From assembly GCA_039196715.1 (NCBI GenBank), contig JBCCUP010000021.1, positions 1 through 64,000 on the forward strand: 64,000 nucleotides of DNA, in the 5' to 3' direction. Under the pieces are notes generated by a model that was not told where the DNA came from, did not search any database, and worked only from the letters and a program-made list of their open reading frames with translations. Shown piece after piece: positions 1-64,000 of this stretch (position 1 is its first letter; each line of letters opens with the position of its first letter). Origin of the DNA: Pseudomonadota bacterium. GTDB taxonomy: Bacteria; Pseudomonadota; Gammaproteobacteria; CALCKW01. Both the position numbers and the translations under genes were made by a program.

Positions 1-996
1 AAACAGGCGGTTGAGGTCGCTCTGATCGTAGAGTGCGCCCTGTTGCACCGTGCCGGGGTTGTTTTTATCGAGGTAGGCGAGTGGCGCGATGCGCCGCAGT
101 TCGGCGATGGCGTCGGTCGCGCGTCGGGTTGTGTCGTCCCGCGCAACGACAAGGGCAGTGGCCTCGGCGTCCGTGACCGGTCGCCAGAGCATCTGTGGCA
201 CGGTGCTCGCCCGCAGCGACGCCTCGATGTTGGCGAGGATGGCCTGGACATCGCCGAGCGTGTCGAGTTGTGCTCGGGCCCGCTGGTATTCGGCCGACAG
301 CGCCTGGCGCAGTGCCTGGTAGGCGCGGGCGGCGCTGACGACGTCGGGGTCGTGGGCGTAGTCGGCGTAGCGGTTGAGACCGGTCGCGTACTTCTCGAGT
401 GCCGCGCGGTAGCGTTCGACTTCGGACGCGCGCTGCAGCGGCGAGGGCCCGGACGTGATGAGGTCGGCCTGGACCGCCTGGATGTCGCGGGTGAGCTTGG
501 TCACGCGGACCCGTTGTCCGGAGACGAGCTCCGGTCGCGCCTCCGCCGCAGGTGCGGCAGCCGTGGAGGTCGAGGGTGTCGCGCTGGCCGCCGTGCTTGC
601 CGGTGTGCTGTTGGCGTCGGTGTCGGGCGTTTCGGTCGGTGCGCCCCCGGTCGCCAGCGCGTTGAATGCCGCGACGAGCGCACCGTGGCGCGCCTTGGCG
701 TCGAGCAGCACGGGGTCGTCGTTGGACGGCATCTTGTCGAGCGCCCGGCCGTAGCTCTCGATGCGCTCGCGCAGTTGCTTCGCCTTCATCGGGTCGGCGA
801 CGGCCTGGCTGCCCTCGTCGCGCAACCGTTGGTGCGTTTTGTCGATGTTCTCGGCAATCTTGCCGACCTTGAACTGCAGGCTTGACGACAACGTGGCGGC
901 GTGCGCGTTTGGCACGAGCGGCCAGTGAACCGGTAGCCCGGCGCCCGCCAGCAACACCAGGCAGGTCAGGGTCCGCAGAAGGGGGACAGCGCGCAT
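1..996 (-). CDS. Secreted protein of unknown function, C-terminus outside the window
   Basis: The minus-strand frame opens with ATG at 996 and stays open to base 1, giving at least 332 residues; the stop lies beyond the window edge. The N-terminus is a clear signal peptide (MRAVPLLRTLTCLVLLAG, likely cleavage after AHA near residue 33), so the product is exported. The mature part is rich in Ala, Arg, Leu and Gln and looks helical or coiled-coil (runs such as KIAENIDKTHQRLRDEG), with an Ala/Thr/Ser/Pro-rich linker around residues 115-140. I recognise no catalytic motif and cannot name a family. It is transcribed in the same direction as argE but 313 bp downstream of it, so it probably has its own promoter. 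Confidence 0.7.
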   Translation of the reverse strand, partial: MRAVPLLRTLTCLVLLAGAGLPVHWPLVPNAHAATLSSSLQFKVGKIAENIDKTHQRLRDEGSQAVADPMKAKQLRERIESYGRALDKMPSNDDPVLLDAKARHGALVAAFNALATGGAPTETPDTDANSTPASTAASATPSTSTAAAPAAEARPELVSGQRVRVTKLTRDIQAVQADLITSGPSPLQRASEVERYRAALEKYATGLNRYADYAHDPDVVSAARAYQALRQALSAEYQRARAQLDTLGDVQAILANIEASLRASTVPQMLWRPVTDAEATALVVARDDTTRRATDAIAELRRIAPLAYLDKNNPGTVQQGALYDQSDLNRLF

Positions 997-1309
997 GGCC
1001 GAGTCTCCGATAACACGTGGAGGGGCTAACGAGCGTACCAGCTTGGCCGACCGCGGACCGGTCGGTCGCGCAACACGGCTGCCGAGTGTACCGGGAGGTG
1101 CGCAGGGTTCCCCTGCTTGCTGCAGACGCTGTGCGGTACATGTGACGCGGAATGGGTTTGAGCGAAAGCCGGTTCGGGGCGGATTCCGGGTGTGTCCTCG
1201 GCCATCCGGTGCGCGCACCTGGTCGGGCTCGCCGGCCGGCAGAGCGCGGGGTGCCAACCGTGACCGCCCGGTGCCCAGGGCAATTGTCCACGGCACTGCG
1301 GTCTGTACG
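997..1309. other. Intergenic gap between the secreted protein and argE
   Basis: This 313 bp stretch precedes the start of the leftmost gene. I see no convincing small gene, tRNA or T-tract terminator. It contains GC-rich partial repeats (GACCGCGGACCGGTCGGTC around 1048-1068) but no clear -10/-35 pair. Long open frames crossing it on both strands have atypical Arg-rich composition and look like GC shadows. Confidence 0.5.
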
Positions 1310-2467
1310 CTAGGCAGAGAGCTCGGCAATCAGCCTTTTGACGAAGTGTGTTCCGGCATCGAGCTGCGCCACTTCGATGAATTCGTCCGCCTGGTGGGCC
1401 TGTTCGATGGAACCCGGTCCACAGATCACCGTGGCGTAGCCCTCGTCCTGGAACTGGCCGGCTTCGGTGCCGTAGGAGACGACCGCCTCGCTGTTGTCGC
1501 CGGTCAGGCGGCGCACGAGCATTTCGGCTTCGCTGTCCACTTCGGTGCGGCAGGCGGGGACACCGTGACGGCGGCGGATGTCGATGCCGGTGTCGGGGTG
1601 AATCGCCTGCATGCCGGCCTCGAGCGTGTCGGCGTAGGCACGGTAGCGCGCGTACCAGTCGTCAGCGGATTCGCCGGGCACCATGCGGATATCGGTGGTG
1701 AAGTGGCAGTCGCGTGCCGTGATGTTGCCGGCCGTGCCCCCGTTGACGATGCCGACGTGGAGGGTGGTCCAGGGCGGGGTGTACGGCGACGACGGGTCGG
1801 CGGCGGCGCGGTTCTCCGCCATGCGCTCGCTGTGCCAGTCGATCAGCTTGGCCGCGACCATGACGGCGGAGACGCCGGTGTGCACCAGCGAGCTGTGGAC
1901 TTCGTGGCCACGCACGTGGGTCTCGAGGCCGATGCTGCCCTTGTGGCCGTTTACCATGCGCATCAGTGAGGGCTCTCCGACCACCACGGCCCTGGCCGGC
2001 GGCAGGGCGGCGCGCATGGCGGCGATCATCGGCGGTGCGCCGACGCAGCCGACTTCCTCGTCGTAGGACAAGGCAATCTGGATGGGTTTCTTGAGGCCGG
2101 CCGCCAGCATGTCGGGCACGAGCGCAAGGCCGATCGCATTGAAGCCTTTCATGTCGCACGTGCCGCGACCGAAGAGCTTGCCGTCGCGCTCGACAACGGT
2201 GAACGGGTCGGTCGTCCAGGGTTGTCCCTCGACCGGCACCACGTCGGTGTGGCCCGACAAGACCACGCCACCGGCCTCGTCGGGGCCAATGTTGGCAAAC
2301 AGGCTCGATTTCAGGCCGGTTTCGTCGGGCACGCGGTGGCACGGCACGCCGTGGCCGTTGAGGTAGTCTTCGACGAAGTCAATCAGCGGCAGATTGCTCT
2401 CGCTCGACACGGTGGGGAAGGCCACGAGCTTCTCGAGCATCTGACGGGGGGTATAGCGGTCGGGCAT
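1310..2467 (-). CDS. argE: Acetylornithine deacetylase (M20 family)
   Basis: Hydrolyses N-acetylornithine to ornithine and acetate in cytoplasmic arginine synthesis. The 385-residue protein has the usual length and the M20 di-zinc signature: SGHTDVVPV with His73 and Asp75, the bridging Asp105 in GRGTCDMKG, and the Glu pair 137/138 in SYDEEVGC. The sequence resembles ArgE more than DapE or generic M20 amidases (the CDMKGFN context, overall length), but substrate choice within this family is hard to fix from motifs alone. It starts with ATG at 2467 and ends with TAG. The hspQ gene lies 66 bp upstream on the same strand; no other arg gene is in the window. Confidence 0.88.
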   Translation of the reverse strand: MPDRYTPRQMLEKLVAFPTVSSESNLPLIDFVEDYLNGHGVPCHRVPDETGLKSSLFANIGPDEAGGVVLSGHTDVVPVEGQPWTTDPFTVVERDGKLFGRGTCDMKGFNAIGLALVPDMLAAGLKKPIQIALSYDEEVGCVGAPPMIAAMRAALPPARAVVVGEPSLMRMVNGHKGSIGLETHVRGHEVHSSLVHTGVSAVMVAAKLIDWHSERMAENRAAADPSSPYTPPWTTLHVGIVNGGTAGNITARDCHFTTDIRMVPGESADDWYARYRAYADTLEAGMQAIHPDTGIDIRRRHGVPACRTEVDSEAEMLVRRLTGDNSEAVVSYGTEAGQFQDEGYATVICGPGSIEQAHQADEFIEVAQLDAGTHFVKRLIAELSA

Positions 2468-2533
2468 GGCGGGCGACGCAGGTCGTGTAAACGTGCCTCG
2501 ACGGTATCACACCGGTCCCTGCGGCGGCTGGCC

Positions 2534-2860
2534 TCAGTGCGTGGCCTTGCCGCGGGAGTGGTAGACGCCCATCTCGTCGCGCTCGAACAGGTTCTGCACG
2601 CCCGCGTGACGACAGGGTTCGCCGGAGTGGTCGGGCAGGAGGTTCTGCTCCGAGACGTAGGCGATGTACTCGCTCTGTTCGTTCTCGGCGAAGAGGTGGT
2701 AGAAGGGCTGGTCTTTACGCGGCCGGATTTCGGCTGGAATGGACTCGTACCACTCGTCGGTGTTGTCAAACTGCGGGTCGACGTCGAAGATCACGCCACG
2801 GAACGGAAAGTAGCGGTGCTTGACGACTTGTCCGATATTGAATTTGGCGGTCTTGACCAT
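2534..2860 (-). CDS. hspQ: Heat shock protein HspQ (YccV-like, hemimethylated-DNA-binding domain)
   Basis: A 108-residue protein opening MVKTAKFNIGQVVKHRYFPFRG and carrying the compact beta-rich YccV domain (DVDPQFDNTDEWYES, PFYHLFAEN, YVSEQNLLPD). In Enterobacteria HspQ is a heat-inducible specificity factor for the Lon protease and was first described as binding hemimethylated DNA. Length and the conserved PRKDQPFYHL block match the family throughout. It is monocistronic or leads into argE. A possible promoter lies just upstream (separate entry). Its presence supports a proteobacterial, probably gammaproteobacterial, host. Confidence 0.9.
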   Translation of the reverse strand: MVKTAKFNIGQVVKHRYFPFRGVIFDVDPQFDNTDEWYESIPAEIRPRKDQPFYHLFAENEQSEYIAYVSEQNLLPDHSGEPCRHAGVQNLFERDEMGVYHSRGKATH

Positions 2861-2881
2861 CTCTGATCCCCAGTCTCACCC

Positions 2882-2915
2882 CACTAAGGTTAGTGCCCGC
2901 CACCCCCGTTTTCAA
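2882..2915 (-). promoter_or_regulatory. Candidate hspQ promoter overlapping an inverted repeat
   Basis: On the minus strand TTGAAA (2910-2915) is followed after 17 bp by TAACCT (2887-2892), about 27 bp before the hspQ ATG. The -10 box is weak. The -10 region sits inside the inverted repeat CACTAA-GG-TTAGTG (2882-2895). The -35 resembles both sigma70 and the sigma32 CTTGAAA box, but I see no sigma32 -10 at the right distance. Confidence 0.35.
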
Positions 2916-2999
2916 TCGCCGGCAGTGCGCGATTTGGCGCACCGGGTCCGCTGCCGGGCGCCAGGTGGGTTGGTTGTGGCCGCCCCCTGCACCAGGATG

Positions 3000-3602
3000 T
3001 CAGCCCGCCTGCATCGGCGTGTAGCCCGGCGTGGATTCGATGCGTGCAAGCCAGTCGGTGATGCCGGTGTAGTCGCTGAGGTCGAAGCCGCCGTCGCCCG
3101 CCACGTGGGTGTAGGCGTACAGCGAGATGTCGGCCATCGTCATCTGGTCACCGGTCAGCCACGGCGCCTCGGACAGCTGTCGATCCATCAGTGCCAGGGC
3201 GCGGTGCCCCGGTTTCTGCAGGGCGTCGAACTCGGCCTGCCGCTCGGGGGGCAGACCCTGATAGAGCTTGATGAACCGGGCCACGGCGATGCGGGGCTCA
3301 TGGTTGTATTGTTCCCAGAACTGCCACTGCCACACCTTGGCGCGGGCAAAAGCGGTGTCGGGCTCGTACGCCGTGCCGGCGGCGAGGTATTTCAGGACGG
3401 CATTTGATTCCGAGAGGGTGTTGCCGTTGTCGAGCACCACCAGCGGAACCTCGCCCGCCGGGTTCAGCGCGAGGAAGTCGAGCGAGCGGGTCTCGCCACT
3501 CAGGATGTCCACGTCGTGCCAGGTGTAGGGCGACGACAGGAGGTCGGCGGCGAGTTGGATCTTGTAGCAGTTGCCGGATCGGCGATCACCGTGAATGTGC
3601 AT
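3000..3602 (-). CDS. Glutathione S-transferase family protein
   Basis: A 200-residue cytosolic glutathione transferase. The N-terminal thioredoxin-like domain shows SGNCYKIQLAADLL, with the Asn/Cys active-site region, and the conserved cis-proline and SESNAVLKYLA glutathione-binding motif near residues 50-70. The all-helical C-terminal domain contains the N-capping box TMADISLYAYTH. I chose the ATG at 3602 because the fold begins directly there (MHIHGDRRSGNCYK); the longer open frame upstream reads through non-coding sequence antisense to the next gene. It is divergent from the valine operon. Substrate unknown. Confidence 0.85.
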   Translation of the reverse strand: MHIHGDRRSGNCYKIQLAADLLSSPYTWHDVDILSGETRSLDFLALNPAGEVPLVVLDNGNTLSESNAVLKYLAAGTAYEPDTAFARAKVWQWQFWEQYNHEPRIAVARFIKLYQGLPPERQAEFDALQKPGHRALALMDRQLSEAPWLTGDQMTMADISLYAYTHVAGDGGFDLSDYTGITDWLARIESTPGYTPMQAG

Positions 3603-3779
3603 GGCGGGAACGCGTCCTGGTCTGAGTCGGTGGTGCGGTTGCGGGTCACACGGTGCCACCGTAGCACGCGTCAGCGGACCGCAGGCCGTGTCGCGCGTCG
3701 TCAACGGGGCCATGGCGTGGCACACTGGCGCCTTTGACTGGCGGTTGCGAGCCCTGGCGGGCCCGCGCGAGGGTGGGGC

Positions 3780-4934
3780 GTGGATTTTGAACTCAACGCA
3801 GATCAGCAGGCCTTTGTTGATCTCGCGACGCAATTCTCCGAGAACGAGCTGGCGCCGCACGCGGCCCGGTGGGATGCGGAACACGTGTTCCCGGTCGACA
3901 CCCTGCGCCGCGCCGGCGAGCTCGGCCTGTGTGGGCTGTATGCACCGGCGGCCGCAGGCGGCCTCGGGCTGCCGCGACTCGACAGCGCGCTGGTGTTCGA
4001 AGCGCTCTCCCGTGGCTGCACCTCGACAACCGCCTACATCTCGATCCACAACATGGCGACCTGGATGGTGGGCACGTTCGGGTCGCAAGACACCGTGGAC
4101 GCGCTCGGCGACCCGCTCTGCCAGGGGCAAAAACTCGCGTCCTACTGCCTGACCGAACCCGGTGCAGGTTCCGACGCGGCGTCCCTGCGCACCTCGGCCG
4201 TGCGCGACGGCGACCACTACACGTTGAGCGGCAACAAGATCTTCATCTCCGGCGCTGGCGGCACCGACGTGCTGGTGGTCATGGCGCGCACTGGCGAGGC
4301 CGGTGCGCGCGGCATCTCGGCCTTCGCGGTGGACGCCGACAGCGACGGCATCAGTTTCGGGCGCAACGAGGACAAACTCGGCTGGCACAGTCAGCCGACG
4401 CGGCAGGTGAACTTCGACGCGGTGCGTGTGCCGGCCGACCGACGCCTCGGGGAGGAGGGCGACGGCTTCCGCATCGCCATGGCCGGCCTCGATGGCGGGC
4501 GCATCAACATCGCCGCCTGCAGCCTCGGCACGGCACAAATGGCGCTGGAGCAGAGCCGCGACTACCTCCTGCAACGCAAGCAGTTCGGTCGCCCGATCGC
4601 CGATTTCCAGGGCTTGCAATTTCGCCTTGCGGACATGGCGACCGAGCTCGTCGCGGCACGGCAGCTGGTGCGACTTGCCGCCAGCAAACTCGATCGCGAC
4701 GACCCCGACAAAACCACCTACGCAGCCATGGCCAAGCGCTTTGCCACCGATGTCGGCCACCGGGTCTGCGACGAAGCGCTGCAGCTCCACGGTGGCATCG
4801 GCTACATCCGCGAGTACCCGTTCGAGCGTTATCTGCGGGATACACGAGTGCACCGCATCCTCGAAGGCAGCAACGAAATCATGCGCGTCCTGGTGGCGCG
4901 TCGGCTGCTGGACAGCGAGGTTCCGCTGACTTGA
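3780..4934 (+). CDS. Isobutyryl-CoA dehydrogenase-like acyl-CoA dehydrogenase
   Basis: FAD enzyme of 384 residues that should oxidise isobutyryl-CoA to methacrylyl-CoA. It has the acyl-CoA dehydrogenase signatures: CLTEPGAGSDAASL, the GNKIFISGAGG block, DGGRINIAACSLG, the LHGGIGYIREYP motif and the catalytic Glu362 in RILEGSNEIMR. The start is GTG at 3780 (MDFELNADQQAF after initiation). The next two genes are 3-hydroxyisobutyryl-CoA hydrolase and 3-hydroxyisobutyrate dehydrogenase, which makes the valine-specific (ACAD8-like) assignment much better than a generic one. Electrons would pass to electron-transfer flavoprotein, not encoded here. Confidence 0.87.
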   Translation: MDFELNADQQAFVDLATQFSENELAPHAARWDAEHVFPVDTLRRAGELGLCGLYAPAAAGGLGLPRLDSALVFEALSRGCTSTTAYISIHNMATWMVGTFGSQDTVDALGDPLCQGQKLASYCLTEPGAGSDAASLRTSAVRDGDHYTLSGNKIFISGAGGTDVLVVMARTGEAGARGISAFAVDADSDGISFGRNEDKLGWHSQPTRQVNFDAVRVPADRRLGEEGDGFRIAMAGLDGGRINIAACSLGTAQMALEQSRDYLLQRKQFGRPIADFQGLQFRLADMATELVAARQLVRLAASKLDRDDPDKTTYAAMAKRFATDVGHRVCDEALQLHGGIGYIREYPFERYLRDTRVHRILEGSNEIMRVLVARRLLDSEVPLT

Positions 4935-4989
4935 CCGCCGGCACCAGCACGCGCGCGACCACCCGACCCACTTTTGCAGGCTCTGCCCC

Positions 4990-6090
4990 ATGTCCAGCGT
5001 TTTGACCCACACCCACGCCACCCCAGACGGCTCCACCATCAAGGAGTTGGTGTTGAACGACCCGGCGCGGCACAACGCCTTGACCCTGGACATGATCGAC
5101 ACCATCCAGCCGCAACTCGATGCCTGGCGTGACGACCCGAGCGTGGTTGCGGTGGTGCTGCGCGGTGCCGGTGAGAAGGCCTTTTGCGCTGGCGGCGACG
5201 TCGTGAGCCTGGTGAAGGCGGTGCGCGGCGGCAACCCCGGCCTGCCCGAGGCGTTCTTCACGCGCGAGTATAAACTCGACTACGACATGCACACCTACCC
5301 CAAGCCCATCATCTGCTGGGGCAGTGGCATCGTGATGGGCGGGGGCAAAGGGCTGTTGACGGCCTGCAGTCACCGGGTCGTGACCGAGACCGCAGTGCTT
5401 GCGATGCCCGAGGTCACCATCGCGTTGTACCCGGACGTGGGCGGCAGCTGGTTCCTGAACCGCTTGCCTGGTCGCACCGGGCTGTTTGTTGCGGTTACCG
5501 GCGTGCGCCTCAACGCGGCCGATGTGCTGTTTCTCGGGCTGGGCAACCGTTTTGTCTCGAGCGATCGCTATGACGAGATGCTCGCGTCGCTGTCTGCGGC
5601 GAACTGGGACAACGCCGACGCGCACGCGACGGTCAATCACGTGCTGCGCACACTCGAGCACGCGAGCCAGTCGGTCTACGACCCCGTGTCGCAGATTCGC
5701 GCGCACTACGACCTGATTCAGACACTGACCGACGCAGACTCGGTCGAGGGCTTCGTGGCCAACATCATGGCCCTGGAGACCGACGACCCGTGGTTGCAGC
5801 GTGCGCAGAAGACCGCCGGGCACGGCAGCCCGCTGGCGATCAAGGTCATGGCCAAGCAACTCGAGCGCACACGCCACGCCTCGCTGCGCGAGGTGTTTCT
5901 CAGCGAAGTCGGCCTGTCGGTGCAGTGTGCGCAGTTCCGCGAATTCCAGGAAGGCGTCACGGCCTTGCTGATCGAGAAGACCGGCGCACCCGACTGGACT
6001 TTCAAGTCGCTCGACACCGTCGACCCGGCGGTTGTCGACCGCTTTTTCGACAGCCCGTGGGACGCGAACCCACTGGCGTCACTCATCTGA
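4990..6090 (+). CDS. 3-hydroxyisobutyryl-CoA hydrolase (enoyl-CoA hydratase/isomerase family)
   Basis: Crotonase-fold enzyme of 366 residues. The length (crotonases are usually about 260) and the blocks AFCAGGDVVSLV, YPKPIICWGSGIVMGGGKGL and MPEVTIALYPDVGGSWFLNRLPG are the hallmarks of HIBCH-type hydrolases, which release free 3-hydroxyisobutyrate from its CoA ester in valine breakdown. GGGKGL forms part of the oxyanion hole and the Glu in MPEVTI is the expected catalytic acid. It lies 55 bp after the dehydrogenase and 16 bp before mmsB, in one operon. Confidence 0.9.
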   Translation: MSSVLTHTHATPDGSTIKELVLNDPARHNALTLDMIDTIQPQLDAWRDDPSVVAVVLRGAGEKAFCAGGDVVSLVKAVRGGNPGLPEAFFTREYKLDYDMHTYPKPIICWGSGIVMGGGKGLLTACSHRVVTETAVLAMPEVTIALYPDVGGSWFLNRLPGRTGLFVAVTGVRLNAADVLFLGLGNRFVSSDRYDEMLASLSAANWDNADAHATVNHVLRTLEHASQSVYDPVSQIRAHYDLIQTLTDADSVEGFVANIMALETDDPWLQRAQKTAGHGSPLAIKVMAKQLERTRHASLREVFLSEVGLSVQCAQFREFQEGVTALLIEKTGAPDWTFKSLDTVDPAVVDRFFDSPWDANPLASLI

Positions 6091-6106
6091 TCAGGAGCAC
6101 ACAGCC

Positions 6107-7000
6107 ATGGCGCACATCGGATTCATTGGCCTGGGCAACATGGGTTTGCCGATGGCGGTCAACCTGGTCAAGGCAGGCCACACCGTGCGTGTATTCGACC
6201 TGGTGCCGACCGCAGTGGAGAACGCGGTGGCGGCAGGTGCCGTTGCGGTGGGCACCGCCGCAGAAGCGGCGACAGACGCCGATTTTCTGGTGTCGATGTT
6301 GCCAGCCGGCCAGCATGTGCGTGGCCTGTATGTTGACGGTGAGACGCCCTTGCTCGACGTGCTTTCGGCGGACGCGGTGGCGATCGACTGCTCCACGATC
6401 GATGCGGCGACCGCCCAACACATCGCGGCCCTCGCCGACGCGCGCGGACTGGCGTTCCTCGATGCGCCGGTGTCGGGCGGCACAGCCGGTGCAGCGGCCG
6501 GCACGCTGAGCTTTCTGTGCGGGGGACACGAAGCGCATTTCCAGAAGGCGTTGCCGATTCTCGAAGTCATGGGCAAGAACCTCTTCCACGCCGGGGCGGC
6601 CGGTGCCGGGCAAATTGCCAAGGCCTGCAACAACATGCTGCTCTCGGTGTTGATGACCGGCACCTGTGAAGCGCTGAACATGGGCATCAAGGCGGGTTTG
6701 GACCCGGCTGTGCTCTCCGACATCATGCGCCAGAGTTCCGGTGGCAACTGGGCATTGAATGTCTACAACCCGGTGCCCGGTGTCATGCCGACGGCCCCGG
6801 CAAGCAAGGGTTACCAGGGCGGTTTCATGACCGATCTCATGGTCAAGGACCTCGGCCTCGCCATGGACCTCAGCCAGCAGCTCAACGCGCCGGTGCCGAT
6901 GGGGTCGCAGGCGCGTGCGTTGTACGCGATGCACAAGGCCAAGGGCAACGGCCCACTCGATTTCAGCAGCGTGTTGTCGCTCTACGCCGACGCCGACTGA
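6107..7000 (+). CDS. mmsB: 3-hydroxyisobutyrate dehydrogenase
   Basis: NAD-dependent beta-hydroxyacid dehydrogenase of 297 residues that oxidises 3-hydroxyisobutyrate to methylmalonate semialdehyde. It begins with the Rossmann motif HIGFIGLGNMGLPMA, has the substrate-binding motif DAPVSGGTAGA and the catalytic Lys172 in GAGQIAKACNNM. I chose ATG 6107 because a Shine-Dalgarno (AGGAG at 6093-6097) precedes it and the Rossmann fold starts immediately; the open frame upstream is in the tail of the previous gene. Methylmalonate-semialdehyde dehydrogenase (mmsA), the next enzyme of the pathway, is not in the window. Confidence 0.92.
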   Translation: MAHIGFIGLGNMGLPMAVNLVKAGHTVRVFDLVPTAVENAVAAGAVAVGTAAEAATDADFLVSMLPAGQHVRGLYVDGETPLLDVLSADAVAIDCSTIDAATAQHIAALADARGLAFLDAPVSGGTAGAAAGTLSFLCGGHEAHFQKALPILEVMGKNLFHAGAAGAGQIAKACNNMLLSVLMTGTCEALNMGIKAGLDPAVLSDIMRQSSGGNWALNVYNPVPGVMPTAPASKGYQGGFMTDLMVKDLGLAMDLSQQLNAPVPMGSQARALYAMHKAKGNGPLDFSSVLSLYADAD

Positions 7001-7007
7001 GTCGGCG
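6991..7007 (+). terminator. Hairpin overlapping the mmsB stop codon
   Basis: A 7 bp perfect stem CGCCGAC-TGA-GTCGGCG whose loop is the mmsB stop codon. There is no T-tract after it, so it is at best a weak or factor-dependent terminator, or an mRNA 3' end stabiliser for the valine operon. Confidence 0.3.
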
Positions 7008-7285
7008 GCGCGGCGAGCGACAGGGCAGGCAGGCCGGAAAGCCGCATCGCACGGTGTGGACTGGCGATAACGGCATTCTGCTATTACAATCAAGGGAATG
7101 ACTGAGCCTGCCCGGGTTTCCGGTGGTGCAGGCCAAGCGATCGGCAGCGCGGGTTGGTCGCTTGAGAGAACCGGCGCGGGTGACTTGCCCCCGACCGACA
7201 CGCGGCTGAGGCCGCCGTGGGACCTGTGAGGCGACCCTCGCCCGGGCCCACATTCGCGCACCCCTACATCGCAACGAGACAGTGC

Positions 7286-9079
<1,794 letters not shown>

Positions 9080-9194
9080 GAGGGGCTGTCCAACCCAGGT
9101 GAATCCGGCGCCATTCTGCGTCGGTTCCACGCTGATTCGGGCGGGTGACTTCGGTATAGTGCGCGTCACTTCAACGCACTGATAGGGCAGATGC

Positions 9195-10322
9195 ATGGCC
9201 ACCGTTGTCAACTCGTGGAACGAATTTGATCCACTCAAGCACGTGATAGTTGGCCGGGCCGACCACACCTGCATTCCGCCTAACGAGCCGGCCACCGAAG
9301 CCAAGATCCCTGAAGACAGCGACATGCGCGGCATGTGGGGGCCGCGTCCGCTCGAGACCGTTGAAAAAGCCAACGCACAGCTCGACAACCTCGCCAACGT
9401 GCTCGAAGACCGGGGCATCACCGTCGACCGGCCGACGCCGATTCAGTGGAACCAGGCGGTGTCGACGCCAGACTTCCAGACCGCAAGTCAGTTCGGCTGC
9501 ATGCCGCCGCGCGACGTCCTGCTCACAGTGGGCAGCGAGATCCTCTCCGCGCCCATGTCGTTCCGGTGCCGGTACTTCGAGTACCTCGCGTACCACGACC
9601 TCATGCAGAAGTACTTCGATGAAGACCCGAATTTCCGCTGGGAGCAGGCCCCGCGGCCGCGGCTGAGCGACGCCTCCTACCAACAGGGCTATTTCGACGA
9701 GATCACGATCGAGGAGCGCCTGCGTCGCACCGCTGCGCTGGACTTCGTCACCACCGAACACGAGCCGTTGTTCGACGCCGCTGACGTGATGCGCCTGGGC
9801 AAGGACCTCTTCTGCCAGCACGGCCTGACCACCAACCGGCGCGGCATGGAGTGGTTGCAGCGCCACTTTCCGAACCACCGTGTTCACGCCGTCAACTTTC
9901 CGGGCGACCCGTACCCGATCCACATCGACGCGACCTTCGTACCCTTGCGCCCGGGGTTGATCATCAACAACCCCAACCGCCGTCTGCCGGATGCCCAACG
10001 CGCCTTCTTCGAGGCCAACGATTGGGAGATCGTCGACGCCGCTGCGCCGTCGCACAACCAACCGCCGCCGCTGTGTTACTCGAGCATCTGGTTGTCGATG
10101 AACTGCCTGATACTCGACCACAAGACGGTTGTGGTCGAGGCCTCCGAGGTGTTGCAGATGGAGCAGATGGACAAGCTCGGGATGAATGTCATTCCGGTGC
10201 CGTTCCGCGACGCCTACCCTTTTGGTGGCGGCTTGCATTGTGCTACCGGCGATGTGTACCGCGAAGGCAGTTGCGAGGATTACTTTCCCAAGCAGGTCGG
10301 TGGCACACTGCTGCGCGGGTGA
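9195..10322 (+). CDS. Glycine amidinotransferase-like enzyme (AGAT family)
   Basis: A 375-residue amidinotransferase of the guanidino-group modifying superfamily. These enzymes move the amidino group of arginine to an amine such as glycine, giving guanidinoacetate and ornithine. The full catalytic set can be seen: Asp in LFDAADVMR (194/197), His243 in YPIHIDATF and the nucleophile Cys349 in FGGGLHCATGD. The SSIWLSMN and INNPNR blocks closely resemble the vertebrate creatine-pathway enzyme, more than bacterial inosamine-phosphate amidinotransferases. The acceptor is unknown; no guanidinoacetate methyltransferase or antibiotic cluster is next to it. It is preceded by about 115 bp and appears to be its own unit. 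Confidence 0.85.
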   Translation: MATVVNSWNEFDPLKHVIVGRADHTCIPPNEPATEAKIPEDSDMRGMWGPRPLETVEKANAQLDNLANVLEDRGITVDRPTPIQWNQAVSTPDFQTASQFGCMPPRDVLLTVGSEILSAPMSFRCRYFEYLAYHDLMQKYFDEDPNFRWEQAPRPRLSDASYQQGYFDEITIEERLRRTAALDFVTTEHEPLFDAADVMRLGKDLFCQHGLTTNRRGMEWLQRHFPNHRVHAVNFPGDPYPIHIDATFVPLRPGLIINNPNRRLPDAQRAFFEANDWEIVDAAAPSHNQPPPLCYSSIWLSMNCLILDHKTVVVEASEVLQMEQMDKLGMNVIPVPFRDAYPFGGGLHCATGDVYREGSCEDYFPKQVGGTLLRG

Positions 10323-10442
10323 CCGCTGCGACGCCCCGCCCCGCGTGCCTACGTAGTACCCGCAGCACCGGCCAACACACTGGAACCAACCGCACCGGGT
10401 CGAGTCACTTTGTCGACTCTTCCCGTGCAAGCGTGTTGTGCC

Positions 10443-10946
10443 ATGCGTATCCAGCGATCTGCCGAAGCCCTTCTCGACCAGCTGTCCGATGTTGTCGCGC
10501 AACTGCGTGAGCCGGACTTTTCACGGCCGGTGCCGACCCTGAGCGGTGCCTCGGTGGGCCAGCATATCCGACACACGATCGAGTTCTTCGGCTGTGTGAT
10601 CGACGGCGTGGGCGTCGGCACCGTCGACTACGATCAGCGTCGTCGCGACCCCGCACTCGAATCAGACCCGGTGGCCGCCTTGCATGCCATCGACGACATC
10701 AAGGGCTTTCTCGCGAGCACCGAGCACGATGCACTCCTGACGCTTCGGGTTGACTATAGCCTGGAGTCAGGCGACGCGTCCGAGATCCGCAGTTGTCTTT
10801 TCCGGGAACTGGCGTACAACATCGAGCACGCGATTCACCACATGGCGCTGATTCGGATCGGTGTGGCTGACATCGCCCCGCACGTCGCGCTGCCAGCGCA
10901 TTTTGGTGTCGCGAGCTCCACGGTCCGGTATCGGCAGGCGAGCTAG
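10443..10946 (+). CDS. DinB-family protein (four-helix bundle)
   Basis: A 167-residue protein with a DinB/YfiT-like pattern: an N-terminal helix, the histidine motif SVGQHIRHTIEFF near residue 40 and the second metal-site motif ELAYNIEHAIHHMALI near residue 125. The three conserved histidines that bind a divalent metal in this fold are present. Members act as thiol transferases or metal-dependent hydrolases, but many are unassigned. ATG 10443 is the best start; an upstream ATG at 10410 in the same frame would add 11 residues. The gene ends in TAG and converges on rapA. Confidence 0.7.
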   Translation: MRIQRSAEALLDQLSDVVAQLREPDFSRPVPTLSGASVGQHIRHTIEFFGCVIDGVGVGTVDYDQRRRDPALESDPVAALHAIDDIKGFLASTEHDALLTLRVDYSLESGDASEIRSCLFRELAYNIEHAIHHMALIRIGVADIAPHVALPAHFGVASSTVRYRQAS

Positions 10947-10985
10947 CGCGGCCCGCCGAGCGGCCCATCCGGCAGCGAACCCCGT

Positions 10986-11001
10986 GGCGCCTGCAGGCGC
11001 C
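10986..11001. terminator. Palindrome between convergent dinB-like gene and rapA
   Basis: A perfect 16 bp palindrome GGCGCC-TGCA-GGCGCC lies in the 72 bp gap where two genes converge. It can form a 6 bp GC stem on either strand but lacks T-tracts, so bidirectional termination is only suggested by its position. Confidence 0.3.
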
Positions 11002-11018
11002 TGACGAGGCGCGTGGGT

Positions 11019-13766
11019 TCAGTGCGTGAAGATGACGCGCACCGATTCGAGTTGCGGGGTGAGTTTGGCGAGACAAGTGACGATCTGCTGTTGCTCGGCC
11101 TGCAGTGCTGCGATCTCGGCGTCGCGCACCGGGGCGCCGAGTGTCCGCAAGGCCACCAGCCGGTCCTGCTCGGACCGGAAGTGTGCGCGGGCGGCTTCGA
11201 GGGCCTCTTCGGCGATCGGGGCCGCCTTGTCTATCGCGGTCTGCTCGATCTCGCCCATCCGGCGAGCCAGGGTGTCACGCTGGGCGTCGATCAACTGGCG
11301 GGCGGTGCCGCGGTCGATGTTCTTCACATTGATGGCCAGCCAGGTGCTTGGCACCTTGGTCGCGACCTCGAGCCCGCTGCGCGTGTGCAGGAGGCGCAGA
11401 TAGGTGACGGGCAGATACCGTTGCCACTGTTTGCCAGGTGCTGTGCTCTGCAGGCTGTACACCGTCTCCAGCAGGACCTCGCCGGGTTTGAAGGGCTGCG
11501 CCTTGAGCGCGACTGCCGCGGTCTTGCCGGTGTCGCCGTCGACCACGAGGTGCAGCAGGCCGCGCACCAGCGGGTGTTCCCAGGTGATGAATTCCAGGTC
11601 CTCTCGGTGCAGGGCGAGCTCACGGTTGTCCGTCCCGCTGCACCCGTCTTCGGGCAGGCCGGGAAAGTCGTTGTGCTCCGAGGCCGAGCCGATGTGGATG
11701 CTGTAGCTGTCGGCCGAGAGCTCCTCGAGCTCGAGCCCGAAACAGTCTGCTGCGCGTTCGATGAACGGCCAGGGGCCGGGTTGCTCGTCGAGTTGCTGCA
11801 GCTCGGTGGCAAGTTCGTGCGAGGCAACCGGGTCGGTGGACGCGAGTTCGAGCAAGCGGTCACGACCGGCGTCAAGCTGCGCGCGCACCTGCTCGGTGAC
11901 CGACTGAGTGGTGGCAATGAGCCGGTCGCACTGCGCCGTGTCCTCGGGCGCTGTCATCGCCGACTCGCGGGCATCGCCGAGTTTGCCGAGCACGGCGCTG
12001 CCGTAGTTGCAACTGCGCGCGAAGGCACCGAGGCCCTCGTCGTACCAGCGCAGCAGCACCTCGTCTGCGCTCTGCGCGCAGCAGGGCACGTGAATGACGA
12101 CGTCGCGCTTCTGCCCGATGCGGTCGACACGGCCAATGCGCTGCTCCAGCACATCGGGCGCGAGCGGCAGGTCGAACAGAATCACTTCGTTGACGAACTG
12201 GAAGTTGCGGCCTTCGCTGCCGACCGCCGACGAGATCAGAATCGGGCAACCGCTCTCGTCGTCGGCAAAGTGGGCGGCGGCGCGATCGCATTCGAGCACG
12301 CTCATGCCGCTGTGGAACACGGCGGCGACGATGCCGGCGCGCAAGCGCAACGCGGTTGCAATGTCGAGTGCGGTGTCGTCGTGTTCGCAGATCAGGAGGT
12401 AGCGCGTGTCCGGGTTGGCACGCAGCGTGGTCAGCAGCCAGTGCGACAGTACCTCGGTGCGCGCCTCACCCGCTGCCAGCGGCGGCAAGGCGTGTGTGCG
12501 CAAGCTTCGCTTCGGCATGCCACCGACCGATTGGCGTGTGTTCCGGAACAACACGCGACCGGTGCCGTGCCTGTCAATCAGTGTGTCGAGCACACGCCGT
12601 CGCGTGTCGGCGTCCATGTCCGTCTGCAGCAGCTCCCGCTGCGTGTCACCCTCGAGGTAGGCCGTGAGCGTGGCGAGCTGCGCCGGTGTGATCGGTGTCT
12701 CCGGCTCGAGCAGGGGCGTGGCGGCGTCGGCGACGTGGCGATAGGCTGCGTCGCTCGCCAGGTGCGCGTCGAGGTCGTGAAAGCGCTCCGGGTCCAGCAG
12801 CCTGAGGCGCGCAAAATGCCCCTCGGGCCCGAGCTGCTCGGGCGTCGCGGTCAACAGCAAAACGCCCGGTGCCGAGTTTGCCAGGCGTTCCACCAACGCG
12901 TAGGCCGGACTCGGTTGCTCGCGCGACCAGGCCACGTGGTGGGCCTCATCAACCACCAGTGTGTCCCACGACGCTGCGCACGCCTGCTCGGCCAGCGTGG
13001 CCTCGGAGAGCAGAATGGACAGCGGGCACAGCAGCAGTTGCCCGGTCTCGAACGCGTCTTCCGATTCCGGTGTGACCAGCGTGAACAGCAGGTTGAACCG
13101 GCGCCGCAGTTCGATCAGCCACTGGTGTTGCAGGGCGTCTGGCACCAGGATCAGTACCCGCCGGGCGCGGTTGGTCAGCAGCTGGCGGTGGATGATCAGC
13201 CCGGCTTCGATGGTCTTGCCGAGCCCGACTTCGTCGGCCAGCAACACACGCGGTTGGTGCCGGCGGCTGACCTGATCGGCGACGTAGAGTTGGTGGGGCA
13301 GCAGCTCGACCCGAGGGCCGTGGAGGCCGAGGTGAGAGGAGCGGTGCGCGGTGTCAAGCCGTCGCACGGCGTCGAGACGCAGCTCGAAATCGCGGTTGCG
13401 GCCGGTCTGGCCCGCCAGCAGGCGCTCGCGTGGCTGATTCAGGCTGTAGTTGGCGGTCAGCAGCGGCTCGGGCAGCTCCACGGTTTCGCCGGTGTCGAAG
13501 CGAGTGCCGTGGTAGACGAGCAACCGGTCATTGGCTGACACAGACGCAATCTGCAGGGACCAACCGTGCACCGTGTTGGCGGTGTCGCCCGGGTTCAGCT
13601 GCAGCCGCAACAGCGGGGCATTGTCGACGACGTAGCGTCGGGTCTCCTCGAGCAGCGGGAAAGCCAGCTCCACTTGCCGTGCCTCGACGGCGGTCACCAG
13701 GCCGAGCCCCAACTCGGGTTCGGCCTCGCTCAGAAAGCGTTGTCCAGGTTGAAATACGGTGCTCAC
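11019..13766 (-). CDS. rapA: RNA polymerase-associated ATPase RapA
   Basis: Swi2/Snf2-family ATPase of 915 residues (968 in E. coli) that binds core RNA polymerase and promotes its recycling. An N-terminal beta-rich Tudor-like region (FQPGQRFLSEAEPELGLG) precedes the ATPase, with Walker A DEVGLGKT (Lys184), DEAHH in motif II, and the C-terminal lobe motifs SEGRNFQF and QRIGRVDRIGQ. The C-terminal 350 residues match RapA-specific domains (HPLVRGLLHLV). RapA is essentially confined to Gammaproteobacteria and relatives, which helps place the organism. Start ATG 13766 is well supported. Confidence 0.95.
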   Translation of the reverse strand: MSTVFQPGQRFLSEAEPELGLGLVTAVEARQVELAFPLLEETRRYVVDNAPLLRLQLNPGDTANTVHGWSLQIASVSANDRLLVYHGTRFDTGETVELPEPLLTANYSLNQPRERLLAGQTGRNRDFELRLDAVRRLDTAHRSSHLGLHGPRVELLPHQLYVADQVSRRHQPRVLLADEVGLGKTIEAGLIIHRQLLTNRARRVLILVPDALQHQWLIELRRRFNLLFTLVTPESEDAFETGQLLLCPLSILLSEATLAEQACAASWDTLVVDEAHHVAWSREQPSPAYALVERLANSAPGVLLLTATPEQLGPEGHFARLRLLDPERFHDLDAHLASDAAYRHVADAATPLLEPETPITPAQLATLTAYLEGDTQRELLQTDMDADTRRRVLDTLIDRHGTGRVLFRNTRQSVGGMPKRSLRTHALPPLAAGEARTEVLSHWLLTTLRANPDTRYLLICEHDDTALDIATALRLRAGIVAAVFHSGMSVLECDRAAAHFADDESGCPILISSAVGSEGRNFQFVNEVILFDLPLAPDVLEQRIGRVDRIGQKRDVVIHVPCCAQSADEVLLRWYDEGLGAFARSCNYGSAVLGKLGDARESAMTAPEDTAQCDRLIATTQSVTEQVRAQLDAGRDRLLELASTDPVASHELATELQQLDEQPGPWPFIERAADCFGLELEELSADSYSIHIGSASEHNDFPGLPEDGCSGTDNRELALHREDLEFITWEHPLVRGLLHLVVDGDTGKTAAVALKAQPFKPGEVLLETVYSLQSTAPGKQWQRYLPVTYLRLLHTRSGLEVATKVPSTWLAINVKNIDRGTARQLIDAQRDTLARRMGEIEQTAIDKAAPIAEEALEAARAHFRSEQDRLVALRTLGAPVRDAEIAALQAEQQQIVTCLAKLTPQLESVRVIFTH

Positions 13767-13818
13767 GCGGGTCTCACTGTGGGGCGATCAAGCAACGGGG
13801 TGCTCGGCGGCGGTGGGG

Positions 13819-14604
13819 TCAGGGCCATGCAATGTGGGCGATACCGAGCGCGCTGACGCTCAGGAGAGCCGTACCCAGCACACGGTTGAATTGGGTGGCG
13901 TCGCCGGTCTGCAGCCAATCGTGGATCCGCATGCCGAGGATATGGCCCGCGGTCACACACGGCAGCAACCAGAGGTGGTGGACCCACTGCATGTCCACGC
14001 CAGCGAGCATCAACGCGATCACTTTCAGGCCGGTGACGACGAACCAGGTCACGAACAGCGTGTCACGCAGCGCCTCACGGGCCACGTGGCTTGCGAACAC
14101 CGCGGCAATCAGCGGCGCGCCGATCAAGGATATACCGCTCGCGTAGCCACCGATGGCCAGAAACACCACATCGGTGGACCAGTGACGGCTGGCAAAGGGT
14201 TTGTTGGTGATGTACCCGACCGCGTAGACCGCGATGATGGCGCAGATCACGAGGCTCACCGTTTCGCCGGGCAAGGTGAGCAGGCCGACGATACCGATGA
14301 ACTTGGGGACGGCCATGATGGCGAGTGCGTAGCCGAGAAACCGCCAATCGATCTGGCTGTGCGTGGTGGCCTGACCGGTGCCGCGCCAGGCGGCCACACG
14401 GTGGCGCCCGTGGGTGATCCAGAGTGAAAAGATCAGCAGGTGCACGGCCAACAGGGGCAGAAACAGCACCGGTTCGGGGTGCACCAGCAGCAGAAACGGC
14501 AGTGCCAACGCCGCGCCACCGAAACCGAGGCCGGAGCGCACGAACCCGCTCCAGACGAAGATCAGAGCGACGAGGACGAATTGGTAAGGGGCGAGTTCTG
14601 CCAC
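13819..14604 (-). CDS. Sulfite exporter TauE/SafE-family (TSUP) membrane protein
   Basis: A 261-residue integral membrane protein with about eight hydrophobic segments arranged as two halves, as in the TSUP family. The first half contains GFVRSGLGFGGAALALPFLLL, the conserved Gly-rich loop, and the second half has the matching YASGISLIGAPLIAAVF. Members export sulfite, sulfoacetate or other organosulfonates, or move other small anions; the substrate cannot be told here. It follows rapA on the same strand with 52 bp between. Confidence 0.85.
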   Translation of the reverse strand: MAELAPYQFVLVALIFVWSGFVRSGLGFGGAALALPFLLLVHPEPVLFLPLLAVHLLIFSLWITHGRHRVAAWRGTGQATTHSQIDWRFLGYALAIMAVPKFIGIVGLLTLPGETVSLVICAIIAVYAVGYITNKPFASRHWSTDVVFLAIGGYASGISLIGAPLIAAVFASHVAREALRDTLFVTWFVVTGLKVIALMLAGVDMQWVHHLWLLPCVTAGHILGMRIHDWLQTGDATQFNRVLGTALLSVSALGIAHIAWP

Positions 14605-14711
14605 GCGAGCGCTCGTCAGCCTACGAAACCCGCCAGTTTACCCCAGTGCTTTGTCGCCGTGACGAGTGAACACCGACTGTCGGACCGGCGACGCCACGGC
14701 GACCCCCGGGT

Positions 14712-15566
14712 TCAGCGGTACAGTGTCGGCACGCCGAGTTTTTCGTGGATCGCGTTGCAGGTCGCCTGTGACACGTCGAGGGCCTGGGCCAGCGAGTGCA
14801 GGTACTGAGCTTCGGATTGGGCGTCCAGGTCGATTGCGAGCACGCTCATCATGTACACCTGCTGGGCCATGTCCTTCGGGGTCTCGCGCGCGAGGCCCTC
14901 GACGTCCACGGGGGCCTGCATGACCTCGCGCACGAACGCGGCTTCGTCGGGGCTGATGTCGCCGAGGTGCTCGCCGATCCGCTGTCGCTCGCGCTCGTCA
15001 ATCTCGCCGTCGGCCTTGCAGGCCATGAGCATCGCGCGCAACAGGATCTCGGCCTTCTCTTCCTCGGTCGGGGCGGCGCTGAGCTGTTGGCCGTTGAGCG
15101 CGCTGTTCAGCAGGTCGCCGAGACTGTCAGTCGATCCTGAGGCGCCGCCCCCGAGGGCATCCAACAGGCCCCCGAGCCCGCCGCCACGCTGGCCATCGGC
15201 ACCGAGCGCGTTGCCGAGCGCACCGCCCAGTCCGCCGCCTCGGGCACCGCCGAGCAGGTCGCCAAGGCCGTCACCGCCGGCCGAGCCACCGGCGGCTGCC
15301 CGGCCCTGGCCGCCGCCGAGCACCGCACCCAGGACCCCGCCGAGCAGGCCGCCGCCGCTGGATCCGCCACCGCCGAGCACGCTGCCGAGCACATCCGTGA
15401 GACCGGGGCTGCCGGCATTGCCACCGGCCGCGCCGCCCAGCACACTGCCGAGGCCGCCGCTCGAGCCGCCCGACGGTGTCGCACTGCGGCGGTTGAGCAT
15501 TTTGCCGATACCGCGGGCCACCATCACGCCCATCGCGACCTTGCCCAGTGTTCCGATCATGTTCAT
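14712..15566 (-). CDS. DUF533 / TerB-like protein with glycine-rich linker
   Basis: A 284-residue protein in three parts: an N-terminal segment MNMIGTLGKVAMGVMVARGIGKML that looks like a membrane-associated helix, a long Gly/Ser/Ala linker with repeating GGLGG-type units (about residues 30-160), and a C-terminal TerB-like helical domain (EEEKAEILLRAMLMACKADGEIDE) ending at residue 284. DUF533 proteins such as YebE are often induced by envelope stress, but their function is not known. The acidic ADGEIDERE segment is typical of the TerB fold. The gene is divergent from the DHH protein. Confidence 0.82.
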   Translation of the reverse strand: MNMIGTLGKVAMGVMVARGIGKMLNRRSATPSGGSSGGLGSVLGGAAGGNAGSPGLTDVLGSVLGGGGSSGGGLLGGVLGAVLGGGQGRAAAGGSAGGDGLGDLLGGARGGGLGGALGNALGADGQRGGGLGGLLDALGGGASGSTDSLGDLLNSALNGQQLSAAPTEEEKAEILLRAMLMACKADGEIDERERQRIGEHLGDISPDEAAFVREVMQAPVDVEGLARETPKDMAQQVYMMSVLAIDLDAQSEAQYLHSLAQALDVSQATCNAIHEKLGVPTLYR

Positions 15567-15879
15567 GTGCGTCCCTCAGCGCTGGCCGACCTGGCCGTGT
15601 ACCGCCATGGTGGGACTTCCCGGCTCGGAGCTCAACCGCACACCGGGCGTGCGCCGCGCACACGTTGGCGGCCCGGGGCCACCGGCCCGCGGCTTTCTAC
15701 GCTGCCACGGCGTGCGTGACAAGCCGGAAGGGTGAGGTGTGGCGCACCCGGTCCACGGGGTTCAGTACCGCAATAATGTCTGTATACGATTGAAAATCGG
15801 ATTTCCGGGTTTCGGGGTCAAGACTGCCCGTGGACCGCCGATGAAAAGGGTGATGACGCCGATTCCGGAGACGATGTTG
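15567..15879. other. Divergent intergenic region, DUF533 and DHH genes
   Basis: This 313 bp gap must carry both promoters. An AT-richer stretch at 15765-15800 (CAATAATGTCTGTATACGATTG) is the most promoter-like part; TTCAGT followed by 16 bp and TATACG would be a weak sigma70 match facing the DHH gene. The frame of the DHH gene is open across the last 140 bp but its sequence there does not look conserved. Confidence 0.35.
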
Positions 15880-16842
15880 ATGGCCGACACCAAATTTCGC
15901 TTGGTGACCCGCAGTGATTTTGATGGATTGATCTGTGCCGTGCTGCTGAAGCACCTCGACCTGATAGACGACGTGACCTTCGTTCACCCGAAGGACATGC
16001 AAGACGGCAAGATCAACATCTCAGCGCGTGACATCACCACCAACCTGCCGTATGTGCCTGGCGCACACTTGTGTTTCGATCACCACTCCTCGGAGTTGCT
16101 GCGTGCTGACGCGCCGCAGAGCAACCATGTGATCGAGCCCGAAGCGCCGTCCGCTGCACGGGTGGTCTGGCGTCACTACGGCGGTCATGAGGCGTTCCCG
16201 GTTGAGTGGGACGAAATGATGGCGGCGGTCGACAAGGGCGATTCGGCGCAGTTCAGCCGCGAGGAGATTCTCGCACCCGAGGGCTGGAACCTGTTGAACT
16301 TCCTGATGGACGCGCGCACGGGGTTGGGCCGCTTCCACGAGTTCCGGATTTCCAACTACGCGCTGATGATGGAGCTGATCGATCACTGCAGCACCATGTC
16401 GATCGAACAGATCATGGCGCTGCCGGATGTGTTGGAGCGCTCGAACCTCTACCACGAGTGCAGCGAGAAATTCACCGCGCAGATCGCGCGTTGCGCGCGC
16501 GTGCACAGCAACCTCGTGGTGCTCGACCTGCGCGACGAAGAAACCATCTGGCCGGGCAACCGCTTCATGATTTACGCGCTCTACCCCGAGACCAACATTT
16601 CAATTCACGTGCTCTGGGGCCTGAAGCAGCAGAACACCGTGTTCGCGACCGGCAAGTCGATCATCGATCGCAGCTCGGCCACGAACGTGGGTGAAATGAT
16701 GTTGCGCTACGGCGGCGGGGGGCACGAGGCGGCGGGCACCTGTCAGGTGGCGAACGACCAGGCCGAGGCCGTGTTGTCGGAACTCATCGACCAGATCAAC
16801 GCCGACGGGCCGACACGCGACGCGGGCCAGGCGGCGGCCTGA
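15880..16842 (+). CDS. DHH-superfamily phosphoesterase
   Basis: A 320-residue protein of the DHH phosphoesterase superfamily (exopolyphosphatase, nanoRNase and cyclic dinucleotide phosphodiesterase relatives). Visible motifs are SDFDG with Asp13 and Asp15, the DHHSSE metal motif at 67-72 and the C-terminal GGGGHEAAGT that belongs to the DHHA1-type substrate domain. This set is enough for a metal-dependent phosphodiesterase, but the substrate is open. ATG 15880 is preferred because GGAG (15867-15870) sits 9 nt before it and the fold begins at KFRLVTRSD; in-frame ATGs at 15841 and 15874 are alternatives. A strong terminator follows. Confidence 0.8.
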   Translation: MADTKFRLVTRSDFDGLICAVLLKHLDLIDDVTFVHPKDMQDGKINISARDITTNLPYVPGAHLCFDHHSSELLRADAPQSNHVIEPEAPSAARVVWRHYGGHEAFPVEWDEMMAAVDKGDSAQFSREEILAPEGWNLLNFLMDARTGLGRFHEFRISNYALMMELIDHCSTMSIEQIMALPDVLERSNLYHECSEKFTAQIARCARVHSNLVVLDLRDEETIWPGNRFMIYALYPETNISIHVLWGLKQQNTVFATGKSIIDRSSATNVGEMMLRYGGGGHEAAGTCQVANDQAEAVLSELIDQINADGPTRDAGQAAA

Positions 16843-16871
16843 CCCGGGCAGCGCGGCATCACATCGGAAAA

Positions 16872-16897
16872 ACGCGCCCACCGGGCGCGTTTTTTTT
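16872..16897 (+). terminator. Rho-independent terminator after the DHH gene
   Basis: An 8 bp perfect stem ACGCGCCC / GGGCGCGT with the 3 nt loop ACC is followed directly by a run of seven T. It lies 30 bp after the DHH stop codon and is the clearest intrinsic terminator in the window. Confidence 0.95.
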
Positions 16898-16966
16898 GTC
16901 ACGGCGTTTTGTCGATCCCCCGTGCTAGAGTCCACTGCACACGCCCACGGGTGCGGTTGAGTCCCC

Positions 16967-17656
16967 ATGCTGGTTCTGCTTGTCGAAGACCACCGACTGC
17001 TTGCTGAGACGCTGATCGACTACCTCGAGAACGAGGACATCGAGTGCGACTACGCGGCGACTGGAAACGCAGGCCTGACGCTCGCGCAGGAGAACCGCTA
17101 CGATGCGATCGTGCTCGATGTCGGCTTGCCCGGCCTCTCGGGCCTCGACGTGTGCCGCGCGATCCGCAGCAGCGGCGTGCGGGACGTGCCGATTCTCATG
17201 TTGACCGCGCGTGATGAACTCGACGACAAGCTCAACGGATTCGAGGCCGGTGCGGACGACTATCTGGTCAAACCCTTCGAGCAGCGGGAACTGGTGGCGC
17301 GCTTGCGCGCGGTCACCAACCGGCACCGCGGCGTCTGGTCGCAACCCACGCTCGGCGTCGGCGATCTCGAGCTCGACACCGCGTCCTACCGGGTCACCCG
17401 CGCCGGTCAACGCATCAAGCTGTCGCCGGTGGGGTTCAAACTCCTGCACCTGCTGCTGCGGGAATCACCGGCTGTGGTGTCTCGTGCGGCCATGCTCAAC
17501 GCGCTCTGGGGTGACGACCTGCCGGACACCGACGCGCTGCGCAGTCACCTCTACAACCTGCGGCGTGCGGTCGATCAACCTTTCGATGTGCCGATGATCG
17601 AAACGGTCAAGGGCGTGGGGGTCAGGTTGGTTCCACCGCCGACAGCACCACGCTGA
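16967..17656 (+). CDS. OmpR/PhoB-family response regulator
   Basis: A 229-residue two-component regulator. The receiver domain (1-115) has the acidic pair Glu7/Asp8, the phosphoacceptor Asp51 in IVLDVGLPG, Thr80 and Lys102 in YLVKPF. The C-terminal winged helix (about 130-225) ends with the usual MIETVKGVGVRL beta-hairpin. The cognate kinase is most likely the gene that converges on it, whose last 35 bp overlap the end of this one on the opposite strand. Target genes are not known; the sequence gives no sign of the stimulus. Confidence 0.92.
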   Translation: MLVLLVEDHRLLAETLIDYLENEDIECDYAATGNAGLTLAQENRYDAIVLDVGLPGLSGLDVCRAIRSSGVRDVPILMLTARDELDDKLNGFEAGADDYLVKPFEQRELVARLRAVTNRHRGVWSQPTLGVGDLELDTASYRVTRAGQRIKLSPVGFKLLHLLLRESPAVVSRAAMLNALWGDDLPDTDALRSHLYNLRRAVDQPFDVPMIETVKGVGVRLVPPPTAPR

Positions 17657-18944
17657 TTTCCGTGCCCTGTCCGGGGTGGCTCTGCCAGTGAAGCGACCAG
17701 CCAAAGCGTTCGCAAACCCGTTTGACGATGTCGAGGCCCAGCCCGTGCCCTGCGGCGGCATCTGATTCACGGGCAAAGGGCGCTTGTATGCGCGACAAGG
17801 TGTCGAAGCTCATGCCCGGACCGGTGTCGGTGATCACCACGCGGTCGTGCATCATCGAGATGCGCACGCGGCCCTCGGGCGTGTAGTTGCAGGCGTTGCG
17901 CAGCAGGTTGCCGATGACAATCGCCAGGGCCTGTCGAGGCGCTTCGACGGCGATCGGCTGTTGCACGTCCACCGAGATCTCCACGTGGCCTTCGGGGTTG
18001 TGTGTGCTCGACACCTGCTCGACCAGGCGATTGAGCCAGTCCTGACTTACGGTGTTGCCCGTGCCAGGCTCTGCGTCCTCGCGCGCCAGCAGCAGCAGCG
18101 TCTCCATGGTCGAGAGCATGTCCTGGCAGGTTGAGCGGATGCGGCTGATTGCGCGTGTGCGCTTGTCGTGGTCCGGGTTGGCATCGAGCAGGTCGAGCGA
18201 ACCCAATACGACGGCCAACGGCGTGCGGATCTCGTGACTGATGTCGCGGGTGAATTCGCGTTCGCGCACGATCTGCTGTTGCAACCGCGATGTGAAGGCC
18301 TTGAGCGCGCCCGCGAGTGTGCGCACCTCGTGCGTCTGGTTGGTTTGGGTGTAGGCGTCGAGCCGCAGGTCGTCGAGCTTCTGGGTGTAGAGATTGAAGT
18401 GGCGCATGGTCGAGGCGAGTGAGGTGACCGGTGACAGGAAGCGGGCCGAGTACCGGTAGGCAAGCCAGGCCGAGGCGTAGATCACCACCAGCGCCAGGCT
18501 GAGTGGCACCACGCCGAAGTAGAACGACAAGCGCCGCACGCTCTGCTCGTCGAACACCAGCACCAGCCGTTGCCCGGCTTCCGTGGACACGTGGATCAGC
18601 GTGTCGAGGTCCGCGCGTTGCCAGCGCTGGAATCCGAGTGGGGCCTCAGCGAACTCGGTGGCCTCCGCGACGGGGGACAGGTGGCCGAGCAGGTTTGCCG
18701 TGTTCGGCGCCGGGTGTGAGGCGTCGTGCGAGCGCGCATCCCAGAAGTGTGCAGCCTCCTTTTCGAGTGCCGTGCGCACCATGACCTTCTCGACAACGAT
18801 GGCCGCCACGTACACACCGAGTGCCGTGATGACGCTGATGAACAGCATTTGCAGGATGTGCACGCGGAACAGGGTGCCGAGCAGTCCCTGACCGTCCAGT
18901 GGTGTCGCGAGGTCTTCACGTTGCGTTGACATGGGCTCACTCAC
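17622..18944 (-). CDS. Membrane sensor histidine kinase
   Basis: A 440-residue inner-membrane kinase. Two membrane segments (about 29-52 and 142-165) flank a roughly 90-residue periplasmic sensor. Then come a HAMP-like linker, the dimerisation helix with the phosphorylated His237 in DISHEIRTPLA, and the ATP-binding domain with N box NLLRNACNYTP, G1 box DTGPGMS and G2 box GHGLGLDIV. It is paired with the neighbouring response regulator but transcribed towards it, an unusual order because such pairs are normally co-transcribed. The sensor region matches nothing I recognise. Confidence 0.9.
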   Translation of the reverse strand: MSEPMSTQREDLATPLDGQGLLGTLFRVHILQMLFISVITALGVYVAAIVVEKVMVRTALEKEAAHFWDARSHDASHPAPNTANLLGHLSPVAEATEFAEAPLGFQRWQRADLDTLIHVSTEAGQRLVLVFDEQSVRRLSFYFGVVPLSLALVVIYASAWLAYRYSARFLSPVTSLASTMRHFNLYTQKLDDLRLDAYTQTNQTHEVRTLAGALKAFTSRLQQQIVREREFTRDISHEIRTPLAVVLGSLDLLDANPDHDKRTRAISRIRSTCQDMLSTMETLLLLAREDAEPGTGNTVSQDWLNRLVEQVSSTHNPEGHVEISVDVQQPIAVEAPRQALAIVIGNLLRNACNYTPEGRVRISMMHDRVVITDTGPGMSFDTLSRIQAPFARESDAAAGHGLGLDIVKRVCERFGWSLHWQSHPGQGTEISVVLSAVEPT

Positions 18945-18986
18945 AATGCAAATCAGTCAAAGAGGAATACGCGGAGACCGCGCACC

Positions 18987-19805
18987 GTGGAGTCGCAAAA
19001 TCATAACGAATCACCTGTCGGCGAACCGCCCGCAGTGCAGCGCCTGAAGGCGATGTACGCGCACTTCGGTCGAGAGATGCTGGCCGACGTGCCCGAAGTG
19101 TACAGCGACGATGTGGTGTTCCAGGACCCCGTGCACCGCATCGAAGGCCTGAGCGATTTGCAAGCCTACCTGGCGCGGACCGCACAGAACATCACCGAGT
19201 GCCGTTTCAGCTTCTCCGCCGTGCAGTGCTTGCCGGACAACAGCGCCTGGCTGCAATGGACCATGCACTACGCACACCCCCGGCTCGCGGGCGGCACGCC
19301 CCTGAGCCTCGACGGTGCCACCCACGTGCGCTTTGGCGATCGCATCCACTACCACCGCGACTACCTCGACCTCGGTGCCATGTTGTACGAGCACGTGCCT
19401 GTGGTCGGCGGTGCCGTGCGTTGGCTCAAAAGCAGGAGGGCGGATGAAGCAGGTTCTTGTCACCGGTGCGAGCTCCGGCATCGGCGCGGCCCTGGTGCGC
19501 GAATACACCGTGAACGGGTGGCAGGTGACCGCCTGCGGCCGCGACCGCAGCCGATTGGATGCACTCGCGGAGGAGACGGGCTGCGCCGTGCTCGAGTTCG
19601 ATGTGGCCGACCGCGAAGCCTGCGTGGCGGCACTCGGCGGTGTGGACACGCCCTGGGACCTCGTTGTCTTGAACGCGGGCACCTGCGAATACATCGACGA
19701 TGCGCGCCAGTTCGACGCTGCGCTGGTCGAGCGGGTCATGCGCGTCAACGTTCTCGGCACGGCCAACTGCCTTCAGGGGGTGTTGCCGGGCTTGCAACGT
19801 GGTAG
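18987..19805 (+). CDS. SnoaL/NTF2-like protein, probable frameshift near its 3' end
   Basis: The first 150 codons form a SnoaL/NTF2-like cone fold (RLKAMYAHFGREML, VVFQDPVHRIEGL, FGDRIHYHRDYLDLG, ending GGAVRWLK), the usual length for this family. The frame then stays open another 120 codons, to 19805, overlapping the following SDR gene by 362 bp; that tail is Arg-rich and looks like a shadow of the SDR sequence. One extra base in the AAAA run near 19430 would instead end the protein at the TGA at 19445-19447, overlapping the SDR ATG as ATGA, the style used throughout this operon. I therefore trust only 18987 to about 19440. GTG start. Confidence 0.6.
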   Translation: MESQNHNESPVGEPPAVQRLKAMYAHFGREMLADVPEVYSDDVVFQDPVHRIEGLSDLQAYLARTAQNITECRFSFSAVQCLPDNSAWLQWTMHYAHPRLAGGTPLSLDGATHVRFGDRIHYHRDYLDLGAMLYEHVPVVGGAVRWLKSRRADEAGSCHRCELRHRRGPGARIHRERVAGDRLRPRPQPIGCTRGGDGLRRARVRCGRPRSLRGGTRRCGHALGPRCLERGHLRIHRRCAPVRRCAGRAGHARQRSRHGQLPSGGVAGLATW

Positions 19806-20163
19806 CCGAATCGCGATCGTGGGCTCGATGGCGACCTACCTGCCGTTCAGTCGGGCGTCAGCCTACGGCGGCAGCAAGGCGGCGCTCGCGTACATGGCGG
19901 GTTCGCTCGACGCCGACCTGGCCGCCGATGGCATCCACGTCAGCCTCGTGAGCCCGGGATTCGTGGAGACGCCGCTGACCGACAAGAACACCTTCAAGAT
20001 GCCGATGATCATCTCGGCCGAGCAGGCCGCGGCGTCGATCCGCGATGGGCTCGACCGAGGCAGGGCGCACGTCTGTGCGCCCTGGCTGTTCTGCATGATG
20101 TTGCGTGTACTCGGTCGGCTGCCGACCGGCTGGCGCGTAGCGCTGGCGAGGAAGATGGCCTGA
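19444..20163 (+). CDS. Short-chain dehydrogenase/reductase (SDR)
   Basis: A 239-residue classical SDR: TGASSGIGAAL at residues 7-17 binds the nucleotide, LNAGTCEY is the NNAG equivalent, and the Ser/Tyr/Lys triad appears as GSMATYL and SAYGGSKAAL. A hydrophobic, basic C-terminus (LPTGWRVALARKMA) may contact membrane. ATG 19444 is preceded by AGGAGGG at 19433-19439. It is the second gene of the seven-gene lipid operon and overlaps the next start by TGATG. The substrate is probably a lipid or fatty-acyl intermediate, by context only. Confidence 0.88.
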   Translation: MKQVLVTGASSGIGAALVREYTVNGWQVTACGRDRSRLDALAEETGCAVLEFDVADREACVAALGGVDTPWDLVVLNAGTCEYIDDARQFDAALVERVMRVNVLGTANCLQGVLPGLQRGSRIAIVGSMATYLPFSRASAYGGSKAALAYMAGSLDADLAADGIHVSLVSPGFVETPLTDKNTFKMPMIISAEQAAASIRDGLDRGRAHVCAPWLFCMMLRVLGRLPTGWRVALARKMA

Positions 20164-21446
20164 TGCACAGTGCAACACAGCGCGATGGCCAGCGCATCGC
20201 CGTGGTGGGGTCGGGTGTCTCCGGTCTCGTCAGCGCAATGCGCCTTTCGACCCGGCACCACGTCGATCTCTACGAGAGCGAGCCACGGCTCGGTGGCCAC
20301 ACGGCCACCATTCCGGTGTCGGTGCCGGAGGGCGATTTCGCCATCGACACCGGATTCATCGTGTTCAACGACCGCAACTACCCGCGGTTCAGGAAGATCA
20401 TCGACGACCTCGGTCTCGCCTACCAGCCGACCGAGATGAGCTTCAGCGTGACCGACCCGGTCGACGGCTGGGTGTTCAACGGCCACACCCCCAACTCGCT
20501 GTTCTGCGACCGCCGCAATCTGCTCAAGCCGGCGTTTTACCGTTTCCTGCTCGAGATTGCGCGGTTCAACAAGGTTGCCAAGGCGCGTCTCGCCGAAACG
20601 GCGCCGATCAGCACCGACCTCACCGTCGGTGATCTGCTGCGCGAGGGCCGTTTCAGCGATGACCTCGCCCGCAAATACCTGCTGCCGATGGGGGCGGCCA
20701 TCTGGTCGTCTTCGCTCGCCGACGTGCGCGAGTACCCGCTGCCGTTCTTTCTGCAGTTCTTCGAGAACCACGGGCTGCTGGACCTCGTCAACCGGCCCCA
20801 GTGGTTCACGCTGGTCGGCGGGTCGTCGTCCTACATCCCGCACTTCACGGAGTCGATCAGCGGCGACATCCGTGTCGGGTCGGGTATCGCACGCGTGGCG
20901 CGCAGCGACGACGGCGTGCAACTCGTGACCGACTCGGGTCAGCGCGCGGACTACGACCGCGTCGTGCTGGCCTGCCACAGCGACCAGGCGCTCGGCCTGC
21001 TCGACGCTCCCACCGAGGCTGAGCAACGGGTGCTCGAAGCGATTCCCTACCGGGAAAACCGGGTGATCCTGCACCGTGACGAAACCGCCTTGCCGGCGAC
21101 ACAACTCGCACGCGCGAGTTGGAACTACCGCTTGGGCGCCGACGAGGCAACGCCGCCCTCGGTGACCTACAGCATGAACATCCTGCAGTGCCTGCCGGCC
21201 GATGCGCCGCAGTTCTGCGTCACGCTCAACCCGAACCACGCCATCCGCGAGGAGAGCATCCTCGGCGAGTACCGCTACGCGCACCCGCAGTTCGGCGTCG
21301 ACATGATCGCCGCCCAGACCCAACGGGGCGACATCTGTGGCGTCGACCGCATCCACTACTGCGGCGCGTACTGGTACAACGGCTTCCACGAGGACGGCGT
21401 GCGCAGTGCGCTCGACGTCTGCGAACAACTTGGATGCTCCGTATGA
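20163..21446 (+). CDS. FAD-dependent amine oxidase-like oxidoreductase (desaturase-like)
   Basis: A 427-residue flavoprotein with the dinucleotide motif IAVVGSGVSGLVSAM followed by YESEPRLGGHT and IDTGFIVFN, and the C-terminal FAD contact IHYCGAYWYNGFHEDGVRSAL. It belongs to the amine oxidase/phytoene desaturase-like group that is regularly found beside DUF1365 and CFA-like methyltransferase genes. In Rhodobacter a member of such a cluster (UfaD, as I recall it) acts in furan fatty acid synthesis, so a role on unsaturated or methylated acyl chains is plausible here. It overlaps both neighbours by a few bases, showing tight translational coupling. Confidence 0.85.
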   Translation: MHSATQRDGQRIAVVGSGVSGLVSAMRLSTRHHVDLYESEPRLGGHTATIPVSVPEGDFAIDTGFIVFNDRNYPRFRKIIDDLGLAYQPTEMSFSVTDPVDGWVFNGHTPNSLFCDRRNLLKPAFYRFLLEIARFNKVAKARLAETAPISTDLTVGDLLREGRFSDDLARKYLLPMGAAIWSSSLADVREYPLPFFLQFFENHGLLDLVNRPQWFTLVGGSSSYIPHFTESISGDIRVGSGIARVARSDDGVQLVTDSGQRADYDRVVLACHSDQALGLLDAPTEAEQRVLEAIPYRENRVILHRDETALPATQLARASWNYRLGADEATPPSVTYSMNILQCLPADAPQFCVTLNPNHAIREESILGEYRYAHPQFGVDMIAAQTQRGDICGVDRIHYCGAYWYNGFHEDGVRSALDVCEQLGCSV

Positions 21447-22150
21447 ACAGCGCGCTCTACACCGGCTGGGTGCGGCACCGACGCTTCGCACCGGTGTTGC
21501 ACCGGTTTCGCTACCGTGCACTCGCGCTGGCGATTGATCTCGACGACCTGCCCACCCTCGACCGTTGGCCGCTGCTTGCCGTGGACCGCTTCGGCCTGAT
21601 GTCGATTCGGCAGTCGGACTACCTCGACGGCGAGTTGACGCGCGATCGGGTGTGGGATGCCGTCGAAACCCTGGGTGGTGAGCGAGACGGGGGCAGGGTG
21701 GTGTTTCTTGGTCTGCCGCGCAGCCTCGGGTACTACTTCAGTCCGGTGAATTTCTTTTACTGCCACGACGCGGAGGGCGCGCTGTCGAGCATTCTGGTTG
21801 AAGTCAGCAACACACCCTGGCGTGAGCGGCACCGCTACCTGGTCAACTACCGCGAGCTGGCGCCGACGCCCAAAGCCTTTCACGTGTCCCCTTTCATGGA
21901 CATGGACCAGCTCTACCGCTGGCGATTCACCGAGCTGCGCGAGCGGCTCTGCGTGCACATCGAGAACCACGCCGACGACAAGCTCTTCGATGCCACGCTC
22001 GTGCTGGACAGAAAACCCCTAACCGGTTGGCGTTGTGCGCTGGCCTTGATTCGATCACCCGCGGTGTGTTTGCAGGTGATGGCTGCGATCTACTGGCAAG
22101 CCATGCACTTGTACCGAAAGGGTGTGAAATACGTACCGCACCCGCGCTGA
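21443..22150 (+). CDS. DUF1365 domain-containing protein
   Basis: A 235-residue protein of DUF1365: starts MNSALYTGWVRHRRFAPVLHRFRY, contains FLGLPRSLGYYFSPVNFFYCHD, the strongest family signature, and VSNTPWRERHRYLV, and ends in a hydrophobic segment that may touch the membrane. The biochemical role is unknown. It is nearly always located between an FAD oxidoreductase and a CFA-like methyltransferase. I chose ATG 21443 because it forms an ATGA overlap with the preceding stop; ATG 21434 in the same frame would add three residues. Confidence 0.87.
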   Translation: MNSALYTGWVRHRRFAPVLHRFRYRALALAIDLDDLPTLDRWPLLAVDRFGLMSIRQSDYLDGELTRDRVWDAVETLGGERDGGRVVFLGLPRSLGYYFSPVNFFYCHDAEGALSSILVEVSNTPWRERHRYLVNYRELAPTPKAFHVSPFMDMDQLYRWRFTELRERLCVHIENHADDKLFDATLVLDRKPLTGWRCALALIRSPAVCLQVMAAIYWQAMHLYRKGVKYVPHPR

Positions 22151-22164
22151 TTGGAGAGAACGCG

Positions 22165-23415
22165 ATGACAGAGATGCGAGCAACAGCTGCAGTTGAAATG
22201 CAACCCCGGTTAAATCTGGCCCGACGGCTCGTGTTGAAGCTGCTCGGTGAAATACGCGTGGGTCGACTCACCCTGATCGACGGCCCGCAGCGGCACGTTT
22301 TTGGCGGAACGCTAGACGGGCCGAGCGCCACCATCGAGGTCAATCGGGAAGCGGCGTACACGCGCGTGCTGCGGTCTGGCGTCACCGGGGCGGGCGAGGC
22401 CTTTTTCGAGGGGGATTGGGACACGCCCGACCTCACCGCCGTGGTGCGCCTTTTCGTGCTCAACCGCAACACCATGCGCACCATGAACGGGGGACTGGCA
22501 CGCACCGGGCGGGTGCTTCACCGGTTGTGGCACTGGGCGCGTCGAAACTCGGTTGCCGGGTCGAAGCGGAACATCAGCGCGCACTACGACATCAGCAATG
22601 CCTTTTTCGAGACGATTCTGGACGAGTCGATGATGTACTCGAGCGCGCTGTTCCAGACCGACTCGGACTCGCTCGCGCAGGCCCAGCAGAACAAACTTGC
22701 CCGCCTGTGCGAGCTGCTCGATCTTCAGCCGGGCGACCACGTGCTCGAGATCGGCACTGGCTGGGGCGGCCTGGCCGAGTACGCTGCCAAGCACCACGAC
22801 GTCGTGGTGACCACGACCACGATATCGCAGGCGCAGTTCCAGTTTGCCAAAGCCCGCATTGCGCGGGCGGGACTCGAGGGGCGTGTGCACCTGCTCGACA
22901 GTGACTACCGGGCCCTGACCGGGCGCTACGACAAGATCGTCTCGGTAGAGATGATCGAGGCCGTGGGCGAAGAGCACCTGCCGACCTTCTTCAAGACCTG
23001 CAATGACCTGCTGCGGCCGGGCGGGCGCCTCGTGCTCCAGGCCATCACGATCCCGGACGCCTACTACGACGACTACCGGCGCAGCACCGACTTCATTCAG
23101 CGCTACGTGTTTCCGGGCGGCTTCCTGCCCTCACTCGGCGCCATGGAGCGCATCATGAACCGTGACACCGCGCTGCGGGTCTCGAGTGTCGATGACATCG
23201 GCTTGCATTATGCAAAGACCCTGCGGGTCTGGCACGACAAGCTGATCGCGGCCCGCAACACGGTGTCGAGCTTCGGCTTTGATGAGCGCATGTACCGGTT
23301 GTGGCGCTATTACTTCAGTTACTGCGAAGGCGGTTTTGCCGAGCAGGCCATATCCACCGTGCATTTGGTGGCGAACAAATCAGCCGATGGGGGCGCGGGC
23401 GATGGAGCGACGTGA
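22165..23415 (+). CDS. Cyclopropane-fatty-acyl-phospholipid synthase-like methyltransferase
   Basis: A SAM-dependent methyltransferase of 416 residues. The N-terminal lipid-binding region is followed by NISAHYDISNAFFETILDESMMYSSALF, the hallmark of CFA synthases, the SAM motif VLEIGTGWGGLAEYAA, SVEMIEAVGEEHLPTFF and the QAITIPDAYYDDYR block. It would methylate cis double bonds of membrane phospholipid acyl chains, giving a cyclopropane or methyl-branched product. SD GGAGAG at 22153-22158 supports ATG 22165. Neighbouring FAD and SDR enzymes suggest the methylated chain is processed further. The 3' end overlaps the next gene by 14 bp. Confidence 0.9.
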   Translation: MTEMRATAAVEMQPRLNLARRLVLKLLGEIRVGRLTLIDGPQRHVFGGTLDGPSATIEVNREAAYTRVLRSGVTGAGEAFFEGDWDTPDLTAVVRLFVLNRNTMRTMNGGLARTGRVLHRLWHWARRNSVAGSKRNISAHYDISNAFFETILDESMMYSSALFQTDSDSLAQAQQNKLARLCELLDLQPGDHVLEIGTGWGGLAEYAAKHHDVVVTTTTISQAQFQFAKARIARAGLEGRVHLLDSDYRALTGRYDKIVSVEMIEAVGEEHLPTFFKTCNDLLRPGGRLVLQAITIPDAYYDDYRRSTDFIQRYVFPGGFLPSLGAMERIMNRDTALRVSSVDDIGLHYAKTLRVWHDKLIAARNTVSSFGFDERMYRLWRYYFSYCEGGFAEQAISTVHLVANKSADGGAGDGAT

Positions 23416-23917
23416 TTGGCTCAACCTGATCCTGTTCAAGCTCGGTTGGGGCGTGGCGGTGGTCGGGGGCGACCCGTGGCTGCTACCGCAGCTCGTGGTG
23501 ATCGCGGCCTCGCTCGCTGTGGTGCGGCCGTCACGCGCGGTGCTGGCCACGGTGGTGGCCGTGGCGCTGCTCGGCATCGGTCGCGATGCGGCACTGGTGC
23601 TTGCCGGCGTGCTCGAAATGGGCAACTCGGTGATGCCGGTGTGGCTCGCGTTGCTCTGGGTGCAGTTTGCGCTGGTGTTGCAACGGGGCATGCACTGGAT
23701 GGCGAAGCTCAGTGAGCCGGTGCAGGTGCCTGTCGGAATGGTCTCCGGCACCTTGGCCTACGCCGCGGCGGTGGGCCTCGGCGCGGGCTCGGTGGGGGGC
23801 GGCGTCGGCAGCGGCGCCGTCGCCTGGGCCGTGATTGCCGTGTCCTGGGGCGCATTGATGTGGCTGCAATTGAAACTCTTAACACGAACACGAGGTCACA
23901 GGGCGCTCGCTCTGTGA
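23402..23917 (+). CDS. DUF2878 membrane protein
   Basis: A 171-residue hydrophobic protein with about five membrane segments, beginning MERRDWLNLILFKLGWGVAVVGG, and containing GMHWMAKLS and PVGMVSGTLAYAAA as in DUF2878. Function is unknown; the family travels with DUF3833 and CFA-like genes in Proteobacteria. ATG 23402 lies inside the end of the methyltransferase gene. The next gene starts at the GTGA overlapping its stop. Confidence 0.8.
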   Translation: MERRDWLNLILFKLGWGVAVVGGDPWLLPQLVVIAASLAVVRPSRAVLATVVAVALLGIGRDAALVLAGVLEMGNSVMPVWLALLWVQFALVLQRGMHWMAKLSEPVQVPVGMVSGTLAYAAAVGLGAGSVGGGVGSGAVAWAVIAVSWGALMWLQLKLLTRTRGHRALAL

Positions 23918-24519
23918 AAATCACCGTGAAAACACTGTCTGCCTACGTCGCGATTGCGTTTATGTGCCTGTCGGTGCTCTCCGCGCCGGCACGTGCTGCC
24001 CACACCAACGAGCCGGAAATCGATCCGTTTCGCTTTGAGCACTTCTTCCAGGGGCCGATCCACGCCCGGGGATTTGTGCGCAACCGGGGCGGTGAGGTCA
24101 TCCGTCGGTTCTGGGCCGAGATTGTCGGCACCTGGGATGAACGCACCGGTGAGCTCACGCTCGATGAAATCCTGCACTTTGACGACGGTGAGGTGTTGGA
24201 GCGTGTCTGGCAGATCGAGCGGCTGGCCAACGGCGAGTACCGCGGCCGCGCCGGCGACGTCGAGGGTGTTGCGACCGGTGAGGTGAGCGGGCCGGACGGT
24301 GTCCTGCGCTACGCGCTCACGGTCCAGTACCGGGGTATGGACCTGGTGCTGAGCGTGGTCGACCGCTTCCACGCCGTGTCTGAAGACGTGATGTACAACA
24401 ACACGCAACTCAAGAAGTTCGGTTTCAACGTTGGCTCCGTGTCGAGTGTGTTTTACAAGGGCGCTGCGATACCGCCTGAGGTGCAGCTACCCAACACGAC
24501 CGCGGCAGTCAGCGACTGA
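23914..24519 (+). CDS. DUF3833 exported protein
   Basis: A 201-residue exported protein. The first 30 residues form a signal peptide (VKTLSAYVAIAFMCLSVL, likely cut after PARA); many relatives are lipoproteins, but I see no lipobox cysteine here. The mature domain has PFRFEHFFQGPIHARGFVRNR and WDERTGELTLDEILHFDDGEVLERVW, the DUF3833 pattern, with a beta-rich lipid-binding look. GTG 23914 is chosen because of its 4 bp overlap with the preceding stop and the signal peptide that follows. It closes the seven-gene operon and ends 8 bp from a convergent gene. Confidence 0.82.
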   Translation: MKITVKTLSAYVAIAFMCLSVLSAPARAAHTNEPEIDPFRFEHFFQGPIHARGFVRNRGGEVIRRFWAEIVGTWDERTGELTLDEILHFDDGEVLERVWQIERLANGEYRGRAGDVEGVATGEVSGPDGVLRYALTVQYRGMDLVLSVVDRFHAVSEDVMYNNTQLKKFGFNVGSVSSVFYKGAAIPPEVQLPNTTAAVSD

Positions 24520-24527
24520 CGCGTCGG

Positions 24528-26408
24528 TCACTCGGACGGTGCTGACGGGCTCGCCAGCGCCAGCAGCGCACGTTTGAAATCGGTCCAGCGCGCGGGGTCT
24601 GTCGGCCACTGTGGACCACCGCCCTCGGCGACGGCGTCGGCCAGAGCCGAGGGCACGAGGGCGTTGACCAGTGCATCGGTCTCGGCTGGCGCGCGTGCCC
24701 GGGCGAGCTGAATGAGGTCGGCGTCCTGCAACCCGCGGCGCCACAGCTTCAGGCGTACGCTCGGAATCGGTCCGGGCACAACCGGGTAGCCGATCTTGTC
24801 CAGCTGATTCCCGGGGTAGACGAGCACGCCGTTGCCGAAGCGGTCCTCGTCGGGTTTGTACATCGGCTCGGCGAAGGGCCGCGCGTCGCTGCCGAGGTTG
24901 ACTGCCCACATCAGTTGACCGGACACGCCGTAGCGCGCCCCGATGACGCCCCAGGTGCGCATGTCGATACCCGAGGCGTTGATGCTGTGCGCACCCACGG
25001 CCGGGTGGCCACTGTGGTAGAACCAGGTGGTCTCGCCGAGCGCCTCGCGGGCTTGCAGAAACGCGGGGTCGTAGGCGTGCGCGTTCGGTGCCCAGTGTCG
25101 GATCGTACCCTGCAGATCCAGATTGTCGCGGCCCTGCCAGGTGGCGGGGTTGCTGTGGCTGGTCCACATCAGATCGATGTCGAGGGACGCCGTGCCGCGG
25201 TCGATCGCCGATTGCACGCGGTGCATCTGGGCATGGGTCATGGCGATGTAGAGGTCGTCACGCGCGATACCGGTGTCTTCGTCGTTGGGGCCGTCCACTT
25301 CGTCGAAGACGTACGCGAACACCCACGGCGCGGTCCAGCCCCGTGCCGTCGCCTGTTGCTCCCACTCGGCCGCCATCGCGGTGTAGCGGGTCACCTCCGC
25401 GTCGCTCAGCGGGCCGTCCAGTTTGACGTCGTAGGGTTGGGGCCACGGCGTGCGCCAGACCGAGACCGGTGTGCCGTAGCCGGTGCCGGTGTAGCCGTAA
25501 GCCTCGGTGAACAGGCTGCCGTCCAGCGCCGGACCCCAGGTGTCCGTGTAGTGTGCCCAGTCGGCGTCGCTCTCCGGTTTGTTGGGCGAGCGTTCGAGGA
25601 ACACCGCCCGGTGCCGGTGCGCAAGCTGCTGGTAGCACTGACTCATGCGCTGCCAGTCCGCGCTCGACGGGTCCTCGCCCGCACCCTCGAGCCGGTAGGT
25701 GCGGTAGAGCTCACCGACCGCATCAATCGTCGGGGTCGCAGGCAAGGTCGCGTGCCAGACCTGAATGTCCACGGGCACCGAGGCGATCACCTCGCCGTTC
25801 TGCTCGAGGTGGACCTGCGTCCGGTAGCGCCCTGCGGGTGCGTCGGTGGCCGTGCGGATGTCGATCCACACCAGCGCGTTGTGCCGCCGCGCCGGCGCGG
25901 GTGTGATGGTGTCAAACAGCGGTTGACGGTCGCCGAGGCAGCCGCTGGTCGCTGGCACCAGCGCGTCGGGGTAGTCGGCAGGCCAGGGCAGCACGGCTGA
26001 TTTCGGTCCCCAGCGGTACCCGCCGTTGGCGACGTGGTGGTAGTGCGCCTGGAACAGCTCGACCTGCGGCTGGTGCTCGGTCGTCTCGCCTTCACGGCTG
26101 AACCGGTCCCAGCGAACCGACACCGGCGGCGGCGATTTCCGCTGCGACCGCAGGAGCAATTGAAACGCGACGGTTTCGTTGCGGGCGGAGTGGAGGCGGA
26201 TGGTCTGGTTGTCGGTCAACCGGTAGTCGGCGTGCTCGGCGCGCGGTCGCGCGTGTCGGGCCACCTTCTGCATGTCGCTCAGCGCGCACACCTGAAGTGT
26301 GTCACCGGCATCGATGCACGCTGGGCTGTCGGGCCGCAGCCAGGCGTGCAGCTGCAGCGCGGCAACGAGCAACACCGTGACCACGGCGAACTGATTTCGG
26401 GAAGGCAT
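24528..26408 (-). CDS. DUF4091 exported putative glycoside hydrolase-like protein
   Basis: A 626-residue protein with an N-terminal signal or anchor (QFAVVTVLLVAALQLHAWL). A beta-sandwich-like region (RLHSARNETVAFQLLL, to about residue 230) precedes a probable TIM barrel holding WVFAYVFDEVDGPN, DLMWTSHSNP and SGQLMWAVNL, then a C-terminal segment NGVLVYPGNQLD followed by LKLWRRGLQDADLIQLA, which is typical of DUF4091. Such proteins are relatives of glycoside hydrolases, with the acidic FDEVDGP as a candidate active site, but have no agreed substrate. ATG 26408 is chosen because the signal peptide starts there. It stands alone. Confidence 0.78.
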   Translation of the reverse strand: MPSRNQFAVVTVLLVAALQLHAWLRPDSPACIDAGDTLQVCALSDMQKVARHARPRAEHADYRLTDNQTIRLHSARNETVAFQLLLRSQRKSPPPVSVRWDRFSREGETTEHQPQVELFQAHYHHVANGGYRWGPKSAVLPWPADYPDALVPATSGCLGDRQPLFDTITPAPARRHNALVWIDIRTATDAPAGRYRTQVHLEQNGEVIASVPVDIQVWHATLPATPTIDAVGELYRTYRLEGAGEDPSSADWQRMSQCYQQLAHRHRAVFLERSPNKPESDADWAHYTDTWGPALDGSLFTEAYGYTGTGYGTPVSVWRTPWPQPYDVKLDGPLSDAEVTRYTAMAAEWEQQATARGWTAPWVFAYVFDEVDGPNDEDTGIARDDLYIAMTHAQMHRVQSAIDRGTASLDIDLMWTSHSNPATWQGRDNLDLQGTIRHWAPNAHAYDPAFLQAREALGETTWFYHSGHPAVGAHSINASGIDMRTWGVIGARYGVSGQLMWAVNLGSDARPFAEPMYKPDEDRFGNGVLVYPGNQLDKIGYPVVPGPIPSVRLKLWRRGLQDADLIQLARARAPAETDALVNALVPSALADAVAEGGGPQWPTDPARWTDFKRALLALASPSAPSE

Positions 26409-26532
26409 GCGGGCGCCCGTGCGCAAAGACACCCGCAAAGTGTAGACGCGCGCCGTGGGGCGACTCGCCGCGGCGTGCACCGATGTGCTCCGGCCTCGGC
26501 GCGCGCCCGGAGGCCGGTCTGCGCGCGGTCCC

Positions 26533-28974
26533 TCAGGCGCGGATGCGCGCGTTGCTCGGGTCGTAGAGGGGTTTGAACGAGGCCGTGGCGGCGATGTCCC
26601 GGCCCGCGACACGGATGGACCAGTTGCTGGTGTTCACCGTCTCTGCGGTGACCGGCTCATCGAGTTTCACGTAGCCCATCGCAATCGCGCCGCCGAGGTG
26701 GTGGCCGTAGTTGCCGGAACTCGTGTACCCCACGATCTTGCCGTCGAGCAGGATCGGCTCGGCGTGGTAGAGCAGCGGTTGAGCGTCCTGCAACTGGAAC
26801 TGCACCAGGCGTTTCTTGAGTGGCCGTTCTTCCCGCTGCGCCAGCAACACATCGCGGCCGATGAAGTCCGGCTTGTCAAAGGCAACGGCAAAGCCAAGCC
26901 CGGCCTCGAGTGGCGTGTCGACTTCACCGATGTCGTGGCCGAAGTGGCGGTAGCCTTTTTCGATGCGGAGCGAATCCATGGCGTGCATGCCGACCAGCGT
27001 CGGCGCATGGGGTGATGCCATGAGCGTCTCGAACACGTGGCCCGCGACCTCGCACGGCATGTGCAGCTCCCACCCGAGCTCGCCGACGTAGGTCAGGCGG
27101 GCCGCGCGCACCTGTGCATAGCCGATGTCGATCGTCTGTACCGTGCCGAACGGGAAGCTGTCGTTGTCGAGTGGGCTCGGGGTCAGCGCGCTGAGGAGCG
27201 TGCGGCTGTCGGGGCCCATGACCGCGAAGACGGCCTCGTTGCCCGTGACGTCGGTGACGGTGCAATGGCTGGCCGGGTCGATGTTGAGATGCAACCAGCG
27301 CAGCTCGCGGTTGGTGGTCGCCGCGGGGCAGACCACGTGGAAGCAGGTTTCGCCAAGGCGCTGCACGGTGACATCGGCCTCGATGCCACCGTGGGCATTG
27401 CACCACTGCGTGTAGACAATGCGGCCGACCGACACGTCAACGTCGTTGGCGCAAATCCGGTTGAGTTGGGCACAGGTGTCGCGGCCCTGCACGCGGATTT
27501 TGCCGAACGACGAAATGTCGATCAGGCCGACGCGCTCGCGCACGGCGGCGTGTTCGGCGGCGCTGTAGTCAAACCAGTTCTGGCGGCCGAAGCTGTACTC
27601 GTACACTGGAGTCACGCCCTCGGGCGCGAACCAGTTCGGGCGCTCGAAGCCGGCAATCGTGCCGAAGCAGGCGTTGGCCGCCTTGAGTTCGGCGTGGATG
27701 GGCGAGCGGCGCACGCCGCGCGCGGACGCGAACTGGCGGTAGGGGAAATGGTGGTCGTACAGCAGGCCCAGGGTCTCGGATGCGCGCTCGCCGAGGTAGA
27801 CCGTGTTGTTGCTGTACGTCGGGTTGCGCGCGGGGTCGTTGGCCAGCACCTCGAAGGCAGGCTTGCCGTTTGCGATCCAATCCGCGAGCACCTTTGCGGC
27901 ACCCGGCGCGGTCTGGATGCCGACCGAATTGAAACCCGCGAGCATGAAGTAGCCTGGCAACTCCGGCGCTTCTCCCATGTGGAACTGGTCGTCGGGCGTA
28001 AAGCTCTCGGGGCCGTTGAAGAACTTGCGGATGCCGAGGTTTTCCAACAGTGGCACGCGGTGCATCGCGGCCTCGAGAATGGGCATGAAGTGGTCCCAGT
28101 CCTCGGGCAATTCGAGGTACGCCGAATCCGCCGGGATGTCGGCGACCTTGTACGGTTTGGCCTTTTTCTCGAAGGCGCCGATCAGCAGGCTGCCCGCGTC
28201 TTCTTTGAAGTAGGCCTCTGCCGAGTGCTCGCGCATCACGGGCAGGTCCTTTGGGATATCGGGGTGTTTGTCGGTGACAACGTAGAAGTGCTCGCAGGCG
28301 TGCAGCGGCACGTTGACGCCGGAGAGCTTGCCGAGTTCGTGTGCCCAGAGGCCGGCGGCGTTGACCACCACCTCGCACGCGATGTGCCCGTCGGTGGTGT
28401 CGACACCGCTGACGCGCCCACCCGCCGTCGTCACTCCGGTGACGGTCACGCCCTCGAAGATTTTTGCGCCGCGGTTGCGTGCGGCGCGCACCAGCGTGTT
28501 GGTGGCGCCCGAGGGGTCGACCTGTCCGTCGAGTGGCAAGTGCATGGCGCCGAGCACATCGTCGGTGTTGATCAGCGGGTAGAGGTCTTTCAGTTCGCTC
28601 GGCGTGATCAGGTGGGACTCGACACCGAAGGCGTTGGCGCTGTCGACGGCGCGCTTGTATTCCTCGAAGCGCTCGGCATCCGACGCGACGCTCAAGGAGC
28701 CAACCTGCTTGAATCCGGTGCCCTGGCCGGTCTCGGCTTCGAGCTTTTTGTAGAGCTCGCGGGTGTAGTTGACCATGAACGAATGGGGCTCGTTCGTACG
28801 CACCGACCCCATGAGCCCAGCGGCGTGCCAGGTGGTGCCCGAGGTCAGCTGTTGGCGCTCGAGCAACACCACATCGGTCCACCCCATCTCTGCGAGGTGG
28901 TAGAGCACACTCGCGCCGGCGACACCGCCGCCGATAACAACCGCACGGGCGTGACTGGGCAAGGACACTGGCAT
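26533..28974 (-). CDS. FAD-dependent sarcosine/dimethylglycine dehydrogenase-like protein with GcvT domain
   Basis: An 813-residue fusion. The N-terminal FAD oxidase (about 1-390) has AVVIGGGVAGASVLYHLAEMGW, LTSGTTWHAAGLM, the region where flavin is usually attached in this family, and GFNSVGIQTAPGAAKVLADWI. The C-terminal aminomethyltransferase (GcvT) part has GLIDISSFGKIRVQG, AVMGPDSRTLL, ARLTYVGELGWELHMP and DSLRIEKGYRHFGHDI, and would receive the one-carbon unit on tetrahydrofolate. Such proteins demethylate dimethylglycine, sarcosine or related N-methyl amines; which one is not clear. ATG 28974 is chosen because GGAG precedes it and the Rossmann fold begins at once. No other betaine-pathway gene is adjacent. 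Confidence 0.88.
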   Translation of the reverse strand: MPVSLPSHARAVVIGGGVAGASVLYHLAEMGWTDVVLLERQQLTSGTTWHAAGLMGSVRTNEPHSFMVNYTRELYKKLEAETGQGTGFKQVGSLSVASDAERFEEYKRAVDSANAFGVESHLITPSELKDLYPLINTDDVLGAMHLPLDGQVDPSGATNTLVRAARNRGAKIFEGVTVTGVTTAGGRVSGVDTTDGHIACEVVVNAAGLWAHELGKLSGVNVPLHACEHFYVVTDKHPDIPKDLPVMREHSAEAYFKEDAGSLLIGAFEKKAKPYKVADIPADSAYLELPEDWDHFMPILEAAMHRVPLLENLGIRKFFNGPESFTPDDQFHMGEAPELPGYFMLAGFNSVGIQTAPGAAKVLADWIANGKPAFEVLANDPARNPTYSNNTVYLGERASETLGLLYDHHFPYRQFASARGVRRSPIHAELKAANACFGTIAGFERPNWFAPEGVTPVYEYSFGRQNWFDYSAAEHAAVRERVGLIDISSFGKIRVQGRDTCAQLNRICANDVDVSVGRIVYTQWCNAHGGIEADVTVQRLGETCFHVVCPAATTNRELRWLHLNIDPASHCTVTDVTGNEAVFAVMGPDSRTLLSALTPSPLDNDSFPFGTVQTIDIGYAQVRAARLTYVGELGWELHMPCEVAGHVFETLMASPHAPTLVGMHAMDSLRIEKGYRHFGHDIGEVDTPLEAGLGFAVAFDKPDFIGRDVLLAQREERPLKKRLVQFQLQDAQPLLYHAEPILLDGKIVGYTSSGNYGHHLGGAIAMGYVKLDEPVTAETVNTSNWSIRVAGRDIAATASFKPLYDPSNARIRA

Positions 28975-29360
28975 GGGAGGGCTCCGGCAACGTGGGACAG
29001 CCACACAGAGTAGCGCCGCCCGGGTTGGGCGAAGCCGTAGGCAACGACGGTCAGTTATGAGAAGTCGACAGCCCCGGTTCGGGGTGTCGCCTTGCGAAGG
29101 TGGAGCATCCGTGCTCGACCTCGGTAACTCGCAAGGTTACGGAGTCTGATAGCCCAATGGCTGTGGACTCGGAAGCGTCTGTGCGGGCGTCGTGTCCGAT
29201 GCGCCGCGGCGACTGTGTCGAAGTGGTCTTGGCGACCCGGTCCGTTTGGACGGACCATAGGGGTTTAGCACAGATAAAACCAACGGCCGCGTTTTCGTCG
29301 AATGATATATTACGGTTTTGTGAGTCTGCCGATGCGCAGATCAATAATATCAATTAAATC
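28975..29360. other. Divergent intergenic region with an AT-rich end
   Basis: This 386 bp gap separates two divergent genes. Its last 80 bp are clearly more AT-rich (GATATATTACGGTTTTGTG, AATAATATCAATTAAATC) than the rest of the window and must include the promoter of the inositol monophosphatase-like gene; TTGTGA followed by 17 bp and TCAATA is a weak candidate. I find no tRNA, small RNA structure or supported ORF. A 100-codon minus-strand frame (29051-29353) lacks coding character. Confidence 0.45.
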
Positions 29361-30191
29361 ATGAGTTTACCGTTTCTGAGTTCGGATCAGGTCGCGCTGG
29401 ACGACACCACGCTCGCACAGATGACGAGCGTGGCCTGCACGCTCGTGTCCGACACGGCGTCGGTGACCCTGCGCCATTTCCGGCAAAAACTGGCGATCGA
29501 CAACAAACTGGCGGACGGATTCGACCCCGTGACCGAGGCAGACCGCGCCTGTGAGCGCCAGTTGCGGGCCGCGCTGGCGTCAGCCCTGCCCGGCAACGGC
29601 TTTTTTGGCGAAGAAGACGGCTACACCGCCGGCACCACCGGGCTGACGTGGGTTGTCGATCCGATCGACGGCACGCGGTCCTTCATCAGTGGTGTGCCGC
29701 TGTGGGGCACGCTGGTCGGGCTCAGCGACGGCCGCCGGCCGGTGGCCGGCATTCTCTACCAGCCCTTCACCGACGAGCTGTACTGTGGCAGCCGCCTGGG
29801 TGGCACGCTGCAACACCGGGGTGACACGCAGACGCTCGCCTGCTCGGACGTCGAGTCGCTCGCGGACGCCCGGCTGTTCTGCACCAGCCGCGACATCTTC
29901 ACCGAGGCCGAGCGGCCGGCGTACGAGCGCGTTGCCGCGGCCGTGCGGCTGGAGCGGATGGGCGCTGATTGCTACTCCTACGCTCTGTTGGCGGCGGGGC
30001 ACGCGGACCTTGTGGTCGAGGCGGGGCTGCAGTGCTACGACATCTACGCGTTGATTCCGATCATCGAGGCGGCCGGGGGCGTCGTCACGAGCTGGGACGG
30101 CGGCGACCCCTCCCAGGGGGGCACCGTCGTGGCAGCGGCCACACCGGCCTTGCACCGCGAGGCCCTGGCGCGGCTGCGGGGCGGCGCGTGA
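29361..30191 (+). CDS. Inositol monophosphatase-family phosphatase (HisN-like)
   Basis: A 276-residue Mg-dependent phosphatase. The family motifs are FFGEEDGY (metal Glu), WVVDPIDGTRSFISG (the signature with metal Asp residues) and the C-terminal AGLQCYDIYALIPIIEAAGG (third metal Asp). The TRSFISGVP context is closest to histidinol-phosphatase of the HisN type, but inositol-phosphatase or nucleotide-phosphatase roles are possible. ATG 29361 directly follows an AT-rich region. It is 24 bp before the MocR regulator and probably co-transcribed with it. Confidence 0.82.
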   Translation: MSLPFLSSDQVALDDTTLAQMTSVACTLVSDTASVTLRHFRQKLAIDNKLADGFDPVTEADRACERQLRAALASALPGNGFFGEEDGYTAGTTGLTWVVDPIDGTRSFISGVPLWGTLVGLSDGRRPVAGILYQPFTDELYCGSRLGGTLQHRGDTQTLACSDVESLADARLFCTSRDIFTEAERPAYERVAAAVRLERMGADCYSYALLAAGHADLVVEAGLQCYDIYALIPIIEAAGGVVTSWDGGDPSQGGTVVAAATPALHREALARLRGGA

Positions 30192-30215
30192 CTACAGGCG
30201 GGGACTGAGACGACC

Positions 30216-31709
30216 ATGGACAACGAAGCGGTGATGTGGCGGCAATTGTTTCAGCTCGATGCGTCGCTCGAGCTGAGCCTGCAGCGCCAACTGCGCGAGC
30301 AACTGGTCGCGGCGATACTCGACGGGCGCGTTTCGGAGCAGAAACCGCTGCCGAGTTCCCGCGTGCTGGCGCGGCACCTGTCGGTCTCGCGCAACACCGT
30401 CGTGATCGCCTATCAGCAGCTGATCGACGAGAATTTCCTGATTGCACGGGAACGGCAGGGCTATTTCGTCAACCGCGATATCCTCGCCGGGCGGGTGCAG
30501 GGTGGGGCACCGTCGCCGGCGCAGGACGCCGACCGGTGCACGGTCGAGTGGCACAGCCGGGCCGTGATCCAACCCTCGCGCTTGCGCAACATTGTCAAGC
30601 CGGACAACTGGCGGGCGTTTGATTACCCCTTTGTCTACGGGCAGCCGGACCCGTCGTTGATCCCGGTCAACGACTGGCGCGAATGCTCCCGGCAGGCGAG
30701 TTCGGTGTCGGCGATCCACGATTGGGCACGCGACCGTGTCGACCACGACCTCGCTGAGCTCGTCGAGCAGATCCGCTTGCGCGTGCTGCCGCGCCGCGGC
30801 GTGTTTGCCGACGAGGACGAGGTGCTGATCACGCTCGGTGCACAGAATGCGCTGATGTTGGTCAGCACGCTGTTGCACGGCGCACGCTCGGTTGTGGCGA
30901 TGGAGAACCCCGGCTACACCGACGCGCGTAACATGTTCCGCATGACCGCCGGCGAAGTCAGGCCCATCGATGTCGACGACGCCGGGTTGGTCGTCTCCGA
31001 CGCGCTCAACGGCTGCGACAGCATCTATGTGACGCCCAGCCACCAATCGCCGACCACGGCCACCATGCCGCTCGACCGACGCGAGGCGTTGTTGAACAAG
31101 GCGCGCGACATCGATGCGGTGGTGATCGAGGACGACTACGAGAGCGAGACGAACTACCTGAGTGACCCGGTGCCGGCACTCAAGAGCCTCGACAGCGACG
31201 GCCGCGTGATCTACGTCGGCAGTCTCTCGAAGGTGGTGGCGCCGGGCTTGCGTGTGGGCTACCTCGTAGCGCCGGCGCCCGTCGTCCGGGAGCTGCGTGC
31301 CCTGCGCCGCTTTGGCTACCGGCACCCGCCGACCAACAACCAGCAGAAGCTGGCCCTGTTTCTGTCGCTCGGCCACTACGATGCGCTGGTGACGCGCTTG
31401 CACAAGATCTACCGCGAGCGCTGGTCCGTGTTGGGCGATGCCTTGAACACGCACCTGCCCGAGGCGTCACGGGCGCCGAGTTTCGGCGGCACGGCCTTCT
31501 GGGTCACGGGGCCGGACACGCTCGATGCGCAGGCGCTCTACAGCGCGGCGCTGGAGCAGAGTGTGTTGATCGAACCGGGCGCGGTGCACTACCACGACCC
31601 TGACAACGCGCCGCGGAACACCTTCAGGCTCGGCTTCTCGTCGATCGATGCCAGCCGCATCGCCGAGGGTGTGGCGCGGGTCTCGAAGCTGGTCCGGGCG
31701 ATGAGTTGA
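30216..31709 (+). CDS. MocR/PdxR-type GntR regulator with aminotransferase domain
   Basis: A 497-residue chimeric regulator. Residues 20-90 form a GntR winged helix (LPSSRVLARHLSVSRNTVVIAYQQL), joined by a linker to a fold-type I aminotransferase domain with the pyridoxal phosphate lysine Lys339 in GSLSKVVAPGLRVGY and the upstream IEDDYESE motif. MocR proteins sense PLP or amino-containing ligands through this domain and control vitamin B6, GABA, taurine or other amine pathways. The target here is unknown; the nearby SDR and phytanoyl-CoA dioxygenase-like genes on the opposite strand are candidates only by proximity. Confidence 0.9.
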   Translation: MDNEAVMWRQLFQLDASLELSLQRQLREQLVAAILDGRVSEQKPLPSSRVLARHLSVSRNTVVIAYQQLIDENFLIARERQGYFVNRDILAGRVQGGAPSPAQDADRCTVEWHSRAVIQPSRLRNIVKPDNWRAFDYPFVYGQPDPSLIPVNDWRECSRQASSVSAIHDWARDRVDHDLAELVEQIRLRVLPRRGVFADEDEVLITLGAQNALMLVSTLLHGARSVVAMENPGYTDARNMFRMTAGEVRPIDVDDAGLVVSDALNGCDSIYVTPSHQSPTTATMPLDRREALLNKARDIDAVVIEDDYESETNYLSDPVPALKSLDSDGRVIYVGSLSKVVAPGLRVGYLVAPAPVVRELRALRRFGYRHPPTNNQQKLALFLSLGHYDALVTRLHKIYRERWSVLGDALNTHLPEASRAPSFGGTAFWVTGPDTLDAQALYSAALEQSVLIEPGAVHYHDPDNAPRNTFRLGFSSIDASRIAEGVARVSKLVRAMS

Positions 31710-31719
31710 GGGCGAGCGG

Positions 31720-32478
31720 TTACAACCGCATACCGCCGTCGAACTCCAGCACGCGGCCGTTGTTGAAGCCGTTCTCGATCAGAAAGCGCACCGCGTCTGC
31801 GAGCTCCTCGACTGTGCCGAGGCGGCCCACCCGCGTCGCGCTGATCAAGCGGTCGCGGGCGTCGGCTTTCATCGAGGCCACCATGTCGGTGTCGATAACG
31901 CCGGGTGCAACCGCGTTGCACCGGATGCCGTACCGGGCGAGTTCGCCGGCCCAAGTCGTGGTCAGGGCGGCCACCCCGGCCTTGGCGGCCGCGTAGTTGC
32001 TCTGCCCCGGGTTGCCGGCGCGACTGATGCTCGAGATGTTCACGATGACGCCGCCCTCGCCGTGCGCGACCATGCGCGACGCGGCCTCCCGCCCGGTCAG
32101 GAAGACGCCCGTCAGGTTGACGTCGATCACCGCTTGCCAGGCTTGCAATGACATGCGGTTGGTCACCTCGCCATTCTCGGCCTTCACCAAGAGGGCGTCG
32201 CGCAGGATGCCCGCGTTGCAGACCACGCCGTGCACGGCACCAAAGGCGGCCTGGGCGGCATTGAAGAGCGTCTCGACCTGGTGCTCGTCGCTGACGTCGC
32301 ACACGCAGGTGGCGGTGCGGTCAACGGCGTCCAGCGCGCGCCGCGCGCGCGCCAGGCTGTCGGCGTCGACGTCGGCCAGGGTGACCCGGCCGCCGCGGTC
32401 GAGCAGTGTCCGGGTGATCGCCAGGCCCAGGCCGCGGGCGGCCCCCGTGACCACGAAGTGTCGGTTGTCTATGTCCAT
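31720..32478 (-). CDS. Short-chain dehydrogenase (FabG-like)
   Basis: A 252-residue classical SDR: VTGAARGLGLAI nucleotide site, VVCNAGILRD, the Ser in NISSISRAGN and the Tyr/Lys pair in SNYAAAKAGVAAL, and APGVIDTDMV after it. The C-terminus VLEFDGGMRL is usual for FabG-type 3-oxoacyl reductases. It lies 10 bp after the phytanoyl-CoA dioxygenase-like gene on the same strand, so the two probably act on the same small molecule rather than in central fatty acid synthesis. Confidence 0.87.
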   Translation of the reverse strand: MDIDNRHFVVTGAARGLGLAITRTLLDRGGRVTLADVDADSLARARRALDAVDRTATCVCDVSDEHQVETLFNAAQAAFGAVHGVVCNAGILRDALLVKAENGEVTNRMSLQAWQAVIDVNLTGVFLTGREAASRMVAHGEGGVIVNISSISRAGNPGQSNYAAAKAGVAALTTTWAGELARYGIRCNAVAPGVIDTDMVASMKADARDRLISATRVGRLGTVEELADAVRFLIENGFNNGRVLEFDGGMRL

Positions 32479-32488
32479 TCGGTTGCGT

Positions 32489-33286
32489 TCAGGGTGCGGT
32501 GATCAGGTAGGGGAACCAGTCTTCGCGCAGGCGTTGGCCCGCTTGCATCGCGTGGCCGGGGAAGGGTGGTGAGGTGCGGCCGGGGCGCTCGACGTAGCGG
32601 GCATCGTCGCCGACCAGTCGCAGGGAAAAGGCGCGCCGCCGGTTGGCGCTGGTGTTGCCCCGCGCACCGTGCAAGGTCTTGAAGTGAAACGCCACCGCGT
32701 CGCCCGGCTGCAAGGCCCATTCGACCACGGGCATGCCCTCGGCGTCCGGGTCGGGGACCGGCATGAAGGCGCCCGGGTCGGGGTAGAAAGTGTCCTCCGC
32801 CAACCAGCGCACCGGCAGCACGGGTTTCGCCCACCGGTGCGAGCCCGCAACGCAGCGCAGCGTCGCGTCGGTCACGGCCTCGACGGGCGACCAGAAGCTC
32901 ACGGTCTGCTCACCGTCGACGAAGTAGTAGGGTGCGTCCTGATGCCAGGGCGTCGGCTTGGTGGTGCCGGGTTCCTTGACCAGCACATGGTCGTGGAACA
33001 GCTGGACCGCGCGTGAGCGCATCAGCTGCGCGGCCACGCAGGCCACCGGCGAGCGTTCAACCACCTCGGTGAACTCCGGGATGCGCTGCCAGTTGCAGTA
33101 GTCGTCGAAGAAGCGGCCGCCTTCGCCCGGTTTCAGGTTCTCCGCCGCGTAGGGGCCGGGCTCGGCCATGTTGCGCTCGATGCCGGCGGCGATCGTGTCG
33201 ACCCAGCCGTCAAACAGGCCCGGGATCAGCACGGCGCCGTCGCGTTGGAAGGCCTCGACGGTGGCGTCGGAAACGGCAAAGGTCAT
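32489..33286 (-). CDS. Phytanoyl-CoA dioxygenase (PhyH)-family oxygenase
   Basis: An Fe(II)/2-oxoglutarate oxygenase of 265 residues. The HxD...H iron triad is visible as His115/Asp117 in PWHQDAPYY and His206 in KTLHGARGN, with a downstream Arg-rich strand (RRRAFSLRLVGDD) for 2-oxoglutarate. The AGSHRWAKPV and PGDAVAFHF blocks are typical of bacterial PhyH members, which hydroxylate diverse small substrates such as ectoine or phosphonates. ATG 33286 fits the family start (MTFAVSDATVEAFQRDG); an upstream start at 33307 would add seven residues. Confidence 0.85.
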   Translation of the reverse strand: MTFAVSDATVEAFQRDGAVLIPGLFDGWVDTIAAGIERNMAEPGPYAAENLKPGEGGRFFDDYCNWQRIPEFTEVVERSPVACVAAQLMRSRAVQLFHDHVLVKEPGTTKPTPWHQDAPYYFVDGEQTVSFWSPVEAVTDATLRCVAGSHRWAKPVLPVRWLAEDTFYPDPGAFMPVPDPDAEGMPVVEWALQPGDAVAFHFKTLHGARGNTSANRRRAFSLRLVGDDARYVERPGRTSPPFPGHAMQAGQRLREDWFPYLITAP

Positions 33287-33393
33287 GGTGGCGATCAGTG
33301 TGTCCAACCCGCCAACTTACGCGAAAGACCGGTCGAGCTCCAGCAACACAGGCGTCCCGGTCGCCGACCGGGGAGGGTCAGCTAAAGGGGGGC

Positions 33394-34407
33394 TCAGATC
33401 CGATCCCGTTCCGAATCGGTGCTGGCCATCAGGGCATCGGTGTAGCGTTGGCCCGAGACAGCGTCCTCGTTGATCAGCGCGTCCAGTTCGGAGACGGTGT
33501 CGTCATCCAGTGCGATGTCGCCCGCACCGGCGTTCTCGCGCATCCAGTCGATGTGCTTGGTGCCGGGGATCGGCACCAGCGTGCGTGCGCCGGTGTCGTT
33601 GCGGTGTGCGAGCAGCCAGGCAAGCGCGAGCTGCGCGGGTGTGCACCCGATCCGCTCGGCGACCGCGTTGAACGGCGTCAGCAGCGCCACGTTGTGCGCA
33701 AAGGCGTCGGGCTCGAAGCTTGGCCGTGCAATGGTGGCGCGCAGGTCCGTCTCGGCGAGCGTGTTCACGTCGTGCGACGAACCCGCGAGGAAGCCGCGCG
33801 CGAGCGGGGAGAACGGCACCAGGGTGACACCGAGCTCGGCGCAGGCCTGGAGCACACCGTGCTCCGGGGTGCGCGACCACAGGGAGTACTCGCTCTGCAC
33901 GGCGTCGATCGGGTGTTCGACGTGGGCGCGGCGCAAGCTCGCGGTGCACACTTCGGACAGGCCGATCGCGCGCACCTTGCCCGCGGCTTTGAGGTCGGCG
34001 AGCGCCCCGGTGGTCTCCTCAACCGGCACATCGGTGTCCAGGCGGTGGACGTAGTAGAGGTCGATCACGTCGGTGCCGAGCCGCTTCAGACTGGCCTCGC
34101 AATCGCGGCGTATCGCCTCCGGTCGACCGTTGATGGTGGCCTTGCCATCGGCGGTGCGGGTGAATCCGCCCTTGGTTGCGAGCACGTACTCCTGTCGGCG
34201 GTGCTTGAGCGCCCGACCGATCAGCCGCTCGTTGTGGCCGCCGCCGTAGAGCGCGGCGGTGTCGAGGAAGCTGTACCCGTTGTCCAACGCAGCGTTTAGC
34301 AGAGACTCCGAGTCCGCATCGACCGCCGCGCCGTACCCCATCGACATGTTCATGCAACCCAGACCGATGGCGGAGACCGTGAGCGGCCCGATGGTGCGCG
34401 TGTGCAT
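33394..34407 (-). CDS. Aldo/keto reductase
   Basis: A 337-residue NADPH-dependent (beta/alpha)8 barrel reductase. Active-site parts are SFLDTAALYGGGHNERLIG (Asp and Tyr of the tetrad), VLATKGG (Lys) and DLYYVHRLD (His), followed by the cofactor-binding VPIPGTKHIDWMREN. It resembles the YakC/AKR13-like group that reduces aldehydes. ATG 34407 begins the family N-terminus MHTRTIGPLTVSAIGLG; the frame upstream is open but unrelated. It is divergent from the deaminase gene. Confidence 0.87.
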   Translation of the reverse strand: MHTRTIGPLTVSAIGLGCMNMSMGYGAAVDADSESLLNAALDNGYSFLDTAALYGGGHNERLIGRALKHRRQEYVLATKGGFTRTADGKATINGRPEAIRRDCEASLKRLGTDVIDLYYVHRLDTDVPVEETTGALADLKAAGKVRAIGLSEVCTASLRRAHVEHPIDAVQSEYSLWSRTPEHGVLQACAELGVTLVPFSPLARGFLAGSSHDVNTLAETDLRATIARPSFEPDAFAHNVALLTPFNAVAERIGCTPAQLALAWLLAHRNDTGARTLVPIPGTKHIDWMRENAGAGDIALDDDTVSELDALINEDAVSGQRYTDALMASTDSERDRI

Positions 34408-34521
34408 GGTGGTGTGAAGCCGTGTGGAAAAGGTTACAGTGTCCTCGCTCCCGTCTGCCCCGCGCAAGGGCCGGGCCGTGTCGGGACCGCCGCTGTGATT
34501 CCAATCCGCCGAGACACTGTC

Positions 34522-34971
34522 ATGCTGAACTAGACCGATGCCCGATTCCTGCGACTGGCGTACGACGAGGCCAAGGCCGGCTTCGACGAGGGCGGCTGTC
34601 CGATCGGTTCGGTTCTCGCGCGCGGTGACGAGTTGATCGCGCAGGGGCGCAACCAGCGCGTGCAGGGCGGCGACCCGATTGCGCACGGGGAAATGGACTG
34701 TTTGCGCAAGGCCGGGCGCCAGAAGACCTACCGCGACAAGACGCTCTACACCTCGCTCTCGCCCTGCATGATGTGCTCGGGCACGATCGTGCAGTTCGGG
34801 ATTCCGCGTGTCGTGGTCGGGGAGAACGTCAACTTCGGCGGCAACGAGGATTTTCTGCGAGAGCGCGGCGTCGAAGTCATCGTGGTCAACGACCCCGATT
34901 GCATCGCGCTCATGAAACGCTTCGTCGAGGAGAAACCGGCGCTCTGGCTGGAAGACATCGCCGAGGACTGA
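34522..34971 (+). pseudogene. Cytosine deaminase-like (yeast Fcy1-type) gene with in-frame TAG at codon 4
   Basis: Reading from ATG 34522 gives MLN, then TAG at 34531-34533, then a complete 146-residue deaminase in the same frame. The zinc site is intact: His55-Glu57 in AHGEMD and Cys82/Cys85 in SPCMMC, with the GGCPIGSV and FGIPRVVVGENVNFGGNE blocks that closely resemble yeast cytosine deaminase. There is no ATG, GTG or TTG between the TAG and TTG 34633, and starting there would lose the first core helix and strand. A GAG-to-TAG change would explain it. Either the gene is newly dead, translation starts at an unusual codon, or the base is a sequencing error. Confidence 0.75.
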
Positions 34972-34992
34972 TCCACCCGTTTTTCAAGCCCG

Positions 34993-35385
34993 TCAACCGA
35001 ACGGTGGCGCATCCACCACCTTGACCCACGCAGCGCGCCAAGCCGGCGCCTCGAACGGGTCTGGCCAGAATTCCGTTTGCCGCGTAATCAGGCCGTTCTC
35101 AACCGTGTGAAAGGTGATGGCCCGACCAGCCGTTGTGCCGTCGGTCACCGACACGTCGGTGACCACCCGCGCGCCCTCGCACACGATGCTGTTGAGCTGA
35201 AAATGCCAGCGGGCCTTGGCCGGGTATTCGGTGTTGATTCGGGCGAAGGCCTGCCGACCCCGTGTCAGCTCCCCGGATTGTGGCCAGTGGCCCTCGAAGT
35301 CCGTGCTGAGCCACGCGCTGGCGCGTTCAAAATCGTTGGATTGCATCGCGTCCCAAAATGCCAGGACAACCTCGCGCGGGGTCAT
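34993..35385 (-). CDS. SnoaL/NTF2-like protein
   Basis: A 130-residue protein with the cone-shaped SnoaL/NTF2-like pattern: helix TPREVVLAFWDAMQSNDFERASAWL, then STDFEGHWPQSGE, RWHFQLNSIVCEG and ITFHTVENGLITRQTEFW. Members are polyketide cyclases, isomerases or unassigned ligand-binding proteins; no diagnostic catalytic set can be picked out. It converges on the deaminase gene (21 bp apart) and is divergent from the small Cys-rich ORF. Confidence 0.75.
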   Translation of the reverse strand: MTPREVVLAFWDAMQSNDFERASAWLSTDFEGHWPQSGELTRGRQAFARINTEYPAKARWHFQLNSIVCEGARVVTDVSVTDGTTAGRAITFHTVENGLITRQTEFWPDPFEAPAWRAAWVKVVDAPPFG

Positions 35386-35810
35386 GGTGTCTCCTGTGGC
35401 CAGCGGTGTCGGGGTCGCTTCGTTTGTGTGGTAGCTGTGCCTGTGACCGGGTGACGCACGCCGCGCCCCGCTGCGTGCTGTTCCCGATACCGCACCGCGT
35501 CCTGCGCTGCCTGCCGGTCCAGCGCGGCGTGTGCCTTCTCAAGCTCACCGGCGTGAGGTCATGCCGAAGAATTGCCGATGTTGTCGTAATTCGATACCGT
35601 GTCGTGGGCGTCGGACGTTTTGCAAGGGCGAGTGTCGCACACGCAACGCCGCGAGACATCGGTTGCAGTTCCGGGGCGTTTCCCGGGTGACCTGGCGGAT
35701 GCTCGCGATGCCCGAAAACTGACTGCCCAAACGCTGTTGGACGACGGGTTGTTTGCCGGCGACAACGCACCCTGTACCGTGTACGTCACGAAACTCCGTG
35801 GAGAACAACG
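35386..35810. other. Region upstream of methanethiol oxidase
   Basis: The 425 bp between the SnoaL-like gene and mtoX holds only the small cysteine-rich reading frame listed separately (35561-35722). The 88 bp directly before mtoX end with GTGGAGAACAACG, which supplies a Shine-Dalgarno (GGAG at 35801-35804). I see no intrinsic terminator and no confident promoter boxes. Confidence 0.4.
35561..35722 (+). CDS. Possible small zinc-ribbon-like cysteine-rich protein
   Basis: A 53-residue frame starting MPKNCRCCRNSIP. Its cysteines fall as C-x2-C at the start and C-x3-C after an Arg-rich hinge (RRTFCKGECRTR), the layout of short bacterial metal-binding peptides of the form CxxC...RRxFCxxxCRxR. That agreement with a recurrent pattern is the only support; there is no strong ribosome site and codon use in this GC-rich context is not decisive. 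It could be a regulator or a chance ORF. Confidence 0.35.
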   Translation: MPKNCRCCRNSIPCRGRRTFCKGECRTRNAARHRLQFRGVSRVTWRMLAMPEN

Positions 35811-37187
35811 ATGTCAGCAAACCAGCAAAGCGCGGCCTGTGCGTGCCCCGGACCCGGGTACGCGTCTCCACAGGATGCGATCAAGGCACCGCGAGAAAAC
35901 GTGGTGTACACCATCTGTATCTACACCGGCACCGGCATCGAAAAGCCGGACTACATCGCCACCATCGATGTCGATGAAAACAGCGACACCTACGGGCAGG
36001 TGATCAGCCGCTGCGAGGTGCCGACGATCGGGGATGAGTTGCACCACATGGGCTGGAACGCCTGTTCCTCGTGCAACCAGGATGCGTCGATGTCGCGCAA
36101 GTACCTCATCGTCCCTGGCGTGCGCACCAGCAATTTCTATATCATCGACACGGCGACCGACCCGCGCAACCCGACGCTCCACAAGACGATCTCCGGCGAA
36201 GAGATCAAGCGCAAGACCAACCTCAGTGCACCCCACACCGTGCACTGCCTGGGGTCTGACATCATCGTTTCGATGTTGGGCGATGCCGACGGCAAAGGCC
36301 CGGGCGGTTTTCTACACCTCAACAAGGAGTTCGAGATCGTCGGGCGATGGGAAAACGACATCACCGGCATGAACTACAACTACGACTTCTGGTACCAACC
36401 GCGGCACAACATGATGGTGTCAACGGAATGGGCGGCACCCAACACGTTCATGCCGGGATTTGATCTCGCGGATGTCGCCGAAGGCAAGTACGGCCGGCAC
36501 ATCCACTTCTGGGACTTTGAAGCCAAGAAGATCGAGAAATCGGTCGACCTCGGCGGCGAGGGCCTGATCCCGCTGGAAGTGCGTTTTCACCATGAACCGG
36601 ATTCGACACACGGCTTCGTGGGCGCCACGTTGAGTTCCAACATCCACCATTGGTACAAAGACGACAACGGCGAACTGGTGATCGAAAAGATCATCGATGT
36701 TGAGCCGATCGATGTCGATCATTTCCCGGTGCCGATGCCGGGCCTGATCACCGACATCCTGCTGTCCATGGACGACAAGTACCTCTATTTCTCCAACTGG
36801 TTGCACGGTGATCTGCGCCAGTACGACATCAGTGATCCCTCCAACCCGGTGCTGACGGGCCAGATTTTCATGGGTGGCTTGCTGGGCAAGGCGCCCACCG
36901 TTGGCGGTATCGAGATACACGGGGCGCCGCAAATGATCCAGTTGTCGCTCGACGGCAAGCGCCTCTACGTGACGACCTCGTTGTTTTCCACCTGGGACAA
37001 CCAGTTCTACCCCGACATCAAGGACAAGGGCGGCCAGATGTTCATCATCGACTGTGACACCACCAACGGTGGCATGACGCTGCGCGAAGACTTCGTGGTG
37101 GATTTTGGCAAGGAGCCGAACGGGCCTGCGCGTGCCCATGAGACCCGTTACCCCGGTGGGGACTGCTCGTCCGATATCTGGGTGTGA
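35811..37187 (+). CDS. mtoX: Methanethiol oxidase (selenium-binding protein SBP56 family)
   Basis: A 458-residue member of the SBP56/SELENBP1 family; bacterial members (MtoX) oxidise methanethiol to formaldehyde, hydrogen peroxide and sulfide in DMSP and methylated-sulfur metabolism. Diagnostic blocks are HHMGWNACSSCN (Cys85-Ser-Ser-Cys88, the conserved metal/selenium site), APHTVHCLG, FWYQPRHNMMVSTEW, SNNIH-like VGATLSSNIHHWY, DDKYLYFSNWLHGDLRQYD and the C-terminal HETRYPGGDCSSDIW. Bacterial MtoX is usually periplasmic and copper-dependent, yet no signal peptide is obvious here. A ferredoxin and a hydrolase gene follow on the same strand. Confidence 0.9.
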   Translation: MSANQQSAACACPGPGYASPQDAIKAPRENVVYTICIYTGTGIEKPDYIATIDVDENSDTYGQVISRCEVPTIGDELHHMGWNACSSCNQDASMSRKYLIVPGVRTSNFYIIDTATDPRNPTLHKTISGEEIKRKTNLSAPHTVHCLGSDIIVSMLGDADGKGPGGFLHLNKEFEIVGRWENDITGMNYNYDFWYQPRHNMMVSTEWAAPNTFMPGFDLADVAEGKYGRHIHFWDFEAKKIEKSVDLGGEGLIPLEVRFHHEPDSTHGFVGATLSSNIHHWYKDDNGELVIEKIIDVEPIDVDHFPVPMPGLITDILLSMDDKYLYFSNWLHGDLRQYDISDPSNPVLTGQIFMGGLLGKAPTVGGIEIHGAPQMIQLSLDGKRLYVTTSLFSTWDNQFYPDIKDKGGQMFIIDCDTTNGGMTLREDFVVDFGKEPNGPARAHETRYPGGDCSSDIWV

Positions 37188-37277
37188 CCCGGTTGAGTCC
37201 AGTCGACACCGGGGCGGCGATGCGATGGTTTGCGACCTCGGTGTCCGAGACAGCGCCGTGCCCGTAGGCGCAAACCG

Positions 37278-37646
37278 GTGAAAGACGTCGCCACGCACCG
37301 TGTTTCCTTCAGCAACCGTGCATGGGCGCCGCTTGCGGTCCGTGAAGACGAGGCGATCATCGACGCCGTCGAAGCCGCGGGTCATGCCTTGCCCATTGCC
37401 TGCCGCTACGGCGGTTGCATCACCTGCGCGGCCCGCCTGTTGTCCGGGTCTGTCCGCCAGCCGAACGCCACGGCGCTCAACCGGCGGCAGAGCCGGGCGG
37501 GGTACATCCTGTTGTGCGTCGCCCGGCCGAAGGCAGACTGCCACATCGAAGTGGGTGTCGAGAGCCACGGTGCCCTCTACAGAAACCCGTTTGCCCACCC
37601 CGACCCGAAGACCGTGGAACTGATCAAATGCCTGCAACCGAAGTAA
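37278..37646 (+). CDS. Plant-type [2Fe-2S] ferredoxin
   Basis: A 122-residue ferredoxin. The cluster ligands are C-x4-C-x2-C in ACRYGGCITCAAR and a fourth Cys about 30 residues later in ILLCVARPKADC, the plant/vertebrate-type spacing. The C-terminal tail (HPDPKTVELIKCLQPK) is longer than in ordinary ferredoxins. GTG 37278 is the most likely start (VKDVATHRVSF); the GTG-less frame upstream is Arg-rich. It lies 90 bp after mtoX and overlaps the alpha/beta hydrolase by 19 bp, so it may supply electrons to an enzyme of the same unit, possibly an oxygenase encoded elsewhere. Confidence 0.85.
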   Translation: MKDVATHRVSFSNRAWAPLAVREDEAIIDAVEAAGHALPIACRYGGCITCAARLLSGSVRQPNATALNRRQSRAGYILLCVARPKADCHIEVGVESHGALYRNPFAHPDPKTVELIKCLQPK

Positions 37647-38446
37647 ACGGCGCTGACATCGCCTATGCGTTCAATGGCGCACCGACGCGAGATGACGGCG
37701 TGACCGTCGTGCTCGTGCACGGTGCTGGCGGACGCAACCAGGATTGGCCGCAAGCCTGGCGGTCTGTGGATGACGTCACCCGCGCCATGGGGCTGACCCC
37801 GGCGAGCCACGTCGCGGACCTCGATCAGTACCCCATTTACGCAATTGATCTGCCGGGCCACGGCGAGAGCGGCGGGGCCGGGGCCACGTCAATCGAGGCC
37901 TACGTGGACGCGATCGAGGGGGTCATGGACGCGCTGGACCTGAACCGCGTCGTGCTCACCGGCCACAGCATGGGGGCGGCCATCACACTGTCGCTCGCCA
38001 TCCGGCAAAACCCGCGGCTCGCCGGCATCTGCCTGATCGGGGCCGCGAGCACCTTGCAGGTGTCCCCGGCCATCCTCGAAGGCCTGCAGCAGGACTTCGA
38101 AAACACCGTCGATGCCATCATCAAGTACAGCTGGTACAAGAAGACCGGCGCCTTCTTCAAGGAGAAAGGCCGCCAGCGCATGCTCGAGACCGGGCAGGAC
38201 GTGGTCTACGGCGACTTCTTCGCGTGCGCGGAAATCGACCTGACCGACCAACTGGACAAGGTGCAGGTGCCCGCCCTGATCATCGCCTCGGACAACGACC
38301 GCATGGTCCGGCTTGATCAATCCGAGGCCATGGCAAAAACACTCAACGCGACATTCGTGCCGCTCGAAGACTGCGGCCATTTCCAGCATATCGAACAAAC
38401 CGCCGCGTGCGCCGAGGCGCTGTCTGGGTTCCTGGCACGACTGTAG
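37628..38446 (+). CDS. Alpha/beta hydrolase
   Basis: A 272-residue alpha/beta hydrolase with the oxyanion-hole motif VLVHGAGGRNQDW, the nucleophile elbow LTGHSMGAA (Ser in GHSMG), the acid region IIASDNDRMV and the catalytic His in CGHFQH. The long cap segment (QQDFENTVDAIIKYSWYKKTG) is similar to that of esterases and haloperoxidase-like members. It is translationally coupled to the ferredoxin gene and ends with TAG. The substrate is not predictable. Confidence 0.87.
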   Translation: MPATEVNGADIAYAFNGAPTRDDGVTVVLVHGAGGRNQDWPQAWRSVDDVTRAMGLTPASHVADLDQYPIYAIDLPGHGESGGAGATSIEAYVDAIEGVMDALDLNRVVLTGHSMGAAITLSLAIRQNPRLAGICLIGAASTLQVSPAILEGLQQDFENTVDAIIKYSWYKKTGAFFKEKGRQRMLETGQDVVYGDFFACAEIDLTDQLDKVQVPALIIASDNDRMVRLDQSEAMAKTLNATFVPLEDCGHFQHIEQTAACAEALSGFLARL

Positions 38447-38576
38447 TCGATCACGCCGAAACGGCAGTGGACGACGGCACGCGCCGGACAGGCACGACGG
38501 ATTCCGGTCTTGCGCCGTTCGGCGTCTCCAGATGTCCCGTGTGGCTGGCACCACACTGCCGGTGCGACTCGGTGGG

Positions 38577-40211
38577 TTATGCAGGCACGTCCCCGTCGGA
38601 CAGCACCTGCCAGTGGCGCTCACGCAGGCGGTTCTTGAGCACCTTGCCGGTGGCCCCGAGGGGCAGCTCGTCGACAAACACCACGCGGTCCGGCACCTGC
38701 CACCGCGCGACCTTGCCGTTGTAGTGCGCAATCAGGTCCTGCTCTGTGAGCTCGGCGCCGGGCTGGGCCACGGCGATCAGCACGGGCCGCTCGTCCCATT
38801 TCGGGTGGTAGGCCGCGATCGCCGCGGCGTTGGCGACACCCGGGTGGGCGATGGCGATGTTTTCGAGTTCCACCGACGAGATCCACTCGCCACCGGACTT
38901 GATCACGTCCTTGCTGCGGTCGCGGATGACGAGGAACCCGTCAGGGTCGAGGGTGGCGACGTCGCCGGTGTCGAACCAACCGTCGTCGGTCAGGGCACTC
39001 TGTTCGGCCTTGAAGTAGGTGTCGACAATCCAGTATCCCTTGATTTGCAGCATGCCTTCGGTCACGCCGTCACGCGGTAACGCGCGTTGGTCCGTGTCGA
39101 CAACGCGCAGTTGCACGCCGAAAGGCGGACGGCCCTGGGCGAGTCGCAGGGCTTCGCGTTCGGCGGCGGGTAGGCTCAGGTGTTTGGCCAGCGGTTGATT
39201 CGCCGTGCCGAGCGGGCTGACTTCGGTCATGCCCCAGCCGTGGATCAGCTCGATGCCGTAGCGGTCGCGAAACGCCGCGTACATTGACGGTGGCAACGCG
39301 GAGCCGCCGACCACGGTGCGCTGCATCGTCGCAGCCCGGGAGCCGGTTTTTTCGAGTGCGTCCAGCAGGCCCATCCAGATCGTGGGCACGCCGAACGACA
39401 TGGTTACGCGTTCACCGTCTATCAGCGCCACCAGGCTCTCGCCGTCGAGATTCGCACCTGGCAAGACCAGGCGTGCCCCCACGGCGGCCGCGACATAGGG
39501 TACGCCCCAGGCGTTCGCGTGGAACATTGGTACCGCCGGCATCACCGTGTCCCGGGCGGAGAGCCCGTGGCCGTCCGGCTGGTTCGCGCCGAGGGTGTGC
39601 AACACTGTCGAGCGGTGCGAGTAGAGCACGCCCTTGGGGTTGCCTGTGGTGCCGGAGGTGTAACAGAGCGACGACGGGTTGCGTTCGTCGAAACGCGGCC
39701 AGACGTGATCGTCAGCGGCCGCAGCGAGCAGTTCGTCGTAGTACAGGATTCCGTCGATCTCGTCCGCGACCTCGGCGTCGCGTGGCCCCATGAGGACAAT
39801 GTGCTCAACGGATGTCAGGCTGTCGCGCAGCGCACGCACCTGTGGCACGAAGCCTTTGTCGATGAACAGCACCTTGTCTTCGGCGTGGTTCACGATGTAG
39901 GTCATCTGCTCGGGGTGCAGGCGCGGGTTCAGCGTGTGGCAGACAAAGCCGGCGCCGGACACGCCGAAGTAGATCTCCAGGTGCCGTCGGTTGTTCCAGG
40001 CGATCGTGGCGCAGCGGTCGAGTGGACCGAGGCCGAGCGCGTCCAGCGCGGCGGCGAGTCGGTGGGCGTTGGTGGCGATCTCGCGCCAGGTGCTGCGAGA
40101 CAGACTGCCGTCGGTCTCGACCGACACGATGTCTGTGTCGCCGTGGTAGAGCGCGGCGTGCTCGATCAGGCTGGAGATCAGCAGCGGTTCGTCCATCATG
40201 GTGCCGAGCAT
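38577..40211 (-). CDS. Acyl-CoA synthetase (AMP-binding family, medium/long-chain type)
   Basis: A 544-residue adenylate-forming ligase that should activate a carboxylate as a CoA thioester. Motifs: P-loop [18 protein letters not shown], the A5 region [48 protein letters not shown] and the catalytic Lys in [15 protein letters not shown]. The sequence is like the AlkK/fatty-acyl-CoA synthetase group. It is the last gene of the marR-sulfatase-MBL-ligase run (42 bp after the MBL gene), so the natural substrate may be the carboxylate released by that pathway rather than a fatty acid. Confidence 0.88.
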
Positions 40212-40253
40212 CCCGTTCCCCTCGTGGCCGATCGTGCCGAGCGTCCGGCTGTT

Positions 40254-41108
40254 TTACCCCGATTCCTCGCCCAGTGTGAAGTGCATCAGGTCTTCGGCGA
40301 TGGCCGTGGGCGGTGATTCGATGCCGGCGAGTGCCACGGCATGGCGGCCGACGGCGTCCATGTGGGTGCGGAAGTGGGTCAGCACCACCTGTTTCACACC
40401 GGCGCGCGCCGCCATGGCGGCGATCTGTTGCGGCGACGGGCTCATGGCATTGAGTGCCGGGTGCAGGTCCTCGTCATCCAGGCGGTAGCACCAGTGCAGC
40501 AGGAAGTCCGCGTCCTGGCACAACGCTTCGATCTCGGGTGTGATCGCAGTGTCGCCGCTGTAGACGAACACCTGACCGTCCGCTTCGAGGCGAAAGCCGA
40601 AGCAGTCGAGCAGCGGTTGGGCGTGCGCGGCGGTGGCGCTGGTGATACGCCAACCGTCGCCGTCGATACTGTTACCGGCTTGTATTTCTGTGATGGCGGG
40701 CGCGGGCCAGGGGCGCGGCAGGGTGCCACCACGGTCGACCCAGACCCGTTGGCTCTGCTCGAGCTCGGTGCGCGCGATCAGGTCAAAGGCGAGCGCGCCC
40801 TCGCGGCCGAAGAGTCGCTCGTGCACCGTGCGGATGGGGGCGGGACCGTACACGGCGATGGGCGCGCCGCCTTCGTCCCAGGCGGCATGGATCAGCCGCG
40901 CGTAATCGATCATGTGGTCGCTGTGCAGGTGCGTGAACACCAGGTGCGTGATGTCCGAGGGCTGGCGCCCGGCCTGCAGCAGGCGGTCCACCACGCCCCC
41001 GCCACAGTCGAACAGGATTCGGTCGCTGCCGATCTCCACGAGGTAACCGGAGCTGGCGCGGCGGGCGTTGGCCTCGGGGGAGCCGGTGCCGAGCAGGGTG
41101 ATCTTCAT
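40254..41108 (-). CDS. MBL-fold metallohydrolase, RNase Z/arylsulfatase-like
   Basis: A 284-residue metallo-beta-lactamase-fold hydrolase. The zinc motif HxHxDH is at His60-His65 (FTHLHSDHM), with further ligands in FVYSGDTA and VVLTHFRTHMD. The opening MKITLLGTGSPEANARRASSGYLVE is like RNase Z and the related group that contains some MBL-type arylsulfatases and phosphodiesterases. It sits 4 bp after a sulfatase gene and before an acyl-CoA ligase, so an ester hydrolase role in the same pathway is more likely than tRNA processing. ATG 41108 starts the conserved fold. Confidence 0.82.
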   Translation of the reverse strand: MKITLLGTGSPEANARRASSGYLVEIGSDRILFDCGGGVVDRLLQAGRQPSDITHLVFTHLHSDHMIDYARLIHAAWDEGGAPIAVYGPAPIRTVHERLFGREGALAFDLIARTELEQSQRVWVDRGGTLPRPWPAPAITEIQAGNSIDGDGWRITSATAAHAQPLLDCFGFRLEADGQVFVYSGDTAITPEIEALCQDADFLLHWCYRLDDEDLHPALNAMSPSPQQIAAMAARAGVKQVVLTHFRTHMDAVGRHAVALAGIESPPTAIAEDLMHFTLGEESG

Positions 41109-41112
41109 GGCG

Positions 41113-42549
41113 TCAGACCCGCGGCGGCGGTGTGGCACCTGGGGCGCCGAGCGTGAGCGCGCGTTCGCGCCCGCCGTAGGACGCAATCAGGGCTGCCTGA
41201 TCCGCGTGCGCGAGCGCGTCCATGGCCTCCGGGTCACAGATGGCGCGCAGCGCTGCGTCCAGGCGGGCCAGTGTCTTGGCGTGCGCGGGGTCGGCTGCCA
41301 GGTTGGTCAGTTCTTCGGGGTCCTCGCGCAGGTTGAACAGCTCGGGTTCGAAGCCGACGTAGTGGATCAGCTTCCAGTCGCCCTTGCGCAGCATGAACGC
41401 GCCCGAGACGGCACCGGCGGCGTGGTACTCGCTGAAGACCTCGCGCTCGGGATTCGCGGGTGCGGCCATGAGTTCGTAGAGGGACTCGCCCGGGCTGTCG
41501 TCGAGCGTCGGGGCGTTGAAGTGGTCGACAATCGTGGCACTGAGGTCGAGCAGGCTGCAGGGCGTGTTGCAGGTGCCGACCGGCGTGCCGGGGCCGGCGA
41601 CAATCAGCGGCACCGCCACGGATTCCTCGTAGTGGTTGGACTTCCCCCAGAGGCCCCTCGCACCGACGTTGTCGCCGTGGTCGGAGCTGTAGATCACCGT
41701 GGTGTTGTCGGCGAGCCCGGCGTCCTCGAGGGCGCTCAGGATCTGCCCGACGTTGTGGTCCATCCACGTCGTCAGGCCGTAGTAGCAGGAGAGTGCCGCG
41801 AGGCGTTCGGCTGCGTCTGTGAAATTCGACTCGCTGTCCATGAGCGCGTTCTGCAACTCGACCCACGGGTGGCGTTGGTAGCCGGTGCTCGGGTGTTGCT
41901 TGACCGGTGGCAGGCTTCCAGGGGGGTAGAGGTCGAAGAAGTCGTGGGGCACGGCGAACGGGAAGTGCGGCGCGACCAGGCCCACGTAGAGGCACCAAGG
42001 GGCGTCATCCGTCGCACGCGCCCGCAGCCAGTCTTGGGTCCTGGCGGTGACGGCGGCGTCGTACTCGGTGTAGCGGCTGGTGCCGGGGCCGATGTACTCG
42101 CCGAGCATCCGCGAGCGCGGGAAGACGCGCTCGTGCTCGCGCCGCAGCGAGGCCCACACCATGCCGACGCCGTCCACCACCATCATCGGGATGTGCTTGT
42201 GGTCGAAGCCGTCGTTGTCTTCGGCGTGCCGGTAGTGCAGTTTGCCGATCGATTCCACCGGGACGCCGCTGTCTTGCAGGCGGTGCCCCCAGCCCGGAAT
42301 GTCGCCGGTGTAGGGCATGGCGTTGTCCCAGAGCCGGTTGCGGTGCACGTAGCGGCCGGTGGCAAACGACGCGCGCGCCGGCACGCAGATGGGCGAGGGC
42401 GTGTAAGCGTTGGCGAAGCGCGTCCCGCGTGCGGCCAGCGCGTCGAGGTTGGGTGTCTTGACGAAAGCGTGTCCGGCGCAGCCCATCGCGCGCGACTGGT
42501 GCTCGTCCGAGACGATGACCAGCAGGTTTTGTCCGGCGCGTTCAGTCAT
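41113..42549 (-). CDS. Type I sulfatase (formylglycine-dependent)
   Basis: A 478-residue sulfatase with the sulfatase signature SPICVPARAS; Cys55 of the CxPxR motif would be converted to formylglycine. Metal ligands are in VSDEHQ near the N-terminus and in the later SSDHGDN motif, and HxP-type residues are in LVAPHFPFAVPHDFF. The first motif reads SDEHQ rather than the usual TDDQ and the protein resembles choline-sulfatase and heparan-type enzymes. No signal peptide is visible, so it should act in the cytoplasm after import. No formylglycine-generating enzyme is in the window. It overlaps marR by 8 bp. Confidence 0.9.
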   Translation of the reverse strand: MTERAGQNLLVIVSDEHQSRAMGCAGHAFVKTPNLDALAARGTRFANAYTPSPICVPARASFATGRYVHRNRLWDNAMPYTGDIPGWGHRLQDSGVPVESIGKLHYRHAEDNDGFDHKHIPMMVVDGVGMVWASLRREHERVFPRSRMLGEYIGPGTSRYTEYDAAVTARTQDWLRARATDDAPWCLYVGLVAPHFPFAVPHDFFDLYPPGSLPPVKQHPSTGYQRHPWVELQNALMDSESNFTDAAERLAALSCYYGLTTWMDHNVGQILSALEDAGLADNTTVIYSSDHGDNVGARGLWGKSNHYEESVAVPLIVAGPGTPVGTCNTPCSLLDLSATIVDHFNAPTLDDSPGESLYELMAAPANPEREVFSEYHAAGAVSGAFMLRKGDWKLIHYVGFEPELFNLREDPEELTNLAADPAHAKTLARLDAALRAICDPEAMDALAHADQAALIASYGGRERALTLGAPGATPPPRV

Positions 42550-43078
42550 CGCAGAGCTCGGCTTCCGCGGCTGTGTTGATCTTCTCGAGGATGGCCACGA
42601 GCGTGGCCTTCTCCTCGGCCGTGATCTGCGATTCCAGCCACTGACGTCGCCGCCGCATCATCGGTTCGGCACCGGCATGTGCGCGGCGGCCCTCGTCGGT
42701 CAGGCTGATGCGTTGGCGGCGCAGGTCGAGCGGGTCCTCGGCGACGTCGACCCAACCGCACACCTGCATCGCGCTCACCAGCCGGCTGAGTTGGCCCTTG
42801 TCGATGTCGACGATGCGTCGGATTGCCGCCGAGGTGGTGTCGTGCTCGTCCGCGAGGATGGCGAGCACCCGCCATTGGGCGATGCTCATGTTGTGCTCGT
42901 CGCGCAAGCGCTTGGCCACCTGGGCATTCAGCCGGGTCACTGTGCGCGACAGCTGGTAGGTGACCGCGTTTCGGATGCGGTGGGCCGCGCTCACTGCCTC
43001 GGGCGACGGTGTGTCGCCTGCCTCGCCAGCCAGATCGTGCCGGGGCTGCGTTGTGGTAGGGGTGCCGGCGTGTTGCAC
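42542..43078 (-). CDS. MarR-family transcriptional regulator
   Basis: A 178-residue MarR protein. The winged helix lies at about 65-130: IAQWRVLAILADEHDTTSAAIRRIVDIDKGQLSRLVSAM, then the wing DPLDLRRQRISLTDEGRR. An extended N-terminal tail of 35 residues precedes it. GTG 43078 is the furthest start; an internal one is possible. It heads the minus-strand operon with a sulfatase and probably binds the palindrome 70 bp upstream, between itself and tctC. MarR regulators commonly release DNA when an aromatic or phenolic carboxylate binds, which would fit a catabolic inducer here. Confidence 0.9.
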   Translation of the reverse strand: MQHAGTPTTTQPRHDLAGEAGDTPSPEAVSAAHRIRNAVTYQLSRTVTRLNAQVAKRLRDEHNMSIAQWRVLAILADEHDTTSAAIRRIVDIDKGQLSRLVSAMQVCGWVDVAEDPLDLRRQRISLTDEGRRAHAGAEPMMRRRRQWLESQITAEEKATLVAILEKINTAAEAELCDD

Positions 43079-43131
43079 TGCGTTGTCCTCGTCGCTCGAT
43101 CGGCTGATGGTGCGGTTGCGCTCATGGGGTC

Positions 43132-43177
43132 AATGTCAGGGAACGATGTTGACATGTCAACAAAACCGCACGACACT
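43132..43177. promoter_or_regulatory. Shared palindrome and mirrored promoters between marR and tctC
   Basis: A perfect 14 bp palindrome GTTGACATGTCAAC (43148-43161) contains TTGACA on both strands. On the plus strand TTGACA (43149-43154) is followed after exactly 17 bp by GACACT (43172-43177); on the minus strand TTGACA (43160-43155) is followed after exactly 17 bp by GACATT (43137-43132). Both -10 boxes match the consensus at 3 of 6 positions. A MarR dimer on the palindrome would block both -35 boxes at once. Confidence 0.6.
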
Positions 43178-43211
43178 CGCCTGCACCATACTGCACAGAA
43201 GGTGAATTGCC

Positions 43212-44156
43212 ATGTTTCGTTCGCTGACTGCCTGCGCACTCGCGCTGGGCCTGGCCGTGTCGACGTCCGCCGTTGCCGAGTGGACGCCACCCGGTCCGAT
43301 CAAGATGATGATCGCGTTCGCGGCCGGCGGCGGTGCGGACACCCAAGGCCGCATGATCGCCGAAGAGCTCGAGGCGCGCCACGGTTGGAAGATCATCCCA
43401 GAGCAGGTCACGGGCAAGGGCGGCTCCGTGCTCGCCAAGGCGATGGTGGACCAGCCCAACGACGGCACGGTCATCGGCCTGTTGGTGACGGAATCGATCG
43501 GTTACAACATGGTCGTGGCAGAGAACCCGGGTTATGCGGTCGACGACTTCACCTACCTGACTACCACGGCCGGCTTCCAGATGGGTGTGGTCGCCAAAAG
43601 CGAGAAAGGCTGGAACACCTTTGCCGACGTGGTTGCCGCGGCCAAGGGCGGTGAGGCCATCCGCTTCGGTGTCATGAGCCCCAAGCTTGCCGACCTCGCC
43701 TACCTGCTCGGTGAGGCGCACGGCGTGGAGTTCAACATCATCAGCGTGCGCGGCGGCAAGGCGGTCATGAACGGCCTGAACGCGGGCGACATGGACATCG
43801 GCTGGGGTGCGGGCATCCAGAACAAGGCGGTCGCCGCCGGGGACATGGTCAACCTCGCCTACGGCCTCTCCACCAAGCTGAACATCTCCCCGACCGCGCC
43901 GACCATGGCCGAGCTCGGGGTGGACTTCAACGCGGACGGATACTTCCTGTTCGTCGGCCCCGCCGGTATGCCGGAAGACGCGGCCAGCGCCATCAGCTCG
44001 GCGATCGCCGAGATCGCGCAAGACACCGAGAGCAAGGCCGGTGGCTTCATCGGCAAAGCCTTCGGCGGCGCCGCGGTGTTGCAAGGCGAGCCGCTGGTGC
44101 AGTTCATGGCCGACGGGGTCGCCGACTCCGAAGCCCTGATGGCGGCGACCGAGTAA
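43212..44156 (+). CDS. tctC: Tripartite tricarboxylate transporter substrate-binding protein
   Basis: A 314-residue periplasmic solute receptor of the TctC/Bug family. A signal peptide (MFRSLTACALALGLAVSTSAVA, cleavage before EW) precedes the fold, which begins PPGPIKMMIAFAAGGGADTQGRM, the usual carboxylate-binding loop, and includes GKGGSVLAKAMV. These proteins bind carboxylates (citrate, glutamate, aromatic acids) and deliver them to TctA/TctB. AGAAGGTG at 43197-43204 supports ATG 43212. It is the first gene of tctCBA-sulfatase and divergent from marR. Confidence 0.92.
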   Translation: MFRSLTACALALGLAVSTSAVAEWTPPGPIKMMIAFAAGGGADTQGRMIAEELEARHGWKIIPEQVTGKGGSVLAKAMVDQPNDGTVIGLLVTESIGYNMVVAENPGYAVDDFTYLTTTAGFQMGVVAKSEKGWNTFADVVAAAKGGEAIRFGVMSPKLADLAYLLGEAHGVEFNIISVRGGKAVMNGLNAGDMDIGWGAGIQNKAVAAGDMVNLAYGLSTKLNISPTAPTMAELGVDFNADGYFLFVGPAGMPEDAASAISSAIAEIAQDTESKAGGFIGKAFGGAAVLQGEPLVQFMADGVADSEALMAATE

Positions 44157-44173
44157 GACGGTTGCAGCGCGCT

Positions 44174-44190
44174 CGGGCCACCGTGGCCCG
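44174..44190 (+). promoter_or_regulatory. Intercistronic hairpin between tctC and tctB
   Basis: CGGGCCA-CCG-TGGCCCG forms a 7 bp GC-rich stem with a 3 nt loop in the 37 bp gap after tctC and 3 bp before the proposed tctB start. There is no T-tract. Position and shape suggest 3' protection of the receptor mRNA or partial attenuation, giving more receptor than membrane subunits. Confidence 0.5.
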
Positions 44191-44193
44191 TGC

Positions 44194-44781
44194 GTGTACT
44201 CGGGTCTCACGGGCGTGTCATCGCGCGAACAGTCGCAAGCCACCGACCGCATCCTAGGCGCTGTCTGCCTGGTGTTCGCGTTGGTGCTGGCGTTCATCTG
44301 GATCCCGCTGGACGCCGAGACCGGCCTGATTGAAAAGGCGCGCCGACGGCTGGTGATCGGCGACGGCCTTGCACCTACGGTGGCGGCGGGCCTGCTTGCG
44401 GTGTCGGGCTTGTGGTTGTGCCTTTCGGGGTGGTGGCGGCGGAGCGGCGGTGCGCTACACCGCGAAAACCTCGGCTTTCTGTTGCGCTTCGGGGGCCTCG
44501 TGGTGCTGTGCCTGCTGGTGATGCGCTGGGCCGGCCCGGTGGCGGTGTGGGCGAGCGGCGACACCCTCGACGCTTACCGCTTGTTGCGCGACACCGCGCC
44601 CTGGAAATACCTTGGCTACCTGCTCGGTGGCACGCTGCTCATCGCGGGTGTGGTGGCCTGGATCGAGCGCGGTCTGCGCTGGCGCAGCGTTGCGCTGGCG
44701 TTTGCCGTGGTACTGGCACTCGCGCTGCTCTACGACCTGCCGTTCGAAGACCTCCTGCTGCCCCCGAACGGTGACGTGTGA
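44194..44781 (+). CDS. tctB: Tripartite tricarboxylate transporter small membrane subunit
   Basis: A 195-residue membrane protein with about four or five hydrophobic helices, as in TctB: one near residues 20-40, others near 65-80, 97-112, 140-160 and 165-182. The family is poorly conserved, and the assignment depends on its place between tctC and tctA. The start is uncertain: GTG 44194 follows the hairpin closely and has no clear ribosome site, and GTG 44215 in the same frame is a good alternative. Translation may therefore be low or coupled. Confidence 0.82.
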   Translation: MYSGLTGVSSREQSQATDRILGAVCLVFALVLAFIWIPLDAETGLIEKARRRLVIGDGLAPTVAAGLLAVSGLWLCLSGWWRRSGGALHRENLGFLLRFGGLVVLCLLVMRWAGPVAVWASGDTLDAYRLLRDTAPWKYLGYLLGGTLLIAGVVAWIERGLRWRSVALAFAVVLALALLYDLPFEDLLLPPNGDV

Positions 44782-46364
44782 CGCCACTAGAATACATTTG
44801 GGCGGGCGTGCTCGCGGTGTTTGCGAGCGATCCGCTGATCAGCCTGTTCGGCTGGGGCATTCCGAGCGCGTTGGTGATGGTGCTGCTCGGGTTTTTCGTC
44901 GGTGTGGTGGTGGGCGCCACCCCGGGCCTTGCCGGGCCCATGGCGATGGCGGTCAGCCTGCCCATCCTGATTTCGATCTTCGGTTACGAGCCCTCGGCCC
45001 TCCTGCCGGTGATGGGTTTTCTGATCGGCGTGATGAAGGGTGCGACCGTTGGCGGCGCGGTGCCGGCGATCCTCTTCAACACACCGGGCACCCCGGATGC
45101 GTTCCTGACCACACAGGACGGCTTCCCGATGACCGGGCGCGGGCAGGGCACCAAGGCGCTGCGCGTCGCGCATTTTTCGTCCGTGAGTGGCGACACCTTT
45201 TCGGACATGGTGCTGTTCATCGGTGCGCCCTTTCTTGCGGTGTTCGTCGAGCGCTGGCTCGACCTGCCGGAAAAAACCGCGCTGATCATCCTGTCGCTCG
45301 CGTTCATCGCCGCCGTGGTTGGCAGCTCGCCGGCGCGGGGCCTGATCTCGGCGAGCCTGGGCATGCTGGTCGCCTACGTCGGCACCGGTGAAGACTTCTA
45401 CCCCCGACTCAGCCTCGGGTTTGACGGTGTCGCCAACGGTTTCCCCGTGGTGGCGGTGATCCTCGGGGTGCTGATCATCGGCGAGGTGTTCAAGTCGATC
45501 GAAGACATGGTGCGCGAGGGCATCGCCGAGGCCGACCGGCAACGCGTCGGCGAGGTGGGCGACCAGCGCTTGCGCTGGCACGAGCGCAAGCGTCTGTTGC
45601 CGTACATCGGCCGCTCGGCGGTGATCGGCACCGCCATCGGCGCGCTGCCGGGTGTGGGTTCGACGCTGGCGGCCACGCTTGGGTACGCGGCCGGCAAACG
45701 TCGCTATGCCAAGCGCAACCCCGGTGAAGCGGGCTTTGGCTCCGGCCTGGCCGAGGGTGTGGCGTCCACCGAAGGGGCCAACAGCGCGGTCTCGGGGGCC
45801 AACCTGATTCCGGTGCTGTCACTCGGTATCCCCGGCAACGCGGCGGCGGTGTTTCTGATCCTCGCAACCGACAGCATCGGTGGCTTCAACCCGGGGCCTT
45901 CCGTCTTCCGCTTCGACGCACAGAGCGTCAACAGCGAGCTGGTGATGGCCTTCGGCCTCTTCACCCTCATGGTGATTGCCAACCTTGCAAACTGGACCGT
46001 GGGCGGCACGGTCATGCGCTACATGGGGATCATGGCGCGTGTGCCGCGCCAGCTGCTGATGCCGAGTGTGTTGCTCGTGACCCTCACCGCGATCTATGTG
46101 CAAGAGGCGGCGCTCAGCGCGGTGTACGTGACACTGGCTTTCGGTGCACTTGGCTACCTGATGCGCCGACTCGACGTGTCGGTCCTGCCGTTTGTCATCG
46201 CGTTCATCCTCGCCGGCAGCCTCGAGCAAACCGCACGGCAGGCCTTCGCCGCAACCGGCAGTGACCCCTGGTTCCTTTTCAACAACCCCCTGGCGCTTGC
46301 GTTCATTGTCATCGCGGTCGTGATTGTGGTGCGCCTTGGCTTCCGGAAAACCCCCGATGTCTGA
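44778..46364 (+). CDS. tctA: Tripartite tricarboxylate transporter large permease
   Basis: A 528-residue permease with about a dozen membrane helices. Family signatures include GVVVGATPGLAGPMAMAVSLP and, in the second half, ALPGVGSTLAATLGYAAGKR followed by EGANSAVSGANLIPVLSLGIPGNAAAVF, both typical of TctA. It imports carboxylates using the ion gradient, fed by TctC. The GTG start at 44778 overlaps the tctB stop as GTGA, so the two are coupled. It overlaps the sulfatase that follows by 8 bp, which places that enzyme in the transport operon. Confidence 0.93.
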   Translation: MTPLEYIWAGVLAVFASDPLISLFGWGIPSALVMVLLGFFVGVVVGATPGLAGPMAMAVSLPILISIFGYEPSALLPVMGFLIGVMKGATVGGAVPAILFNTPGTPDAFLTTQDGFPMTGRGQGTKALRVAHFSSVSGDTFSDMVLFIGAPFLAVFVERWLDLPEKTALIILSLAFIAAVVGSSPARGLISASLGMLVAYVGTGEDFYPRLSLGFDGVANGFPVVAVILGVLIIGEVFKSIEDMVREGIAEADRQRVGEVGDQRLRWHERKRLLPYIGRSAVIGTAIGALPGVGSTLAATLGYAAGKRRYAKRNPGEAGFGSGLAEGVASTEGANSAVSGANLIPVLSLGIPGNAAAVFLILATDSIGGFNPGPSVFRFDAQSVNSELVMAFGLFTLMVIANLANWTVGGTVMRYMGIMARVPRQLLMPSVLLVTLTAIYVQEAALSAVYVTLAFGALGYLMRRLDVSVLPFVIAFILAGSLEQTARQAFAATGSDPWFLFNNPLALAFIVIAVVIVVRLGFRKTPDV

Positions 46365-47889
46365 CAAGCGCCCCAACATCCTGTTGATTTCGGCAGACCA
46401 ACACCGCGCGGACTGCTTCGGCTTCGAGGGTCGGCGCATCAAGACGCCGCACCTCGACGGGCTCGCCGCCGAGGGCACGCGCTTTTCGTCGTGCATCACG
46501 CCGTGTGTGGTGTGCCAACCGGCGCGTGCGTCGATCCTGACGGGCCTGTTGCCGCGCAGCCACGGCGTGCACGACAACGGCATCGACCTCAGCCCGGCGA
46601 TTGGCGAGCGCGGCTTTGCCGGTGCGCTCGCGGCGGGTGGCTACGACACGGCGTATTTCGGCAAGGCGCACTTCTCGACGTACCACACCTTCGAGCCGAC
46701 CGGCACACCTGAATGCCTCAGTTCATCGCACGAATACGGCGACGACTGGCACGGCCCCTACATGGGGTTCGCGCACGTCGAGATGATGTTGGTGGGCCAC
46801 AACTACTTTCTGCCAGAGAAGCCGCCGCGCGGCCAACACTACGAGCGCTGGTTTTACGCCGACGGCAACGGCGACGAGAAGAACCGTTTGTACGGCGAGA
46901 ACGCCGGTAACACCCACGGCGCGGCGCAAACCTGGCACTCCCGCTTGCCGCCGGAATGGCACAACAGCACCTGGACAGCGGATCGGTTCATTCGTTGGTT
47001 GGATTCGCACGACGATGACACGCCGTTTTGCAGTTGGGTCAGCTTCCCTGACCCGCACCACCCGTTTGATTGTCCCGAGCCCTGGTCGCGCCTGCACGAT
47101 CCGGCTGATGTCGACTTGCCGCCCCACCGCGAGCGCCACTTCGCCGGTCGCCCGTGGTGGCACGAGGCTGTGCTGACCAAGGAACCGACGGGGTCGGCCG
47201 CGTCAGCCAAAATCCGCAAGGAGTACAGCCGCATTCCACCGCAGACCGACCAGCAGCTGCGTGAGATCATCGCCAACACCTACGGGCAGATCGCACTGAT
47301 CGACCACAACGTCGGTCGGATCCTCGCGGCGCTGGAGCTGAGCGGGCAGGCCGAGAACACGCTTGTGATCTATATCTCGGACCACGGCGACTGGCTCGGC
47401 GATCACGGTTTGGTCCTCAAGGGGCCGATGCACTACGACGGCCTGTTGCGTGTGCCGATGATCTGGCGCGGGCCCGGCGTGCCGCAGGGCAAAGTGGTCG
47501 ATGACCCGGTGTCGACCCTCGACCTCGGTCCGACCTTCTCCGACTACGCCGGCGCCGCGCCGTTGCAAACGCAACACGGCGAGAGCGTGCGCCCGCTGAT
47601 CGAGACCGACGACGCAACGCGGGCCTACGCGTTCAACGAGTGGCAACTGCTGCCCACCCGGGCCGGTGTCGGTTTGTCGTTGCGCACCGTTCGCACCAGG
47701 ACACACAAACTCACGGTCGATCTCATCAGCGGCGCGGGGGAACTTTACGACCTCGTCAACGACCCGCACGAGTGCGTCAACCGCTTCGACGAGGCCGACT
47801 ACGCCGACGTGCAGGCCGCGCTCCAGACGATGATCGACGCGCGACCCGATGACATGTTGCCCGACCAGGTGCAGGTGGGGATGGCGTAG
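46357..47889 (+). CDS. Type I sulfatase in the tctCBA operon
   Basis: A 510-residue sulfatase with PNILLISADQHRADCFG at the start, the CxPxR motif CQPAR with Cys53 as the formylglycine residue, GYDTAYFGKAHFS, SFPDPHHPFDCPEPW and the metal motif SDHGDWLGDHGLV. It looks cytoplasmic, with no signal peptide. The sequence differs strongly from the other sulfatase 4 kb away, so the two may act on different sulfate positions or on substrate and intermediate. ATG 46357 is chosen because MSDKRPNIL begins the fold and it overlaps tctA by 8 bp. It ends in TAG. Confidence 0.9.
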   Translation: MSDKRPNILLISADQHRADCFGFEGRRIKTPHLDGLAAEGTRFSSCITPCVVCQPARASILTGLLPRSHGVHDNGIDLSPAIGERGFAGALAAGGYDTAYFGKAHFSTYHTFEPTGTPECLSSSHEYGDDWHGPYMGFAHVEMMLVGHNYFLPEKPPRGQHYERWFYADGNGDEKNRLYGENAGNTHGAAQTWHSRLPPEWHNSTWTADRFIRWLDSHDDDTPFCSWVSFPDPHHPFDCPEPWSRLHDPADVDLPPHRERHFAGRPWWHEAVLTKEPTGSAASAKIRKEYSRIPPQTDQQLREIIANTYGQIALIDHNVGRILAALELSGQAENTLVIYISDHGDWLGDHGLVLKGPMHYDGLLRVPMIWRGPGVPQGKVVDDPVSTLDLGPTFSDYAGAAPLQTQHGESVRPLIETDDATRAYAFNEWQLLPTRAGVGLSLRTVRTRTHKLTVDLISGAGELYDLVNDPHECVNRFDEADYADVQAALQTMIDARPDDMLPDQVQVGMA

Positions 47890-47974
47890 ACGTCGGCCCG
47901 GGTGAGACCGATGCTGTGCGCGTGCAGTGATTGGGGTCGACAGCGTCACGTGTGGCGCGTAAAACGCTCAAACC

Positions 47975-48940
47975 ATGTACTCGCCTCGTTTGATCAACCG
48001 CCCTGTGACGGATGGGCCATCACCCGCAGGCTGTTCGGCTGACGTCCCGGTTCCCGCACCGGCGGTACGTGAGTGCGTCGGTGTGCGGCCGGCTCATCAA
48101 CCCCTGGGTGCGGGAGACCGGCTATTGCTGCTTTGCGCGGTGTGCCTGTCGATGCTGTTGGGAGGCTGCAGCGTCATGGCCCCTGTAACGGGGTTCTACG
48201 CAGACACGGCGGTTGCGCAACCCAAATCGCGCAACTACCTGCGGGACCGGCCGCCGATCTGGATCGAGGCGCCGGCAAGCAAGACGGTCATCATTTACAG
48301 CCACGGCACCACCCGGCCGCAGCGCAGAGAAGACTGTGGTGCCTTCTGGAATCGGGTGCCGCCGTCGTTGCTGTCCGTGCAGAGCGAGACGACGCTGATC
48401 TACTACCTGTGTTCAGCCGTCACCGAGCCGCCCGGGGCGGCCTTTGCCGGGCAATACGTGGACGACCGCCTCGCGGAAGTGGAGCGCACACTCGACGACA
48501 TGATCGACGCCGGTGTGGCACCGCAGCGGTTGTTCCTCGCCGGGCATTCGGCCGGTGGCTGGGTGGCGCTGATGGCGGCGAGTGCGTTTCCCGCCAAGTT
48601 CAACGCCGCGATCGCCTACGCGCCAGCATTCGCCGGTCGCCGGAGCGAGGCGGCCGCCTTCCCGTGGTGGCGGGGCGAAGTGCGTCCGCGCCAGGTGGTA
48701 CGCATGCTGTCGGCCCCGGCGCTGTCGGCGCTGGTGTTTGCCTACGAGGGCGACCCGTTCAACCGTCCCGAGGATCTGCAGTTTCTCGCAGACGCGTTTC
48801 CGTCCACGGTCACGATGGTCGCGTACGGCTGCGCCAACCTGAACAAGCACCTCGTGCACCTCAACGACTGCCGTGAGGCCGAAACCGCCGCGCGCGCTGC
48901 CGCGTTCCTCGCCGATCGCGTGGGCGCCGTGACCCACTGA
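47975..48940 (+). CDS. Putative lipoprotein alpha/beta hydrolase
   Basis: The frame has a lipobox LLGGC after a hydrophobic stretch (LLLLCAVCLSM), so the mature protein probably starts at that Cys and is lipid-anchored. The rest is an alpha/beta hydrolase: VIIYSHGTTRPQ, the nucleophile elbow FLAGHSAGGWVAL, FAYEGDPFNRPEDL with a candidate acid and HLVHLNDC with a candidate His. ATG 47975 gives a 47-residue pre-signal segment that looks unnatural; GTG 48077 or 48083, just before the hydrophobic stretch, may be the real start. Function unknown. Confidence 0.65.
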   Translation: MYSPRLINRPVTDGPSPAGCSADVPVPAPAVRECVGVRPAHQPLGAGDRLLLLCAVCLSMLLGGCSVMAPVTGFYADTAVAQPKSRNYLRDRPPIWIEAPASKTVIIYSHGTTRPQRREDCGAFWNRVPPSLLSVQSETTLIYYLCSAVTEPPGAAFAGQYVDDRLAEVERTLDDMIDAGVAPQRLFLAGHSAGGWVALMAASAFPAKFNAAIAYAPAFAGRRSEAAAFPWWRGEVRPRQVVRMLSAPALSALVFAYEGDPFNRPEDLQFLADAFPSTVTMVAYGCANLNKHLVHLNDCREAETAARAAAFLADRVGAVTH

Positions 48941-48968
48941 ACTTGCAAGGCCTGGCGTGTGGTCACGG

Positions 48969-50756
48969 TCAGAGCCAGGCGCTCGGCACGTCTGCGGCTG
49001 CGGTGTTGGCCTCGGCCACGAGACGCCACTGTGCTTCGGTCTTGGGCAGTTCGCACTCGAAGAAGTACCGGCAGGTTGCCAGCTTGGCCTCGCGTTGATT
49101 GGCACGGGTGTCACCGAGCGCCAACGCCGCGATCGCCTGATCGAGCCACAGCCAGGCCACCACGGTGTGGCCGAAGGCGGACAGTGCGTGGCTGGCGTTG
49201 TCCATCGCGCGCTCGGGCTCGACGCGAGACGCCAGGTGATCCAGCGCCGAGCGCGCGGTGTCGATCGCGGTGGCCAGCGCCGTCGCGAAGGTATCGAGTT
49301 GCGGGTGCAGGCGCGCGCGATCGACAGTCACCGTCATCCGTGTCGTGAGGAGTGCGAGCGCACGGCCCTGGTCGGCCAACACCTTGCGGCCGAGGAAATC
49401 GATCGCCTGGATGCCGTGCGTGCCCTCGTGGATCGGGTTGAGGCGGTTGTCCCGGTAGATCTGCTCGACGTCGTAGTCGCGCGTGTAGCCGTAGCCGCCG
49501 TGAATCTGGATTGCATGGTCGTTCGCCACCAGGCCAAACTCCGAGGGCCAGCTCTTGGTGATCGGTGTCAGCAGGCCGAGCAGGTGTTCGGCGTCCTGGC
49601 GGTCGCCCATTTCGGGCGCGGTCTTGATGTCATCGACGAGGCGCGCCGAGTACAGGACCAGCGCGAGCGCGCCCTCGGCGATGGCCTTCTGCGCCAACAG
49701 CATGCGCTTGACGTCGGCGTGCTCGACAATCGGCACCATGGGCGCATCGGGGTTGCGGGCATCCGCTCCCAGCCGACCCTGCGGTCGATTGCGCGCGTAG
49801 TCGAGCGATTGGGTGTAGCCACGAAACGCCAGCGCGGCCGCCCCGAGGCCGACCATGATCCGCGCCTCGTTCATCATCCGGAACATGTTGGGCAGGCCGT
49901 CGCCTGCTGCGCCGATGCGCCAACCGAGTGCGCCGGTGGTCTCGCCGAAATTCAACAGGCAATTCACCGTGCCGCGGTAGCCCATCTTGTGGTTGAGACC
50001 GGCGACCGCAACGTCGTTTCGGGAGCCGTCCGGCAACACCTTTGGCACGGCGAACAGCGAAATACCCCGGATGCCCGTCAGCTGCGTGCCGTCGTCAGCG
50101 GGGGCCTTGGCGAGCACGAGGTGGACGATGTTCTCGCTCAGGCTGTGGTCGCCACCCGAGATCCACATCTTGTTTCCGCGCAGCCGGTAGCGCTGGCCGA
50201 GGGCGTCCGAGCCGTCCGGTTTCGCATGGGTGCGGATGTCCGCAAGCGACGAGCCGGCGTGTGGTTCGGACAGGCACATGGTGCCGAAACAGCGACCGGC
50301 GATTTGGGGCCGAGCCCAGGCGTCAATCTGCGCCGGACTTGCGCATTCGAGCAGCAGGCGGGCGTTGCCGCCGGTCAGCATCGGGTAGGCGGCAGTGCTG
50401 ATGTTGGCGGCACAGAAGTGGGCGAAGGCGGCGGTGGCGACGGTGTTCGGCAGCTACAGGCCACCGAACGCCTCCGGGAAGGCGCTGGCGAAGAAACCCG
50501 CTTCGGCGTACGTGCCGAGCGCCTCACCGATCGCGGGAATCAGGCGCACGGTGCCGGCGTCGAGTTCGGGCTCGGTTGCGTCCGAGGCCTTGTAGTGCGG
50601 GGCGAAGTGGTCCCGGGCGAGGTCGGCGGCGAGGTCGAGCACAGCGTCGAAGGTGTCGACACCGTGCGCGCGGTAGGCGTCTCGGTCCGCCAGCGTCGCC
50701 ACCTCGAGCCAGTCGTTCAACAGGAACTGCATTTCGTTGCGGGGAATGAAATCCAT
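48969..50756 (-). pseudogene. Acyl-CoA dehydrogenase (DmdC/FadE-like) interrupted by in-frame TAG
   Basis: The frame from ATG 50756 encodes about 100 residues (MDFIPRNEMQFLL to AFPEAFGGL), meets TAG at 50454-50456, and continues in the same frame for 495 codons without another stop. Both parts belong to one 595-residue acyl-CoA dehydrogenase of the type with an extra C-terminal domain, which includes DmdC. The FAD motif CLSEPHAGSSLADI, GNKMWISGGDHS and the catalytic Glu in NPIHEGTHGIQAIDFLGRK are intact. A CAG-to-TAG change (GGL-Q-LP) would explain the break. A downstream start at 50381 would lack the N-terminal helical domain. Confidence 0.78.
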
Positions 50757-50894
50757 GGAGCGTGCGCGGGCTGCCAGGGCTAGGACACACAGTGTGACCG
50801 GTTTTCGGCGCGTGTGCGCACGCACGCTGCGCGCTGGAGCCCGGGCCGTGCGAGGCCGTACACTGCGTGTCAGTGACACCGGGGGGCGCAGGGC

Positions 50895-51338
50895 ATGATT
50901 GTCGAGTGGCTTCACGTGCTGGCAACCGTGGCGTTGGGCCTCTACGCGGGCAGCCTGTTGACCGAGGGCGCGCTGCTCGTGCCCTATTGGCGCACGCTCT
51001 CACCGAGCGCGTTTTTCGGTCTTCACGGCGACTTCGGGCCGCGCCTGTTTCGCTTCTTTTTTCCGGTCACCAACGCGGCGGTCTGGTTGTCTGTGGCGTC
51101 GGCGTTGCTCGACCGGTTTGATAACGCCTACCGGACTGTGGCTGCCGTCCTCTGTCTGGCCGCGCTCGCGACCTTCTTTCTGTTTTTCAAGCGCGCCAAT
51201 GCCGCCTTTGCCGCCCGCACCCTGAGCGACGAGGCGTTGGCGTCAGCCCTGGCGCGGTGGGCGCTGTGGCACTGGGTGCGCACGGTCGCGGCCGTGCTCG
51301 CTTTCGCTGCCGCGACGGCGGCCTTCGTGCTGCACTGA
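50895..51338 (+). CDS. Small four-helix membrane protein (DUF4149/DUF1772-like)
   Basis: A 147-residue protein with four hydrophobic helices: VEWLHVLATVALGLYAGSLL, the one after FRFFFPVTNAAVW, YRTVAAVLCLAALATFFLFF and TVAAVLAFAAATAAFVL. The charged loop with EGALLVPYW and the third-helix FKRANA segment are like the DUF4149/DUF1772 membrane proteins, whose function is unknown. ATG 50895 is close behind GGGGGGCGCAGGG. It is divergent from the damaged dehydrogenase and 26 bp upstream of a LysR gene, possibly co-transcribed. Confidence 0.65.
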   Translation: MIVEWLHVLATVALGLYAGSLLTEGALLVPYWRTLSPSAFFGLHGDFGPRLFRFFFPVTNAAVWLSVASALLDRFDNAYRTVAAVLCLAALATFFLFFKRANAAFAARTLSDEALASALARWALWHWVRTVAAVLAFAAATAAFVLH

Positions 51339-51364
51339 CCGACGGGCGCGGGGGCGCTGTTTCG

Positions 51365-52258
51365 ATGGACAAGATGAAATCGCTCGAGGTGTGTGTCGCG
51401 GTGGCAGACGAGGGCAGCCTCGCCGGTGCCGCCCGTTCGCTGTCACTCAGTGCCCCCTCGGTGACCCGTATCCTGGGCGAGCTGGAGGCCGAGCTCGGGG
51501 TGCTGCTGTTTCACCGCTCGACCCGCGCACTCACGCTGACGGCGGACGGCACCCGCTTTGTCAGCGAGGCGCGTGACATCCTCGAGCGCTACGGCGCTGC
51601 GACAGAAACTGCACGCGGCAGCCACCGCGAGCCGCGCGGTGAACTGCGCCTCACGGCACCGGCCATGTTCGGGCAGTTCTACGTGCAGCCCCTGGTGTTG
51701 GAGTACCTCGATGCTCACTCGCAGGTGCGTGTTGACGCGGTCTGGCTCGACCAGGTCGTCAACCTGATCGAAGCGCGCTTCGATGTGGCGGTGCGCATTG
51801 GTGCGCTGGCCGACTCGAGCCTGATCGCCACCCCGGTCGGCACGGTGCGCAGTGTGGTCTGCGCGAGCGAGGCCTACCTCGCCGAGCACGGCGAACCGCG
51901 GACACCAACCGACCTGCTGAACCACCGGATCGTGCACTGCAGCGCCATCAGCGACGCGAGCTGGCGTTTCGAGGGCGAGGGCGCCCCGCGTCTCAAGCCG
52001 CGCCTGTCGGTGTCGTCGATTCCCTCGGCCATCGCCGCAGCAACCGCCGGCTGGGGCGTGACCCGGGTGTTGTCCTACCAGGTGGCCGATGCCATCGAGC
52101 GTGGTGAGCTGCGCGAAGTGCTGGCGTCGCACGCGGTACCGGCCTTGCCAATCAACCTGGTGCATGCCGAGGGACGATCGGCGTCGGCCAAAGTGCGTGC
52201 CTTTGTGGCACTGGCGCGGGATCGCCTTCGGAACAACCCGTTTCTGCAAGGCGTGTGA
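51365..52258 (+). CDS. LysR-family transcriptional regulator
   Basis: A 297-residue LysR regulator. The N-terminal helix-turn-helix is MKSLEVCVAVADEGSLAGAARSLSLSAPSVTRILGELE followed by the usual LFHRSTRALTLTADG. The effector domain (about 90-290) has the two-lobed periplasmic-binding-like fold with PRGELRLTAPAMFGQ and RFDVAVRIG. ATG 51365 fits the family start. It converges on the flavin split-barrel protein and the glutathione transferase, which are its nearest candidate targets though they lie on the opposite strand. Confidence 0.9.
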   Translation: MDKMKSLEVCVAVADEGSLAGAARSLSLSAPSVTRILGELEAELGVLLFHRSTRALTLTADGTRFVSEARDILERYGAATETARGSHREPRGELRLTAPAMFGQFYVQPLVLEYLDAHSQVRVDAVWLDQVVNLIEARFDVAVRIGALADSSLIATPVGTVRSVVCASEAYLAEHGEPRTPTDLLNHRIVHCSAISDASWRFEGEGAPRLKPRLSVSSIPSAIAAATAGWGVTRVLSYQVADAIERGELREVLASHAVPALPINLVHAEGRSASAKVRAFVALARDRLRNNPFLQGV

Positions 52259-52268
52259 CGGCAGCGCG

Positions 52269-53228
52269 TCACGGGTTGAACGGCGACGGCGCCTCCAGCG
52301 ACCAGCGCTGTGCGAGCGCCGCCTCTCGGTAGACGATGCGCTCGGGCTGCACTCGCCAGGCCTGTGCCACCGTGTCGTTCAAGCCAGTGACTTCAGTGTC
52401 GAGCAGCAGCTCGGCCGCGCCGGTCAACTGCAAGACCGCACCTGTGTCGAAATCCGGAAAAACGAGCCCGACACGGCCGGTTTCGAGGATGTTGCCGAAG
52501 GTGTTGAAGAAGCGGTTGCCGGGGTAGTCCGGGATCAGCAGGCTGCCGTCGCGCTCGACCTGAACGAACCCCGGTTTGCCACCGCGGTGCGACACATCGA
52601 CAGCGCGCCCGGATGCGGTGTCCGCGTAGGAGGCGACAAAAAAGGTGTCAGCCGCATGCACGCCCTGCAGGTAGTTCGTGTCGGTGGCGGCGAGCTCCAG
52701 CGGCTCGGTGGACGGTTTCGCTGTGACGGCGGCGTCCCCCACCGGTGCGCGTACCTGTATGTACTTCGGGCAGTTGCCCATGGTCTGTTCGACGGCGACA
52801 TCGACGCCCTGATCGGAGACAGCGCTGATCTGTCCGTTCACGCGGTTGCGCCGACGGGTGCCGAGTTCGATGCCCAGCAACCCGATGGCGCGCCCGTCAC
52901 TGAAGCCGGCGTGTGCCGGGTCGGTGTTCGCCACGCTGGCCGCGATGTGCAGGCGCGTTGGCGAGCGTGCGTCGACAAAACCCGGTTGGCCCTGAACGAC
53001 GGTGGCCCAGGGACGGTCCGCCGCATCGACCACGCCCGCCACCATGAACGGCAGGCTCTCGTAGAACCGCTGGTGCTGCTCTGGCATGAAAGGGCGCAGC
53101 ACGCGCTGGCCGAGGCGTTCCATCTCCGCCTGCACGCCGAGGCGTGCGTGCAGCGCGCGCTCGCCGCGGTGCCAGGGGGAGGGCGGGGCACCGTCTGCAG
53201 GCGTGAATTCGCTGTGCTCTTCGGTCAC
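52269..53228 (-). CDS. Pyridoxamine 5'-phosphate oxidase-like flavin split-barrel protein
   Basis: A 319-residue protein with two split-barrel-like halves. One half shows PFMVAGVVDAADRPWATVVQG and ELGTRRRNRVNG, and the second has PGFVQVERDGSLLIPDYPGNRFFNTFGNILETGRVGLVFPD, the usual FMN-binding strand pattern. Proteins of this kind are often associated with ferredoxin reductase modules or detoxification. GTG 53228 is chosen because GGAG lies 9 bp before it and the frame upstream is Arg-rich shadow. It is 17 bp after the glutathione transferase gene and probably co-transcribed with it. Confidence 0.8.
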   Translation of the reverse strand: MTEEHSEFTPADGAPPSPWHRGERALHARLGVQAEMERLGQRVLRPFMPEQHQRFYESLPFMVAGVVDAADRPWATVVQGQPGFVDARSPTRLHIAASVANTDPAHAGFSDGRAIGLLGIELGTRRRNRVNGQISAVSDQGVDVAVEQTMGNCPKYIQVRAPVGDAAVTAKPSTEPLELAATDTNYLQGVHAADTFFVASYADTASGRAVDVSHRGGKPGFVQVERDGSLLIPDYPGNRFFNTFGNILETGRVGLVFPDFDTGAVLQLTGAAELLLDTEVTGLNDTVAQAWRVQPERIVYREAALAQRWSLEAPSPFNP

Positions 53229-53245
53229 GGTGTGAACTCCGGTCG

Positions 53246-53854
53246 TCAGGCGGCGTCGTGGGGTGCAAACGGCGTGAAGCCCGGCAGGGCTTCGACGCGT
53301 TCGAGCCAGCGTGTGATGTGCTGGTAGGTGCTGCGGTCGATGCCCGCGTCCACGACCCGTTCGGTGTAGCTGTACAACGCGACGTCGGCCAGCGTTGCGG
53401 TGTCGCCGGTGAGGAAGGGCCGGTCGGTCAGCGCGGCGTCCATCTGCGCGAACAGCGCGTGTGAGCGGGCCGTCACGTCGGCTTCGTCGAACGGCGCGCC
53501 GAACAGCACGCGCAAGCGCGCGTTGCAGGGGCCGAACGTGAGCGGGCCCGCGGCAATGGACAACCACTGTTGCACGCGCGCAGCACCGAGCGGGTCTTCC
53601 GGTAGCCACTGCGCGAGCGCAAACCGCTTCGCGAGATAGACAAGGATCGCGTTGGAGTCTGCCACCACCACGTCGCCGTCGGTCAGCACCGGCACCTGTC
53701 CGAACGGGTTCAGCGCGAGAAATGCCTCGCTGTGCTGCTCTCCGGCCGGGAGATCAACCGTCTTGATGTCGGCGTCCAGCCCGTTCAGCGAGAGGAACAG
53801 GCGCACGCGGTGGGCGTGTCCGGAGAGGGGGAAGTCGTACAGCGTGAGTGCCAT
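53246..53854 (-). CDS. Glutathione S-transferase
   Basis: A 202-residue transferase, with an N-terminal thioredoxin-like domain starting MALTLYDFPLSGHAHRVRLFLSL (Ser in PLSGH is the likely catalytic residue), the cis-Pro in NPFGQVPVL and the glutathione-binding ADSNAILVYLA. The C-terminal helical domain has the N-capping box TLADVALYSYTE. It resembles the theta/nu-like class. It is paired with the PPOX-like gene downstream and is distinct from the first transferase near 3 kb. Confidence 0.87.
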   Translation of the reverse strand: MALTLYDFPLSGHAHRVRLFLSLNGLDADIKTVDLPAGEQHSEAFLALNPFGQVPVLTDGDVVVADSNAILVYLAKRFALAQWLPEDPLGAARVQQWLSIAAGPLTFGPCNARLRVLFGAPFDEADVTARSHALFAQMDAALTDRPFLTGDTATLADVALYSYTERVVDAGIDRSTYQHITRWLERVEALPGFTPFAPHDAA

Positions 53855-53961
53855 GGGGAGCGCCCTGTGGGTGTGGGCTCCAAGACTGGCGTCACGGCGC
53901 GGTCTTTTGTAGAGGCGTGCGGCGACATGCAGTCTTTCGCGCGGCGAAAGACCGTCTCGCC

Positions 53962-54978
53962 TCAGCCGTTGCCCCAGCTCACGGTCGGCTTGTGGAGCTT
54001 TTGCAATGCCGACACAGCTTCGCCGCGCAAGCGCTGGATCAGAAGCTCTGCGATGTGCCGGCCGGCTTCGACCAGGTCTTCGCGTACCGTGTCGATCTGG
54101 GGGTACAGCGCCGGCAGCAGCTCGGTCGTGCCCTTGCAGACGAGGTTGAAGTCACGCCCACACTGCTTGCCGGCGTCGGTCATCCCGCCCAGTACGGCCA
54201 CGGCGGTCACGTCGTTGCTGCAGATGATTGCGTCGGGTGGCGCCTTCGACGTCGCGAGGTTACAGGCGAACTCACGCGCGCTTGCAGCTGTGTCCAGGCG
54301 TTTGGTGTCGAGCACCACGTCGCCGTCCAGGCCACGTTCAGACACCGTGCCCTTGAACTGCGCGACGGTGTTGTTGAAGTTGGTGGTGCCGTTGTCGAAA
54401 GGCACGTAGAGGAAGCGCGTGCGGCCCAGGGCGAGCAGCCGGTCGACGGCCAACTCGATGAACCGCTCAGCGTGAAAATCGACATAGGCATGGTCGAAGT
54501 CGAATGCCGTGCGGCCGTGCGTCACGAAGGGCAGGCCGGCGTCAGCGAGGCGCTGCACCCGGACGTCGTGCGTGCTGGTGTGGGTCAGGATCACACCGTC
54601 CGAGGTGCGGTTCGTGAGGATGTAGTTGAGGCTGTCGAGCGGGTCGCTGCCGGGCAGTTCCGGGGTGACATTCAGGTGATAAGGTGTGCGCTGAAGGTGC
54701 GAGCCGATACCCTGAATCAGCAGGCGCGTGTAGTCGAGCGTGTTGCGTTCGGTCGACAGAATCAGCGTCAGGACGTTGGTTTGCCCTGTACGCAGCCGCA
54801 CGCCGGCACGGTTCGGCACGTACCCCAGCTCTGCCGCCGCGCGCGCCACGCGGTCGCGTGTCTCTTTCTTGAGCTTCGATCCGTCGCGCAGTGACAAGGA
54901 CACGGTCGACAGGCTCAAACCGGTCATGTCGGCGATGGTTTTCAGCGTGGGCGCTTTGGTGACGGGGCGGTCGGTCAT
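53962..54978 (-). CDS. LacI-family transcriptional regulator
   Basis: A 338-residue LacI-type repressor: N-terminal helix-turn-helix TLKTIADMTGLSLSTVSLSLRDGSKLKKETRDRVARAAAELGYVPN with hinge helix, and a periplasmic-binding-like effector domain holding LDGDVVLDTKRL and ICSNDVTAVAVLGGM. It is divergent from the sugar ABC operon, and CAACGTTG-type palindromes lie in the shared 246 bp gap (separate entries), so it very probably controls that operon and itself. The ligand would be the transported glycoside or a breakdown product. Confidence 0.9.
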   Translation of the reverse strand: MTDRPVTKAPTLKTIADMTGLSLSTVSLSLRDGSKLKKETRDRVARAAAELGYVPNRAGVRLRTGQTNVLTLILSTERNTLDYTRLLIQGIGSHLQRTPYHLNVTPELPGSDPLDSLNYILTNRTSDGVILTHTSTHDVRVQRLADAGLPFVTHGRTAFDFDHAYVDFHAERFIELAVDRLLALGRTRFLYVPFDNGTTNFNNTVAQFKGTVSERGLDGDVVLDTKRLDTAASAREFACNLATSKAPPDAIICSNDVTAVAVLGGMTDAGKQCGRDFNLVCKGTTELLPALYPQIDTVREDLVEAGRHIAELLIQRLRGEAVSALQKLHKPTVSWGNG

Positions 54979-55005
54979 TGCATTCGGGGGCTGCCCGGAC
55001 GGCGC

Positions 55006-55017
55006 TACAACGTTGCA
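55006..55017. promoter_or_regulatory. Candidate LacI-family operator near the repressor gene
   Basis: TACAACGTTGCA is an imperfect version of the palindrome at 55122-55135 (shared core CAACGTTG, 55008-55015). It is 29 bp upstream of the lacI-type ATG, where it could mediate autorepression. Confidence 0.5.
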
Positions 55018-55121
55018 GTGTTACCTATTGTCACACGTTTGCCCGCTGCGCGGCCGATTCCGGCGTGATGGTTGGATGTGGTGGTTGGCTGCCTGTGGCA
55101 TCGCAAAGAGCAAGAAATGAG

Positions 55122-55135
55122 TTGCAACGTTGCAA
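55122..55135. promoter_or_regulatory. Candidate LacI-family operator of the ABC operon
   Basis: TTGCAACGTTGCAA is a perfect 14 bp palindrome with the central CG dyad typical of LacI/GalR operators. It lies 90 bp upstream of the binding-protein ATG. Its distance to the second copy near the repressor gene (centre to centre about 117 bp, close to 11 helical turns) would allow DNA looping. Confidence 0.65.
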
Positions 55136-55142
55136 TTATCCG

Positions 55143-55156
55143 TGCACAGTTGTGCA
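55143..55156. repeat. Second inverted repeat downstream of the operator
   Basis: TGCACA-GT-TGTGCA is a 6 bp inverted repeat with a 2 bp centre. Its centre is 21 bp, two helical turns, from the centre of the palindrome at 55122-55135. It could be a site for a second regulator or a promoter-proximal element; the half-site spacing differs from the LacI-type box. Confidence 0.4.
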
Positions 55157-55224
55157 GGAATGCAGCCGGTCCGCCGGTGCATCCTCAGAATGCTTAAAGC
55201 GATGATCCCGCAGGGAGGGAGTAC

Positions 55225-56586
55225 ATGACACACACCAAAAAGGGGCCTGGTGCCCGACTTCTGTTGAGTTCGGCGATTGGTCTGGCGCTCGTTGCCGGCA
55301 CCGCATCGGCGGACACCATCCGGTTCTGGACCACCGAAGAGCAGCCCGAGCGTCTGGCGAAGCAGCAGGCGATGGCAGCGGACTTCGGGTCGGCCTCGGG
55401 TCACACCGTGGAGGTCATTCCGGTCTCCGAGAGCGACCTCGGCACCCGTGCCACTGCGGCGTTTGCGGCCGGTGATCTGCCGGACGTGATCTACCACACG
55501 CTGCAGTACGCGCTGCCGTGGGCCGAAGCCGGTATCCTCGACACCGACGCGGCATCCGAGTTGGTCGAAGAGCTCGGCACTGACACCTTCTCTGCCGGTC
55601 CGCTCTCCATGGCGGCCGTTGAAGACGGGGTGGCATCCGTGCCGGTCGACGGCTGGACCCAGATGGTGGTTTACCGCAAGGACCTGTTCGACGCCGCCGG
55701 CCTCGAGGCTCCGTCCTCCTACGCCAACGTCCAGGCCGCGCTCGACGCCCTGCACAACCCACCCGAGATGTACGGCTTCGTCGCCGCGACCAAGGTGGAC
55801 GAGAACTTCATGAGCCAGGTGCTGGAGCATGTGTTCCTCGCCAACGGCGTGTCGCCGGTCAACTCAGACGGCTTCGCTCCGCTCGATGAAGCGGCGACCA
55901 CCGAAGTGCTGGATTTCTACAAGGCGGTGGCTGCAGCATCGCCCCCGGGTGAGCTGTACTGGAAGCAATCGCGCGAGCTGTACTTCTCCGGCAACGCGGC
56001 GATGATCATCTGGTCTCCCTTCATCCTCGACGAGCTCGCCGGTCTGCGTGACAGTGCGGCGCCGAGTATCAACGACGACCCGACCACGCGTGAGCTGGCG
56101 GCGAAGACCGGCATCGTGACCAACTTCAGCGGTCCGTCGAACCCGGACGGGGCTGCCTGGGGTGACGTGCGCTACTTCGGTATCACCTCAGATGCCAACA
56201 CCGATGTCGCGCAGGACTTCATCACGTATTCGATGGACGAAGGCTACGCTCAGACGCTGTCGATCGCAGCGGAAGGCAAGTTCCCCGTGCGCACTGGCAC
56301 CGCGGACGAGCCTGGCAAGTACACGGCGATCTGGTCCGAGCTGGATGTCGGCGTGGACCGCAAGGCACCGCTGAAAGACCTGTACTCGGCCGAGATGCTC
56401 GACGAGATCGTCGGCGGCCTGCAGGTCGCGCAGCGCTGGGGCGTGGCGGAAGGTCAGCTCTCGCTGGCATCGAAGATGATCAACAGCCAGGTCATCAACC
56501 GCGTTGTGCGCCAGTACATCGACGGTGAAGTGGATGCCGCAGCCGCCGTGGCAGCCATGAACGACGAGCTCTCGAAGGTCAACTGA
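55225..56586 (+). CDS. Sugar ABC transporter substrate-binding protein
   Basis: A 453-residue family 1 solute-binding protein. The signal peptide (LLLSSAIGLALVAGTASA) is followed by DTIRFWTTEEQPERLAKQQAM and by DLPDVIYHTLQYALPWAEAGIL, VPVDGWTQMVVYRKDLFDAAG and NAAMIIWSPFILDEL, the usual hallmarks of carbohydrate-binding receptors. It delivers the sugar to the two permeases encoded next. AGGGAGGGAG at 55212-55221 is a strong ribosome site. The gene is first in the operon and is followed by a long hairpin, so it is probably made in excess. Confidence 0.92.
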   Translation: MTHTKKGPGARLLLSSAIGLALVAGTASADTIRFWTTEEQPERLAKQQAMAADFGSASGHTVEVIPVSESDLGTRATAAFAAGDLPDVIYHTLQYALPWAEAGILDTDAASELVEELGTDTFSAGPLSMAAVEDGVASVPVDGWTQMVVYRKDLFDAAGLEAPSSYANVQAALDALHNPPEMYGFVAATKVDENFMSQVLEHVFLANGVSPVNSDGFAPLDEAATTEVLDFYKAVAAASPPGELYWKQSRELYFSGNAAMIIWSPFILDELAGLRDSAAPSINDDPTTRELAAKTGIVTNFSGPSNPDGAAWGDVRYFGITSDANTDVAQDFITYSMDEGYAQTLSIAAEGKFPVRTGTADEPGKYTAIWSELDVGVDRKAPLKDLYSAEMLDEIVGGLQVAQRWGVAEGQLSLASKMINSQVINRVVRQYIDGEVDAAAAVAAMNDELSKVN

Positions 56587-56595
56587 GCCGCCGTT

Positions 56596-56626
56596 TCGGT
56601 TGGTGGGCACTCGGCCCACCAACCGA
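56596..56626 (+). promoter_or_regulatory. Long intercistronic hairpin after the binding-protein gene
   Basis: A perfect 13 bp stem (TCGGTTGGTGGGC pairing with GCCCACCAACCGA) with a 5 nt loop ACTCG starts 9 bp after the stop codon. There is no T-tract, so it should not terminate fully. It is placed like the stabilising hairpins between malE and malF and probably protects the upstream mRNA. Confidence 0.65.
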
Positions 56627-56668
56627 CCCCTCTCCATCCCATTCACGTTCGTTGCGGTGGGCAGCAGT

Positions 56669-57907
56669 ATGACAACAGCGACCCCAATACCCCCAACTTC
56701 CCGTGGTGCTTTGGAGCGCCGCGAAGCCAAACTCGCGTGGGGCTTGTTGGCACCCACGATCGCCATCGTGAGTCTGGTGATCCTGTTGCCGCTGCTGGCG
56801 ATCTTCTGGATCAGCTTCAAGCCGGTCGGTTTGAGCGACCTGCGCCCCGTGAGTACCGTGGTGCGCGAGAGCCTCCGCAGCCGTGGTGACAACTACCGCA
56901 TCGAGTACCGGGTGCGAAACTCCTCGCAAGACAAGGTGCTCAGCGGCGTGCGCTTTGAAGACACGATTCCACCGGGCGTCACACTTCTCGAGGTGCCGGA
57001 GGCCTGCACGCTGTCGGGCAGTGCGCTCGCATGCGACTTCGGCGATGTGCCTGGCGGCTTCAACGAGCGCCTGCGCATTCCCGTTGAACTCGACGGTGAC
57101 CCCGATGCACTCGAGGACGTTGTCGAAGGCAGTGAGCCGCTCAAGTTCGGTTCGGGCGACAACATCCTGACCAACGCCTCGTTCACGCTCGACAACTTCA
57201 AGCGCATCTTCGACAGCGCAGAGTTCATGAGCGTGCTCTGGGCCACCACGTTCTACACCGTCTTCGGCACCATAGGCGCCCTGGTGGTGGGGCTGTTCGC
57301 TGCGCTCTTGCTGAACAAGAGCTTCGTCGGCAAGGGCGTGTTGCGTGGTCTGTACCTCTTTCCCTACGTGTCACCGATCATCGCGGTGGCGTTCACCTGG
57401 GTCGCGCTGCTCGACCCGTTTTCCGGGTCCCTGAACGCGTTGCTGGTCCAGATGGGTGTGACCGACACGCCAATCAACTTTTTTGGCCAGAAACCCCAGG
57501 CGTTGATCATGGTGACCGTGTTCGAGATCTGGCGGTACTTCCCGCTGTCGTTCCTGTTCATCCTCGCGCGGATGCAGTCGATCGACACCGACATGTACGA
57601 AGCCGCCGACATGGACGGCGCGAGCCCGTTCCAGAAATTCTGGTACCTCTCGCTGCCCATGTTGCTCGGCATTCTGTCGGTACTGTTCCTGCTGCGTTTC
57701 ATCTGGACCTTCAACAAGTTTGACGACATCTTCCTGCTCACCGGCGGCAACGCCGGCACGCGAACACTGACCGTCAACGTCTACGAGCAGGCCTTCGCGA
57801 TCTCCAACATCGGTGCTGGTGCCGCTGTCGCGGTGGTGATCTTCGGCGTGTTGCTGTGTTTCAGCTTCTTTTTCTTTCGCTACATGTCGCAGGAGGAAGG
57901 GCTGTGA
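56669..57907 (+). CDS. ABC transporter permease with a large periplasmic insertion (MalF-like)
   Basis: A 412-residue permease. The first helix (LAPTIAIVSLVILLPLLAIFWISF, about 25-50) is followed by roughly 100 residues (60-165) of beta-rich, soluble sequence: YRIEYRVRNSSQDKVLSG, FEDTIPPGVTLLEVPEAC, GGFNERLRIPVELDG. This resembles the conserved-repeat (DUF11-like) domains of surface proteins. Then the remaining helices follow, with the EAA loop EAADMDGASPFQKFWYLSLPML. Common MalF-type permeases of this subfamily are about 300 residues. ATG 56669 is chosen over the in-frame start at 56600 because that one lies in the hairpin. Confidence 0.88.
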   Translation: MTTATPIPPTSRGALERREAKLAWGLLAPTIAIVSLVILLPLLAIFWISFKPVGLSDLRPVSTVVRESLRSRGDNYRIEYRVRNSSQDKVLSGVRFEDTIPPGVTLLEVPEACTLSGSALACDFGDVPGGFNERLRIPVELDGDPDALEDVVEGSEPLKFGSGDNILTNASFTLDNFKRIFDSAEFMSVLWATTFYTVFGTIGALVVGLFAALLLNKSFVGKGVLRGLYLFPYVSPIIAVAFTWVALLDPFSGSLNALLVQMGVTDTPINFFGQKPQALIMVTVFEIWRYFPLSFLFILARMQSIDTDMYEAADMDGASPFQKFWYLSLPMLLGILSVLFLLRFIWTFNKFDDIFLLTGGNAGTRTLTVNVYEQAFAISNIGAGAAVAVVIFGVLLCFSFFFFRYMSQEEGL

Positions 57908-59118
57908 AGAAATTGTGGTTTGGCTACATCACCGGCCCGATTCTCGGCGTCCTCTGGCTGTTCGTCGTCGCGACAACGGTCGCCGTGGCGATGTCCTTTG
58001 CCTCGGGTGAGTTGTTTCGTCCGAGCCTGTTGTTGTCGCTGATCTGGGGCATCGTGCTTGCCGTGGTGGCGTTGAAGAAGCCCGGTGACAAGCTCGTCAT
58101 GGGCGGTGCGGTGGGCGCGTTGCTTGTGCTGACCTACTTCGGGATCGGGCCGATGTTCATCGGCGACGCTGTGGCCACGTCGACCCGCGCGGTCGGTGCG
58201 CTCCTGCTCGCGCTCGCCGCGGTCGTCTCGCTCTGGAAAATCCTCGAGGACTGCCCCTTCGCTGCGCTCAACCGGCACGAGTTCGAAGAGGCCGTGATCC
58301 GCTTTCTGACCGGGTTCGGGTTCATTGTCTTCACGGCGGCGGTGTTGATTCCCTTCTACGTGATGGTCATGACCAGCCTGAAATCGCAGCAGGCGCTCCT
58401 CGCGAACCCGCTGGATTTCTCGATCGACCTGAGCCGGGGGCTCGACCTCTTCCGCAGCTACATCGAGCTGTTCCGCGACTTCAATTTCGGCAGTTATCTC
58501 TGGACGAGTTTCTTCGTCTCCGTGCTCACCGTGCTGATCACCCTGTTGTTCAGCGTGCCCGGCGCCTATGCCGTTGCGCGGCTCCGGTTCAAGGGGCAAG
58601 CGGTCTTCTCTCGCTCGATCCTGCTGATCTACATGGTGCCGATGATCGTGTTGGCCCTGCCGATTTACATCGCCTTCTCGGTGACGGGCCTTCGCAACAC
58701 GATTTCCGGTTTGATCCTGATCTACCCCGTGACCACCATCCCGGTGGCGCTCTACATGCTGCAGGGCTATTTCCGCGGCTTGCCGGTGGAAGTGGAGGAG
58801 GCCGGTCTGATGGACGGTTTGAGCCGCTTGCAGGTGATTCTCAAGATCACACTGCCGCTGTCCTTGCCCGCGATGGTGTCGGTGTCGCTCTACGTCTTCA
58901 TGATTGCCTGGAACGAGTTCCTGCTCGCTTTCATGTTGCTCGACGACCCGTCGAAGTTCACGCTGACGCGCGGTGTCGCGATGTTGAACAGTTCGGAAAT
59001 TCCTCGACAGCACCTCATGGCGGGTGCCGTGATCGCGACCATTCCGATCATGGTGCTGTTCCTCGGCCTCGAGCGCTTCATGACCAAGGGCCTGACCGCC
59101 GGCTCAGTGAAAGGGTAA
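57904..59118 (+). CDS. ABC transporter permease with extra N-terminal helices (MalG-like)
   Basis: A 404-residue permease, where MalG-type proteins are normally about 280. The core from about residue 132 has the six-helix pattern, PFYVMVMTSLKSQQ and the EAA loop VEEAGLMDGLSRLQVILKITLPL. The first 130 residues add about four hydrophobic segments (ITGPILGVLWLFVVATTVAVAM, LLLSLIWGIVLAVVAL, and two around 65-85 and 97-112), ending in a cytoplasmic stretch LEDCPFAALNRHEFEEAV. The GTG start at 57904 overlaps the previous stop as GTGA. Confidence 0.88.
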   Translation: MKKLWFGYITGPILGVLWLFVVATTVAVAMSFASGELFRPSLLLSLIWGIVLAVVALKKPGDKLVMGGAVGALLVLTYFGIGPMFIGDAVATSTRAVGALLLALAAVVSLWKILEDCPFAALNRHEFEEAVIRFLTGFGFIVFTAAVLIPFYVMVMTSLKSQQALLANPLDFSIDLSRGLDLFRSYIELFRDFNFGSYLWTSFFVSVLTVLITLLFSVPGAYAVARLRFKGQAVFSRSILLIYMVPMIVLALPIYIAFSVTGLRNTISGLILIYPVTTIPVALYMLQGYFRGLPVEVEEAGLMDGLSRLQVILKITLPLSLPAMVSVSLYVFMIAWNEFLLAFMLLDDPSKFTLTRGVAMLNSSEIPRQHLMAGAVIATIPIMVLFLGLERFMTKGLTAGSVKG

Positions 59119-59122
59119 GCAG

Positions 59123-60376
59123 ATGAGCACCGCGCAGTCGCTTGACGACAAGGCCCGTACCATCCTTCAACAAAATGACAAGGGCGGTTACACCGTACCC
59201 ACGCACGGGCTCTACCCCTACCAGTGGAACTGGGACAGCGCCTTCGCGGCGATGGGCTTTGCCCAGTTCGACATCGACCGTGCCTGGGTGGAGCTCGAGA
59301 CCCTGTTCTCCGGCCAGTGGGATGACGGCATGGTGCCGCACATTCTCTTTCACCAGATTGACGACGGCTATTTCCCGGGCCCGGACGTGTGGCAGGGCAG
59401 GGGGCCAATACCGTCATCCGGCATCAGCCAACCGCCGGTAGCGGCAACGCTGGCGCGTCGGGTGTTCGATCGGGATCCCGAGTTCGGTGCCGCCAGGCTC
59501 GCTCCCCTGTTCGACAAGCTGCTGGCCTGGCACCGGTGGTTCATGGATTGGCGGCTGGACTGCGGCGCCGTGTGCATCACGCACCCGTGGGAAGCCGGCC
59601 GCGACAACGCACCCGACTGGGACATCGGCATGGCGGCCATCGACCCGGTCGGCGTCGGCACCTACACCCGTCGGGACATCTCGCATGTCGACAGCGACAT
59701 GCGGCCGACGAAATTCGACTACGACCGGTATATCTGGTTGGTGCAACGCGGCGCTCGCCTGAACTGGCAGCAAGCGGATTTGCTACAGGATTCCCCGTTC
59801 CGGGTAGCCGACCCCACCATGACGTTCACCCTGCTGAGGGCCAACCGTGACCTCCTTGTGCTGGCAGATGTGCTCGGACGTGATACGAGCAAAATACAAG
59901 ACTGGATTTCTGTGCTCGAGGCTGGCGCCGAGACCCTCTGGAACCCGACGCACGGCCATTTTGATGGCCGAGACGTGCTGACTGGCGAGTGGGCCAACTC
60001 GCTGTCGAACGCGTCGTTCCTGTGCTGGTATGCCGGCATCGATTCAGCCGAGATGCGTGAGCACTTGCGGCATGTGCTGGCTGAAGTCAGCTACGGTATC
60101 CCGTCGCTTGATTTGCGGGACGAACGGTTCGATGGACAGCGGTACTGGCGCGGTCCGGTGTGGGGCATGATGAACATGATGGCCGGGCTTGGCATGAATG
60201 AAATGGGCATGCCGGAGGGCGAGGCGTTGCGGCAAAGCACGGCCAAACTCATCGCCAAGCACGGCTTCGCAGAGTATTTCGATCCACGGGATGGTACGCC
60301 AGCCGGCGGCCAATCGTTTACCTGGACGGCCGCCGTATGGCTCGGCTGGGCGTCCCCGACAGCGGAGGCAGTGTAG
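59123..60376 (+). CDS. GH63-like glycoside hydrolase, probable glucosyl/mannosylglycerate hydrolase
   Basis: A 417-residue (alpha/alpha)6-barrel hydrolase. [31 protein letters not shown] (candidate catalytic acid Asp161), [17 protein letters not shown] and [12 protein letters not shown] (candidate base Glu384), then [10 protein letters not shown], are the signature blocks of GH63 and relatives. The short length (mannosylglycerate hydrolases are about 410, glucosylglycerate hydrolase about 445) rules out large GH63 glucosidases. No signal peptide is present, so it should cleave the imported glycoside in the cytoplasm. It sits between permease and ATPase genes of an ABC operon, and both ends are tightly coupled. 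Ends in TAG. Confidence 0.82.
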
Positions 60377-61425
60377 TGGGCTCCATTCACCTCAAAGCCG
60401 TAGAAAAGTGGTACGGCGATGCACAAGTGATCAAAGGCGTGGACCTGCAGATCAACGACGGCGAGTTTGTCGTCTTCGTCGGACCGTCGGGCTGTGGAAA
60501 ATCCACGCTGCTGCGCATGATCGGTGGTCTCGAGGACATCAGCCGCGGCGCACTCGAGATCGATGGCAGTGATGTGACCGACCAGCCGCCGTCGAAACGG
60601 GGTCTGTCGATGGTGTTTCAGAGTTATGCGCTCTACCCGCACATGAGTGTGCGAGACAACATGGGATTTTCGCTCAAGACGGCAGGGGCACCCAAGGCCG
60701 AGATCGATGAGAAGGTCGACGCGGCGGCGCGCACACTGAAGCTCGAACAGTACCTCGACCGCCGGCCGAAGGACCTCTCGGGCGGGCAACGCCAGCGCGT
60801 CGCGATCGGGCGCTTGATAGTGCGCGAGCCGACGGCGTTTCTGTTCGACGAACCGCTCTCGAACCTCGACGCCGCATTGCGGGTCGAGATGCGCCACGAA
60901 ATCTCGAAGCTGCACCAGAGCCTGTCGGCGACCATGATCTACGTGACGCACGACCAGGTTGAGGCCATGACCCTGGCCGATCGTATTGTGGTGCTGGAGT
61001 CGGGCCGAATCATCCAGGTCGGCACGCCGAGGGAGCTGTACTCCGATCCGGCGAACACGTTCGTCGCGCAGTTCATTGGCAGCCCGAAAATGAACGTCAT
61101 GCCTTGCGACGTGGCCGAGGGTACGTGCACGGTGCGCGGTGGTCGGTCTGTGCCCCTTCCGGGTGGCGCGCCGACGCAACTCGGCATCCGGCCCGAGCAC
61201 ATCAGCGTGGGGGCGGCCGGCAGCGGTGCCTGCGATGGCCGTGTCGACGTCGTCGAGTACCTTGGCTCGGACACCTTTGTGTTGTTCGATTGCGGTCCGG
61301 CGGGTGCCGTCAACGTGCGAATTTCCGGCGAGACCGATCTTGTGCCTGGCGACAGCGCAGGCCTGGGCTTTGACGCCAGCCGCACGGTGTTCTTCGACGC
61401 GGCAGGCGAACGCGTGCGGGCCTGA
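60376..61425 (+). CDS. Sugar ABC transporter ATP-binding protein (UgpC/MsmX-like)
   Basis: A 349-residue ATPase that energises import. Walker [10 protein letters not shown], the signature [13 protein letters not shown], Walker [12 protein letters not shown] and the switch THDQ are complete. The C-terminal region from about 240 ([23 protein letters not shown]) is the TOBE/MalK-like regulatory domain. GTG 60376 overlaps the last base of the preceding TAG, showing coupling. It is the last gene of the operon; a weak terminator hairpin lies 22 bp downstream. Confidence 0.93.
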
Positions 61426-61446
61426 TACCAGCGCCGACAGTCCCCG

Positions 61447-61474
61447 ACGCACCGGTGGCACCCACGGTGCGTTT
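61447..61474 (+). terminator. Hairpin after the sugar ABC operon
   Basis: ACGCACC-G-GTGG-CAC-CCAC-GGTGCGT forms an 11 bp stem with a single bulged G and a 3 nt loop, followed by only TT. It may end the operon, perhaps with Rho, but the T-run is short. Confidence 0.45.
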
Positions 61475-61660
61475 GCGTTGTCTCGACAACAGAAACCGGC
61501 TCGGCAAGCGTGTCTTGCACGCCGGAATGCGCTCGGCGTTCAAGGTGACCGGCACGCTGCCGATACCCTGCCTATCGTGCGTTAGTTTACGAAGCATCCC
61601 GGCGAGCGCTGCGCCTGTGACGCCTCGTGGACGCGCTTGATGTCGACGTAGAGGACTCGA

Positions 61661-62152
61661 ATGATGGGCCAGCGGGTGCAGGGTTTTACCCTGATTGAGG
61701 TTTTGCTGACGCTCGCAATTGTCGCGATCCTGTCGAGCATTGCCATACCCAGCTACAACGTCTTTCTGACGCGCGCTCAGTTGATGGAGGCGGTGTCCCT
61801 CTCCCAGGAGATCCGGGTCGCGCTGGTCGAAACGCACATCGATCGCGGCCGGTTTCTCGACGCCAATCACGGTGACCTCGACCAACGCAATGCGTTCGCC
61901 GGCCTCGGACCGACCGACAGCTACCGTACCGGTGTGGTCAATGAGATGTGGATCGGTCTGGACGGCGGTGATCCCAACGTGGCGCACATTGTTGTCGACC
62001 TTGACGACAGCCTCGCGCACGTCGGCATAGACGCCAACCCTGGCGTGCGTTCACGCCTGACGTACAACCCCGTCACCGGCACCTACACCTTCGAGTGCAA
62101 CGTCGCGTGGGGCAGCGGCATCCGCGGCGAGTACCTCGCCACCGGCTGCTGA
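61661..62152 (+). CDS. Type IV pilin-like (prepilin) protein
   Basis: A 163-residue prepilin. The leader MMGQRVQG ends at the prepilin peptidase cleavage site before FTLIEVLLTLAIVAIL, with Glu at mature position 5 and the usual hydrophobic N-terminal helix to about residue 35. The globular domain ends with two Cys (146 and 163) that could form the D-region disulfide (FECNVAWGSGIRGEYLATGC-type end). It stands alone without assembly genes, so it may be a major or minor pilin depending on a machine encoded elsewhere. The 235 bp before it hold no other gene that I can see. Confidence 0.85.
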   Translation: MMGQRVQGFTLIEVLLTLAIVAILSSIAIPSYNVFLTRAQLMEAVSLSQEIRVALVETHIDRGRFLDANHGDLDQRNAFAGLGPTDSYRTGVVNEMWIGLDGGDPNVAHIVVDLDDSLAHVGIDANPGVRSRLTYNPVTGTYTFECNVAWGSGIRGEYLATGC

Positions 62153-62192
62153 GGCGTCGCCGCGCCACGTCGGGCCCGTCGGGGTGTGCAGC

Positions 62193-63155
62193 TTAGGGGA
62201 AGAGGTCCGGTGGGATCGCTCCGGTTGTGATGCCGTACAAGAGAGCCGCCACAGTGAACACCGACGCCGAAGTCGATACCAACACACACGCCGACGCCCG
62301 CTCCAGCCAGACACCGTATTGTTGTGCGATCACGAACACGTTGGTCGCTGTTGGCAGTGAGGCGAGGAGCACGGCGACGAACACCCACTGTCCGTCGAAA
62401 TTGCCGAAATAGCTCAGACCGAGGTACATCAGCAGCGGGTGCGCGACGAGTTTCATCGGAACGATGTAACCCAGCGCCAGCGGCACGCGCCTGAGCGGGC
62501 GCAATGCGAGGGTGACGCCCATGGCAAAGAGGGCGCAGGGCGCGGCAGCCTGCGCGAGGTAGTCGATCAGCCGCCCCAGCGGCTCTGGCGCGCTAAACTC
62601 GGCTGCGGCAGCCAACACACCGACCGCCGTTGCGAGCATCAACGGATGCGTGGCAATGCGCTTGATGATTTCGATGCTGAGACGGAGCACCCCGGTCGGT
62701 TGGCCGCCGGCCATCGCCATGAGCGTCGGTGCCAGTGCAAAATGCAAGACGTTCTCAAAGCAGAAAATGATCGCAACCGGGATCGCCGCTGTCTCGCCAA
62801 AGGCCAGGATGGCGAGTGCCGGACCCATGTAGCCGATATTGCCGTAGGCCGCGGCCAGTGCCTGCACCGTGGACTCCGCAAGGTTGCGTCCGGGCGGGGT
62901 CATCGCAAGCACCAGTGTCACCAGGAAAACCGTGAGGGTGACGCCGAGGTTGGTCGCGATGAACCGCCAATTGGCGAGTTGATCGATTGGGGTGCTTGAC
63001 AGCAGTTTGTAGAACAGCGCGGGCAACGCGAAATACAAGATGAAGGTGTTGAGCCAGCCCAGGGCCTCGATCGGTTGCCTGCTGAGGCGTGCACCCACGA
63101 AGCCAAGCAGGATCAAGCCGAACAGGGGCAATATGAGTCCGAGAATGGTCAGCAC
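62193..63155 (-). CDS. AEC-family (auxin efflux carrier-like) transporter
   Basis: A 320-residue membrane protein with about ten helices in two five-helix halves: GLILPLFGLILLGFVGA, LNTFILYFALPALFYKLL and NIGYMGPALAILAFGE in the first half, and a similar set in the second (PCALFAMGVTLAL, PLLMYLGLSYF, LASLPTATNVFVIAQQYG). These are the AEC family signatures; bacterial members export or import small organic acids such as malate or malonate. It is convergent with the pilin gene and downstream of nothing on its own strand within the window. Confidence 0.88.
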   Translation of the reverse strand: MLTILGLILPLFGLILLGFVGARLSRQPIEALGWLNTFILYFALPALFYKLLSSTPIDQLANWRFIATNLGVTLTVFLVTLVLAMTPPGRNLAESTVQALAAAYGNIGYMGPALAILAFGETAAIPVAIIFCFENVLHFALAPTLMAMAGGQPTGVLRLSIEIIKRIATHPLMLATAVGVLAAAAEFSAPEPLGRLIDYLAQAAAPCALFAMGVTLALRPLRRVPLALGYIVPMKLVAHPLLMYLGLSYFGNFDGQWVFVAVLLASLPTATNVFVIAQQYGVWLERASACVLVSTSASVFTVAALLYGITTGAIPPDLFP

Positions 63156-63344
63156 AGGGCGGCTCAGTCAGCAGAGGCGCGTCTGCCGTGGGCGAGACGC
63201 GGTGCGACACAACGGGACCCGCGCTGCGTGCCGCGGAGACCCCCGAGGTGGTGGTGCTCGGCATTCTAGCCGGTTTGTGCGTGCCCAGACGGCGGCCAGA
63301 GCGCAACAGCCTGCTCGCCCTCAACGACCACCGACACGCGGAGG

Positions 63345-64000
63345 CTAGGCGGCGGGCGCCACGACGATGTTGTAGTTGAAATCGGTGTGTCCGATAACGC
63401 CGTACAGGCGCAGCCAGAACAACATCAGACCCTCGAGGCCGCGCGAGGCTTCAATGGGTCCCAGGTCGATGGGTGCAGCCCATCCGAATTGGCTGAGGAG
63501 CGTCGTCACGTCGGTCTTCGCGTCCGTATCGTTGCCGCAGAGAAACACGTCGTGATCCCCGGGAATGCGTGTGGGGTCGACCATGACGTCGCAGTTCATC
63601 GTGTTCAAGGCCTTCACCACGCGTGACTGTGGCAAGGCAGCCTGCAGCGCTTCGCCTGCCGACGTCGTGTTCGCGTGTTCACTCAACAAGCTCGGAGGGA
63701 ACCCGTTTGAGAAATCCAACGGATTGGACACGTCCAACACGACCTTGCCTGCGAGTGCCTTTGCACCGGCCAGAGCTGCGGCCTCGAGTGTTGCCGAACC
63801 GAGCGTGGCAAACACGACCAGATCGCCAAAGGCCGCGGCATCGGCGAAGGTGCCTGATTGGCTCTCGTGCGTCTGCGCCCAGCGCGCGGCGTGCACATTG
63901 TCCCGCACGCGCGCGCCCATCATGACCGTGTGCCCAAGCCCCGCGCACCGCGTCGCCAAGGCGTGCCCCACCATGCCCGTGCCCAAGACCGCAATCTTCA
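63345..64000 (-). CDS. NADPH-dependent F420 reductase-like (NpdG/YqeB type) NAD(P)-binding protein, first base outside window
   Basis: The minus-strand frame reads KIAVLGTGMVGHALATRCAGLGHTVMMGAR, a Rossmann motif, preceded by TG at 63999-64000; the A of the ATG should be base 64001. The 218-residue product continues with ARDNV-like NVHAARWAQ, VVFATLGSATLEAA, KVVLDVSNPLDFSNGFPPSL and the C-terminal GHTDFNYNIV. This is the pattern of small NADP(H)-binding F420 reductase/IIID-like oxidoreductases found also in organisms without F420. Function is uncertain. The gene ends in TAG at 63345-63347. Confidence 0.8.
   Translation of the reverse strand, partial: KIAVLGTGMVGHALATRCAGLGHTVMMGARVRDNVHAARWAQTHESQSGTFADAAAFGDLVVFATLGSATLEAAALAGAKALAGKVVLDVSNPLDFSNGFPPSLLSEHANTTSAGEALQAALPQSRVVKALNTMNCDVMVDPTRIPGDHDVFLCGNDTDAKTDVTTLLSQFGWAAPIDLGPIEASRGLEGLMLFWLRLYGVIGHTDFNYNIVVAPAA

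Follow-up and report, generated by a model that had tools for sequence, protein, structure and literature searches.

What switches on a lipid-modification operon when the regulators described for its relatives are missing from its surroundings? A link exists between furan fatty acids and singlet-oxygen signalling. The seven-gene operon analyzed here, whose core matches genes of the furan fatty acid (Ufa) pathway, has no member of the ECF, ChrR, MerR-B12 or photolyase clusters within a 19-kb stretch around it, as the original prediction had already stated for ECF, ChrR and photolyase genes. The operon lies in a 64,000-nt stretch of DNA (the window), contig 21 of a 4.95-Mb genome that comprises 169 contigs and is 96% complete. 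Our answer, to which we assign a probability of roughly three in four, is that this furan-lipid operon is run by its own two-component system, acting through a predicted binding box.

Pfam assigned the seven genes to the families that had been named for them, all on the + strand; five of the six junctions overlap, and the DUF1365 and CMAS genes are separated by 14 bp. The regulator and kinase genes are arranged tail-to-tail, and the kinase gene lies head-to-head with the operon (Table 1). The kinase had been described as divergent and 42 bp upstream, with no mention of its partner response regulator. The orientation stands, whereas the distance of 42 bp corresponds to a possible GTG start at 18944; comparison with the related locus L017 makes the ATG at 18932, 54 bp from the operon, the probable start. 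The SnoaL reading frame has no stop codon up to 19805, 362 bp inside the SDR gene. The codon-position GC of this extension (19443-19805) is not coding-like, and in the relatives L017 and L023 the SnoaL gene ends where the SDR gene begins. Either the stop codon was lost recently or its absence is an assembly error. Besides the genome of the window, the comparison set included three others from its genus and no more from its order; the two named relatives are MAGs labelled uncultured Granulosicoccaceae.

Table 1. Features of the operon and its putative control region, in window coordinates
Feature	Position	Strand	Evidence
Response regulator, OmpR/PhoB-type (receiver and winged helix)	16967..17656	+	Response_reg and Trans_reg_C over cut-off (Pfam); neighbor of the kinase at loci linked to the operon
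Sensor histidine kinase (HisKA, HATPase_c)	17622..18932	-	Pfam; start by comparison with L017; family alignment
Proposed response-regulator box, TTCACGT-N4-TTGACAT, direct repeat with 11-bp period	18915..18932	+	Sole exact match in the genome
SnoaL_2/NTF2-like protein, operon gene 1	18987..19443	+	Pfam; GC by codon position
SDR	19444..20163	+	adh_short, 5.5e-36
FAD-dependent desaturase, UfaD-like	20163..21446	+	Amino_oxidase, NAD_binding_8; place in the ufaD-ufaO-ufaM order
DUF1365 protein, UfaO-like	21443..22150	+	PF07103, 9.6e-75
CMAS-family SAM methyltransferase, UfaM-like	22165..23415	+	PF02353, 1e-81; active-site signature S160, E262, E265, Q292, Y349
DUF2878 protein	23402..23917	+	PF11086, 3.2e-23
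DUF3833 protein	23914..24519	+	PF12915, 2.1e-39

Around DUF1365 genes in the sampled loci, the order FAD enzyme, DUF1365 protein, CMAS-family methyltransferase is near-universal, and the window carries these three as neighbors, the same set as R. palustris RPA2571-2569. The R. palustris genes, which are consecutive as they are here, are sufficient for R. sphaeroides to form a methylfuran fatty acid, RPA2571 being ufaD, RPA2570 ufaO (a DUF1365 protein) and RPA2569 ufaM (PMC7380195). The R. sphaeroides pathway (RSP2144/1091/1090) draws on the same FAD desaturase, DUF1365 and CMAS families. In a Halomonas cluster the three ufa genes are likewise consecutive, and its ufaM gave 11-methyloctadec-12-enoate in E. 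coli (PMC12089945). The core genes thus match ufaD-ufaO-ufaM, confirming the proposed relation to the furan genes, and the product predicted from them is likely to be furan-type fatty acids. Four genes had been counted as lacking a function; with DUF1365 recognized as UfaO, the number falls to three. As far as the genes alone tell, the operon differs from the Ufa pathway in adding SnoaL, SDR, DUF2878 and DUF3833 proteins and in having no linked σE-ChrR pair. Our search found no solved structure with sequence resemblance to the DUF1365 protein, and structure prediction was too poor to use (mean pLDDT 46 over three DUF1365 sequences and 44 over two kinase sequences).

In E. coli Cfa, the catalytic bicarbonate is held by Glu239, His266 and Tyr317 (PMC11387697). 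The methyltransferase of the window retains the Glu and Tyr ligands and carries Gln (Q292) in place of His266. We aligned 69 core methyltransferases from 78 DUF1365 loci, excluding nine loci that have no core methyltransferase by the distance rule; two to four rows were unreadable at each position. The His266 position is Gln in 67/67 readable sequences, the Gly236 position is Glu (E262 in the window) in 66/66 and the Tyr317 position is Tyr in 65/65. The Glu/Gln signature also occurs in core enzymes encoded beside an ECF σ factor in Azospirillum and Rhizobium tropici, where the σ factor is accompanied by ChrR or a cupin protein, and in the Aeromonas core enzyme beside a MerR regulator. Among the CMAS proteins of the genome, one match is full-length and four are partial. 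Most of the second CMAS enzymes near the operon (L034-L076) retain His266 but carry Phe in place of Ile268 and Glu in place of Gly236 (signature xEEHFY, in 19 of 25 other, non-core enzymes), a third type of active site.

The original prediction had called the σ factor missing from this locus the usual one. In an even set of 274 gammaproteobacterial genomes, DUF1365 was found in 78 and ChrR scored over its cut-off in nine; each of these nine has a ChrR copy within about 7 kb of DUF1365, and one has a second ChrR elsewhere. Because only 9/78 DUF1365 genomes have ChrR, absence of σE-ChrR is the commoner state, and we discarded the missing σ factor as a remarkable feature. A MerR-B12 regulator was present in 13/78 DUF1365 neighborhoods. 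Labels, that for ECF included, stand for similarity clusters of neighbors, and with clusters required to occur in at least three loci and rarer regulators left unlabelled, 44/78 DUF1365 loci are without a linked regulator of any of the three types (ChrR, MerR-B12, kinase), showing that linked regulators are not general among such loci. A σE-type promoter pattern gave one match near the operon, which was meaningless and was not used.

The two-component system is linked to the operon well beyond the window. Its kinase has a His (H233) that is invariant in 22 aligned kinases, and the kinase family adjoins the operon in 12/78 DUF1365 genomes, from nine families as numbered by the tool. A search of the 274 genomes that used the kinase as query placed nine of its top ten matches beside DUF1365, and the tenth, in G062, belonged to a genome with a complete operon on another contig; ranks 11-18 were unlinked to DUF1365, and ranks 19, 22 and 23 were linked. 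Neither ChrR nor MerR-B12 occurred in the neighborhood of a linked kinase (0/12 loci), for which the probability by chance is 0.013, uncorrected for kinship. The kinase gene is upstream and divergent, upstream and co-directional, or downstream of the operon depending on the genome, and the linkage is therefore more than inherited synteny. Operon-linked kinases fall into more than one clade (four label changes on the tree). The kinase, rightly singled out but treated as a mere neighbor in the original prediction, is, judging by linkage and box, together with its regulator the likely controller.

Other two-component systems were seen in the course of this comparison. Contig 44 of the window's genome (L138) encodes a related kinase/regulator pair, 30% identical and away from the operon. 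At L094, L097, L105 and L060, a different, short kinase (336-348 aa) and a regulator adjoin the operon, a second and unrelated association. In G095, a genome with no DUF1365 match, a related two-component system precedes a second lipid module (L135, 3362-9171) that consists of CMAS (CEEHFY) and DUF2878 proteins followed by DUF1295-, DUF6134- and lipocalin-like proteins, the last three identified by eye.

Five loci with the arrangement regulator > kinase < SnoaL > share the sequence TTCACGTTNNNTTSACRT before the SnoaL gene, a direct repeat with an 11-bp period and the half-site TTSACRT. The pattern was derived from these five loci, three of whose genomes represent one genus. At two or fewer mismatches it was found in 6/8 held-out kinase-group loci and 0/65 other DUF1365 loci (Fisher p = 1.6e-7); shuffled regions matched in 26/800 cases. 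The two held-out loci that were missed, L045 and L073, have a weaker box, with four mismatches or located elsewhere. A relaxed form, TTSAC-N6-TTSAC, chosen post hoc after these two misses, matched 8/8 held-out loci and 1/65 others, the single non-group match (L038) lying away from the operon start. A box is present at the operon start in 13/13 loci, in two of them only by the relaxed form; in 11/13 it precedes the first gene by 15-68 bp, and in 2/13 it overlaps an early SnoaL start call. L081 and L085 have four consecutive half-sites in 11-bp steps. Over 1.53 Mb of loci, the pattern matched 17 times at two or fewer mismatches, 14 of them directly upstream of kinase-group operons; the remaining three are one at position 770 of L085 and one each at L133 and L139, both beside related kinases. 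The L133 site in G159 (3988-4005, one mismatch) lies beside a related kinase/regulator pair, some 100 bp ahead of a gene for a repeat-domain protein that we take to be fasciclin-like.

The 4.95-Mb genome of the window contains a single exact copy of the box, at 18915-18932; each of the four remaining matches has two mismatches, and a reversed-pattern control gave 12 matches. The 12 other genomes with the system contain five exact boxes, all at the operon (5/5), of which four are training loci and the fifth, in G159, is not. A σ70 scan before the operon yielded no promoter that passed; the second half-site in the window reads TTGACA, which is −35-like. The Pho box is a direct repeat with an 11-bp period, and PhoB/OmpR systems have the same domains as the pair described here. 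The half-site TTSACRT differs from their boxes, and each genome apparently has a single exact site, which lies at the lipid operon.

Three other explanations were weighed against control by the neighboring two-component system. An unlinked σE-ChrR pair or MerR-B12 regulator (LitR/PhrR) might control the operon, the two-component genes being bystanders. Both types are known regulators of such operons, σE-ChrR in R. sphaeroides (PMC6852236) and Stenotrophomonas (PMC11832516) and MerR/LitR in Vibrio (PMC5241685) and Pseudomonas (PMC9758184); in V. cholerae, ChrR (VC2301) lies apart from the induced CFA gene (VC1122; PMC5241685), and in 2/13 kinase genomes (G076 and G250) a MerR-B12 relative is encoded elsewhere. 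The genome of the window argues against such a distant regulator: TIGR02451 (ChrR) gave nothing over cut-off and one partial match of 30.7 bits, on a contig with zero sigma70_r2 matches, and a MerR-B12 search at 1e-10 gave zero matches, although the same search recovered 3/3 genomes with a linked regulator. The genus relatives G001 and G003 likewise have no ChrR over cut-off and no MerR-B12, and we consider control from a distance unlikely. That the box is instead an autoregulatory site of the kinase and regulator genes and no switch for the operon would fit its position between kinase and operon in the five training loci, in two of which, the window and L017, it overlaps the first kinase codons, so that part of the conservation of the box in these two may reflect the coding sequence. 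Yet the box stays before the first operon gene where the kinase lies at the far end (L043, L045 and L056), and precedes the operon of G062 (L086) although the kinase is on another contig, which makes a purely autoregulatory role very unlikely.

The third alternative concerns the product: the methyltransferase would be a cyclopropane synthase of the ordinary kind, and the operon would yield cyclopropane lipids or others without a furan. The enzyme's membership of the CMAS family is compatible with this, and E. coli overexpressing Halomonas ufaM contained cyclic fatty acids too (PMC12089945). However, the enzyme scores far under the cut-offs of the NCBIfam Cfa equivalogs (252 against 400, 242 against 650 and 255 against 600), His266 is replaced by Gln in every readable core homologue, and the gene accompanies UfaD- and UfaO-like genes. 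A non-furan product thus appears quite unlikely; judged by its sequence, the methyltransferase falls outside the classical cyclopropane synthases, and we infer that a carboxylate replaces the bicarbonate in the UfaM-type active site.

Under the preferred reading, in which the neighboring two-component system controls a furan-lipid operon, the membrane kinase would sense an envelope signal and phosphorylate the PhoB-type regulator, which would then bind TTCACGT-N4-TTGACAT and activate the operon, standing in for σE-ChrR and for the MerR-B12 regulators LitR and PhrR. On the box, the regulator may also damp kinase synthesis in the window and in L017, although this is a guess. By analogy with the chemistry of R. 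sphaeroides and R. palustris, the UfaM-like enzyme would methylate the double bond of vaccenate on membrane phospholipids to give a methyl-branched chain, into which the UfaD-like enzyme would introduce a second double bond; insertion of oxygen by the UfaO-like protein would then give the furan fatty acyl chain. That the signal is membrane or photo-oxidative damage is likewise a guess; we name it as the first candidate because photolyase genes lie near three kinase-linked loci (L073, L081 and L085) and because related operons are induced by light (PMC5241685, PMC9758184).

A close likeness in gene content is to the light-response operon controlled by the MerR regulator PhrR in Vibrio and Aeromonas. 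The Aeromonas plasmid locus L147 shares the NTF2/SnoaL, SDR, FAD, DUF1365, CMAS, DUF2878 and DUF3833 genes, but has a MerR regulator and phrB in front and two more genes before DUF3833, whereas the operon in the window has the two-component system in front; in V. cholerae, a DUF2878 gene belongs to the PhrR regulon (PMC12971978). Stenotrophomonas smlt2375-2367, a co-induced set encoding a desaturase, an FAD enzyme, a hypothetical protein, two CFA synthases and a lipocalin, differs from the control proposed here in being controlled by an ECF σ factor and ChrR (rpoEc-chrR), near which a two-component cluster is mentioned (PMC11832516). We found no report of two-component control of this operon in the open-access literature, in which PMC5442454 treats NtrYX and lipid secretion. 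The kind of pathway is known, and the regulatory arrangement is well supported by the genome comparisons. In broader terms, it seems an even chance that a periplasm-facing two-component system, acquired repeatedly in Gammaproteobacteria, constitutes a third type of control with a single conserved box, its kinase reading membrane or photo-oxidative damage outside the cytoplasm, in contrast to ChrR, which is cytoplasmic, and to the light regulators that are based on B12.

For annotation, the Glu/Gln active-site signature separates UfaM-type enzymes from cyclopropane synthases. Among the sampled Gammaproteobacteria, the link of σE-ChrR to this lipid pathway is a minority arrangement. If the enzymes of this pathway are driven by a membrane sensor kinase here, that kinase would give access to the signal itself, and each genome would offer a single predicted exact site.
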